Source of the DNA: Candidatus Poseidoniales archaeon
GTDB taxonomy: Archaea; Thermoplasmatota; Poseidoniia; Poseidoniales; Poseidoniaceae
Reading direction: 5' to 3'
Length of the DNA stretch: 45,903 nt
NCBI GenBank assembly: GCA_003602575.1
Contig: QQRY01000015.1
Location: 1 to 45,903 of the forward strand
Both the position numbers and the translations under genes were made by a program. Positions within the stretch are counted from its first letter, which is position 1; every line of letters begins with the position of its first letter. The notes beneath the pieces are model-generated. The model saw only the letters and a list, made by a program, of their open reading frames with translations, made no database searches and was not told where the DNA came from. Positions 1 to 45,903 of the stretch are shown piece by piece.

Positions 1-1631
1 TGTCGGCGAATTTCAGTAATCATTTCCTCCGCCGCGCGTCCTACTGACTTCATTGTCATAGCTGCTACAACGAATGGCAAAGCGCCACCGATCAGTAGGC
101 CGATTACAACATCAGGGTTGGTAAGAGAAAGATCTGCTGCCTCGAGCCCAGCGCTAGTCTTGTATGCAGCGAACAATGCCAGAGCAGTTAGCGCCGCACT
201 TCCTATTGCGAATCCCTTTCCTATTGCAGCGGTAGAGTTCCCAATTGAGTCTAGACCATCGGTGATTTCTCTGACTTCCTTGCCAAGCCCCGACATCTCC
301 GCAATTCCTCCAGCGTTATCCGCGACTGGTCCGTAAGCGTCCACCGTCATGGTAACGCCAACTGTGCCCAGCATGCCCATGGCGGCCATAGCGATCCCGT
401 AGAGACCAGCATCCCCGCCGCCCATTACGTCGTTAGCAAAGTAAATTCCACCAGCCATCAGAAGAACGGGGATGAATACCGATTGCATGCCTACGGCTAG
501 CCCTGCAATTGCATTTGTGGCACTTCCAGTCTTCGACGCCTCTCCGATATAGGGTATAGCCCGTACTTTGATTCCAAAGACAGGTTCGATTCCAGTGTAG
601 TATTCTGTAACAAGTCCGATTAGAATACCAACCAAGGATCCAATAGCCACTGCTTGAATTACAGTCGTATCTAACTCCAAATAACTCAGGGCAAGATATC
701 CTCCACCGATGAATAATGCAGCGCCGATGAATGTGGTGTTCCGCAAAGCGGCACCGGGATGCATATTTTTCATTCCGCCAATCGAAAACACCCCAATGAT
801 CGAGGAGACGTATCCTACAACGGCTAGAGCGATCGGTATCATGAGGTAATCAGCACCAAGATCGGCGCTGGCTTGAGCTATGACCATTGCAGCGATGATC
901 GAGCCTACGAATGACTCGAAAATATCGGCGCCCATGCCTGCAACGTCACCAACATTGTCACCCACGTTGGCTGCGATAACACCGGGGTTGCGAGGGTCAT
1001 CTTCAGGAATTCCTGCTTCGACCTTACCGACTAAATCTGCACCTACGTCAGCAGCCTTGGTGTAAATACCGCCACCGACACGAGCGAAAAGAGCGATTGA
1101 AGATGCTCCCATTCCAAAACCGGCAGCTGCCTGAATATCGACAAGTCCAGTTCCTGAGGATGCTGCATCACCTGCACCAAGCCACCAAGCAATCAGTGAG
1201 ATACCAAGAAGACCAAGTCCTCCTACTGAAAGACCCATAACTGCGCCACCATTGTAAGACACTGCTAGAGCAGCGGGTTGGCCACCTTGCTTAGCAGCCA
1301 TTGCGGTTCTACCGTTAGCCGAAGTTGCAGCACGCATACCAGAGAAACCAGCAGCAACCGATGCAAGAGCACCAGCAAAGAATGCGATTGTGGTATCTGC
1401 CTCTCCACCGTTGAGGAACCACAAAAGAAGTCCGACAACTACAACGAAGATACCAAGAACGCGGTACTCAGCCTTAAGGAAGGCCATTGCACCATCTTGT
1501 ATTTCGTTTGTAATATCGGCAACTGTTTCATTGTCAATTTCTACTTTATTCACACGCATGTACAGCATAAAAGCGATTAAAAGTCCAACAAGACCTGCTC
1601 CGGCTGCGATTAAGGGTATATTTTCCATCAT
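1..1631 (-). CDS. hppA: Membrane-bound ion-pumping pyrophosphatase (5' part; C-terminus beyond the left edge)
   Basis: Integral membrane pyrophosphatase that couples hydrolysis of PPi to H+ or Na+ export. The reading frame is open from ATG 1631 (a second ATG follows at 1628) to the window edge, so about 543 residues are visible. An AGGTG ribosome-binding site lies about 7 bases upstream. The first residues form a membrane helix ([18 protein letters not shown]). The substrate-binding signature reads [11 protein letters not shown], followed by [19 protein letters not shown] and then [11 protein letters not shown]. Near positions 215-245 the frame reads [18 protein letters not shown]. Alanine, not lysine, in GN(T/S)TAA is the mark of the K+-dependent branch of the family. 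The glutamate in ADIFESF is at the position used in that branch, which contains both H+ and Na+ pumps, so the ion cannot be decided here. Divergent from the NifU-like gene. Confidence 0.96.
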
Positions 1632-1787
1632 AAAGAACACCTATTGGGCCGGCGACCAAAGAACCCCTCATAAGTGGTTCGCAGGTTTTAATGACAAAAC
1701 TGTTCATTGATATACCAACAATCGAAAGCCGACTGATTTAGTTGATTTAATGACATTATTCAAGAATGATGGCTTCAAGGGCCTAAC

Positions 1788-2123
1788 ATGGCGATTAGTG
1801 CTGAACAGGTCTTGGCAGAGATCGGACCGGTTCAAGAAGTCCTTGATGCGCACGACGGAGTTGTGACGGTTCTGGACACATCAGATGGCAACATTATGCT
1901 ATCTTTAGACGGCGGATGTACTGGTTGTTCATCCACTCCAATGACTGCAATGCAGATCTTTTATGCTTTGATGAAGTTAGATAATGTCAATGATGTTATT
2001 TTTGTCAATGGTGAACTCCCTGAATACATGCGTGATTTCATCAATCAAAAAATGGCTAAGGAAGCGGCTTCAAACGAAAATTCATCATCTGATGAAAGTC
2101 AACCTCGTGGAGAAATAATCTGA
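1788..2123 (+). CDS. NifU C-terminal-domain (Nfu-type) iron-sulfur scaffold protein
   Basis: Small cytoplasmic protein (111 aa) with the NifU C-terminal fold, which holds a transient Fe-S cluster for delivery to apo-proteins. The family motif is visible as DGGCTGCSSTPMTA (about residues 41-54), with the CxxC pair that bridges a cluster between two subunits. The N-terminal half (AEQVLAEIGPVQEVLDAHDG) matches the usual start of Nfu domains, with VLDTSDGNIMLSLDGGC running into the motif. The acidic Ser/Asn/Glu tail after residue 90 is likely disordered. No strong Shine-Dalgarno precedes ATG 1788. Its TGA directly abuts the stop of the convergent gene at 2124 with no spacer. The partner apo-protein cannot be inferred, although Nth downstream is a possible Fe-S client. 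Confidence 0.88.
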   Translation: MAISAEQVLAEIGPVQEVLDAHDGVVTVLDTSDGNIMLSLDGGCTGCSSTPMTAMQIFYALMKLDNVNDVIFVNGELPEYMRDFINQKMAKEAASNENSSSDESQPRGEII

Positions 2124-2459
2124 TTACTCTTCTTCGGATTTTTTCCCAATGCTGTGAGGATTTGCTCCAAATGAAACATTTGTCCCTCTGATGTTTAATC
2201 TAGCTGAGATTGCTAAGATTATACAAACTAGTGAAAGTGGTTTAGGAAGATAGTTTGAACCCCAGAGTGAACCTCCTGAAAGCGACAACCACCAAAGTAC
2301 TCCAGCAGCGAGAATTAATGTTAATGCAATTGTATTTTGTGCCATCAATTCGGCTTTTTCTGAACGAGAAAAGGTGGCGATGAAGGTAAAAAGAATCGCT
2401 GAAATGCCGCACAGCGCTTCGGCAAGATGTTCGATGTATACTACGTCAACACCTGCCAT
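2124..2459 (-). CDS. Small membrane protein of unknown function
   Basis: 111-residue protein that I do not recognise. Hydrophobic stretches at about residues 12-29 (ALCGISAILFTFIATF), 40-58 (QNTIALTLILAAGVLWWL) and 72-86 (KPLSLVCIILAISA) suggest three membrane helices. The C-terminus is polar and ends GKKSEEE, probably on the cytoplasmic side. It is convergent with the NifU-like gene, with abutting stop codons, and diverges from polX, whose start is 74 bases away. It is accepted as real because it fills the gap exactly and has membrane-protein composition. No function is proposed. Confidence 0.6.
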   Translation of the reverse strand: MAGVDVVYIEHLAEALCGISAILFTFIATFSRSEKAELMAQNTIALTLILAAGVLWWLSLSGGSLWGSNYLPKPLSLVCIILAISARLNIRGTNVSFGANPHSIGKKSEEE

Positions 2460-2533
2460 AGTATTGCCAGCAGGTCGTGGTTCTTAAGCAATCGAGGGGC
2501 AAGGTTTGAGAAGTACCAGTTCTCGTTTGGTTC

Positions 2534-4471
2534 ATGGCTGGTGGCGCATTTGTTCTTCCCAAGGCTCGCCCTAACGGACCACCATACTTCTCACGCAACC
2601 AAGTTGCTCAAGCACTGCACCAAGTAGCAGTGCTTTTGGAGTTGAATGGTGCGAATGTTTTCCGCGTACGCTCATATCAAAACGCAAGTAGAATGCTTGG
2701 TGGACTTACTCAAGATTTAGGAGAATTGGTTGCCAGTGGCGAATTGTTTGAACTCAAAGGAATCGGGAAAGGCCTAGGCTCTGCACTTTCACAAGCGATT
2801 GGTGAAGGTCGATGGCCCGATGACTGGATTGCATTACACAAAGACACACCCGAAGGAATGATCGAAATGTTAGGCATTCCGGGCCTTGGTCCAAAAAGAA
2901 TCAAGATAATGAATCAAGAACTTGGTGTCGATTCAATTGCAACACTAAGAGAAGCAGCAGAAGATGATGCTATCGCTGGACTGAAAGGTTTTGGCGCCAA
3001 ATCACAACAAAGAATGTTGGATGGAATTGAACTGCTTGCTAGATTTAGGTCGAGAAGAAGACTAGATATTGGGCTGAAATACGGTGAGGCATTCGAACAA
3101 AGAATTGCAAAAATTCCCGGTGTTCAGAAGGCCCAACTTGCAGGTAGTGCAAGAAGAAGAAAAGATACAATTGGAGACTTGGACCTTGTTGTTGCCGTCC
3201 AGGATAAAGACAAGGAAAGTGTATCTAATGCCATTTTACAGTTACCCGGAATTGCTGACATCAAAGGTGCTGGGGATTCTAAAATCAGTCTAATATTAGA
3301 CACCAGTATCTTTGACGAAAACTTCTCCATCGGCCACATCGATACAAATGTATTGGACGCAATCGGTGGTGATGACTACGAACAACTCGAGGCTGGTGGA
3401 ACCATTGATGCTCAAGTTCGTTTGGTTAGCCTCGAAGTGTTCCCATTCACTCTAGCGTACTTTACCGGCAGTAAAGAACACAACATAGCAATGCGACAAA
3501 GAGCAATCGATAGAGGTCTGCGGCTTAGTGAATTTGGACTGATTCCTGAAAAGGATGCTGGCGATTTGAAAGGTATGGCTGCTGCTGAATTTTCTCTTTC
3601 AGCAGTTGATGAAAATGAGATTTACCAGCATCTAGAACTTGACTGGGTAACACCTGAACTTCGTGAAGACACAGGAGAGATTCTTGCTGCTGAAAATGCA
3701 AATCTACCACAACTAATCATTCAAAGTGACATAAAAGGTGCCTTACATAATCACACCACTCTATCAGATGGTGAAGCAAGTTTGGAGCAAATGGCTGATG
3801 CTGCAAGAAAGATCGGTTGGAATTGGCTCGGCCTAGCTGACCACTCACCGACACTGAAAGTCGCCAATGGAGCAAGCGCTGAAGATTTATTGGCCCAAGG
3901 CGAATTAATTACGAAATATAATGGAGAATGGGCTGAACAAGGAGTAGATTTCAGGCTATTTCATGGTGTTGAGTCCGATATACTTGAAGGTGGAAAACTA
4001 GACCATCCTGATGATGTATTGGCTAAATTAGACTACACTGTTGCATCTGTTCATGCGATGAATAAGTGGAAAGGCCGTGATGAACAAACCAATACAGAGG
4101 AATTGATGAGATGTATCGACCACCCATCAACAACAATCCTAGGGCATCCAACCGGACGTATCTTACAAGGTAGGGACGGGTATGAAGTCGACATGTATGC
4201 AATCATAGAATATATGGCTGAATACAACAATAACGGAGAAATGAAGGCTGTTGAACTTAATGCAAGCCCTTACCGACTCGACCTCGACTGGCGATTATGT
4301 AAATTCGCTAAGACAAATGGCGTACCTGTAATCATTAACCCTGATGCCCATTCGATCAGAGGACTCGGCGATATCGCTTATGGAGTGATGGCTGCAAGAA
4401 AAGGCTGGTTGGAATCTGGAGATGTACTAAATTCACTTAGTGGAGAAGATTTAGCAAACCGTCTAAAATAG
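2534..4471 (+). CDS. polX: PolX-family protein: DNA polymerase beta-like domain plus PHP phosphoesterase
   Basis: 645-residue DNA-repair protein with the bacterial/archaeal PolX layout. Residues ~22-165 form the 8-kDa-like and helix-hairpin-helix region with ELKGIGKGLG, LGIPGLGPKR and LKGFGAK. The palm follows with GSARRRKDTIGDLDLVV (204-220), carrying catalytic Asp215 and Asp217. Then comes YFTGSKEHN (309-317) and the RGLRLSEFGL segment. The C-terminal PHP domain (about 400-645) has all its metal ligands: HNHTTLSDG (405-413), ADHS (435-438), HGVESD (477-482), ASVHA (504-508), GHPTGR (537-542) and PDAHS (603-607). PolX proteins fill short gaps and have 3'-5' exonuclease or AP-endonuclease activity from PHP. 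The third palm carboxylate appears to be Gln294 (see findings), so PHP activity may be the main one. No clear ribosome-binding site supports ATG 2534, but conserved sequence begins soon after it. Confidence 0.95.
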   Translation: MAGGAFVLPKARPNGPPYFSRNQVAQALHQVAVLLELNGANVFRVRSYQNASRMLGGLTQDLGELVASGELFELKGIGKGLGSALSQAIGEGRWPDDWIALHKDTPEGMIEMLGIPGLGPKRIKIMNQELGVDSIATLREAAEDDAIAGLKGFGAKSQQRMLDGIELLARFRSRRRLDIGLKYGEAFEQRIAKIPGVQKAQLAGSARRRKDTIGDLDLVVAVQDKDKESVSNAILQLPGIADIKGAGDSKISLILDTSIFDENFSIGHIDTNVLDAIGGDDYEQLEAGGTIDAQVRLVSLEVFPFTLAYFTGSKEHNIAMRQRAIDRGLRLSEFGLIPEKDAGDLKGMAAAEFSLSAVDENEIYQHLELDWVTPELREDTGEILAAENANLPQLIIQSDIKGALHNHTTLSDGEASLEQMADAARKIGWNWLGLADHSPTLKVANGASAEDLLAQGELITKYNGEWAEQGVDFRLFHGVESDILEGGKLDHPDDVLAKLDYTVASVHAMNKWKGRDEQTNTEELMRCIDHPSTTILGHPTGRILQGRDGYEVDMYAIIEYMAEYNNNGEMKAVELNASPYRLDLDWRLCKFAKTNGVPVIINPDAHSIRGLGDIAYGVMAARKGWLESGDVLNSLSGEDLANRLK

Positions 4472-4506
4472 AATACCTTCATGATGGTCGGCGATTTGCA
4501 CACATC

Positions 4507-4704
4507 ATGCGCCTTCTTAGGACCATGATTATGGGGAGTATGATGGTATTGCCTGGCTTGTTCTTGGCACTACTCATCTGGTATATTGCAGGAAAGCCTG
4601 AAACAGAGCCACTAGAATCTCTAATCTGTAATGTAATACCTCTAACATCTATCGGTCTTGGTCTATTCTTCGGTTGGAAAACTGGCGGCGAGTATGCCAA
4701 TTAG
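4507..4704 (+). CDS. Small two-helix membrane protein, unknown function
   Basis: 65 residues starting 35 bases after the polX stop. Two hydrophobic segments (residues ~8-28, ending ALLIWYIAG, and ~41-56, PLTSIGLGLFFGW) flank a short polar loop containing one cysteine. A short C-terminus (KTGGEYAN) follows. The next gene starts 11 bases downstream, consistent with co-transcription with polX and nth. Nothing identifies a family, and its reality rests on hydrophobic pattern and spacing only. Confidence 0.5.
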   Translation: MRLLRTMIMGSMMVLPGLFLALLIWYIAGKPETEPLESLICNVIPLTSIGLGLFFGWKTGGEYAN

Positions 4705-4715
4705 GCTTGATTATT

Positions 4716-5018
4716 ATGTCAACCCAATACTCGATTGAAGATTGGGAATCAATAACCAAACATTTCAAAACTTTATTCCATGGAATGGGCGAAGTTAATC
4801 AAAATGAAGAAACGATTAGATTTTCATCGCTTAAACCAAACGTGACGACAAGTATTTCTATCAACAAAGATGGAAGTTTTGATGCATCTATGCCCTTACA
4901 TGGCATAGGAGGAATTATTGAGAATGTTATTTTCACGGAAAATAGCGTCCAATTAACTGGTGAATCTTTGAATTACACTTATAGAATTCCTCCTGAAATT
5001 CTCAATAAACGGAAGTAG
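4716..5018 (+). CDS. Small soluble protein, unknown function
   Basis: 100 residues from ATG 4716 (MSTQYSIEDWES). The open frame extends upstream to 4674, but that start would overlap the preceding small gene by 31 bases, so the inner ATG is preferred. The sequence alternates a helical N-terminus (EDWESITKHFKTLFHGMG) with strands (TTSISINKDGSFDASMP, SVQLTGESLNYTYRI), looking like a small alpha-beta fold. No signal peptide, membrane segment or known motif was seen. Its TAG (5016-5018) overlaps the GTG start of nth by one base, so the two are probably translationally coupled. No function is assigned. Confidence 0.6.
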   Translation: MSTQYSIEDWESITKHFKTLFHGMGEVNQNEETIRFSSLKPNVTTSISINKDGSFDASMPLHGIGGIIENVIFTENSVQLTGESLNYTYRIPPEILNKRK

Positions 5019-5677
5019 TGATTGATTTGAAGCGTTCACAAAAGGCTGAAAAAATCGTTGAGATGTTGGAAGAATTCTATCCCGAAACTCCAGTACCTCT
5101 AGACCACGAAAATACATTCCAACTATTAGTGGCAGTATTGATGAGTGCACAAACAACCGATTTGAAGGTAAATCAAGTGACTCCTGCACTTTTCAAAAAA
5201 GCTCCTGATGCAAAATCGATGGTCAAATTATCAGTTGAAACGATTCTAAATGATATCCGACAAGTTGGGTTAGCACCGACCAAAGCAAAGAATATTCATC
5301 GCTTATCAGAAATGCTGGTCGAACAATATGATGGTGAAGTCCCAGAAGGTTTTGAACCCTTAGAGGCATTACCAGGTGTTGGACACAAAACAGCCGGAGT
5401 TGTCATGGCCCAAGCCTTTGGAGTACCTGCATTCCCAGTTGATACTCACATCCATAGACTTGCAGCAAGATGGGGTTTGTCAAACGGCAAGAATGTCGAA
5501 AAGACCGAGAAAGATTTGAAAGCCGTTTTCCCTAAACATTTGTGGAATAAACTACATCTACAGATAATATTCTTTGGTAGAGAATACTGTCCAGCAAGGA
5601 ATCATGACTTGACAAAATGTCCAATCTGTTCATGGACAGCGACTAAAAAACGTATATTAGAAGAATCTAAGCGTTGA
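5018..5677 (+). CDS. nth: Endonuclease III-type DNA glycosylase/AP lyase
   Basis: 219-residue base-excision-repair enzyme that removes oxidised pyrimidines and nicks abasic sites. The helix-hairpin-helix reads LEALPGVGHKTAGVV (about 112-126), with the catalytic lysine in GHKTA. The catalytic aspartate lies in FPVDTHIHRLAARWG. An early LMSAQTTDLKVN segment matches the family's QTTD...N motif. The C-terminal cysteine region is FFGREYCPARNHDLTKCPIC, which is C-x9-C-x2-C. It lacks the usual C-x6-C-x2-C-x5-C spacing and has no fourth cysteine afterwards (see findings). The start is GTG 5018, overlapping the upstream stop by one base; no better start precedes the conserved core. Stop codons abut those of the convergent gene at 5678. 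Confidence 0.95.
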   Translation: MIDLKRSQKAEKIVEMLEEFYPETPVPLDHENTFQLLVAVLMSAQTTDLKVNQVTPALFKKAPDAKSMVKLSVETILNDIRQVGLAPTKAKNIHRLSEMLVEQYDGEVPEGFEPLEALPGVGHKTAGVVMAQAFGVPAFPVDTHIHRLAARWGLSNGKNVEKTEKDLKAVFPKHLWNKLHLQIIFFGREYCPARNHDLTKCPICSWTATKKRILEESKR

Positions 5678-6121
5678 TTAGAATAATCCAATATTACTTG
5701 AGGCCAAGTTGGTTATGACAAGTATTCCACCAATTATGACCGAAATTCTTAGCGCTGTGTGATGAGCATTCCCATCATATCCTTCACGGATCAAAGCATA
5801 GCCAATCATTCCAAGGGCCACTGATTGCATCATTGCGCCCAAGGCATCTAAAGTTCCCACTAGAGAAGTATGGCTTTCAAGCGCATCTTCATGCTTATCG
5901 GTATCATCATCATAATCACTCAGTACAGGTTCTCCCGTAATATTTGGAATTTCGGTTAGAATTGCAGCTGCTACAATCAGAATTACGCCTACCATCAACC
6001 ATCTTTGGAATGAGTAAGTTCCATATTTTTCAAGGAATTTAGGTTGAGGCTGATAGGCAGCCATAGGCTGCATAGGTTGAGGTTGCTGGGCTACTACAGG
6101 GGGTGAAGGGGCTGGTTGCAT
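5678..6121 (-). CDS. Membrane protein with Pro/Gln-rich N-terminus, last gene of the archaellum cluster
   Basis: 147 residues from ATG 6121. The frame stays open to another ATG at 6190, which would overlap arlJ by 29 bases and add 23 polar residues; neither start has a ribosome-binding site. The N-terminus is a flexible Pro/Gln/Met stretch (MQPAPSPPVVAQQPQPMQP) likely facing the cytoplasm. Three hydrophobic helices follow: RWLMVGVILIVAAAILTEI, LGAMMQSVALGMIGYAL and LRISVIIGGILVITNLAS. An acidic loop (LSDYDDDTDKHEDALE) lies between helices 1 and 2. I do not recognise a family. Being 40 bases beyond arlJ and on the same strand, it could be a lineage-specific archaellum accessory, but that is context only. 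Confidence 0.6.
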   Translation of the reverse strand: MQPAPSPPVVAQQPQPMQPMAAYQPQPKFLEKYGTYSFQRWLMVGVILIVAAAILTEIPNITGEPVLSDYDDDTDKHEDALESHTSLVGTLDALGAMMQSVALGMIGYALIREGYDGNAHHTALRISVIIGGILVITNLASSNIGLF

Positions 6122-6161
6122 AACATTGCATAGGTTACTCAATCTATCAAGGTTTTCAAGT

Positions 6162-7964
6162 CTAAACCGAGAATATTGACGAGGCGGCATCGAGTATCAC
6201 TGAAGTAAGTAATGAGGCGAGTCCGGCTATCCAAAGGAGATTTATCGACTGACCCAGTGCACTGGTTTTACCTCCACCTCTTAGTCTGGTAGCAATCATT
6301 GATACCGCTATAACTTGAACTAGAATTAATATTGAAACTACAAGTTTGAACATCTTAATATTTTCTTCTACCGAACTAGCATCTTCCATCACAGGTAGAG
6401 CAACACCACCACCGAAATCAGATAGTGCTGAGACATCGGTATCGGCAAGTCCGCTTGCGACACCAGCAATAGCCTCTCCCAATTGAAGAACAATTGCTAT
6501 TGTTACATTGAGGCTTGTCACGCTTGCAATCAATAATCCAATTGCTACACCCCACATAGTATTAGCAGATAATGAACGACGACGCCTAAGGGAAAGAAGA
6601 CTTCCAACAGAACGAGAAACCATTTCAGCAGTTTCTGCAGGCCTTCCAGATGATTGAGAACCCTCGATGTAAATACGCATATATCTTGAAATTACAGATG
6701 AATTAGTATCTGCGTTAAAGTAATCCCAAGCACGGTCAGAATCAATTCTAGTTGAAAGACGCTTCTCTAAACGGTCGATAGAATTGTCTAACATACCAAA
6801 ATCAATTCCTCTAAGCGCTTTGATTGTAGCGGATGGTTCGGATGATCGTGCTTGAGCAGTACCTCCCAATGCTCTAATAAAATCGGGATATGTTTCATCA
6901 CGGCGTAATACTTGGTTTTCTTCACGCCCAACCATAAATGCTGGGAACATCAAAGGAGTAAGTGGGATTGCTATAATCAACAGACCATATTTATCCCATT
7001 GGTCAGATAATGCATCCCATGCAGTGATAACAGAAAAGACCATTACAACTGCTAAAATAATTGAAATTGAACCAGATATCAAAAATGCTCTTCTAACATT
7101 AACTCTAAATGGTGTATCCATCTCATCCCTTGCAAAAGTTTGGTCTTCTGGAATAGTGGCTCTAAAGGCAAAAACAGCACCCGTTTGAACAATAACGAAA
7201 ATCAAGCCAGCTAAAAGTAGGAAACGAATCCTGCTGAATAATTCGATTGGTGTAGCTTCAGGCGAGCCTACCTCGAATAAAACCATATGAATACCTGCGA
7301 TAACAAGAGCGAAAAGACCAGCAGAGACCAAAGAAACATAGATTTCTTTTAGTGTATCAACCGATTCTAATCTAGTGTCATATAATGTAGTATATTGCTC
7401 TGCAACGGTTTCTTGTTCAGCACGCATGAATTCATCAATTGGTTGCCCTGCTTCGATAGAGAAGGCCATTCTATCGAGAAAATCGGTCCATAACGGACTT
7501 GGGCTTTGTTGAGCAACGATTCTTGCAGCCTCTGGCAGAGAAGTATGCCACTTATCGACAAGTGTCTCAATTCTCTTGACCTCTGAAGCCAATTCACCGT
7601 AATCACTCATCTGCTTTAGAATGTCGAATATCGATTTTGCTCCAACCTCTCCAAGTGATAAAATACCCATACGGGTGATGAACATATGCATCTCTTTTTC
7701 AATACGAGTTGCTGAACGTTGTACTTCCAAAAACGGATATGACAAGGCTGCTAATGCTGAAATTAATGGGAATACTAGAATCATTAAAATTCCGGCAAAT
7801 CCTTGGAATAGGGCACCATCTCCTAACCCTCCAGTCAGGAAAATTAGAATTATTGCTGTGACAAGACCAATTAGACCTGCGCCACCAACAAATAGAATCA
7901 AGAAACGCAAAACTGGAATTTCTAAGCGACGAATGGCCACTTGCCAAATTGGCATTCTTTCCAT
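6162..7964 (-). CDS. arlJ: Archaellum platform membrane protein ArlJ (FlaJ)
   Basis: 600-residue polytopic protein homologous to the GspF/PilC platform of type IV pili. It anchors the motor and is the only multi-span component of the archaellum core. Clusters of membrane helices lie at about 19-45, 53-78, 210-230, 247-270, 290-315, 327-345, 470-500, 540-560 and 575-595. They are separated by two cytoplasmic helical regions, which hold QRSATRIEKEMHMFITRMG and EETYPDFIRALGGTAQARS-like segments (the DETYPDFIRALGG motif near residue 357 is a good T2SSF/ArlJ signature). Basic cytoplasmic loops fit interaction with ArlI. ATG 7964 is preceded by GGAGGTG with 5-base spacing. It follows arlI by 11 bases, giving the invariant H-I-J order. 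Confidence 0.96.
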   Translation of the reverse strand: MERMPIWQVAIRRLEIPVLRFLILFVGGAGLIGLVTAIILIFLTGGLGDGALFQGFAGILMILVFPLISALAALSYPFLEVQRSATRIEKEMHMFITRMGILSLGEVGAKSIFDILKQMSDYGELASEVKRIETLVDKWHTSLPEAARIVAQQSPSPLWTDFLDRMAFSIEAGQPIDEFMRAEQETVAEQYTTLYDTRLESVDTLKEIYVSLVSAGLFALVIAGIHMVLFEVGSPEATPIELFSRIRFLLLAGLIFVIVQTGAVFAFRATIPEDQTFARDEMDTPFRVNVRRAFLISGSISIILAVVMVFSVITAWDALSDQWDKYGLLIIAIPLTPLMFPAFMVGREENQVLRRDETYPDFIRALGGTAQARSSEPSATIKALRGIDFGMLDNSIDRLEKRLSTRIDSDRAWDYFNADTNSSVISRYMRIYIEGSQSSGRPAETAEMVSRSVGSLLSLRRRRSLSANTMWGVAIGLLIASVTSLNVTIAIVLQLGEAIAGVASGLADTDVSALSDFGGGVALPVMEDASSVEENIKMFKLVVSILILVQVIAVSMIATRLRGGGKTSALGQSINLLWIAGLASLLTSVILDAASSIFSV

Positions 7965-7975
7965 GATTACACCTC

Positions 7976-9694
7976 CTAACTATGATTGACTCCAGTCCAT
8001 GTGTCAATTGCTCTATCAAAGGACTCAAAGCCATTATTATAATAAATTCCAAGTAAATCAAAGACATCATCATAGTGAGTCAAGTCTCTATCTGCCATCT
8101 TTTGAAGTGATGCTGCTCTACTGAGCATCTCGTCATAGATATCACGCTTGTTAGAGAAACCTGCCATTGCAGCGATCTTATTTTCCAATAGATGACTTTG
8201 GAACATACCACGGAAATAGTGCTTATCCTTGACAGGGTCCCATTCGAACATACCACGAGTCAGTACACCATCGCTATGTTTGTTGTAGCCAATAACTTCG
8301 TCAATACCTGTGACACGTCTTGCGATTCCTCCACCAGGTGCTTCGACAACTTCTTGGAAAATTGCGAAGTTCAGGTTATCGAAGAAACGAATTGGAACGT
8401 TGATTGGGTCACCAGTAAATCTTTGAATCATTTTAACGATAGAAGATGCGTGGAATGTAGCAATAACAGGGTGACCAGTCTGCATCGCTTGGAACGCCGT
8501 TGCACCCTCAACACCACGTATCTCACCGATAATGATGTATCTTGGACGACTTCTCAAAGCTGCCTTCAGTAAGTCGAACATCTCAACTCTTGATTCTTCA
8601 TTCTTGGAATCACGAGTAACAAGTCTCTGCCAAATTTTGTGACGTACTTTAACTTCAGGAGTATCTTCTGCTGAATATATCTTGACATTGTGGTCAATAA
8701 ACGGTAAAATTGCATTCAAAGTTGTTGTTTTACCAGATGCTGTTTCTCCAGACACCAGTACAGACATACCATACTCTAGACATATCCAGATATATGCTGC
8801 AACTTGAGTGGAGATTGTACCCCATTTGATCAGTTGAATTATTGAAATTGTTTCCTCTGCGAACTTACGTATGGTGAATGACGGACCTAGCATAGATACA
8901 TCGTCTGAAAATATGATGTTAATACGGGAACCATCGAGTAAAGCACCGTCAATAATCGGTTTGTTGTCAGAAACAGGACGTCCTATACGTTCGGACATTG
9001 CTCTTAGATATCTAGACAAAATTTCTCTCTCTCTAAATCTAATATTTGATGTGACCATTCCAAACACTTTGTGGTCCATGTGAATATGCTTTAGGCCGAT
9101 TGAGTGTATATCTTCCAGCATCTCATCTGAAAGAAGAGGTTCAAGTGGACCGTTTTTAATTAAATCTCTAATGACGATATATTGTAGTCTTGCTCTTTGT
9201 TCTGGTGATACGACGAGCCTCTTATCGTCCATCCCAATCATTTCCCAGAATCTTCCTTGCCTACGGACAGTTGAGCCAACTTCGCTATCTAGCATTGTGA
9301 ATCTATCAATCATCTGTTCTAGGATATTCTCAAATTCTCCATCTGTAGTAAAGGTAGGTGCAGTCGGCGCTTCTTGGAGCAAAGTCTCTACCAATTCACG
9401 CCTAATGTTTTCTTCTTCTTCGCTTAATTGCGGTTCTAAACCAAACCAAAGAATCTCTCCTCCGGCACCATCATCATCTTCAGGAGGTTCGTAAATATGA
9501 ATAAAAATCGGTTCTTTGGCAGAGTAAATTAGGTTATATGGCCTCTCTTTCTTAGCATCACGGTCTAATGGACCATAATAAATCGGTCGAGAACCATACC
9601 TAGATTCAAAATCACGAACCCAATCTCCAACGTGTGGAAATGCAGCCATTACGCTGTTGAGGTCGCCCTTTGCAAAACGTGGTTCATCTGCCAT
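7976..9694 (-). CDS. arlI: Archaellum motor ATPase ArlI (FlaI)
   Basis: 572-residue type II/IV secretion-type hexameric ATPase that drives archaellum assembly and rotation. Walker A is GETASGKT (about 316-323). The Asp box region follows (KIYSAEDTPEV), then Walker B RYIIIGEIRG (about 385-394) and the His box GHPVIATFHASS. The C-terminal domain contains DPINVPIRFFDNLNFAIFQEVV, typical for ArlI. The N-terminal ~150 residues carry the family's regulatory domain with PEQRARLQYIVIRDL leading into the linker. The frame could start at TTG 9709, but GGAGG sits immediately upstream of ATG 9694 and overlaps that TTG, so 9694 is chosen (MADEPRFAK). The ribosome-binding site directly follows the arlH stop, indicating coupled translation. 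Confidence 0.97.
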   Translation of the reverse strand: MADEPRFAKGDLNSVMAAFPHVGDWVRDFESRYGSRPIYYGPLDRDAKKERPYNLIYSAKEPIFIHIYEPPEDDDGAGGEILWFGLEPQLSEEEENIRRELVETLLQEAPTAPTFTTDGEFENILEQMIDRFTMLDSEVGSTVRRQGRFWEMIGMDDKRLVVSPEQRARLQYIVIRDLIKNGPLEPLLSDEMLEDIHSIGLKHIHMDHKVFGMVTSNIRFREREILSRYLRAMSERIGRPVSDNKPIIDGALLDGSRINIIFSDDVSMLGPSFTIRKFAEETISIIQLIKWGTISTQVAAYIWICLEYGMSVLVSGETASGKTTTLNAILPFIDHNVKIYSAEDTPEVKVRHKIWQRLVTRDSKNEESRVEMFDLLKAALRSRPRYIIIGEIRGVEGATAFQAMQTGHPVIATFHASSIVKMIQRFTGDPINVPIRFFDNLNFAIFQEVVEAPGGGIARRVTGIDEVIGYNKHSDGVLTRGMFEWDPVKDKHYFRGMFQSHLLENKIAAMAGFSNKRDIYDEMLSRAASLQKMADRDLTHYDDVFDLLGIYYNNGFESFDRAIDTWTGVNHS

Positions 9695-9705
9695 TGAATC
9701 CCTCC

Positions 9706-10440
9706 TCAACTTACCGCCGTAATGTCAACGATGAAGCCCATGCTCGGTTCTACACGCCATCCAACAGATGTCTGAACCGGACCTGCAGCTCTTAAGAATC
9801 TAGTAACTACGATATTTCTCTTGAGGTCTCCACCGATTAGACTGGTGGATAAATCAAGTACAACTTCGGATGAAGCTCGCATTGAATGAAGTAACTTATG
9901 GTCCATTTCATCGGGGTCAACACATAGCATGATTGAACGACCTTCTGATGAAACTTTACGCAGTTTTTGCATCATTTCAAATCTCTCATTTTCTTCAAGT
10001 GAACCCGGCATTAATGCACTAGCAGAATCAAGAATTATCACATCTGCTTGCTTAATTGCATCGCTGTTAAGCACTTGCTCTAAGCCTACGTCTGCTTTTG
10101 ATTCTGCAATGGTTCCAAATCTACTGAAAATCATTAACTGCCCATCTCTAAGGTGTTCGGTGACTCCATATCCAATAGATTCCATCTGTTCGATCCAACC
10201 TCTAGTAGTAAGTTCGGTAGTTATGACAAGAATCTTTGTACCATTTTCTAACATACCATGAACCAGTCTTTGGGCGATTAGAGATTTACCTGCACCGACA
10301 ATTCCTTGAATCACAAATAATGAACGATTAGGGAGTCTAAGGCCCATTGTATCTGCAAGAGAATCTGTTTCTACATCAAATGGGAAACCATCCTCAACTG
10401 GCTTGTGAGGGATAAATAGAGGGTCGTCTTCAGACGGCAT
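9706..10440 (-). CDS. arlH: Archaellum RecA-like ATP-binding protein ArlH (FlaH)
   Basis: 244-residue KaiC/RecA-fold protein that binds ATP and forms a ring with ArlI at the base of the archaellum. The P-loop is GIVGAGKS (46-53) and the Walker B strand is ADVIILDSAS (132-141). ITTELTTRGWIEQMESIGY matches the ArlH segment after strand 2, and QMESIGYGV is typical of the family. The C-terminus (LKRNIVVTRFLRAAGP...GWRVEPSMGFIVD) is also as expected. ATG 10440 has GGAGGTGA upstream. Its 5' end overlaps arlG by 11 bases, so ribosomes finishing arlG reach the site directly. Confidence 0.95.
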   Translation of the reverse strand: MPSEDDPLFIPHKPVEDGFPFDVETDSLADTMGLRLPNRSLFVIQGIVGAGKSLIAQRLVHGMLENGTKILVITTELTTRGWIEQMESIGYGVTEHLRDGQLMIFSRFGTIAESKADVGLEQVLNSDAIKQADVIILDSASALMPGSLEENERFEMMQKLRKVSSEGRSIMLCVDPDEMDHKLLHSMRASSEVVLDLSTSLIGGDLKRNIVVTRFLRAAGPVQTSVGWRVEPSMGFIVDITAVS

Positions 10441-10930
10441 TTAGCCTCACCTCCTCGGTTATAATTGTCTGTCCTGAATACCCACCTACATCAATAGAAA
10501 TTGCTAGAACTGTCAATGAAATTTCAGTATCATCAGCAAATCCCCAAGCGCCTGATATTTCTACTTCAAGTAGTTGACCAGAAGCCCAAGTAGCCCCTGA
10601 TGGCAGAACCGTTGAACTGGTTTCGCTATCTGGTATAACCTCGCCATTTAACTGAATGAATAGTGAGGCTTCATCAAGTTCATATTCTCCTGTATTTTGT
10701 AGGTAAAAGGTAATTGTTTCATCAGTAGGTAAAGCATCATCATATTCGACATTGGATAAATCTCCAGCAAACGCCATTTCAGTATTTGTATCCGCTTCAT
10801 CTCCTCGACGTTGTTGGTCAAAGGACGTAGCCATTTCACCCCATTGTGAAATCAAAACCGCTGAAACGCCGCCAGACACTAAAAGTGCTGTTGCAAGCAA
10901 AATGAATGATGAAGCCCCACCGTCTGCCAT
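10430..10930 (-). CDS. arlG: Archaellum stator-type protein ArlG (FlaG)
   Basis: 166-residue protein with one N-terminal membrane helix (ASSFILLATALLVSGGVSAVL, about 6-25) and an extracytoplasmic beta-sandwich. This is the ArlF/ArlG architecture, in which a complex bound to the surface layer acts as a stator. The sandwich shows strands such as ETITFYLQNTGEYELDEAS, with the NTG turn common in ArlG and archaellins, and TEISLTVLAISIDVGGYSG near the end. An acidic linker (RRGDEADTNTEM) follows the helix. ATG 10930 has GAGGTG 6 bases upstream. It sits between arlF and arlH as in other euryarchaea. The choice of ArlG over ArlF rests on gene order and the helix sequence. Confidence 0.85.
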   Translation of the reverse strand: MADGGASSFILLATALLVSGGVSAVLISQWGEMATSFDQQRRGDEADTNTEMAFAGDLSNVEYDDALPTDETITFYLQNTGEYELDEASLFIQLNGEVIPDSETSSTVLPSGATWASGQLLEVEISGAWGFADDTEISLTVLAISIDVGGYSGQTIITEEVRLNAV

Positions 10931-10940
10931 GAATTACACC

Positions 10941-11585
10941 TCAGTCTAGAGCCCTCGCCAAATTATATCCATGAGAAGAAACGGCCATTGTATCGAAAGT
11001 CGAGGAACCAAATCCTCTCCATTCAATACTGACTGTTTCTCCAGAGTACCAATTTGAGGTCACTCCTGTAGTCAGTATATCCATAGTTCTAGCATTTGTT
11101 CCATCAACAAAGAACCATACTTCTTCTTGTGGAAGAGTTACTGGACCATTATTGGTCACATTAGTATGTATGACTGTTCCCAAAGTTGCAGTGATTGTTG
11201 CGACAGATGTAACTCCTGGTTGTGGACCATCAATTTGGATAGTCGGTGGAGGGGACGAGTAATTTCCATGACTGGTGATTGTCACGGGATTAACTATTCC
11301 TCCAGAACCATCTACATTGAAAGTCGCTGTAAAACCGCCGGCAACTGCAGTACTTAGCGTACCTGCGGTGTAGCCTGCACCAGGATCTACAATCGTCAAA
11401 CTAACAACTGCTCCTTCCCATATTGTAGCATCATCAATTGTGAATGATGGTAACGGGTCATTGGCCGAATCAAGAGCATCTAATGATGAATCCATCCTAA
11501 CATCTAATGTGGTAATTGCTAAAGCAAAAACTACCATTAGGGATGTACCCACTATTAGTCCTCCAATTCCGACCGATGCGCCCAT
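10941..11585 (-). CDS. arlF: Archaellum stator-type protein ArlF (FlaF) with an inserted Gly/Tyr/Pro repeat
   Basis: 214-residue protein starting MGASVGIGGLIVGTSLM, the N-terminal helix pattern of ArlF, with a beta-sandwich expected outside the membrane. The usual domain is split. FTIDDATIWEGAV (about 48-60) leads into an extra segment of roughly 70 residues, then resumes at HTNVTNNGPVTLPQEEVWFF. The insert has two units, VDPGAGYTAGTLSTAV and ITSHGNYSSPPPTIQIDGP, resembling the G-x-GY-x-x-x-P beta repeat found in phage and secreted proteins. The longest frame begins at GTG 11597, but GAGGTGA overlaps that codon and is spaced 8 bases from ATG 11585, which also begins one base after the upstream stop. 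Confidence 0.8.
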   Translation of the reverse strand: MGASVGIGGLIVGTSLMVVFALAITTLDVRMDSSLDALDSANDPLPSFTIDDATIWEGAVVSLTIVDPGAGYTAGTLSTAVAGGFTATFNVDGSGGIVNPVTITSHGNYSSPPPTIQIDGPQPGVTSVATITATLGTVIHTNVTNNGPVTLPQEEVWFFVDGTNARTMDILTTGVTSNWYSGETVSIEWRGFGSSTFDTMAVSSHGYNLARALD

Positions 11586-11586
11586 T

Positions 11587-12444
11587 TCACTCTTCACCTC
11601 GAAGATTCTTTACTTCACGCCATGATGTAACCAAGGCAGAGAAAGTAAGCAACTCTCGATGAGAGAGATGGTCTTCCAATGCCTCTTCGGTTTCACCAGG
11701 GGAAGCAAGTTGAACAATTGCTAAAACAGCATTTCCTTCATCACTAGTCAGCATTCCAGAGTTAATTGCCTTCTGCGCAAAACTGACTGCAGCCATACCA
11801 GACATATTGTCTAGAAGAAGTGCCGCAATTGTCGGCGCTCCAACCTGATTTGCCTGAGCCGTTGGTCCCGATGAAGGGGCGACCAGGAAAGGATTGGCTG
11901 CTAGTGCTTGAGCTTCGTAAAGTTCCACTAAAGGCGCTTCATCATCACCTTTGAGGCGTTCTACGCCTCCGGTAGTGATTACTTCGCCGTCCGATGTTAC
12001 AATTCTATCTCCGACATATCCATCGACATCATCTTCTCCAGAAATAATCTCTCCATCTTCACCGATTTTCGGTGAATTTGGATTAACAGAGATTCCTTCT
12101 TCGATACGGACTTCGACCATTCTGAGTACATCCTCAACCATGTCGAGGCGACTGCTGATCAGTCTTTCAAGACCTGAAGTGTCAACTTGAGCATTGACAG
12201 TAGCTGGCTGTGCAGCAACAGGATTCATGCTAGAAGCAACTGTTGGAACACTACCAATACTGTTCAATTTCGCTCTTGTCGGACCGGGGGAAATCGTCCA
12301 TGCATCTTCCTCACTCAGTTCTCCCTCTTCAGGGAGAGGCACCTGTTCGATGGCAACATTTGCCATTATCTTCAAGCGTTCTTCACTAAGTTCGGCGTCT
12401 GCATCTCTGATATTTCCCGAGTTATTTCCAAATGGCCAAGCCAT
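11587..12444 (-). CDS. Cytoplasmic protein in the arlC/D/E position of the archaellum operon
   Basis: 285 residues with no signal peptide or membrane segment. The N-terminus (MAWPFGNNSGNIRDAD) is followed by an acidic region and a helical stretch (GLERLISSRLDMVEDVLRMV) suited to a coiled coil. A Gly/Asp-rich turn segment comes next (EDGEIISGEDDVDGYVGD). A C-terminal helical domain ends in LEDHLSHRELLTFSALVTSW. In euryarchaea the gene between archaellins and arlF encodes ArlC, ArlD and/or ArlE, which link the motor to the chemotaxis adaptor CheF. Position and soluble helical character fit that role, but I cannot see the usual FlaD/E domain motif, so homology is unproven. A strong AAGGAGGT site precedes ATG 12444. 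Confidence 0.7.
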   Translation of the reverse strand: MAWPFGNNSGNIRDADAELSEERLKIMANVAIEQVPLPEEGELSEEDAWTISPGPTRAKLNSIGSVPTVASSMNPVAAQPATVNAQVDTSGLERLISSRLDMVEDVLRMVEVRIEEGISVNPNSPKIGEDGEIISGEDDVDGYVGDRIVTSDGEVITTGGVERLKGDDEAPLVELYEAQALAANPFLVAPSSGPTAQANQVGAPTIAALLLDNMSGMAAVSFAQKAINSGMLTSDEGNAVLAIVQLASPGETEEALEDHLSHRELLTFSALVTSWREVKNLRGEE

Positions 12445-12493
12445 TGTAGTACCTCCTTGCCGTCGAGAAATAGATCCTCAACAGCAAGCAACA

Positions 12494-13060
12494 TCAGATA
12501 ATTGGTGAGCCGTCTTGAGCATTGTTGATTGTCAAAGTCTCGTAAGTAGTTCCGCCATTTTCAACGTGGATGAACAATGTAGCTTGTGGAGGAGACTGTC
12601 CATTAACACCTGCTGCAGTACATACACCTGGATTAATCATAATCTTGTAAGCGTTTTGAACTGTCATTTGTCCGACACCGCCAGCGAAGCCAGCTACGGA
12701 TTGAAGTTGTACATCATTAGCAGTTAATTGGTTAGTCTCATAACCCGCACCTGTATTACAGAATAATTGGTATGATACGTCAATAGTATTGATTGCATCG
12801 CTACCTGCCCCTAGTCTTACGTAAAGGACGTATTCTCCAGTATTTTGAACATATCCTGCTTGAATTGTAATCTTACCAGATAGTTCATCAGATGTATCGT
12901 CACCAGTTCTTTGTGCATTTTGCTGTAATTTTTCAGCGGTTTGTACAATAACGGCAGATGCTACTGCTGCAACTAGAATTAGAGAAATGAATACAATCAT
13001 TGCACCAATACCGATAGCAGCCCAGTTGTCGTTGACTTGAGTTTCGTTATTAGACTTCAA
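12494..13060 (-). CDS. arlB2: Archaellin (archaellum filament subunit), second copy
   Basis: 188-residue type IV pilin-like filament protein. The core N-terminal helix reads [20 protein letters not shown], then [21 protein letters not shown], nearly the same as in the upstream copy. The C-terminal domain is a divergent beta-rich region with [16 protein letters not shown] and two cysteines ([17 protein letters not shown]). It ends with the SPII tail. The leader is [14 protein letters not shown]. The position aligned to the usual prepilin-peptidase site lacks the basic residues and glycine seen in most euryarchaeal archaellins. Start is TTG 13060, whose TTGA overlaps the stop of arlB1, with GGTG just upstream, so translation is coupled. 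Confidence 0.93.
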
Positions 13061-13593
13061 ATAATCACCGCCCCTGTTGCAGTAGATGCGCCATAGTTCA
13101 TCACTTCATATGTGAAACCAGCGTTTCCTGCTTGGAACATCAAGTAATGTGCAGTATTTGCTGCATGTCCACAATTAACTAAATTCAATTGTATTTCATA
13201 TATTTCACCTGGGTCAAGTGTTGCTGTTGCGGTTGTACTGACCGGCTGAGAAGCAGTCATATCTCCAGCATCAGTTCCACCTTGGCATACTATGTTCCAA
13301 ACTGCTTGCGCAGGAGCAACAGACTCAGATCCTGGTGCTAATTCGAATGTTACTCGAATTGTTGCAGCACCTGAAACTACAGCACTTAATGGCATAATCT
13401 TACTTGCCATTTGCTGTTGTGTCTGATCACCTGTCGTTTGTGCATTCTGTTGCAACTTTTCAGCAGTCTGAATAATGACCGCTGAAGCCACAGCTGCTAC
13501 AAGAATCAATGCAATGAAAACAATCATTGCACCAATACCCATCGCAGCGACGGTATCGCTATTTTCGTTCTTTATTTCTTTATTATTTTTCAT
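13057..13593 (-). CDS. arlB1: Archaellin (archaellum filament subunit), first copy
   Basis: 178-residue archaellin from ATG 13593 ([17 protein letters not shown]). The filament-core helix [20 protein letters not shown] continues into [20 protein letters not shown]. The outer domain is Ala/Thr-rich, with two cysteines (NIVCQGG, LVNCGHA) that could form a disulfide, and ends TGAVII. The longest frame begins at GTG 13602, but that GTG lies inside the AGGTGA ribosome-binding site, which is correctly spaced for ATG 13593. A short hairpin and an A-rich leader lie just upstream (13594-13658). As first archaellin it is probably the major filament protein, though this cannot be judged from sequence. 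Confidence 0.93.
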
Positions 13594-13627
13594 ATTTTTC
13601 ACCTTTTTTATTTTTTTTACTCGTCCT

Positions 13628-13642
13628 CCCGCTCCTTGCGGG
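13628..13642 (-). other. Small GC-rich hairpin in the leader of arlB1
   Basis: On the minus strand CCCGC-AAGGA-GCGGG forms a perfect 5-bp stem with a 5-base loop, between the stop of the 401-aa gene (13659) and arlB1. The loop plus the first stem base reads AAGGAG, a Shine-Dalgarno-like string. An A-rich run (TAAAAAAAATAAAAAAGG) follows, not the T-run of a terminator. It could be an RNA processing or stabilising element raising archaellin mRNA over the upstream genes. That is inference. Confidence 0.4.
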
Positions 13643-13658
13643 TGGAATAGGATGTGGG

Positions 13659-14864
13659 CTAGGAATTACCTCCTCTGCCCAGGTCGATGCTTAGTTGCAT
13701 TCTAATCACTGCAACCTCATCGGGGGATAGACGTTCCACGAATGGAACCTTAGCCGTAGTATAACCCGGAGGTAACCACGGAGTGAGTACAATATCTGAA
13801 AGTGGCTCCATAGAGCGGTTTTGGGCACGAATGGTGACCATTATCTCCCCAGAGCGCATCTCATAACCAGTAGAAACTGCTAATTTACGTGAAAGAGGTA
13901 TTTCATCAGCACCAAATCTTTCACCAGATTTAATGTCGAATCGAAGAGGAAGATTACCGCCTGGCGCGATAATTGGAAGATCTACTGAATTCGGTTCAGA
14001 ATACCAACCTTCTGGAACTGGAGGGGAGAGACGCATAGCAGGCATGGCGATTGGACCATCGTTGATTAATCTGACAAGTAAAACTCCTACATCTCCTCCT
14101 GCAGGCCATCGAGTATCCACGCCGAGCCAGAAATGTCTGAAAAAGAATGGGTTTAGTGTAGATGTATTGCCACCTATCAAATCGTCGACTAAATATTCAA
14201 CTTCATTCGCTGCTTGACTGACATCCCCGATTTCAGCAGCAGAAGTAGCGTTTCTCAATCTCAGTAGAATGTTTTCAACTTCATCTCTTTCTACTTTCTT
14301 TTCCTTTAGCAGTCTATGCAACATAGCAATACTTCGCCTTAGATATAACACATCTTCCTCTAAAGTGACCAAAGCTTGTTCCGCTTTGAAAACACTCTTT
14401 TTTGCACGACTTAATTTATGCATGGAGAGGAATTTCTTAGCCTCCATGATATCGATCTCAGTAGCAGCCAAGGAATTGGTGTCTTCTTGAATTACAGTCT
14501 GAACTATATTCTCAAGATTGTTTGAAGCGTTGCGAATACGTTCATCATAATTATCAGAAGCCGGAGGTGTTTGGATTATTTCTTGACTAGGTTCTTCATT
14601 TACCACTTCTTCGGTTTCAATTACTTCAACTGCCTCAACTATTTCTTCGGTTATCACGTCTTCTTCTTCCGGTTCAGTATTCGAATATAAATTACTAAAC
14701 TCAATAGCATCGTCGTCTATTTCATCTTCCACATCTTCCAAGGCAGTAGTTGTCATGGAATTGTCATATAATTGGTCAAATTCAATAGTTTCCTCATCTG
14801 GAGATTGACCCGGAATAACGATGTCATCCAACTCAATATCATCTACTTCTTCATCAGGCATCAT
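13659..14864 (-). CDS. Acidic coiled-coil protein with C-terminal Ig-like domain, upstream of the archaellins
   Basis: 401 residues, no signal peptide and no membrane helix. Residues 1-100 are very acidic, with two similar [16 protein letters not shown]-like units ([13 protein letters not shown] at about 24 and [13 protein letters not shown] at about 52). Residues ~105-235 are helical with heptad character ([40 protein letters not shown]). Residues ~245-401 form a beta domain ([38 protein letters not shown]) resembling CARDB/NEW3-type Ig-like folds. GGAGGTGA lies 3 bases before ATG 14864 and 6 before ATG 14861, so the second is as likely. It overlaps the giant surface-protein gene upstream by about 11 bases. 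No family is recognised. A cytoplasmic partner of that membrane protein is a reasonable guess. Confidence 0.85.
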
Positions 14865-17800
14865 CTCTCACCTCCTCATCTCCAAGTATTCCGTCGATAT
14901 TCAAATTATCTAACAGGTTTGAATCTGAACCTATTGGTGCTTCATCGAAAATTTCGCTTAGGTCAATCCCTTCATTTGCTAAATCATTGAGTAATCTAGC
15001 AGGATCGCTTAAGTCTCTTTCAATACGTGTTGCTTTGACTTCAATATCAGTTAGCCTTCCATACAAGCCACCATAGAGGCTGTCTGCTCTCTTAACTAGA
15101 ATCCATACTCCAATAGTCACTATACCTACATAGCCGACAAGGGATATGAGGTTGGATTTATTCATCTCGAGTTGAGGAGGTATACCAAGGACTACTCCTA
15201 GCATTCCAAGCAGAGGAAGTGAGAGGATGACTCTTAGTTGTCTTCGACTGTCTGCAAGTGCTTGGAAGTGGTCAGCATAAAGTGTCGAGACACCCTTACG
15301 AGCTCTCTGATAGTCTTCATGTATCAATCTAAATTCATCTGTGCTACTCCAAGTCATCTTCCAAACCATCAATGCCGCTACAAGTAATACAAATGGCCCC
15401 CAGAAGAGAACATTGATCAAGTGGAAAGCAAATCCTAAGCCAAGAATTCCCGAGTATACTGCAAATAGTCTAAACTTCTCATTTTGGCCCGTCAGACGGC
15501 CAAGAATTAGAGATAGAAGAGTGAATACTACAAATGCTACGAAACTTGAAGACTGGTCTGGAGACCAAGAATATACCTCATCTTCGTAAACCAGCCTATC
15601 ATTTCCAACTACGTTCTTTGACAAGAAGGTTGTATCTAACTCGACAACACAAGTTCCATCGATGGATTGTGCCCACCAATCGATCTTATCTGTGGTCAAA
15701 TTCCATTCAACTGTGATTTCCTCATCAGGCCCTAATTGGGTAATAGGCATTGGAGATGTATTGATTGTAGAACCGGAACAAATAGCATCTACTTCGAATA
15801 TTAGGGCTTGAGAAGTTCCTTCATTTCTTATTGTAGCGCTCAGCACAGAGTCAGTACCTTCTTGGAAAGTGCCTTCACTAATCCATACTCTCTTGACGGC
15901 AGGGTCAGCATAAACATCTAATTCGAATCTAAAAGTTTCTTCGAACGATTCTGTATAACCTGCATTCTCATCAGGATGGAATAACTTGAACTTTAAGTCC
16001 CATCCATCTTCAGTGATCAGATTAGGCTTATCAGGCATATCAACTGAGATTCTAATCAAATTAGGATTCCAGGCGGTTGAAACCGGTAGAGTGTAACGAT
16101 TATTACCAGATGTTAGCCCACAATCAACATTGATAAGTGGTAATGAGTGAGTTGTAACTGAACCATTTACTTCATCTATTAGCAGAGTGAATGTCCAAGG
16201 ATAATTTGCTTCATCCAATCCATTTGCATCGAAATCAAATAATCTTGTAGCGGAGCACAGTTCAAATTCATATGCTACTGAAGTGGAAGGTCCTCTCGGT
16301 ATGTGAGAGTATATCATGTTGACTTCAACAGGGCCACCATCTTGTGGAGGCTGTAATACATAATCACTAATCTTGAAAAATCGCGACATTACCAGAGTAG
16401 TATTGAGATATTCAATACCCTCTACTGATGGGTCTTGAGGAGTCAGGGTTACCACCAGATTAGATGTCAAATCTAGGTCTGGAGTTGCATCATCTGATAG
16501 AATGATGAACTCAAAAGTAACATTAGAATTACGAGGGAGAGATAATTGGGATGGACCGCTAACAAAGACCCAATCATCGCTGTAAATGTCCAAACTAGGG
16601 TCACTCGAGATATCGAATCCTGATTTGAAAATTTCATATGATACATTGACTGTTACATCTTTATTTCCAACGTTGACAATGGTTGCTTCCCAAGTCCTAT
16701 TGGTTTGTCTACTGAATTCCATTTCATAAGACCAATCTCTAACTTCGAGCATGAACATAGGTGAAATTACTAACTCGACATTAGCAATTCCAGCAGTTAT
16801 ATTTGTCGAAGGGTAAGCTAGTCTAATTGTTAGGTTATGGACCGAACCGTCATCAAGTCCCTCTGCTTCAGAGATCTCCGGGACCGTTACAGTGACACTT
16901 CCTTGGATGACTTGATCCTTGATTAGAGACATTGACTGCGTTTCAGGAACTACGTCCCATCCGCCTTCTACTGATGCAATAACATCGAAGTTTTCTGCAA
17001 GATTACCCAGATTTGTAACTGTGAAGTTTACCACTTGTTCCTGCCCTGGAAGTATTCCCATTTGTTCGGGAGCATCGATTAGAAGAGAACGTTGTTCGCT
17101 GACATTTGCGACAATGTTGGCGGATAAATTCACACCTGTATCTGTTGAAACCCAAACCGTCGCCATATAGAACGAATCTGAATCCGCATCTGCTGCTGCA
17201 CTCATTCGAATTTTAATCGAATCTTCGATTCCAGGCGCTATTATGATTTGATTAGGCGTTTCAAGGCTGAAGTCGACATCGCCGGATTGAGATTCATCCA
17301 ACCAAATAGAGTAGGTTGCAGGAGCATTACCGGTATTTGTCACGTAAACTCTTGTCAATGGAGTTTCCATTTGTGAAGCATTTATTGGGACTGTTTGATT
17401 GGTTGGAGTGAGTGTTGCGTTGATGAAAGGACCGACCCTAATGTCAACGGTTTCAACGCCGATTAACAGACCTGTATCCTTATCCTCTATCTTGATGTTA
17501 ATTGGCTGAATCGTATACGCAGGAGCAAATGGATCGGTTGTAACAGTCAGTCTGAAATTAGCAATGTGAGAGTTACCCTGCAATGGATAGTCTGCTACGT
17601 CGGCAGACAGATCGTCAATGGTATTGGATGTCGAAGTTGAAGTATTGAGTGAAGCAATCCATCCATTGGGCAAGTCATCTAGAATGGTTAGCCTGTAAGA
17701 GGTCAAGTCATTACCAGTATTTGCAAATGCTAAGTCATGTGATTTCGCTTCTCCAAGCGGCACATCGAACGGCCCAGTGTCAATAATCTCGGCATCTTGA

Positions 17801-19752
17801 ATTGAAGGTACTACGATAGTCATATTCCTTGTTACTTCTGAAATCAAGACATTCGGGATTGTTGGACCATTAAGGGTTGGTGTCGCAGTCACTGGTATGG
17901 TAATGGTACCAGCCAAAGGATAATCGTCATATGGCCCTTGTATTCCTAAAGAAGTTGTACCACTATCGCCAAGTGACATTCCAGTAAAAGACCAAGGACT
18001 CAAGTTTGTGGACCATCTATCGGCTTCGGAGAATCCTCCGCTGTTTAGAGGGCTAAAGGAGAGATTGCCTACTGTCAAAACTGAATCTATCGTATTGGAA
18101 AGAGCACCGTCAAGATTGTGCCTAACTTCTACCGATAAGGGCAATAGTTCATCCCAACCAAAACCATTCTTAGCAGCAATTACTTCCTCGGCAGTTAATT
18201 CGAGTTGCTCCCCATTAAGCCCAGGGTCGACTACAATAACAGGTCTAACCTCAATTTGGCTCATTGAAGTGGAAGGTAGGCCACCCTCGCTAGGCATAGC
18301 CTGTACCCACACATTTAGAACATCACCAGCACGATTGTATTCTGATGAATCTAGAGGCTGTTGTATAGGTGGCACAGTGATAGATACCTCGAATATTATC
18401 ACTTCAGAAGCGTTTACTATTCCAGTGAAAGGAGTAGAAAGTTCAACCGACCAATTAGTGGCATTGACAGAAAGACCGGCTGTTAAAGAAAAGGAACCAT
18501 GAACGTTACCTGTATTGGTTAGCGTAGCGGTGAAGTTTACTTCCTTTCCAGGAGTTACCATTGTCGTAGTAGGAGGCATTACAATTGTTGCCTCAAATAA
18601 TTCTCCAGCCATAACTCTAGCAGTGGAAGAGAGAGTATATGATCCACCAGCAGAAACTAAATTGACTGTGATAGTATCACTCTGGGAGCGAAGGGCATTG
18701 GATGGAACTGCTACTGGAACTAATATGGTCGTACTAGCGCCCGGAGAAAATATGCTGGTTGAAGGGCTTGGACTGTGAGGTTGATTCCAACCCAAGACGC
18801 TTGACACTGATATAGCGAATGAATCGCTGTTAATCCCCTTATTTGTTACAATGAATGTCAAAGTTGTTGTTAATCCTGGCTCCGTCGTTCTATCTGCAGG
18901 AGTGGATATCTCTGCAATGTAGTCCGAGAATTCAACATTTCTCTGTTGCACTATATCCTCATCGGTCCAACTACCTGTACCATTGTAAATCACTTTGGCT
19001 GTAAGCGACCAAATACCGGCCATGGCGCCACCATTGAATGATGTTGAAAGGTTTTCACTCGCAGCCGGAATATAAAGAGAACCGGGGCTTAAGATAAGTT
19101 CGCCGGACCAAAACGTCTTGACATTAGAAGGATCGAGTGTGTCGATGAATTCAAGTTCGAATACTGCTGAGATATCTTTTACACCAATATTGATGACAGT
19201 TGCATTGAATTCTTGGGCATTGTTTGCAATTCTAGCAATTGATGAACCGCCAGAAGGCTCGGGTATGGAATCTCCAGTAACGTATCCCTTCATGAACGGT
19301 GGAGATGAAACGTTGAAATCGATACGCTTCTCATCGTTAGCCGAGTTAGGGTCGTTGGTCTGTGCAATTACCCTAGCAAATAGGGTTTGAAGATCTCCGG
19401 GCGATGCCGTCCATGCAATCAATACTGGATTAGATGATGATGTGCTTGGAATATTTCCTAAGTTTACGGTCTTAACGATTGTCTCACCAGCAAGAGGAGA
19501 GCCTCTGTGGACTAATGAAACCGAAGCGACCCCGTCTGCTGAGCCGGAATTGGAAACAATAATTCGTGCGACATGTGTTGCATTTTCAACCTCTATTCCA
19601 GCACCGTCCGTAACAGAACCTGCGCCATCCAAAGTAAACAATGAAACACTGAAGTCGGGAGTGGTACGAGCTGAAGTATCCCCACTTGCACTAACTATAG
19701 GAGACATTGCGGGAGCCAAGAATAGCATTATCATGATAATGCCAAAAGACAT
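14854..19752 (-). CDS. Giant Ig-repeat membrane protein at the head of the archaellum cluster
   Basis: About 1,632 residues from ATG 19752. A signal-peptide-like segment (MSFGIIMIMLFLAPAMSPIV) is followed by about ten Ig-like/CARDB or NEW3-type units rich in Asn, Thr and Ser. Recurrent strands resemble VxNTGNxxxxF, e.g. FTATLTNTGNVHGSFSL, VTNTGNAPATYSIWL and FTVTNLGNLAENFDV. Near the C-terminus come several hydrophobic helices (FVAFVVFTLLSLILGRL, LLLVAAL-type segment, ILSLPLLGMLGVVLGI, SLVGYVGIVTIGVWILV). A cytoplasmic acidic helical tail of ~75 residues follows. The open frame extends to 19872 but overlaps the 143-aa gene. GGAGGTG at 19780-19786 is best spaced for a CTG at 19773, which would add MRENLSK as a charged n-region. 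The protein probably spans the envelope. Linkage to motility is from gene context. Confidence 0.88.
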   Translation of the reverse strand: MSFGIIMIMLFLAPAMSPIVSASGDTSARTTPDFSVSLFTLDGAGSVTDGAGIEVENATHVARIIVSNSGSADGVASVSLVHRGSPLAGETIVKTVNLGNIPSTSSSNPVLIAWTASPGDLQTLFARVIAQTNDPNSANDEKRIDFNVSSPPFMKGYVTGDSIPEPSGGSSIARIANNAQEFNATVINIGVKDISAVFELEFIDTLDPSNVKTFWSGELILSPGSLYIPAASENLSTSFNGGAMAGIWSLTAKVIYNGTGSWTDEDIVQQRNVEFSDYIAEISTPADRTTEPGLTTTLTFIVTNKGINSDSFAISVSSVLGWNQPHSPSPSTSIFSPGASTTILVPVAVPSNALRSQSDTITVNLVSAGGSYTLSSTARVMAGELFEATIVMPPTTTMVTPGKEVNFTATLTNTGNVHGSFSLTAGLSVNATNWSVELSTPFTGIVNASEVIIFEVSITVPPIQQPLDSSEYNRAGDVLNVWVQAMPSEGGLPSTSMSQIEVRPVIVVDPGLNGEQLELTAEEVIAAKNGFGWDELLPLSVEVRHNLDGALSNTIDSVLTVGNLSFSPLNSGGFSEADRWSTNLSPWSFTGMSLGDSGTTSLGIQGPYDDYPLAGTITIPVTATPTLNGPTIPNVLISEVTRNMTIVVPSIQDAEIIDTGPFDVPLGEAKSHDLAFANTGNDLTSYRLTILDDLPNGWIASLNTSTSTSNTIDDLSADVADYPLQGNSHIANFRLTVTTDPFAPAYTIQPINIKIEDKDTGLLIGVETVDIRVGPFINATLTPTNQTVPINASQMETPLTRVYVTNTGNAPATYSIWLDESQSGDVDFSLETPNQIIIAPGIEDSIKIRMSAAADADSDSFYMATVWVSTDTGVNLSANIVANVSEQRSLLIDAPEQMGILPGQEQVVNFTVTNLGNLAENFDVIASVEGGWDVVPETQSMSLIKDQVIQGSVTVTVPEISEAEGLDDGSVHNLTIRLAYPSTNITAGIANVELVISPMFMLEVRDWSYEMEFSRQTNRTWEATIVNVGNKDVTVNVSYEIFKSGFDISSDPSLDIYSDDWVFVSGPSQLSLPRNSNVTFEFIILSDDATPDLDLTSNLVVTLTPQDPSVEGIEYLNTTLVMSRFFKISDYVLQPPQDGGPVEVNMIYSHIPRGPSTSVAYEFELCSATRLFDFDANGLDEANYPWTFTLLIDEVNGSVTTHSLPLINVDCGLTSGNNRYTLPVSTAWNPNLIRISVDMPDKPNLITEDGWDLKFKLFHPDENAGYTESFEETFRFELDVYADPAVKRVWISEGTFQEGTDSVLSATIRNEGTSQALIFEVDAICSGSTINTSPMPITQLGPDEEITVEWNLTTDKIDWWAQSIDGTCVVELDTTFLSKNVVGNDRLVYEDEVYSWSPDQSSSFVAFVVFTLLSLILGRLTGQNEKFRLFAVYSGILGLGFAFHLINVLFWGPFVLLVAALMVWKMTWSSTDEFRLIHEDYQRARKGVSTLYADHFQALADSRRQLRVILSLPLLGMLGVVLGIPPQLEMNKSNLISLVGYVGIVTIGVWILVKRADSLYGGLYGRLTDIEVKATRIERDLSDPARLLNDLANEGIDLSEIFDEAPIGSDSNLLDNLNIDGILGDEEVRDDA

Positions 19753-19765
19753 TTTCGATAGGTTT

Positions 19766-20197
19766 TCACGCAGATGCGCCACCTCCTGGTGCTTCGAAAT
19801 TATCAATTCTAACCTTCTTGCCTTGGCGTTTCCACTGAGCCAATAGTTGGTCCAGTAGCCTACCGTGCTCAATATCGGTAATCCCTAGTCTGCGTCGCTC
19901 TTCCCAAAGCAGTAATTGTTCGGTTTTGGTTAGAAGAGCATCTCTCAAATATAATTCAAGGGTTCTACGGTAAGCATCTCTATCTGAAATAGCATAGACT
20001 ATCACGTCACCTGGTAGTTGATCTGCACGATTTTGAATAATGTTTCCAAGCGTTAGGGCCTCGTCATAAGAAAGGTTGCGCTTGTCTAGTTCAGCTTGTA
20101 TCGAACTGGCTATTTCTTGGAGTTCATACTTGCCTGGGGCGCGCTGAACTTGCTTCAACAACCGGCGGGCCTTTCTAGACATACGTAGACCTACCAT
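19766..20197 (-). CDS. Basic helical protein, first gene of the archaellum transcription unit, unknown function
   Basis: 143 residues, mostly predicted helix and basic (MSRKARRLLKQVQRAPGKYE at residues 6-25; LLLWEERRRLGITDIEHGRL). It ends KVRIDNFEAPGGGASA, a flexible tail whose codons contain the GGAGGTG ribosome-binding site of the next gene. No membrane segment or signal peptide is present. Start may be ATG 20197 or the inner ATG 20182. I recognise no family. Being promoter-proximal in a 14-kb unit that leads to the archaellum genes, a regulatory or assembly role is possible but unsupported by motifs. Confidence 0.75.
   Translation of the reverse strand: MVGLRMSRKARRLLKQVQRAPGKYELQEIASSIQAELDKRNLSYDEALTLGNIIQNRADQLPGDVIVYAISDRDAYRRTLELYLRDALLTKTEQLLLWEERRRLGITDIEHGRLLDQLLAQWKRQGKKVRIDNFEAPGGGASA
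19780..19786 (-). promoter_or_regulatory. Ribosome-binding site GGAGGTG of the giant Ig-repeat gene
   Basis: A full GGAGGTG lies inside the last codons of the 143-aa gene. It is 27 bases from ATG 19752, too far for direct use, but 6 bases from an in-frame CTG at 19773. The nearby GTG 19769 is out of frame. The site therefore argues for a non-AUG start or for reinitiation. Confidence 0.5.
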
Positions 20198-20237
20198 GCA
20201 TTACCCTTGAACACGGCAGTTCTTGAAAGAATCGGTC

Positions 20238-20293
20238 GCGATGGTATCGCTTACCCAATATGCGCATGTTTTTATTCAATACGCATAAGCGTA
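20238..20293. promoter_or_regulatory. Cluster of inverted repeats in the divergent arl-cluster/peroxiredoxin intergenic region
   Basis: Between the first gene of the archaellum unit (start 20197) and the peroxiredoxin (start 20401) are three closely spaced dyads: GCGAT-GGT-ATCGC (20238-20250), the 8-bp palindrome ATGCGCAT (20260-20267) and TACGC-ATAA-GCGTA (20280-20293). AATATGCGCAT and AATACGCAT (20257, 20278) also form an imperfect direct repeat 21 bases apart, two helical turns. T-rich tracts at 20307-20321 lie on the peroxiredoxin side. This looks like an operator region shared by two divergent promoters. Which protein binds is unknown. Confidence 0.45.
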
Positions 20294-20400
20294 ATACTGC
20301 GAGACTATTTTTTTATTTTTTTGAATGAAATTAGCAAAAAGGGTAAGAAAAATGAAAAAAACTTGTATTTCGAAATAATGCAACCTTTGATGAGTGAGAA

Positions 20401-20898
20401 ATGTCACGAATATCTATGTCCGAAGTAACAACCTTGCAAGTTGACCAGCCTGCTCCTAGATTTTCATGCCTTGATTCAGCCGGAGAAAAACATGACCTTG
20501 AAGAGTATATGTCAAAGGGAAAAACGGTCATATTGTATTTCTATCCTAGAGACTCAACGCCTGGGTGTACTGTACAAGCATGTGACTTCAGAGATTCTAT
20601 GGCCAGACTGAATCAAGGCGATTATATCGTACTTGGGGTTTCCAAAGATTCTGCTAAATCTCATGATAAATTTATTTCCAAGAAAGATCTAAATTTCCCA
20701 CTTCTAATGGATGAGGATGGCGTTTTGCACGAAGCTTATGGAACTTGGAGGCTTAAGAAAAACTACGGAAGAGAGTATATGGGATGTGCTCGCTCAACAT
20801 TTGTCATCAATCCTGAAGGAAACATTACATGGGCCAGATATAATGTAAAGGCTAAAGGTCACGTAGAAATGTTGATGAGAGAACTTAGCGTCGAGTGA
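20401..20898 (+). CDS. bcp: Peroxiredoxin of the BCP/PrxQ type
   Basis: 165-residue thiol peroxidase that reduces hydroperoxides with electrons from thioredoxin. The peroxidatic cysteine lies in YPRDSTPGCTVQACDFRD (about 49-66), and the second cysteine five residues later gives the C-x4-C resolving arrangement typical of PrxQ. LGVSKDSAKSHDKFISK and FPLLMDEDGVLHEAYG match the fold, as does the catalytic-pocket segment STFVINPEGNI. Start may be ATG 20401 or ATG 20416 (MSEVTTLQVDQPAPRF); the shorter form matches usual family length. A thioredoxin that could serve as reductant is at 43951-44325. It is divergent from the archaellum unit. Confidence 0.95.
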   Translation: MSRISMSEVTTLQVDQPAPRFSCLDSAGEKHDLEEYMSKGKTVILYFYPRDSTPGCTVQACDFRDSMARLNQGDYIVLGVSKDSAKSHDKFISKKDLNFPLLMDEDGVLHEAYGTWRLKKNYGREYMGCARSTFVINPEGNITWARYNVKAKGHVEMLMRELSVE

Positions 20899-20908
20899 GA
20901 GTGAAAAA

Positions 20909-21391
20909 ATGGGTGAAACTAACCCAGAACCTGAAAATAGGATTTCATTGCCACATGATAGTGTAGCATGGCCGCCTTGTATGATTGGAGAAAACCTATC
21001 TCACGGACATAAATGCTCAATTGGAGCATTAGCGCACATTGGAAGAAATGTCACTATGGGCGATAAATGTCGTATCCAAGGCGGAGTTTACATCGCTGAT
21101 GGGTGTTCATTGGGCAGTTCTGTCTTTATCGGACCAAATGCAACACTGCTAAACGATAAATATCCGCCATCAGGAGATTCAAAATATTGGTCTCCGGTCA
21201 AAATAGGAGATAATGCTGTGATTGGAGGAGGAGCAACAGTAATCGCTGGATGCACTGTTGGTAAAGATGCAGTTCTTGGAGCAGGTTCTGTACTTACCAA
21301 AGAAATTCCTTCCGGCGAAGTTTGGGCGGGAAATCCTGCTAAATTCATGATGAATAGGGAACAATATGATTCAAAAAGAGGGAACTCATAA
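20909..21391 (+). CDS. Left-handed beta-helix (hexapeptide repeat) acyltransferase
   Basis: 160-residue protein made of imperfect hexapeptide repeats, e.g. CSIGALAHIGRNVTMGDKCR and GDNAVIGGGATVIAGCTVG. The loop segment VFIGPNATLLNDKYPPSG resembles the sugar N-acetyltransferases of the WlbB/WbpD group, which act on UDP-linked aminosugars for surface glycans. The family's end motif is present as AGNPAKF. The start at ATG 20909 is 10 bases after the peroxiredoxin stop, so they are co-transcribed. The substrate is not predictable. The sugar-nucleotide epimerase at 22217 would be a consistent pathway partner for surface or archaellin glycosylation. Confidence 0.88.
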   Translation: MGETNPEPENRISLPHDSVAWPPCMIGENLSHGHKCSIGALAHIGRNVTMGDKCRIQGGVYIADGCSLGSSVFIGPNATLLNDKYPPSGDSKYWSPVKIGDNAVIGGGATVIAGCTVGKDAVLGAGSVLTKEIPSGEVWAGNPAKFMMNREQYDSKRGNS

Positions 21392-21411
21392 CTAAATTGA
21401 TAGGTGATTAG

Positions 21412-22215
21412 ATGGATAGAAAAGGAATAGTAGCAGATTTTCTTCAACGTTGTATTGATTACTCAGAAGCATCGATTTCACGTAAGGAGAAAAGAGGAGA
21501 TATCGAAGAGATTGAATCGTGGAAAACCTATCAAGAGTTTACCAAACACGCATTGATGGAAATCCATACTGGAAAATTAGATTCATGGTTTGAAAATGAT
21601 AAACCTACAGAACTAAAACAACCAAAAAGAATCGATGTTCTCGATTTAGAGCATAGAGAAAGGGCTACTTGGCTTTCAGGAATTCTTTCACCAAGGCCAC
21701 TGGTTTTGGTCTCAACCAAGAATAGTGAGGGTTTAGGAAATCTTGCACCACTGACATCAGCAATGGCTGTTTCGACTAAACCACCCTTGATGATTGCATC
21801 ATTAAGTCAAGGTAAAAATGGCAGACAAAGAGACACATTGAACAATCTTCGTGATACTAAAAAAGCAATTTTACACATGATGCCTAGCACTCTGGAATCT
21901 GTAGATTGGGTCGATAATGCTGGCTCTCCAATTCCACCAAATGAAAGCGAATGGGACTTAACGGGACTAGAAGCAGACGAGAATGAGCCAATGTTGGTTA
22001 AGCAAGCTGTTGCTGCAATTGAAGTTGAATATCTCGAGGAAGTGAAATTACCAGATGCTGTCGCCAAATTAGTTGTGCTCAAGGTTACACACATTTGGAC
22101 ATCTCTTGACCAAGCTCCGTTATCTGGGCTGGACATTTTGTGTCAACATGGACTAGATAGATTGACTCCATCGCCAGAAAATTGGGGTAAAACAATTGAC
22201 AAGCACTATGGATGA
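21412..22215 (+). CDS. Flavin reductase-like (FMN-binding split-barrel) protein
   Basis: 267 residues. From about residue 80 it has the flavin-reductase-like fold: WLSGILSPRPLVLVSTKN, then GNLAPLTSAMAVSTKPPLM and GRQRDTLNNLRDTKKAIL, matching the S/P-R-P...N-x-AP-S motifs that hold FMN. The N-terminal ~75 residues are helical and charged (DYSEASISRKEKRGDIEEIE) and not part of the usual domain. Such proteins are NAD(P)H:flavin oxidoreductases or flavoredoxins. The physiological acceptor is unknown. AGGTGA lies 5 bases before ATG 21412. It is last in a three-gene run with the peroxiredoxin and the acyltransferase. Its stop is separated by one base from the convergent epimerase. Confidence 0.85.
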   Translation: MDRKGIVADFLQRCIDYSEASISRKEKRGDIEEIESWKTYQEFTKHALMEIHTGKLDSWFENDKPTELKQPKRIDVLDLEHRERATWLSGILSPRPLVLVSTKNSEGLGNLAPLTSAMAVSTKPPLMIASLSQGKNGRQRDTLNNLRDTKKAILHMMPSTLESVDWVDNAGSPIPPNESEWDLTGLEADENEPMLVKQAVAAIEVEYLEEVKLPDAVAKLVVLKVTHIWTSLDQAPLSGLDILCQHGLDRLTPSPENWGKTIDKHYG

Positions 22216-22216
22216 T

Positions 22217-23203
22217 TCAATTTTCTGTCAATTCATTCCACATCATTTGAAGGCCTTGTTGTAAATCAACAGTAGGCTGCCAGCCAAGGATCTTCTCTGC
22301 GCCCTCAATATCGGGTAAACGCCTTTTTGAATCTCCGAAGTATCCTGTGCCAAATTCAATTTCAGTGCCTTCTTTGCCAGAAGTTGATACTACTTTTTGG
22401 GCCAATTGCGAGATAGTGATTTCTTCTGTTGAACCAATGTTGAAAGCAAGTCCAGATAGGTCACTCCCATCAACTCCTTTTTCTAATAATCCAGCCTTGA
22501 CAAAACCATCGGTCACATCATCTATCCATGTAAAAGAACGGGTTTGTAAGCCATCTCCATGAACTACTATCGTTTCATTATTGAGTAGTTTATTGAAAAA
22601 TATCGATACTACCTGGCCATAATCATCACCAACTAATCGAGGACCATATGCGTTAAATGGTCTTATTATCCTAACATCAAGACCTTCTCTAACTGCATGT
22701 TGACACGCAACTTCATCCAAGTACTTACTAGCGCCATATGAATGCCTTTGATGCTTTGCAGGGTCGGTAAATTGCATCATATTACCATCTCTAATCGGTT
22801 GCTGAGGTGCTTCGCCAAAGGCTTCAGGAGAAGATGCCAAAACATACCTTGCATCGTGGGCCATGGCTAATTCTAGAGTCCTAAGGGTACCATTGATATT
22901 GACGTCTATTACAGAATGTGCCGCTTCATGAAACCATTTTGTTCCATTCACTGCTGCCAAATGGAATACTAAATCTAGACCACCTAGAGTCTCGACTGCC
23001 CCATCTAGAGCCTCTACTTCTCTAACATCTGCGTGAATAAATGTGAAGTTTTCAGCATCCTTTACCTCTGATAAGTTTTCTAAATTACCACGAAAAAGAG
23101 AATCGAGAGCAACTACCTTGTGGCCCATTTTAACCAATGATTGGCACAATGAAGACCCAAGAAAACCAGCACCGCCAGTGACGAGTATTCTAAATTCAGA
23201 CAT
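22217..23203 (-). CDS. NAD-dependent sugar-nucleotide epimerase/dehydratase (extended SDR)
   Basis: 328-residue extended short-chain dehydrogenase. The NAD-binding glycine motif is VTGGAGFLGSSL (about 7-18). HADVREVE and LVFHLAAVNG follow, and the catalytic pair is in SYGASKYLDE (YxxxK, near residue 158). RIIRPFNAYGPR and a C-terminal LPDIEGAEKILGWQP segment match UDP-glucose 4-epimerase or GDP/dTDP-sugar 4,6-dehydratase relatives. The exact substrate cannot be told. The frame extends to GTG 23209, but that codon is inside AGGTGTG, which is correctly spaced for ATG 23203. It lies 8 bases downstream of the aconitase-X gene. It probably feeds surface glycan synthesis. Confidence 0.92.
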   Translation of the reverse strand: MSEFRILVTGGAGFLGSSLCQSLVKMGHKVVALDSLFRGNLENLSEVKDAENFTFIHADVREVEALDGAVETLGGLDLVFHLAAVNGTKWFHEAAHSVIDVNINGTLRTLELAMAHDARYVLASSPEAFGEAPQQPIRDGNMMQFTDPAKHQRHSYGASKYLDEVACQHAVREGLDVRIIRPFNAYGPRLVGDDYGQVVSIFFNKLLNNETIVVHGDGLQTRSFTWIDDVTDGFVKAGLLEKGVDGSDLSGLAFNIGSTEEITISQLAQKVVSTSGKEGTEIEFGTGYFGDSKRRLPDIEGAEKILGWQPTVDLQQGLQMMWNELTEN

Positions 23204-23211
23204 ATTCACAC

Positions 23212-24987
23212 CTAGTTTGAATTACGCTCGAGAATTTTTATTGTTACGACTCCATCTTTACGATTCATCTCAATGAGGTCCCCATCATTTACTTCCATAC
23301 ATGGGTCTTGATCAAAACCATGACCATATGGCACATCGAGCAATGAACATGCAGGAAGAGTTAGAGGACAAACATCTCTGTTAATAATCGCCTTAGGGCC
23401 TTTCCCAGTATAGACAAGCCCCATCAGAACAAATGGTGCTACAGTAGAGCCAGAACCTTTTGGATAAATTAGAATGGTATCTTCAATCGCTCTACCATCC
23501 AAAGGATGACCAGTTTCTTCAATCACCCCGCTATCTCGATTAACGTATCCAAGATAGGTAATTGGAACATCGCTAACCATAGCTTTTCCAGTGACAGAGA
23601 AATCATTTTGACTTTCTAATCCCGAACCGATTATGTTGTTTAGGCCAGTTTGGTGCGTCTTTGCAGATTTGTGTTGAGGTTGGGATTTACTTTCCAAAAC
23701 TGGAGTTGGCCCTGCTGAAAGAGATGGGTCAAAAGCGTGGGCTACACAATCTTGGATCGTCATAACACTTGTTGGTAAACGATTCAAACCACTGGTAAGA
23801 TAATGTTCTGCCTTTAGAGAATTAGTCAGTAAGTGATTGTAATGCTCTCTGTTGTATGGAGTGACTTCAGGGCAAGTATCGCGTAGTATTACCGCACCTG
23901 AATCTTCAAGAATATCGAGGCTACCATCGCCTTTGGCTAAATCAAAATTTGCTTGACTAGTAAATACCCATAGTCTTTCATCGGGTATTTTTTGACCCAT
24001 TTCAGAATATGAGCGAACCGCTGAGGCAGTTCTACGAATCTCTTCAGCACTTGCTTGAGGGCATCCAATCACGACTAAGTCGACTTGGCCCTTAGGAGCT
24101 AGTTCCTCATACCTTGTTTGCAATTCTTTCTCACCAAAGGTAAGTTCACCTTGCCAGCCACCTTCAGGAGCAGCCCATGTTCCATCTTCATTCATTGAAA
24201 GAGGAGGGTCTGCGGAGTGTCCTTGAGCCCAAAGCATTGGAGTACCATAGTTTGCTGCTGCTGAGGTCAATGCTTTTTTCGATGCAAATGAAGCATGAGA
24301 TGGTAATCCATGGATAAGAGGCATAGGGCCCCAAGGTAGTTTCCAGTTTGGTAAAACCTGCTTACCAATCCAATCTCCAAGAATTGACCAGTCTGAAAGA
24401 CTGTTTAACTCACATGTGACCTCGACAATGATATTTGGGATACGATTCTCTTCCAGATGTAGCCCCCATCTAGGTGCATAACCTGTTAGTGCTGTAGCAA
24501 GAGCCGAAAGTCCAGATTCACGATTGGTAATTAATGAAGTCCAAGAATTTGAAAAACACACTGCATTAGATTCTGCCCAAGAGGCAATACCTGACTGAGA
24601 TTCAATACCACGGTCATATGGAGTACATGAAAGCGTTGTCTCTATCCCAAGTTGTTCATAGGCGTGAATGATTTCAAATTGTTGTTCTAAGAAATTAGGC
24701 CATGCTATATCCATCTGTTTCATTCTCTCTTTATCGCAACCTGCGGAGTTTAGCGTTGTAGGAATTACGACTTTTCCATCTGCGTCTCCCGATAAATCCG
24801 AAAGAAATCGGCGCAAACCATGCCCGCCAGTAATTACTGAAACTCCTGAAACATGGGCATTATCAACTTCAATAAATCCATCAGAGTTTGCAGTATGAGC
24901 CAAATCAACAACCAGCCGAGCGGCTTTTTGCCTAGTCGGGCCTTCCTCTCCGCGAAGTTGCGCAGAGAGTCTTGCGGGCATGTCCAT
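23212..24987 (-). CDS. Aconitase X, large and small domains fused; likely phosphomevalonate dehydratase
   Basis: 591 residues. Residues ~1-430 are the AcnX large (DUF521) domain, with LVVDLAHTANSDGFIEVDNA, VSVITGGHGLRRFL and three cysteines at the cluster-ligand positions: Cys84 (SAGCD), Cys309 (IGCPQAS) and Cys372 (RDTCPE). After a linker (~430-465), residues ~466-590 form the small swivel (DUF126) domain: GKAMVSDVPI, IYPKGSGSTVAPF with a likely catalytic Ser, and INRDVCPLTLPACSLLDVPY. In archaea AcnX is the phosphomevalonate dehydratase of the modified mevalonate pathway for isoprenoid lipids. Bacterial relatives dehydrate cis-3-hydroxyproline. The archaeal role is inferred from taxon only. 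In archaea studied the two domains are usually separate genes. There is no clear ribosome-binding site at ATG 24987 (or ATG 24981). Confidence 0.88.
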   Translation of the reverse strand: MDMPARLSAQLRGEEGPTRQKAARLVVDLAHTANSDGFIEVDNAHVSGVSVITGGHGLRRFLSDLSGDADGKVVIPTTLNSAGCDKERMKQMDIAWPNFLEQQFEIIHAYEQLGIETTLSCTPYDRGIESQSGIASWAESNAVCFSNSWTSLITNRESGLSALATALTGYAPRWGLHLEENRIPNIIVEVTCELNSLSDWSILGDWIGKQVLPNWKLPWGPMPLIHGLPSHASFASKKALTSAAANYGTPMLWAQGHSADPPLSMNEDGTWAAPEGGWQGELTFGEKELQTRYEELAPKGQVDLVVIGCPQASAEEIRRTASAVRSYSEMGQKIPDERLWVFTSQANFDLAKGDGSLDILEDSGAVILRDTCPEVTPYNREHYNHLLTNSLKAEHYLTSGLNRLPTSVMTIQDCVAHAFDPSLSAGPTPVLESKSQPQHKSAKTHQTGLNNIIGSGLESQNDFSVTGKAMVSDVPITYLGYVNRDSGVIEETGHPLDGRAIEDTILIYPKGSGSTVAPFVLMGLVYTGKGPKAIINRDVCPLTLPACSLLDVPYGHGFDQDPCMEVNDGDLIEMNRKDGVVTIKILERNSN

Positions 24988-25093
24988 GTTTGCGGGGAGA
25001 GGTCAAGATTGATGAAACCACCCCTTGACAAATCATCTAGAGGGCAAATATCGACCGAAGGTTTTGATAGCATTGAGGGTGTTAGTTGGTTTC

Positions 25094-27316
25094 ATGACTA
25101 ACCCTCACATACAGGATAGACAAGCCCCTATTGCAGGTGAACCTGCCACTGCTCAGCCATACAAGAGTATCCCCCCACTTAATGACAATCAAGTAAGAAA
25201 TCAAGACAAAGATGAAGAGACAATTCAAAAGCCTCGACGTAAGTATTTAGTTTTCTTTCAAGTGATTGTCATAGTCCTAGCATTGGCAATGTCAACATAT
25301 TCTATTCTCCTAGCCGACTCGTTAGAAGCTAAAGAAGGAAATTCTAATGTTGAAGGAAATGAGGTATTGGTTAGAACTGAAGGTAGAGATGCAGACCACA
25401 TTTGTTCAGAAGGTGGCGCTGATATTTTCATCGGTAATGATAGTAATAAAAATGGGCTCTTAGAAGAATCTGAGGTCACTTCAACAACTCGTATTTGTCA
25501 TGGCAAAGAAGGTTTATCAGGACCTCAAGGAGCGACTGGGCCAAATGGTTTTAGTGGCATAAATAGCATGATAGAAACTCAAGAAATTGAATTTGGAAAT
25601 AATACATGTAATTATGGTGGTATTTTGATACAAAGTGGATTGGATAATAATTCAAATGACATATTGGAGCAAGAAGAGATTATCGATCAAGAAATCTTAT
25701 GTGATGGTCAAATAGGTAATGATGGGATAAATGGCGCTCAAGGCGCACCTGCTCTGGTGGAAAAGAGCAATCCCCCAACTTATCTATGTTCTAATGGAGT
25801 GATACTCGAATTTGGCGTTGATGATGGCATAGGTCAAGCAGTTGCAATGGATGGAATATTACAACCTGATGAAGTTCGAGAGAATCTGAAAATATGTTCT
25901 CAACCACTCAATAGCGGATTAATTGGTGATATGTTTCAAGGAGTTAGTGATGGAATGAATATTGCTTGTGATTCAATGAACTGGCTAGAGAGTAAATCGA
26001 TGTTACTTAGTGCTGGAAGTGATGGTTTCAATGGATGTGAATTATGGACAAGTATGGCAACTATTTCCTCAACTTCTTTGTTGATGGACATAAATCCAAC
26101 AGGAGATTCTACTCCAGGATTATGGATGGGTATGCAAGAAATAATTGGTGAAAATGGAGAATTGGTTTTCTTTGATGCGGATGATGGAGTAAATGGACGC
26201 GAGATGTGGGTCAGTGATGGAACATTGAGTGGAACACAGAGAATCAGTTCGCTAAATGGAGCAGGAGATGGTTTGAAAATCAGCTCTAAAATGTCGCCTT
26301 GGATGGATGGAATTGTATTTACTGATATTGAAAATAAGTTCATATGGAGTAATGGAAGTATTACTGTAGAACTATTTGATGCACCATTCTTTTCAACCAA
26401 TATGCAAATGACTCTTGATTCAACAGCATCAGACATTACAGTTCATTCTCTAACCAAATTATGGCCTATTGAAACTGGTTTATGGTTTTCAGCAGCAACG
26501 ATTTCTGAAGATTTTGAAATGCATTATCTATCTAATAATGGAATTTTAACATCATGGAATCTCAATTCACTTGAAGGAAGTTTACCTGATTCTTTCCTTT
26601 CCTATGGCCCTAATAATTTCGTAATAGCAGAAGACGGTAATAATGGACGCCAATTAGCACGCTTGAATTTTGATGGCACACATAGTTGGCTGACTACACT
26701 GACTTTACAGAGCAATGGTGCTTATGCAACTAATGTTGGCACTAATTTAGGATTAAATCTCATCGGTGATAACTTGATTTTTGATGCACAGACCAGTGGA
26801 GTAGACACTACTCTTTGGGGATTTAACATCACTAGTAATGTCGCTCAAGAACTATCTAGTTCTATTCTTGCACCTGGAGAAGAAACTGGTCCAGTAATAC
26901 TCGATGGGAAAGTTTGGTTCGATTGTGTGACTTCTACAACAGCTACAGAATTATGCTATAGTGACGGAACAATTGCTGGAAGTAAATTGGCCTATGAATT
27001 CCAACCAGGCATCAGTAGTTCAGATATTAGAGAAATCGCTATTGCCAATCAGCAATTACTGATTATCGCTGATGGGGAGGAAGATGGTGTCGATTCAGGT
27101 CATTGCTTATGGACGATAAATAGTCAAAGTTTGGAAGCAAGCATCGTATATGACCCATGGCATGGAATAGGTAATAACTCGCAATCTGGAACTTATGGAG
27201 AATTAGAAACTTCTAATGAAATAATATTCTTCATTGCCAATAATGGAATTAATGGACATGAAATCCACTCTTGGAGTCCATTAGGGTTGACTGGGGACTG
27301 GCTGATTTGGGGCTGA
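25094..27316 (+). CDS. Membrane-anchored surface protein with collagen-like and ELWxxDGT-type repeats
   Basis: 740 residues from ATG 25094 (the longer frame from TTG 25025 adds 23 residues overlapping the divergent promoter). A cytoplasmic Pro/Asn-rich N-terminus is followed by one helix (FFQVIVIVLALAMSTYSILL, about 54-73), giving a type II anchor. Outside come three related units: GADIFIGNDSNKNGLLEESE...ICHG, GLDNNSNDILEQEEI...LCDG and GVDDG...DGILQPDEV...ICSQ. Each is a Gly/Asp/Asn loop ending in a cysteine, and the first two are followed by short collagen-like runs (GLSGPQGATGPNGFSG; GNDGINGAQGAPA). The rest resembles an ELWxxDGT-repeat propeller (GREMWVSDGTLSGTQRI; TELCYSDGTIAGS). Likely adhesion or environmental binding; no enzyme motif seen. 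Its 3' end overlaps the convergent trhO by 36 bases. Confidence 0.88.
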   Translation: MTNPHIQDRQAPIAGEPATAQPYKSIPPLNDNQVRNQDKDEETIQKPRRKYLVFFQVIVIVLALAMSTYSILLADSLEAKEGNSNVEGNEVLVRTEGRDADHICSEGGADIFIGNDSNKNGLLEESEVTSTTRICHGKEGLSGPQGATGPNGFSGINSMIETQEIEFGNNTCNYGGILIQSGLDNNSNDILEQEEIIDQEILCDGQIGNDGINGAQGAPALVEKSNPPTYLCSNGVILEFGVDDGIGQAVAMDGILQPDEVRENLKICSQPLNSGLIGDMFQGVSDGMNIACDSMNWLESKSMLLSAGSDGFNGCELWTSMATISSTSLLMDINPTGDSTPGLWMGMQEIIGENGELVFFDADDGVNGREMWVSDGTLSGTQRISSLNGAGDGLKISSKMSPWMDGIVFTDIENKFIWSNGSITVELFDAPFFSTNMQMTLDSTASDITVHSLTKLWPIETGLWFSAATISEDFEMHYLSNNGILTSWNLNSLEGSLPDSFLSYGPNNFVIAEDGNNGRQLARLNFDGTHSWLTTLTLQSNGAYATNVGTNLGLNLIGDNLIFDAQTSGVDTTLWGFNITSNVAQELSSSILAPGEETGPVILDGKVWFDCVTSTTATELCYSDGTIAGSKLAYEFQPGISSSDIREIAIANQQLLIIADGEEDGVDSGHCLWTINSQSLEASIVYDPWHGIGNNSQSGTYGELETSNEIIFFIANNGINGHEIHSWSPLGLTGDWLIWG

Positions 27317-28192
27317 ACCATTCTTACGTTCTATACAGTAAGGGCAAGAAACTCCAATCTCATAATGTTCAGATTGCTGGTCTTCAATCGATAAAGGATT
27401 TCTACAGGCAAAACATTGAGCAACCTCAGTCTCTTTCAAGTCAGGATTTACTGCAACGCGATGGTCAAAAACAAAACAATCACCGTCCCAATAGTCTCCA
27501 CCAACCTCTTCAAAGTATCCAAGTATTCCACCTTTCAACTGTTTAACATTAGAAAAGCCAGCATCCATCATTACAACACTTGCTTTCTCACAGCGAATAC
27601 CACCCGTACAGAACATGACAACAGGAGTGTCCTTTAGTTCATCTGACATCTCACTAACCGCTCTAGGGAAATCACGAAATGATTTGATGTCAAGTTCTAC
27701 TGCGTTTTCAAAAGTACCAATACGACATTCATAATCATTTCTTGTATCCAGTACTAGGACTTCTTTTCCTTCATCCAACCAACTCTTAAATTCGGTAGGA
27801 GTTATTTCTTCTCCGGTATGTATTGCTGGCTTTATGTGGTCAAGGCCAATAGAGATAATTTCTTTCTTTAGACGTACATTCATGCGATTAAATGGCTGAT
27901 ATTCAGTATTAGAAAATTTCAAAGTGATATTTCTAAACCTCTCATCTTGGTCTAGATATTGGATAAATGAATCGATGGAATCTTGACCTCCTGCCAAAAA
28001 GAAATTGATTCCTTCGTGTGAAAGTAAGATAGTTCCTTTGAGATTTAATTTCGCACAGATATCTCTGAATGGTTGCCTCAGTTCATCTCTGTCAGGAAGG
28101 TCGACAAATCGATACCCTGCGATATTGATGATTTTTCCGACCATGATTGAGCGTGAAACAACTAACTTTTGATTCCATCGTAGATTATTCAT
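27281..28192 (-). CDS. trhO: tRNA uridine-5-oxyacetic-acid pathway hydroxylase TrhO (rhodanese-like)
   Basis: 303 residues of the UPF0176/YceA family, which hydroxylates U34 of certain tRNAs using oxygen. An N-terminal ferredoxin-like domain (IINIAGYRFVDLPDRDELRQ, LLSHEGINFFLAGG) precedes a rhodanese domain with LVLDTRNDYECRIGTF and the active loop VVMFCTGGIRCEKA (Cys195). The tail has two Cys pairs (QCFACRNPL, SCPYCIE) as in family members, possibly metal-binding. Start may be ATG 28192, whose ATGA overlaps the nadE stop, or ATG 28144 (MVGKIINIAG), which matches family N-termini. Neither has a ribosome-binding site. Its 3' end overlaps the convergent surface-protein gene. Confidence 0.92.
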   Translation of the reverse strand: MNNLRWNQKLVVSRSIMVGKIINIAGYRFVDLPDRDELRQPFRDICAKLNLKGTILLSHEGINFFLAGGQDSIDSFIQYLDQDERFRNITLKFSNTEYQPFNRMNVRLKKEIISIGLDHIKPAIHTGEEITPTEFKSWLDEGKEVLVLDTRNDYECRIGTFENAVELDIKSFRDFPRAVSEMSDELKDTPVVMFCTGGIRCEKASVVMMDAGFSNVKQLKGGILGYFEEVGGDYWDGDCFVFDHRVAVNPDLKETEVAQCFACRNPLSIEDQQSEHYEIGVSCPYCIERKNGSAPNQPVPSQP

Positions 28193-29955
28193 TTACGCCA
28201 ATCATGTTTGGATGCAAGAGGCCTGCGCCATCCTTGTCCAAATGCTCTACTAGAGACTCTCGGAGCGGGAGACATTTGCCAACGCTTGTGTTCATTACGT
28301 TCTAAACGAGTCAAAACTTCTAGAACTGTTTCCCGTTCAAGACCTTGTTGAACCATCTGCTCTGCGTCCATAGATTGTTCGATATGCAGTCTCAAAATTT
28401 GGTCGAGAACCGAATATGGAGGTAAAGTATCCTCGTCTTTTTGATTTGGCGCTAACTCTGCCGAAGGTGGCTTAGTCATAGTTGAGGCATTGACAGGAGG
28501 GCTTTGTTTCATTTCTTTGGCTCTATTGTTGAACTCTTCACAAATAGCATAAACTTGCATTTTGTAAAGATCTCCAAGTGGAGAATAACCGCCCGCCATA
28601 TCTCCATACAAGGTGCAGTATCCTTGAGCTAATTCCGATTTATTACCAGTGGCAATTGCCATTCTGCCTTGAGAATTAGCGTATGCCATTACGATAAGTC
28701 CACGTAATCTAGACTGGACATTCTCTGATGCCACACTATTCCCTTCGCTTAACATTGAGCCGATTTGGCCATCTAAAGTAGTATGAAGTTCGTCGATGGA
28801 TTCGATCTTAAACTCGATTCCTAATGATTCAGCGGTATATTTTGCATCATCGATTGAATGTTGTGAAGAAAATCGACTAGGCATTGCGATCCCAAGTACA
28901 TTTTCAGGACCGACTGCTGCTGCAGCAACACATGCAGCAGCGGCTGAATCAATGCCACCTGAAAGGCCAAGAACTATTTTTGAAATGTTAGATTTCCTAC
29001 AATAATCTGCTAGACCGGTAACTACTGCATCTGTAATATCCTCAATCAAATCAGAACTTTCTTCATGTCCGTCATCCTGTGGAGATAGGAATTTCAATTC
29101 TGAAGAACCGATACTCAAAGCGTCTTTGAAAGAGGATTTAACCCACTTTGAATTAGATGAATCGTCAACGTCCACCAGAAGAACTCCTTCCTGCCATGAT
29201 GGAGCAATAACAACTGAACCATCAGGCCATGCTGCAAGTGAACAGCCATCGAATAGGAGGTCGTCATTTCCACCAACTTGGTTGGCAAGAAGGAATGGAT
29301 GCCCGAGAATTTTTGCAGCGGTTCGACAGACTTTGATTCTCGTACTGACTTTATCTGCATGATAAGGAGATGCTGAGAGATTAACGGTAGCATCTAATTC
29401 TACACCTTGACGACCCCATTCAGCTAGATTTTCAATAGGGTCAGAGCCATACGTGGATGGGGTCAAGCCTGCGGCTTGCCACGCATCTTCGCAAATTGTC
29501 ACTCCTAAATCCAAATCCCCAATAGTTCGACAAATTCCAGAACGGTTGGATGCTTGGAAATATCTTGTTTCGTCAAATACATCATATGAAGGCAATAATT
29601 GCTTTCTTGTTACAACTCTATTGGTTTGTTCACCATTAGGATATGATGAAAGTGGACCTGCCCTAACAACTCCATTACCAGGAAGTTTTCTTTCCCCATC
29701 AGGAGATACTGGAGTGCCAACTAAAACTGGTATATCCACAGAAAGAGAACTTGCTTGCTGCTGTGACATTCTAATGAAATCGGGTTGGAGTAACAAATCC
29801 CTTGGAGGGTAGCCACTAATTGCTAACTCAGTGGTTATTGCCATCAAAGCGCCATTGTCTTTTGCTATCGATGCAAGATGTTCCAGCCTCTCTGAATTAC
29901 CGGATAAATCTCCAATTGTTGAGTCCACTTGTAGTAGACCGATGATACGCGACAA
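28189..29955 (-). CDS. nadE: Glutamine-dependent NAD+ synthetase
   Basis: 588-residue two-domain enzyme that makes NAD+ from deamido-NAD+, ATP and glutamine. The nitrilase-like glutaminase domain has its Glu in TTELAISGYPPRDLL (about 41-55), the Lys in KQLLPSYDVFDETRYF and the Cys in GVTICEDAW. The synthetase domain has the P-loop-like ATP motif LGLSGGIDSAA, then GIAMPSRFSSQHS and IATGNKSELAQGYCTLYGDM. PPSAELAPNQKDEDTLPPY is the conserved late motif. The frame opens at GTG 29964, but that codon lies in AGGTGA, spaced 5 bases from TTG 29955, which gives MSRIIGLLQVDSTIGDL, the normal family start. It lies 13 bases downstream of the giant surface-protein gene. Confidence 0.96.
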   Translation of the reverse strand: MSRIIGLLQVDSTIGDLSGNSERLEHLASIAKDNGALMAITTELAISGYPPRDLLLQPDFIRMSQQQASSLSVDIPVLVGTPVSPDGERKLPGNGVVRAGPLSSYPNGEQTNRVVTRKQLLPSYDVFDETRYFQASNRSGICRTIGDLDLGVTICEDAWQAAGLTPSTYGSDPIENLAEWGRQGVELDATVNLSASPYHADKVSTRIKVCRTAAKILGHPFLLANQVGGNDDLLFDGCSLAAWPDGSVVIAPSWQEGVLLVDVDDSSNSKWVKSSFKDALSIGSSELKFLSPQDDGHEESSDLIEDITDAVVTGLADYCRKSNISKIVLGLSGGIDSAAAACVAAAAVGPENVLGIAMPSRFSSQHSIDDAKYTAESLGIEFKIESIDELHTTLDGQIGSMLSEGNSVASENVQSRLRGLIVMAYANSQGRMAIATGNKSELAQGYCTLYGDMAGGYSPLGDLYKMQVYAICEEFNNRAKEMKQSPPVNASTMTKPPSAELAPNQKDEDTLPPYSVLDQILRLHIEQSMDAEQMVQQGLERETVLEVLTRLERNEHKRWQMSPAPRVSSRAFGQGWRRPLASKHDWRK

Positions 29956-29968
29956 TTCTCTCACCTAT

Positions 29969-32900
29969 TCAACTAAATTGTACTATTTCGCCATCTTCGT
30001 TCTTGTACCACCATTCATCTGTGGCTTTATCGTGATACCACCAATAACCATCTGAGCCTTTGACCCATTCAGATTCTCCACTTGCTCCATCGGTTGCTTC
30101 AGTAGAATCGGTAACACCAAGCGCTGATGCTGCTGCTGAAAGAGAGGCAGCTGGGGCAATACTTCCAGTCTGATACTCCTTTTGTGGTTCATCGTATTGT
30201 CCGTATTGATCATCTTCATACTCATAATCATCATCCTCGATTTCAGATGAATATTCATCCCAATCATACTCGGAACGTGAACCTCTACGAGTTGTTGCTT
30301 TCTTAGCCCAAAGCAATGCTGTAACGATAATCGAAATTACGATTAGTAAAACTGTTGAACCGATAATTGGATTGACATCGCCGAATAATTTCTCTGTGAA
30401 TGATTGGTCTCTTGCCGGCCTAACATCTATTGTTGGACCTTTTGCAGTCTCGCCGTTATCTAATTCGACATCAATCCATTGAACTCCTCTAGTGGTTGGT
30501 GCCCAATCTAGGGAGATCAAGCCAACTCCACCGGCTGGAACCTCAACATTTGTTCTTTGGATTACTTCTGTGGAACCGTCGATTCTAGTAACTGAAATAA
30601 CTGCATCGATATTTCCATCCAATGAACCAACATTGTTTACTAGAACCTTAACCGATGTTGATTGGTCGACTTCTACCAGTAAACGGGTGTATGAAACTGA
30701 AGAAGGTTCTAAAGAAAATTCTGGCTTGAGCCATTCTAAATCCCATTGCCCGACCAATGAACCCGCAGGGGTTCCACCCATTCCAAGTACATCGTTATCA
30801 GCAAGATCTCTACCATCGATTTCTATGAATAATATCATCTCTCTTTCCAGCATGGAAGGAGTGATGTCTGTGAGGTCTATTTGTGCAAAGACTTCCAATT
30901 GTAAACCATCGATTTCATCTCCTTCAAGACTCATGCTTTCAACACCGTTTCTTAGATAATCACCGGTTTCAGCGTCTTCAACCCACCAAATCAATTGAAG
31001 AGAATCAACATCCAATCCACCTTCTTCGTCTAAGGCAACTCTAACTTCGTAAACTTCTGCCTTCAACTCTGAACCAGGTCTTGGATTGAGAATTTCCACT
31101 GGTTCAGGCCCAGTACCATCGATTAGAATCCAGCGAACACTAGATTGGTCGGTGGCATCTACGCCTTGCCCAGTAATACATTTCACGCCCCAAGTCAAAG
31201 CGATCTTGCCAGAGGTTTCAGGAGCTTGAAGGCCTGTTGACCAAAGTCCATTTACTGAATTAACAATAGTGGATTGTCCATTGAACATCAGTTCAACATT
31301 ACAATCGAATGTTGGCTTAGTTGAGGTTTCAATAAACAAAACTTCGCCACCAACCTCAAAGGTACTACTTGGTCCCATACGTGCACCATCTGATACGAGT
31401 GAACCTTGATTCAAGTACAGAGTTACTGTTTCATCTGGAATAGCCATCTCTGCTGAAAATCTCCATCTGAGTTCAGGGAATGACTTAGTGGCAATTTGAC
31501 CAGCTCTATCGACCACCTTCAGACTCGGCTCTCTTCTAGTATCTCCCAAGTCGGGTAATGTCCATTCTAGGTGGAATTCTATCCTAAGTGTCAACTCGGT
31601 CTCATATGGTCCAGCAGCACCGTCTGCGCCCATCATCTCACAGTCATCGACGACCAAGTGAATGCTTGTAGTAGTACAGTTACCAGTGTAAAAGTCCCAT
31701 GAAATTGGCAGTTTATCACTGCCTTGCTTGGATGCTAGTTCTACAGTAACAGTGGACAAATCTGAACCACCATTCGGTTCGCTCATTGAAACTTCAAACG
31801 CGTAATCCATTTGAGGATGTAGCCAGTTCTTTTTTCCACCATCCCATGAGAAAGAATTTGATGCAATTGAAGGTGGACCATCTGCATTTAGTTGATACAT
31901 GAACAAGTGCTTTCCTTCTTCATCTGTACCATTGTCTTCCAAAGGATGTCCTGCAGCATCGCTTCCTGTCAGATATACTGCAACTTTATCACCTGTATTT
32001 CCTCCCGCATCATCAAGCAAAAGAGTGTACTGACCTACAAGTGCGGTCATGTCATTAGGCATCAATAGCGAGAATGGTTCAAATTCACCTGGGTTTGGCA
32101 TTCCACTGAAATCATAGTCATTGACCCATTCTCTCCAAACCATCGCTTCAACATTCGATGGTAGAATTGGTTGGTCAGTAATTTGTATTTGGACAGTTTG
32201 AGTCGAAGACGGAGTTCTATGGTCATAAGGTGCAACGTTAGACCAGTATACAGATGGACTGACCGAATCTGCGAAAAATACTCTTTCAAATACCGCATCT
32301 GATGTGGTTCCTGAACCGTTGAGAGGTGTGACTTCTATCTTCCAGTTTAGAATTCCGTTGGTAAATGGAACTACATCGGTGAAATTCCAAGTATCTCCAT
32401 CTAAAGAGGTTGTATTTGCTACAAGAGTCGAACCATGGAATAGTTCTACAATAGCCTCGCCTGGAGCGAATGATTCACCACTATCGATGCCTTCAAATCC
32501 AACATCGACTGAAATATCTAATTGTTGTCCAGCCGGAAGGTAATACTCGTCGCTTGGTAATTCACCCATAGATGTCGTAAAAGTTACACTCTTCAATTCT
32601 AAATCATTCTCATATGCAATAGATGTACCACTTATTGAACCCCAAGAATGAGTTGCTGGGATAGAGATCACACCATTTGCCAGAACCATTCTTGTTGAGA
32701 CGGTCATATATGTTTCATCATCCCATCCCGGTTCTATTCTAAACTTGATTGCAACATCTACATCATCTCCTGATTCTGTGACATCAAGCCATGTATCTGG
32801 ATGAAGTTCTATAAGATGAGAATCGCCTTGACCAACTGGAGTTCCTCCTCCGATTGGTAGTAACCATGTTGCGTGTGTATCCATACCAACTACATCTAGT

Positions 32901-35152
32901 CTAGCCAATGCAGCCGATGATGACAAAATAGAGAAAGAGGTATGCATTGTATGCCAACTTTGACTAGGAGTTAATACTGCAACTGAATCCTGCATATATG
33001 AATTAGAAATGGTGACATCAGATGATGAATTGACTCCCGTGAGCGTAACAGAAAGGCCACCAGAGGTATTAGATACGAACTCTATTGGAATTAGATGTTG
33101 ACCAGAAATATCGCTTAAACTTGAACGTGCATTATTGATACCCAAAACAAATGATGATTGTTCATCCGCATCAATGTCCATAGAAATTGGATAAGGTACG
33201 GATAATCCCGCCATCTTCATGCCACCAGTTCCAATAACCTCGAATTCAACCTCGATGAAACTAGCACCTAGGAAGCCAACGCTAGATGCTGTGTTTGTTG
33301 CTGCAAATTGTAGATCATCCAGTTGTGATTGATTGAAAATAATATAATCAGATTTAGCCATATCATAACTCCAATTCGCTATAGTTTGACCACCGAGTTT
33401 GACAAATAAGCCCGACATTGTCCCTGTTTCCGCTAAAATTCCAAACGAGAAACTTTGGATATTGTCTCTAGGGATCCACGCCTTGGTTGTGGCTGAGCCT
33501 GATATCCCTGGGTTGACAGAAATTATCTCTTCACCATTTTGGAAACGGTCTTGCCATCCCCAAGAACCTACCCTTGCATCACTTCCTCCCCATTCCAAGA
33601 TTCCATCCATCCCGAAATCTACTGCTGGTTGAGCAGGGAATTTACCACTTTTCAAACTATAATGGAATGATTGAAATTGCATTGGTTGAGCCGCATCGTC
33701 GTGTATCACTCTAAATTGGAAATTATAAATTAGTGAATCTCCTTGATAAGAAAACATTGAAGGCGAGGAAATATTTGTCCAATTCATTGCCTCGCCTGTT
33801 TTAATTTGCAGGATTCCATTATTCAGACCAATCATTCCTGTAATCTCATCAGTAGGAGCTAAAGTAGTATACCAAGGCGAAGTAAAACTACAATCTCCAC
33901 CACTTTCAATTCCACCTGAGGGGATCTCTACAATATTGCCATTGTTAGGACAGGACAAATTCCAAGCCTGGTCTGAGGCTCCTCCCCTCAAAGATGATGA
34001 GAATGAACCATCACCAGAAATAGAATGAAGTACAGGTATCCCCGAGCCTCTTGGAGACCCACGGAATTCCAATAAAACTCTCACTTGAGGATACATTTCA
34101 TGGTCGATCAAATTTAGTGGAACCATTGCATCATTACTTCCTTTAGCTCCTGCAATAGGAGTCCCTGATGAGTCTACTATTGTCCAATTGAGGAATGCCC
34201 CATCCGGAATTGAAACATCGAGATTCAAAGGAGCATATGTGCTTCTACTAACAACCTCAGTTGAACTTGGGTCCCAACCTATGGAAGGGCTTAGCCAATT
34301 TGATTCGGGTGGCGAAGCAAGATGAACATCATCAATAAACCAATAGTCGCAACATGTACCAGAACCGTAAATTTGGGTCAATCTAATCTGAGTTGAAGAG
34401 TGGAGTGCTGCTGCAGGTAGATTAGTCGACCATTGTTGTGCAGTACCACCTAAAGTAGAACCTGGGAAAGTCTGGATATCAACCCAACTTCCGGATGATG
34501 TCTTGTACTGGATTTTTAGATCCTCTCCAGTATCGGCTTCTTCGCCACAACCTGAGGAACCTTGTTTAATCCAAGCATGGAGAGGCATGCTACTAGTTCC
34601 TGCAAGATTTATCACTGGAGATGTAGCATGCTCAGGCGTGGATTGAGCCTGTGTTTTGATTGACGCTCCACTAGTTCCGTTGTAACCGCAAGTATTCGAA
34701 GTATATCGACCGACATATGTCGAACTAGAGACTGTCCAGCCCTGAAGACCACTGTTAAAATCCCAAATGGTTCCTGCAGTAGTTCCTGTAAGAGATGAAC
34801 CCGTAACTACTGTTCCATTCTTTGTAGCATCGCTATTTGACCAGATAGCATCACTATCCCAAGTAAATCCATATTGCTTCTGAAGTACAGCTGGTTCAAC
34901 TTCAAGTTGTAAATCGGTGATAGGTGCTGAGGAAGGAACATCAACAGTAAATCCATTGTATGATTGGTCATTTCCTGGCAAGCTGATGTATGTTTCAGCA
35001 CCTACAGCGGTGAAACTCGGTGATTCAGTATCTTCAAAATCAAGGCTTATAGGCTGATTTGCAAGATTATTTGCGTTCATTTGTAGTGGGCCGATAATTA
35101 CCATTATTATTGCCAAAAATAGTGCACTGCGCCACGAACCGGAGCCCGACAT
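29969..35152 (-). CDS. Giant surface protein with C-terminal anchor and aromatic cytoplasmic tail
   Basis: About 1,727 residues from ATG 35152. A signal peptide (MSGSGSWRSALFLAIIMVII) precedes a long extracellular part. Near residues 130-290 is a lectin- or MAM-like unit beginning TIWDFNSGLQGWTVSSSTYV and containing paired cysteines (SNTCGYNG, GSSGCGEEAD, SGTCCDYWFIDDVHL). Many Ig-like strands follow. The last of these, a CARDB-type unit (KVLVNNVGSLDGNIDAVISV), precedes one membrane helix (IIGSTVLLIVISIIVTALLW). The inner tail is acidic with Tyr-rich repeats (YEYEDDQYGQYDEP) and ends in GYWWYHDKATDEWWYKNEDG. The frame extends upstream to 35200, but only 35152 gives a clean signal peptide. It may be an S-layer or adhesion protein; no catalytic motif was seen. 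Confidence 0.88.
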   Translation of the reverse strand: MSGSGSWRSALFLAIIMVIIGPLQMNANNLANQPISLDFEDTESPSFTAVGAETYISLPGNDQSYNGFTVDVPSSAPITDLQLEVEPAVLQKQYGFTWDSDAIWSNSDATKNGTVVTGSSLTGTTAGTIWDFNSGLQGWTVSSSTYVGRYTSNTCGYNGTSGASIKTQAQSTPEHATSPVINLAGTSSMPLHAWIKQGSSGCGEEADTGEDLKIQYKTSSGSWVDIQTFPGSTLGGTAQQWSTNLPAAALHSSTQIRLTQIYGSGTCCDYWFIDDVHLASPPESNWLSPSIGWDPSSTEVVSRSTYAPLNLDVSIPDGAFLNWTIVDSSGTPIAGAKGSNDAMVPLNLIDHEMYPQVRVLLEFRGSPRGSGIPVLHSISGDGSFSSSLRGGASDQAWNLSCPNNGNIVEIPSGGIESGGDCSFTSPWYTTLAPTDEITGMIGLNNGILQIKTGEAMNWTNISSPSMFSYQGDSLIYNFQFRVIHDDAAQPMQFQSFHYSLKSGKFPAQPAVDFGMDGILEWGGSDARVGSWGWQDRFQNGEEIISVNPGISGSATTKAWIPRDNIQSFSFGILAETGTMSGLFVKLGGQTIANWSYDMAKSDYIIFNQSQLDDLQFAATNTASSVGFLGASFIEVEFEVIGTGGMKMAGLSVPYPISMDIDADEQSSFVLGINNARSSLSDISGQHLIPIEFVSNTSGGLSVTLTGVNSSSDVTISNSYMQDSVAVLTPSQSWHTMHTSFSILSSSAALARLDVVGMDTHATWLLPIGGGTPVGQGDSHLIELHPDTWLDVTESGDDVDVAIKFRIEPGWDDETYMTVSTRMVLANGVISIPATHSWGSISGTSIAYENDLELKSVTFTTSMGELPSDEYYLPAGQQLDISVDVGFEGIDSGESFAPGEAIVELFHGSTLVANTTSLDGDTWNFTDVVPFTNGILNWKIEVTPLNGSGTTSDAVFERVFFADSVSPSVYWSNVAPYDHRTPSSTQTVQIQITDQPILPSNVEAMVWREWVNDYDFSGMPNPGEFEPFSLLMPNDMTALVGQYTLLLDDAGGNTGDKVAVYLTGSDAAGHPLEDNGTDEEGKHLFMYQLNADGPPSIASNSFSWDGGKKNWLHPQMDYAFEVSMSEPNGGSDLSTVTVELASKQGSDKLPISWDFYTGNCTTTSIHLVVDDCEMMGADGAAGPYETELTLRIEFHLEWTLPDLGDTRREPSLKVVDRAGQIATKSFPELRWRFSAEMAIPDETVTLYLNQGSLVSDGARMGPSSTFEVGGEVLFIETSTKPTFDCNVELMFNGQSTIVNSVNGLWSTGLQAPETSGKIALTWGVKCITGQGVDATDQSSVRWILIDGTGPEPVEILNPRPGSELKAEVYEVRVALDEEGGLDVDSLQLIWWVEDAETGDYLRNGVESMSLEGDEIDGLQLEVFAQIDLTDITPSMLEREMILFIEIDGRDLADNDVLGMGGTPAGSLVGQWDLEWLKPEFSLEPSSVSYTRLLVEVDQSTSVKVLVNNVGSLDGNIDAVISVTRIDGSTEVIQRTNVEVPAGGVGLISLDWAPTTRGVQWIDVELDNGETAKGPTIDVRPARDQSFTEKLFGDVNPIIGSTVLLIVISIIVTALLWAKKATTRRGSRSEYDWDEYSSEIEDDDYEYEDDQYGQYDEPQKEYQTGSIAPAASLSAAASALGVTDSTEATDGASGESEWVKGSDGYWWYHDKATDEWWYKNEDGEIVQFS

Positions 35153-35309
35153 GACTACCCGTAGTAATAGAAGGACTTCAAACATACGCTTACATATCAT
35201 TTTTGTTAATTAGAATTCGAGTCGATAAGTTGACAATACAATGTTATTTTTGAGCGGATAATCTAAAGTTAAGGGTGAGGTTCAAGACAAAAACCATTCT
35301 CGCAAGGTC

Positions 35310-38300
35310 ATGGCTCAACCAAAACCCGCTGGTGAATTGGACGCTGTTTCAATGGAAAACGCGTTACTGGAGACGTGGAAGCAAGAAAATGCATTCCAAT
35401 CTTCGATTGAATCAAGAAAAGATGGAGCGCCATTTATTTTCCTTGAAGGACCCCCTACTGCCAATGGTAAACCTGGAATTCATCACGTTGTTGCTCGAGC
35501 ATACAAAGACTTGGTCTGTAGATGGAAATCTATGGAAGGATTCCACGTAGAAAGAAAAGGAGGCTGGGATACTCACGGACTACCGGTAGAGATCGAAGTT
35601 CAAAAGAGAATGGATCTTATGTCAAATGAAGCAATAGAAGCATATGGCATGGATAACTTCAATCAGGCTTGTCGTGAATCTGTATGGACTTATGAGAGCG
35701 CTTGGCGTGAGATGACAGAACGAATGGCTTACTGGGTCGATTTAGACAATCCATATGTCACATTGGATAATAATTATGTTGAATCCTGTTGGTGGGCACT
35801 TAAACAAATGTTCGACAAAGAATTACTGTATCGTGGACACAAGGTATTGCCTTACTGTCCGCAAACTGGAACCTCATATTCTAGTCACGAAGTTGCTCTT
35901 GGATACAAGGAAGTAGAAGAGCCATCTGTCTATGTAAAATTCAAACTGAACGATGACGATGCTAGCATTCTTGCCTGGACTACAACCCCTTGGACACTTC
36001 CTGGAAATGTCGGATTAGCGGTTGGACCAGATGTAACATATGTCAGAGTAAGAATTAGCGAAGATGCTGAGAATTGGTCTGGAGCTGGCGGTGCTTCAGT
36101 AGGCGAAGAAGTAATTTTAGCCAAGGATTTGATGAAAGAAGTTCTGAGACATAATGTGGAAATAATCGAAGAATTCCACGGTAGTGAACTTGTAGGACGC
36201 TCGTATGAGCCACTGTTCCCAGGCGCTGTACCTGCCGGAGATTCTACTTCAGGGTGGACTGTTTTGGCAGCAGATTGGGTGACTACGACTGACGGTACTG
36301 GAGTTGTTCACACCGCAGTCATGTATGGTGAAGATGACTATCACCTAGGTATGGAAGCTGGACTTCCAGCATATCACACAGTAGGAATGGATGGGGCATT
36401 CAATAAAGGAACACATCCTAAATTAGATGGAAGATACGTCAAAGAATGTGATGAAGCCATTATCGAATTATTATCAAGTCCTAAAGGAAGTAATGGAAAA
36501 GGTCCAGATAGTGGCTTGCTTTACCGTGAAAAATCATATTCTCACGATTACCCTCACTGCTGGAGGACCGACCATCCGCTACTCTACTATGCAATGGATT
36601 CATGGTTTGTCAAGATGACTGCTGTCAAAGAAAAATTGTTAGAATTCAATGATGGCGTAGAATGGGCGCCTGATTGGGTTGGTGAAGGTCGCTTTGGAGA
36701 GTGGCTACGTAATGTCAAGGACTGGGCTATTTCTCGAGAAAGATACTGGGGTACACCGTTACCTGTTTGGAGAAGTGAAGACGGCGAAATGAAGTGTATT
36801 GGCTCTATTGCTGAACTTCAGCAAGAGGTCGCAAAGGCAGTTTCCGCCGGAATCTCAAATCCTGAATGTCCGGATGATGTCGACCTTCACAGACCAATTG
36901 TTGATGGATTCACATTGGTAAGTTCTAGTGGACAACCTATGCAAAGAGAACCGTTCGTAATGGACTGTTGGTTTGATTCTGGTTGTGCGCCATTTGCTCA
37001 ATGGCACCACCCATTTGATGGCGGAGAGAAATTCGATTCTTCTTTCCCAGTTGATTATATCTGTGAGGGAGTTGACCAAACTCGAGGTTGGTTCTATACC
37101 CTACTTGCAGTTTCGACAACTGTTTTTGACATGCCTGCTTACAAAAGATGCCTATCCTTAGGATTAATTCTAGATGCTGAAGGCAAGAAGATGTCCAAAT
37201 CAAGAGGCAATATTGTCGACCCATGGGATCACTTCAATCGTGAAGGAGCAGATGCAACTCGATGGTATATGGTTACGGCTGGAGCACCATGGAGTCCACT
37301 CAAATTTGATTCAAATGGGGTCAGAGAGACTTATGCTAAGATGTTCTTGACTCTATGGAACATCTACAAATTCCATGCAGATTATGCTGCCCTAGATGGT
37401 TTCAATCCTGAAACTGACACTATGGATGTTTCACAAAGACCAGTACTAGATAGATGGATTCTATCGAGATTAGCCACGGTTGCAAATAGTTATCATAATG
37501 ATTTCAAGTCATGGAACTTTCACAAAGCATGCAGAGATTTGGAAGACTTCGTTGTTAACGACTTATCAAATTGGTATGTCCGTAGAAGTCGAAGAAGACT
37601 TTGGGATGAAGCAGAAAACAACGACAAACTAGCATGCCAAAACACTCTACATGAGGTTTTGACCACTGTGTGTAGACTTGTAGCCCCAGTAAGTCCTTTC
37701 ATGGTAGATGTAATTCATCGTAACTTGGATGGACGCTCTGTGCATCAAGCCGCATGGCCTCTAGGTGTCCCAGGTTCACTAGAAGGCGCCACTGCTGATA
37801 ATTGGGATGAAAAGGCTGCAGAGGCAACCGCACAATTACCACCTCAAGACCTATCGCTTGAACAGAACATGGAATTGGTAAGGGAATTAGCCGAGACCGG
37901 TAGAAGAATTAGAGTTGAAGCAGGAAGAAGACAACGTCTGCCATGTGGAGAAGGTTGGATTGTTTCTGGACCTGACCTTTCTCAATTCCACGATATTCTT
38001 GCTGAAGAGTTGAATGTAGAACATATTGCCATCGAACAAGATCTAGATCGTTTCCAACAAATAGAACTCGCTCCAAACTTTAGAGCTCTTGCTCCAAAAG
38101 CAAGAAGTGAAGTCAATGCAATCGCTGGAGAAATAAAGAATTCAAAGGACCCTATCTCGATGCTTGAAAGTATCAAGGCGGGAACTTGTGAAATAATGGG
38201 CGTTAAAATTGAAGAGTCGGATATTGAAGTTAGGAGAGTTGAGCGTTCAGGTTTCGCTGCCTCAACTGTACAAATCGGCCATGGGGATGATGCAAGTCAA

Positions 38301-38597
38301 ATCAGTTTAGTTTTAGACATGAATGATACTCCTGAATTGCTTTCCAAGGGACTTGCAAGAGACATCACTCGAAGAATACAAGCCAAGCGTAAAGACCTAA
38401 ATCTAGAGATTGAAGCAAATATTGACCTTGAAATTTGGATGAGTAATGCACCAGAATTATTTGATGATGACAGGCAATGGATTGTCAACGAGACCAGAGC
38501 ATCTGGAGTAATCTTCCACCCAGAAGGTGATGTAATTTCCACAGAGGCTGATGAGTTCGAGGTCGATGGAACTACAGTTAGTTTCACCGTGAAATAA
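35310..38597 (+). CDS. ileS: Isoleucyl-tRNA synthetase
   Basis: 1,095-residue class I synthetase that charges tRNA-Ile. The HIGH-equivalent lies in EGPPTANGKPGIHHVVAR (46-63), the form found in archaeal/eukaryotic-type enzymes. GGWDTHGLPVEIEVQK follows. The editing (CP1) domain shows AWTTTPWTLPGNVGLAVGPD and GTGVVHTAVMYGEDDY. DYICEGVDQTRGWFYTLLAV and KKMSKSRGNIVDPWD (KMSKS at 627-631) complete the catalytic core. The anticodon-binding and C-terminal domains follow (LDRWILSRLATVANSY; SNWYVRRSRRRLWDE). ATG 35310 is preceded by AAGG close to the start. Divergent from the giant surface-protein gene, with a 157-base intergenic region; no operator was recognised there. Confidence 0.98.
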   Translation: MAQPKPAGELDAVSMENALLETWKQENAFQSSIESRKDGAPFIFLEGPPTANGKPGIHHVVARAYKDLVCRWKSMEGFHVERKGGWDTHGLPVEIEVQKRMDLMSNEAIEAYGMDNFNQACRESVWTYESAWREMTERMAYWVDLDNPYVTLDNNYVESCWWALKQMFDKELLYRGHKVLPYCPQTGTSYSSHEVALGYKEVEEPSVYVKFKLNDDDASILAWTTTPWTLPGNVGLAVGPDVTYVRVRISEDAENWSGAGGASVGEEVILAKDLMKEVLRHNVEIIEEFHGSELVGRSYEPLFPGAVPAGDSTSGWTVLAADWVTTTDGTGVVHTAVMYGEDDYHLGMEAGLPAYHTVGMDGAFNKGTHPKLDGRYVKECDEAIIELLSSPKGSNGKGPDSGLLYREKSYSHDYPHCWRTDHPLLYYAMDSWFVKMTAVKEKLLEFNDGVEWAPDWVGEGRFGEWLRNVKDWAISRERYWGTPLPVWRSEDGEMKCIGSIAELQQEVAKAVSAGISNPECPDDVDLHRPIVDGFTLVSSSGQPMQREPFVMDCWFDSGCAPFAQWHHPFDGGEKFDSSFPVDYICEGVDQTRGWFYTLLAVSTTVFDMPAYKRCLSLGLILDAEGKKMSKSRGNIVDPWDHFNREGADATRWYMVTAGAPWSPLKFDSNGVRETYAKMFLTLWNIYKFHADYAALDGFNPETDTMDVSQRPVLDRWILSRLATVANSYHNDFKSWNFHKACRDLEDFVVNDLSNWYVRRSRRRLWDEAENNDKLACQNTLHEVLTTVCRLVAPVSPFMVDVIHRNLDGRSVHQAAWPLGVPGSLEGATADNWDEKAAEATAQLPPQDLSLEQNMELVRELAETGRRIRVEAGRRQRLPCGEGWIVSGPDLSQFHDILAEELNVEHIAIEQDLDRFQQIELAPNFRALAPKARSEVNAIAGEIKNSKDPISMLESIKAGTCEIMGVKIEESDIEVRRVERSGFAASTVQIGHGDDASQISLVLDMNDTPELLSKGLARDITRRIQAKRKDLNLEIEANIDLEIWMSNAPELFDDDRQWIVNETRASGVIFHPEGDVISTEADEFEVDGTTVSFTVK

Positions 38598-38646
38598 TAA
38601 CACCGATTATCGACGCATTCAAACGATATAGAGTATAGGGGATTTC

Positions 38647-40044
38647 ATGCGCCGAGCACTACTGAGCATCGCACTAGTCATCTCCATGATGACTGCAGGT
38701 TGCTTTGGTGAAGGTGAAGCACTGGTCGAAACTGAAGTCGAAGTGCCTTTTTGGGATGCATATTCCTTAGTAGATTCACAAAGTCATGTAGATGAAAGAA
38801 TATTCACTAGTGTCAATTTGAAAACAAATGAAACCACCAATCTATCATGGGCTGTATTTGATGCATCATATGGAGGCAACTGCTGTGAGCATTATTTGGC
38901 AACCTCGATAGAAGGACAAATTCTCAATATCGGTGGAGAGTATCCTGTCTGGAGTCATGACAGAGGTCACGAATGGGACACATACATCCCAGGTGTTTTA
39001 CCTGCACTCGGTCAATGCGTGACCGCTGTTCCAACCAATCCTGGCCAAGAAGGACTTGGCGAAGGTAGTATAGTTCAAGCAACAAATGGCGATATTATTT
39101 CGATGTCTTGGTTCCCTTATGTTGGAGGAGATTTGAAATTGGACAAGTTCTATGCTCTACTATATGATGAATCAGAAGATCAATGGAAATGGTGCTACAA
39201 TCGTATCACTGAACCATTCTACGACCGCTCATGGCAAGTCGAAGTTGTAGGGCCTATTCAATCGACAATGGGTAGTGGAGATTGGGCAAGTATAGTTGTG
39301 TCTAACTTTTGGCATCAAAGTTTGAATGCTGGAGGTCAGATAAGCGTTGATGGATTGAATTACTATCCATTCCAATTCCCGGGAAGAGATGGCGGTGAAC
39401 CTGATATTGAACTAGATTTAGATTTCACCAATGCCTCACTTCCAGAGTATTATGATGTCAATAAACCACACAAGGAGATGCGTGCATTCCCGATGCCGAG
39501 TGGAGGATTGGTATTCCCGAGTTACTACAATAATGGTAATGCTGCATTCATGGATACATCTCTTTCATGGAACGAATTAGCAGTTCAATTCCCGTCTGAA
39601 TATTGTCAAATAGATTCATCAGGAACAATTCATTGTGTAGTTAATTCAGGTAATACATTCACTCATTACATGTCTAAAGATGGCGCTCAATCATGGCAAA
39701 ATTACACTTATGACATGTCTGATATGGCTTCACAGATAGAGGAATGGGAATTCCAAGCAAATGGGGAATTAGACCTATTTGTTCTAAATGTTAGATATCA
39801 AAGTGCGAGTGGTCCTGATGTTGATACACTATTCCATGTAAGAGGATACTCAGAAGATATGTCTCCTGACACATTCACATATATCGGACAAGGAGATTTA
39901 GATTCTACTTCAGGTGCGGGCAATGATATTAGATTTGACTTTGCATCTTTAGGTATACTACCAGATGGCGGTGTTATTGTTGCATACCATGATTCGACAG
40001 ACCCGGACCCGTTGTTTGCTGTAGAATTGAATCTACCTTACTGA
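38647..40044 (+). CDS. Exported lipoprotein with Asp-box (BNR) motifs
   Basis: 465 residues. The signal peptide MRRALLSIALVISMMTAGC has a lipobox (TAGC), so Cys19 is probably lipid-modified and the protein faces outward. At least two sialidase-type Asp boxes are visible, SHDRGHEWDTY (about 107-117) and SKDGAQSWQNYTY (about 345-357), pointing to a beta-propeller. Aromatic-rich strands recur (ISMSWFPYVGGDLKLDKFYA). No sialidase catalytic residues can be assigned, so substrate binding, not hydrolysis, may be its role. It begins 49 bases after ileS with GGGGAT upstream. Stop codons abut those of the convergent MutS-like gene. Confidence 0.82.
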   Translation: MRRALLSIALVISMMTAGCFGEGEALVETEVEVPFWDAYSLVDSQSHVDERIFTSVNLKTNETTNLSWAVFDASYGGNCCEHYLATSIEGQILNIGGEYPVWSHDRGHEWDTYIPGVLPALGQCVTAVPTNPGQEGLGEGSIVQATNGDIISMSWFPYVGGDLKLDKFYALLYDESEDQWKWCYNRITEPFYDRSWQVEVVGPIQSTMGSGDWASIVVSNFWHQSLNAGGQISVDGLNYYPFQFPGRDGGEPDIELDLDFTNASLPEYYDVNKPHKEMRAFPMPSGGLVFPSYYNNGNAAFMDTSLSWNELAVQFPSEYCQIDSSGTIHCVVNSGNTFTHYMSKDGAQSWQNYTYDMSDMASQIEEWEFQANGELDLFVLNVRYQSASGPDVDTLFHVRGYSEDMSPDTFTYIGQGDLDSTSGAGNDIRFDFASLGILPDGGVIVAYHDSTDPDPLFAVELNLPY

Positions 40045-42033
40045 CTAAAACATCTGTAAGATTTCTCCGAATAGTTCCTTTGCATGGCCACTGCTACGTT
40101 CAACCAGCCTTTTGACAATCAGTTCCGGGGTTGAGCGAGCAAGATGATTTCTCTTTGGTGTACGGTCTACGACAAGTTCAAGATCAGCGTCTAAACCACT
40201 CGCTTCAATTCCATCAACTCGGAAATCATCACATTGTGAGGCTTTGATGATTGCAGGCGCTAAATGAGTTACAAGCATCATACAGGTATCTGGTTGTGAA
40301 CGTGCCGCAAGTAACATTCCGGCAATAATTCTAGCACCTGCACCTGGTTCTGTTATCGCTTCTAATTCATCTGCAAGAATCAGTTTTGGAGTTGGGTCAC
40401 TTACTACATCTGCAAGTTCTACTAGAGTTTGTTCTAGAGCGCCTGCACTCTGTGTACCACCTGCTTTTGCTAAGATGTGTAATGATTCAACACCACCGAC
40501 TCTAGCCTTATCAGCAGGAACTGGAAGGCCCATATGTGCAAGAATACAAGTATGTGCAAGCAACTCAAGTAGAGTCGTTTTACCTCCAGAATTGGCACCT
40601 GTTAGTAATGATAGATTCTGTCTATCTTCTTTTTCTGCCGCATCTCCAAGACCGTAAGTCACTGGGTCAGGTTCGAGTCCTAACATGACATGTCTGCCAT
40701 TTTCCACCCATATACCATGAGATACTATTTCAGGCATATTACATCTATAATGTTGTGACCATCTGGCTATTGCCAACCATTGTTCACATTCTATTAGGTT
40801 CCTAATTGCGTCTTCACATATACTTTTCAGGGGGCCCAATTTTCTTGCCATATTATAGACGTGATCGGCTTGCTGAGCTTTGAGTTTCTCTTCCAGTGCT
40901 GAATCTATTCTATCTATTACTTGACGGTCTATTTTAGCTGGCCAATCAGATGTGAAAATTACTGGAGGGCAACGGATTCCAGTTCCTTGAAGCAATTCTG
41001 AAAATTGATTGGTTGCCTCTTGCATTGCCTCGTCGATTACATGTCCTGTGACCTCTTTCAGTTTACGTTGAAAACCTGCACCGTCTGAAAGGGCCTCAAG
41101 CAACTCAGAACCACTAAGTGCTAATTTAGCATCATTCATCGCTTGTTCAACTTGATTGTGAACTTGAACTTGCAAATTCTTAGTGAATGGCCATATCTGG
41201 TCTTTTACTTGTTCTGCTTTTGCGATATCACCTTCATCAAATAGCATTTGGAGTAATTCTGGTAGTTGCGACAGACCTGTAGTAGATTCACTGAGCAATC
41301 CAAGGAATTCATGGTCTATTGAACCTGACCTTAGTAGATTGATGGTACTGGATAAGCATTCTAATATTCGCTTATTATTTGTAAACCAGTCTAGTGTTCT
41401 TTCAGGAAGTATGACCTCGTCATTTGGAGAACTACCTAGAACTATCCATCCTTCTGGAACTTTAGAAGGAGCGCCACTACCAATCCATGTTACCGATTTG
41501 AATACTGTGTAATCTTTCCATGTTTCGCCATCTGAAGGAGTGAGAACCCTGCAATATTTCTTCAGATGTTCTCTTGGTTCATGACTAACTACAACACGCT
41601 GATATCTCTCAATGGTATTTCTTGTGGCACCGAGACTTCGAAATGATGAGTTGAGGCCTTTTTCAATTTGAGGAAATGATGACAAAAAATCCATTGCGAT
41701 TTTTATTTTTTCCCTCCTCGCGGTAATATCTCTTATCGGGGTGAGCAACTGCATTCTGTCCCTAGTTGCAGCACATGCTGCAAAACCTGAGATTTGCTGG
41801 ATTAACTTCTGATGCAACTTAATCGATTCTTTGGTTGCAAGAAATTGTCCATCGTCGCCAGCAACGCTTCTCGCCAATGATAAAGCACGTTTCGGGGATA
41901 GGCCGTCAACCTCTGCAATTCGACCTATGTCTCCTGCTTTTAGATAGTCAATAGCGATCTGTTCTGAACCAAAATGATCTGTAATCTTCTTGGCTAATCT
42001 TTCTCCTACGCCTGGCAATAAACTTAGCACCAT
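40045..42033 (-). CDS. MutS-related ATPase with N-terminal helix-hairpin-helix
   Basis: 662 residues. The N-terminus has tandem HhH elements (LLPGVGERLAKKITDHFG; IAEVDGLSPKRALSLA) that bind DNA. A middle helical region (about 100-420) resembles the lever/clamp of MutS2-like proteins. The C-terminal ABC-type MutS ATPase has Walker A LTGANSGGKTTLLELLA, the signature-like GGTQSAGALEQTLVELADV, Walker B LILADELEAITEPGAGA and the His switch MMLVTHLAP. There is no mismatch-recognition domain I with the Phe-x-Glu motif and no Smr nuclease domain. This is the archaeal HhH-MutS type rather than MutS1. Its role is likely in recombination intermediates or DNA structure control. Start ATG 42033 precedes the first HhH directly. 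Confidence 0.9.
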   Translation of the reverse strand: MVLSLLPGVGERLAKKITDHFGSEQIAIDYLKAGDIGRIAEVDGLSPKRALSLARSVAGDDGQFLATKESIKLHQKLIQQISGFAACAATRDRMQLLTPIRDITARREKIKIAMDFLSSFPQIEKGLNSSFRSLGATRNTIERYQRVVVSHEPREHLKKYCRVLTPSDGETWKDYTVFKSVTWIGSGAPSKVPEGWIVLGSSPNDEVILPERTLDWFTNNKRILECLSSTINLLRSGSIDHEFLGLLSESTTGLSQLPELLQMLFDEGDIAKAEQVKDQIWPFTKNLQVQVHNQVEQAMNDAKLALSGSELLEALSDGAGFQRKLKEVTGHVIDEAMQEATNQFSELLQGTGIRCPPVIFTSDWPAKIDRQVIDRIDSALEEKLKAQQADHVYNMARKLGPLKSICEDAIRNLIECEQWLAIARWSQHYRCNMPEIVSHGIWVENGRHVMLGLEPDPVTYGLGDAAEKEDRQNLSLLTGANSGGKTTLLELLAHTCILAHMGLPVPADKARVGGVESLHILAKAGGTQSAGALEQTLVELADVVSDPTPKLILADELEAITEPGAGARIIAGMLLAARSQPDTCMMLVTHLAPAIIKASQCDDFRVDGIEASGLDADLELVVDRTPKRNHLARSTPELIVKRLVERSSGHAKELFGEILQMF

Positions 42034-42085
42034 ATGTCTAATTGTTTGTCATCGGCTTAAGAGAATAGTGCTTGAAAATAATATT

Positions 42086-43894
42086 TCAGCACATTCTAAG
42101 ACCATCTTCAGGATTACCATAATCTTGCATTGGGGCCTTGAATAATTCATCACAGGTTCTCTTGACAATTGGTATAGTTAGAGTGGATTCATCCCAATCG
42201 ATTGAATAACCGCCAACTGATGAAGAGGAAGGAACGTAATCTTGTCCTGTTTGGGTCATTACTATGGTAATTGATTCTCCTGCTGAAAGGAAAACATCCA
42301 TCGGCATGAACTCCATCAATCCTGTTACTTCAACATAAGGAATCAATGCAATTTGTCCATCACGGCCACCAGCATGGAATCTGTAATCCATGACAGCATG
42401 ACCTAACCTCATGCCATTATCATCTCTCATTTCCAAATAACCATGAGCGCCATTGAGAGTGCTTGGAGTCACTGGAATATGGAATGTGGGCATACCTGCA
42501 ATGAAGATATCTTCCTCAAATGGACCATATGTCATAGTAATGGTTGAGGCAGCAGAGATTGCGGAACTATCAGGTGATAATTCAGCACCATTGATTACTA
42601 GATACTCGGTATCAAGTGCAGGATATGTCGATTCAAATCTCCAGCCACCACGATTATCTTGCATCTCTACACCCAATGTTGGCTCTCTACCTTCACCTTT
42701 CAAGTACCAATCAAACCAGTAAAGCATCTCATCAGCCCAGTCCCATCTAAGCGTGTAAGGATAAGCTTCTGCTCCTTCACCAGAGCCTTGTGAACTGTGA
42801 CCCGAATCTCTATCCGGATAATCATGAGCCCATTGTCCAGCAAGAGTCTTGACTTCAATACCAGCCTCTTCCATGATTTGATGAGTTGGGAAAGCCATGT
42901 GAGGATCTACATTCCAATCCTGCATTCCTTGGATGATGTAAACTGAGCCTTGGTAATTTTGAACTACTCTACCTAAGAATGAACGCTCGGTCCAGTAAGT
43001 ATTTCCGGCAAAGTCTACCATTCCTCCGGTTTGGTATGCTAGAGGTCCGTTGACATATCCTTCAACATATCCTTCACACAGATTTTCAGAATCGCTGACA
43101 TCACCGTCGATACCAAATGAACCATAAACGCCGTTATGCATTATAGCACCACGTGCTTCCATACTTCCATTTCTCCACATTAATTCGTGAACTCCAATCA
43201 AACCAGACATTGGAACTATTGTTGAAAGATAAGGATTGCCAAATGTTGCTGCTTGCCATGGTGTACTACCATCATACGACTTACCAATCATGCCAACTTT
43301 ACCATTTGACCAAGGTTGCTCTCCAAGCCATGTAACTGCAGCATCTATGCCTCTTTGTTCATCTGTCCCCATCAAATCCATACAATGATTGGAGTTTCCA
43401 GTACCAAATACTGAAACTTGAGCAACACCATATCCATGAGGAACATAGTTCTCGATTAAGAAGCGACCAAGACGCTCTGCAGGGGTGGTTGCGGAAACAT
43501 CGCCATCATCATAGTAAGGTCCAACCTCTGAAATCACTGGAACTTTACATTCTTCGGAGAGATTACTAGCGCTGTAATCGCATCCTTCGATTACTGGCAA
43601 CCAAAGACCGAGATGGACTTCAGCACCACCAGTAACACCTGCCCCACCATCTGCTGCAGTAATGGATGGTACTGGAACATAAATCGACTGAACTTCGCCT
43701 ATCTCGTAAAGACCCGGCATCGAAACACGGCTAAATGAATCATTATCTTCATACACAAGGTCCTCTCTATCCCATGGCTCAGGGTAGAAATTGTCCTCAC
43801 CATTCATCGAATCCATGGCTTCGTCTTCGCCTAAGCATCCCGAAAGGCTTGCGCTAAGCATAACCAAAAGAATCAGCCATGGGCGGAAGTCCAT
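42086..43894 (-). CDS. Exported S15-family (X-Pro dipeptidyl-peptidase/CocE type) lipoprotein
   Basis: 602 residues with signal peptide [20 protein letters not shown] and lipobox Cys20, so it is anchored outside the membrane. The alpha/beta-hydrolase core has the nucleophile elbow [10 protein letters not shown] (Ser206), the acid in [10 protein letters not shown] (Asp326) and the base in AGQWAHDYP (His357). This is the complete S15 triad. A C-terminal jelly-roll domain follows ([28 protein letters not shown]), as in CocE and X-Pro peptidases. It probably trims proline-containing peptides or hydrolyses esters or amides outside the cell. The substrate is not resolved by sequence. It is transcribed just upstream of the MutS-like gene but with a 52-base gap. 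It fits a protein-degrading heterotrophic lifestyle. Confidence 0.92.
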
Positions 43895-43950
43895 GCTGCA
43901 ATGCCAACATCATTAATTCTTGAACTCATCGCATTGATGAACAATGGTAA

Positions 43951-44325
43951 TCACTCGGTTTTTTCCTGTTCTCGCTTTGCTAATTCTTCGCGAACCTCGT
44001 CCATATCAAGGTCTACTAACATTTTGACTAAATCACGAAGAGCGTCTTCTGGCAGAGCGCCTGGCTGCATGAAAACTCCTATTTCTTCTTTGAATGCGAT
44101 AGTTGTGGGAATCGACCTTATGTTGAATAAACGACCAAGTTCTGGTTCTGCCTCGGTATCGATTTTGCCAAAAACGACATCTGGGAACTCTTCAGAGACC
44201 TTCTCATAAACCGGACCATATGCTTTGCAAGGCCCACACCATTCAGCCCAAAAGTCGAGAATTACCAATTTATTTGATTCAATAGTTTCCGCAAACATCG
44301 GTTCTGATATTTCTAAAGTCGCCAT
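43951..44325 (-). CDS. Thioredoxin
   Basis: 124-residue thioredoxin-fold protein with FWAEWCGPCKAYGP (WCGPC at 29-33) and the conserved cis-proline in RSIPTTIAF. It lacks a signal peptide, so it is cytoplasmic. A charged helical C-terminal extension of ~20 residues (DEVREELAKREQEKTE) exceeds the ~105-residue minimum. It could reduce the peroxiredoxin at 20401 and other thiol proteins. ATG 44325 diverges from the exported amidohydrolase; 91 bases separate the two starts. Confidence 0.96.
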   Translation of the reverse strand: MATLEISEPMFAETIESNKLVILDFWAEWCGPCKAYGPVYEKVSEEFPDVVFGKIDTEAEPELGRLFNIRSIPTTIAFKEEIGVFMQPGALPEDALRDLVKMLVDLDMDEVREELAKREQEKTE

Positions 44326-44416
44326 GAAACCTACCCTTTTGAATAGAGTCTATCATATCATCGCTAGAAAAACTATCAGCCGTTTAATTCATGTGCTACC
44401 CCATCGAGGCCACATA

Positions 44417-45903
44417 ATGCGCAGACCCTTAGTGACCATAGCAATACTCGCAATAATGATTCTAGCACCTTGGTCTTTAACCACTTCTTCACTCGATGAA
44501 ACCGAGCAAAATATGGCTAATGGTAGAGCGGGTAACATCGTCATATCTGAACTACTTGTCAGCCCAAATAATTTGGTTTCAAACTCAACTTCAGGTAACA
44601 TGAATGTATACAATGCTACAGATTGGAACGGAGATGGAGATTATGGAAAGTATAGTGACCAGTTCATTGAAATTTGGAATTCTGGTGATGCAACTGTCGA
44701 TGTATCTGATTGGATTTTATCCACTACAAGCGGTAGTCCTCCTTGTCAATTGGCTTGGAACACTAACATCTCTGCAGATGGAAGAATTGTTGTATTTAGA
44801 GCAGATTCGGATTTAGATCTTAGTTACTATGACGGTGAAACCGTTACTATTAGCGATGACTCGGGAAATTTCGTAAATTCAATGACATTCCCTGAATATG
44901 ATTCGCTTTATGGTAAATCATATGTTGAGAACTCAAATGGTGATTTAGTAAAAGTAACTCCAACACCAGGATGGGGGCCTAATGATACTGGAACATATAC
45001 AGTTGCCCAAAATATCGTTAAATGTTTCAAAGTATCCAATACAGATTCTTCTCGTGCATTCCTTCTTCAAGGAAGAGTGGTTACTATGGAAAATGAAAAT
45101 AGTGTCATCAACCAAGGAAATGTAATGGTCAGAGATGGAAAGATAACCGGCGTTTGGTCCTCTGCTGACCAACCTCCTGCTGGAGTTGACTTTTCCGATG
45201 TACCAATAATCCAAACCGATGGAACAATCTATCCTGGTTTAATTGACTTGCACAACCATATGCACTACAATCATATCCCATTATGGGACTTTAATGTCCA
45301 CCTAAACACAAACCAACGTTCTGAAGAAGGCGGATACACCAACAGATATCAATGGGGAGATAACTGGGATTATGGCCCAAGTATCACATGGATGAAGAAC
45401 AATGTCCAAGATAGAGACCGATGGGATATGGCAAGTGAACAAATGAAATATGCTGAAGTTCAACTAGTTGCTGGAGGAGTTACTGCTGTTCAAGGCTCTC
45501 CAAGTTCAGGCACACAAGCATGGGATAGTATTCTAGCTAGAAATGTGGAACTGTATAATTTCGGACAAGATAATGTTCAAACATGTGCTGTTTGTTCATG
45601 GAATGAAAACTCATACAACTCACAAGGAAAAATAGATGATATGGCTGATGGAGACCTAGAGGCTTGGTTCATACACTTATCTGAAGGAGTAGATTCTTCC
45701 AGTAAACAAGAATTCGATGATTTATACGCCAAGGGACTTGTCAAGGAACAAACAATGGTAATACACGGTACTGGACTAGACAGAAGTCAATTCGACAAGA
45801 TGGCTGAAGTAAATGCTGACTTGATTTGGTCGCCTCTATCCAACTTACTTCTTTATGGCGACACAACAGATGTGGTCGAAGCAGATAATGCAGGAGTTAG
45901 AAT
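44417..45903 (+). CDS. Exported lamin-tail/amidohydrolase fusion protein (3' part beyond the right edge)
   Basis: The frame is open from ATG 44417 to the window end (495 residues visible). A signal peptide (MRRPLVTIAILAIMILAPWS) is followed by a lamin-tail domain of ~150 residues: IVISELLVSP, DWNGDGDYGKYSDQFIEIWN and the VDVSDWILSTTSG strand. From about residue 210 an amidohydrolase begins: LLQGRVVTMENENSVINQG, VMVRDGKITGVW and the metal motif YPGLIDLHNHMHYNH. GGVTAVQGSPSSG and the zinc-histidine strand MVIHGTGLD follow. The enzyme is imidazolonepropionase/prolidase-like in this region, with a cyclic amidohydrolase or peptidase-type activity likely. The missing C-terminus should hold the last Asp ligand. 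It is divergent from thioredoxin. Confidence 0.9.
   Translation, partial: MRRPLVTIAILAIMILAPWSLTTSSLDETEQNMANGRAGNIVISELLVSPNNLVSNSTSGNMNVYNATDWNGDGDYGKYSDQFIEIWNSGDATVDVSDWILSTTSGSPPCQLAWNTNISADGRIVVFRADSDLDLSYYDGETVTISDDSGNFVNSMTFPEYDSLYGKSYVENSNGDLVKVTPTPGWGPNDTGTYTVAQNIVKCFKVSNTDSSRAFLLQGRVVTMENENSVINQGNVMVRDGKITGVWSSADQPPAGVDFSDVPIIQTDGTIYPGLIDLHNHMHYNHIPLWDFNVHLNTNQRSEEGGYTNRYQWGDNWDYGPSITWMKNNVQDRDRWDMASEQMKYAEVQLVAGGVTAVQGSPSSGTQAWDSILARNVELYNFGQDNVQTCAVCSWNENSYNSQGKIDDMADGDLEAWFIHLSEGVDSSSKQEFDDLYAKGLVKEQTMVIHGTGLDRSQFDKMAEVNADLIWSPLSNLLLYGDTTDVVEADNAGVR

Follow-up and report, generated by a model that had tools for sequence, protein, structure and literature searches.

The stator protein ArlF of the archaellum encoded in the window (the whole stretch of DNA analyzed, 45,903 nucleotides) has, as judged from its AlphaFold2 model, the usual ArlF sandwich, to which a separate domain is added in the first hairpin. 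The identity of this insert as a virion-type module is well supported. By sequence, the predicted barrel belongs to a GxGY module family whose other members are virion proteins of tailed phages (head-closure protein, baseplate wedge, tail sheath, and fibres) and giant proteins secreted by archaea of this order. As regards function, there is about an even chance that the barrel is the envelope-facing head of the ArlF/ArlG stator. The insert is a case of a module common to virions and a cellular motor, and a conserved, separable domain of 78 residues offers a concrete handle on what the ArlF stator holds.

The arlF Gene and the Archaellum Cluster

The genome carrying the window (1.97 Mb, 59 contigs, 87% complete) is Candidatus Poseidoniaceae-like and belongs to Marine Group II, which has been called the most abundant group of planktonic archaea in ocean surface waters (PMC6461757). 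The arlF gene is followed immediately by arlG, arlH, arlI, and arlJ and is preceded by two archaellin genes and a gene for a 285-aa protein (Table 1). The initial annotation had placed the reading frame at 10941–11585; the ATG at 11585 is indeed a start option (214 aa), but the ORF runs on to a GTG at 11597 (218 aa).

Table 1. Features of the archaellum cluster and of the insert-bearing arlF gene in the window.
Feature	Position	Strand	Basis
arlJ, platform protein	6162..7964	-	NCBIfam E 9e-118
arlI, motor ATPase	7976..9709	-	NCBIfam E 3.4e-203
arlH	9706..10440	-	NCBIfam ArlH E 2.1e-53
arlG, partner stator protein, 166 aa	10430..10930	-	NCBIfam ArlG E 4.3e-17, residues 1–141
arlF, stator protein of the archaellum, carrying the insert	10941..11597	-	ORF; NCBIfam ArlF match; FlaF/FlaG superposition
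Second ArlF sandwich strand, up to the conserved N-x-G	11151..11180	-	Residues 136–145; predicted strand 130–145
Inserted domain, predicted six-stranded barrel, phage gp18-domain-I-like	11181..11414	-	Residues 58–135 of the 214-aa form
Second unit of the insert (HGNYSSPPPT)	11181..11294	-	Residues 98–135; read from sequence, approximate limit
First GxGY unit of the insert (PGAGYTAGT)	11295..11414	-	Residues 58–97; read from sequence, approximate limit
First ArlF sandwich strand, continuing into the insert	11415..11444	-	Residues 48–57; predicted strand 48–67
285-aa protein between archaellins and arlF	11587..12444	-	No Pfam or NCBIfam match
Archaellin	12494..13060	-	PF01917 E 4.4e-17
Archaellin	13057..13602	-	PF01917 E 2.6e-21

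The NCBIfam ArlF profile covers the post-insert part only (E 7e-5, 23 bits, profile positions 64–122), which corresponds to residues 139–195 of the 217-aa query and 136–192 of the 214-aa form. The cut-off of NF052590 is 110 bits versus 23 bits for the window, and it is non-discriminating, being passed by none of the 243 genomes of the phylum and by one of 14 controls. The protein fits a stator by its context, namely, its arlG-arlH-arlI-arlJ neighbours in an archaellum cluster, and by its predicted fold, which combines an N-terminal hydrophobic helix (residues 4–41) with an archaellin-type β-sandwich like that of the solved ArlF and ArlG structures.

Tully et al. (PMC6336850) listed the Marine Group II operon as FlaAGHIJ together with several unannotated proteins, and the name FlaF does not occur in the text of PMC6336850 or PMC6461757. 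Among the literature matches listed, represented by titles and the beginnings of abstracts and mostly outside subscription literature, there was no description of an insert in the ArlF of Poseidoniales.

The 285-aa gene, which we take to occupy the position of arlC/D/E in other clusters (position being the sole basis), had equivalents, recognized by eye, in loci L192, L195, and L196.

Limits and Predicted Structure of the Inserted Domain

The insert of 78 residues is located within the first β-hairpin of the sandwich and is flanked by the first strand FTIDDATIWE and by the conserved strand VTNNGPV, with two units of the GxGY type in between. The asparagine and glycine of the N-x-G at the end of the second sandwich strand were invariant in 33 ArlFs. 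According to the initial annotation, the sandwich was interrupted after TIDDATIWEG and resumed at VTNNGPV, and both motifs were found at these places; the insert also carries PGAGYTAGT and HGNYSSPPPT as described, whereas its size, given as about 70 residues, was somewhat too low. In the alignment of family ArlFs (A1), the inserted segment measured 71–89 residues in all 68 sequences, with G69 invariant and Y72, G75, F85, G107, and P114 conserved in at least 90% of them; the mean frequency of the top residue was 0.51 in the insert versus 0.50 in the post-insert part. An assembly or bin artefact was ruled out, because the insert was found in 68 genomes.

The AlphaFold2 model of the whole ArlF, built from a 68-row alignment, had a mean pLDDT of 83.1, with ten-residue blocks of 81–89 over the insert. 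Strands 48–67 and 130–145 were predicted to pass from the sandwich into the insert, and the insert folded alone (pLDDT 90.4) gave a separate barrel of six strands. Within residues 41–214, the whole model superposed on FlaG of S. acidocaldarius (5tuh; Z 10.2, 90 residues) and on FlaF of the same species (4zbh, Z 9.6, 94 residues; 4p94, Z 9.5, 91 residues). FlaG and FlaF thus cover 90 and 94 residues of this part of the model, which leaves room for the insert, and residues 61–137 align separately to T4 gp18 (3fo8; Z 7.5). The division into a sandwich and an added domain follows from the course of the strands, the fold of the insert alone, and these two superpositions, one on FlaG/FlaF and the other, apart from it, on gp18. 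The prediction of a normal sandwich with a separate inserted domain, rather than one continuous sandwich, agrees with what had been proposed from the sequence. The ArlF of S. acidocaldarius (FlaF; 4p94/4zbh) shares the archaellin-type β-sandwich (Z 9.5–9.6), but its first hairpin carries no domain, whereas the window ArlF has 78 extra residues; when 28 ArlFs lacking the insert were combined into a profile, its alignment to 4p94 ran across the turn of the first hairpin with no insert.

Similarity of the Insert to Phage Proteins

In a comparison with PDB structures, the insert alone superposed, as a six-stranded barrel, on domain I of T4 gp18 (residues 99–186; Z 7.6, rmsd 2.6, 72 aligned residues, 22% identity) and matched the sheath of phage KP1 (Z 6.8 and 6.5), the first unrelated row having a Z of 2.3; as Z below 8 may reflect a common arrangement, according to the note of the tool, the argument lies in the gap to the next row. 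T4 domain I (3fo8/3foa, residues 98–188) is likewise a six-stranded barrel and an insertion into the β-sandwich domain of its host protein (PMC3004832); unlike the ArlF barrel, it has an α-helix and sits on a contractile sheath. Foldseek aligned the insert with 3fo8 at E 0.15 and a probability of 0.97, and its PDB search with the insert gave no match at E 0.001. Among predicted viral proteins (BFVD), the insert alone had 186 matches, two of them at E ≤ 0.001; the best 50 were mostly phage virion or uncharacterized phage proteins, nearly all with a probability near 1 and a TM of at most 0.80. This search superseded that with the whole ArlF model, in which the TM did not exceed 0.37 among the matches listed.

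The insert folds like Gp18_dom_I but is not a member of PF22639 by the curated cut-off (27 bits): the window ArlF was unmatched, and one of the 68 ArlFs matched at E 0.022. A giant protein from the same genus scored 20.9 bits, also under the cut-off, and the single weak match to Gp18_dom_I in the genome carrying the window (E 0.072) was outside arlF. The link to T4 domain I is one of predicted fold, with no significant sequence score.

Kinship in sequence was found with other virion families. When the 68 inserts were scanned singly against PHROGs (E ≤ 0.1), the head-closure family phrog_460 (Hc2) was matched by 44 of them (best E 2.6e-7), the baseplate wedge families phrog_438 and phrog_708 by 33 and 25, respectively, and the virion structural families phrog_701 and phrog_4406 by 31 each. 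The match of the window's own insert to phrog_460 was modest (E 0.0032). None of 10 reversed inserts matched a virion family (one matched a family of unknown function at E 0.079), and there was no match for the two typed decoys or for an ArlF lacking the insert; as a set, the inserts match virion modules in sequence beyond the decoys. The insert profile matched Hc2 of cyanophage Sf-FP1 (E 3.1e-14) and gp18 of S-CAM1 (E 4.9e-6), with the search-space size set to 1000 and the lowest E-value of a reversed or shuffled decoy at 0.2. The module was detected by this profile (E ≤ 0.01) in 32 of the 36 viral loci examined, 34 of which had been fetched by likeness to an insert of genus g14 and two by likeness to that of the window. 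By tblastn, the window insert matched 14 phage records, all of Synechococcus phages (E 0.3–0.8). One g14 insert matched phrog_460 at E 2.6e-8, and tblastn of the same insert against phage records gave nothing at E ≤ 0.01. In PDB sequence searches, the best match of the single window ArlF had an E-value of 0.48 and the full ArlF profile had none below 1.5; the insert profile matched tailspike Dpo31 (E 0.0029). It should be noted that the GxGY modules of marine myophages (phrog_460 Hc2, phrog_438, phrog_708, and S-CAM1 gp18) are recognizable by sequence, with both units present in Hc2, but are located within virion proteins, outside any archaellum or membrane-stator context.

Distribution of the Insert in ArlF

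A search of 292 genomes of the order (E ≤ 1) revealed an ArlF-like sequence in 208, including 136 of the 145 genomes of the window's own family (f1); the other nine f1 genomes were unmatched. Ninety ORFs from this search were read, to which some f1 genomes with incomplete or faint matches (e.g., G111, G138, G167, G240, and G277) did not contribute. Alignment A1 comprised 68 of them, all from family f1, with the window standing for L001. Of the 22 ORFs outside A1, four were near-copies, one was an incomplete ArlF from f1, three were ArlFs of genus g9, seven came from g14, six were insert-less ArlFs of g15 and g19, and one was an ArlG (L123, not counted). The insert is common to all 68 family ArlFs aligned and is not peculiar to this genome; two genera have even longer ones. 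The rows of A1 were drawn from the match list of a search with the window's ArlF and are biased accordingly; insert-less ArlFs of the sister family surfaced in the same search, and insert-less family ArlFs should therefore have shown as well.

The longer inserts are those of genus g9 (f1), in which the ArlFs L113, L114, and L115 are 336–366 aa long and have a far longer, partly GxGY-like insert in the same loop, and of genus g11, whose insert contained four profile matches (L103). The single ArlF fetched from g7 (L190) was cut by the contig end. In the sister family f2, GxGY units occupied the same loop in all eight ArlFs read from genus g14 (L107–L112, L116, and L117), and the insert was absent from the eight ArlFs read from three other f2 genera, namely, g15 (5/5), g19 (2/2), and g21 (1/1), which measured 131–133 aa (about 146 aa in g21). 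Outside the order, none of 30 ArlF loci had an insert-profile match at E ≤ 1, and the core match did not exceed 149 residues; these loci were the best scores among 122 of 243 genomes matched by an insert-less model, a choice that favours insert-less ArlFs, and some lower matches beyond the 30 were in longer frames (340–440 aa). Alignment A3 included 24 of these loci, the other six being omitted as long or doubtful frames or, in one case, a near-copy. The expectation that the segment is not part of all ArlFs was thus upheld both within the order and outside it.

All 80 named loci had the insert within the ArlF ORF, a sample biased by having been picked for likeness to an insert-bearing query. 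The named records matching ArlF were mainly filed under Euryarchaeota, Candidatus Poseidoniaceae, and Candidatus Poseidoniales and included the MG-II chromosome CM001443. One Poseidoniaceae-type ArlF (L212, CALDQY010000146.1) was on a contig filed under a MAG of the bacterial family Rhodobiaceae; this contig is probably mis-binned.

Selection on the Insert and Its Origin

The dN/dS ratio was estimated for 25 pairs of A1 sequences with a synonymous divergence of 0.1–1.0 in both the insert and the sandwich. Purifying selection acts on the insert, which nevertheless evolves more rapidly than the sandwich (medians of 0.18 and 0.12, respectively); the ratio of the insert was below 1 in all 25 pairs, with a maximum of 0.54. 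Between the window and L002, dN was 0.08 in the insert and nil in the sandwich. The faster change and the lack of the insert in other genera of the order would suit a tolerated module without function, kept harmlessly in the loop, but this explanation is very improbable given the ratios below 1 in every pair and the lack of any loss among the 68 family ArlFs. A better, though still unlikely, alternative is a structural role as a spacer or in self-association, in which the barrel would lengthen or stiffen ArlF or provide ArlF–ArlF or ArlF–ArlG contacts with no binding to the envelope. The insert length does vary by genus (from 71–89 aa in A1 to the g9 proteins), and extra sheath domains in phages have been suggested to stabilize assembly (PMC9230969); the conserved GxGY, F, G, and P residues and the dN/dS below 1 are more in keeping with a defined role, although they would fit a structural one too.

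In a tree of 73 ArlH rows built by a quick method, f2 formed a supported group (99), and g14 was placed beside the insert-less g21 (SH-aLRT 98). One ancestral gain would need three losses around g14, and a separate gain in g14 requires fewer steps; the g14 insert was perhaps gained separately from that of Poseidoniaceae. In the tree of 75-residue modules, a topology holding the f1 and g14 inserts together was not rejected (p-AU 0.88). Outside ArlF, the rows closest by path to the g14 modules were viral; eight of the 71 inner branches were supported, and the tree showed no direction of transfer from or to a viral donor. It is doubtful, but conceivable, that the same barrel was inserted twice in the same ArlF hairpin, in the ancestor of Poseidoniaceae and in g14, turning a stator cap into a grip for a non-canonical surface layer. 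If so, a domain shared with virions would be at work in the anchor of a cellular rotary motor.

The Module in Giant Proteins of the Order

Further module matches in the 40 relatives searched fell in large ORFs. Those examined, from f2 genera g12, g14, and g16 and from one f1 genome, were frames of 1423–2436 aa and a fragment of 254 aa located where its contig ends, each with one to three profile matches. By eye, a signal-like N-terminal segment was present in L197, L199, and L202, and a C-terminal membrane helix with an acidic tail in L197 and L199, the two read to the end. The L202 protein matched Pfam Gp18_dom_I at E 3.4e-4, under the cut-off. In the genome carrying the window, the module was found in ArlF only (E ≤ 0.1), and several relatives likewise had no other module-bearing protein. 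The description of the pattern as common in phage structural and secreted proteins held for both groups, the former by the T4 gp18 fold, BFVD, PHROGs, and the profile.

The giant GxGY-module proteins were those of L197, L199, L200, L201, and L202, and DUF7151 was also present in L197 and L199. Genera g12 and g16 have such proteins, and their sampled genomes had no arlI match at E ≤ 1e-80.

Possible Function of the Barrel

The ArlF of Sulfolobus has been proposed to contact the S-layer and to cap filaments of ArlG, and was placed at the base of the archaellum, outside the filament (PMC8667602). In the predicted structure of the window protein, the first hairpin accommodates a compact barrel of six strands. 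Judging from the topology, this barrel would be oriented outward, at the tip of the hairpin and away from the membrane, and the sandwich would remain free to bind ArlG. The barrel may then bind the envelope, gripping the surface protein or glycan layer of the cell, and such a grip would give the motor something to push against or, if the archaella serve attachment, would hold the base of the filament. Envelope anchoring is the leading reading because the predicted barrel sits at the tip of the hairpin and has relatives in exposed proteins.

Alternatively, the barrel could mediate adhesion to targets outside the cell, such as particles, algal glycans, or other cells, and be unrelated to anchoring of the motor. 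Rinke et al. (PMC6461757) considered the flagella operon of Poseidoniales to serve mainly adhesion and did not identify chemotaxis genes, and relatives of the module occur in the giant secreted proteins as well as among the fibre and baseplate families of phages. Nevertheless, this is improbable: ArlF is situated at the base (PMC8667602), and archaellins or pili would be the more likely site of an outward adhesin.

As to the surface that an envelope-facing head would grip, which the initial annotation supposed to be unusual, the attachment of ArlF in archaea devoid of an S-layer has been posed as an explicit puzzle (PMC12448462). S_layer_C had no match over the cut-off in 31 genomes, a result of little weight because the same Pfam family was over the cut-off in only one of 14 control genomes. 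The Thermoplasmatales O. meridianum, T. acidophilum, and T. volcanium, members of the same phylum, have an archaellum without a canonical S-layer, and their predicted ArlFs were described as having only minor differences and no obviously distinct binding motif (PMC12448462). The lack of an S-layer alone therefore does not bring such a domain. Moreover, genera g15, g19, and g21 have archaella with no insert, so the archaellum of this order can dispense with it.

Upstream of the archaellins, the window encodes a 1672-aa protein (14854–19872, minus strand) with several Ig-like or CARDB-type matches; inspection by eye also indicated membrane helices toward its C-terminus. This protein is a candidate for a surface partner of the cluster. 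At the equivalent place in the sister-family locus L196, a gene tail resembling this gene was recognized by eye.
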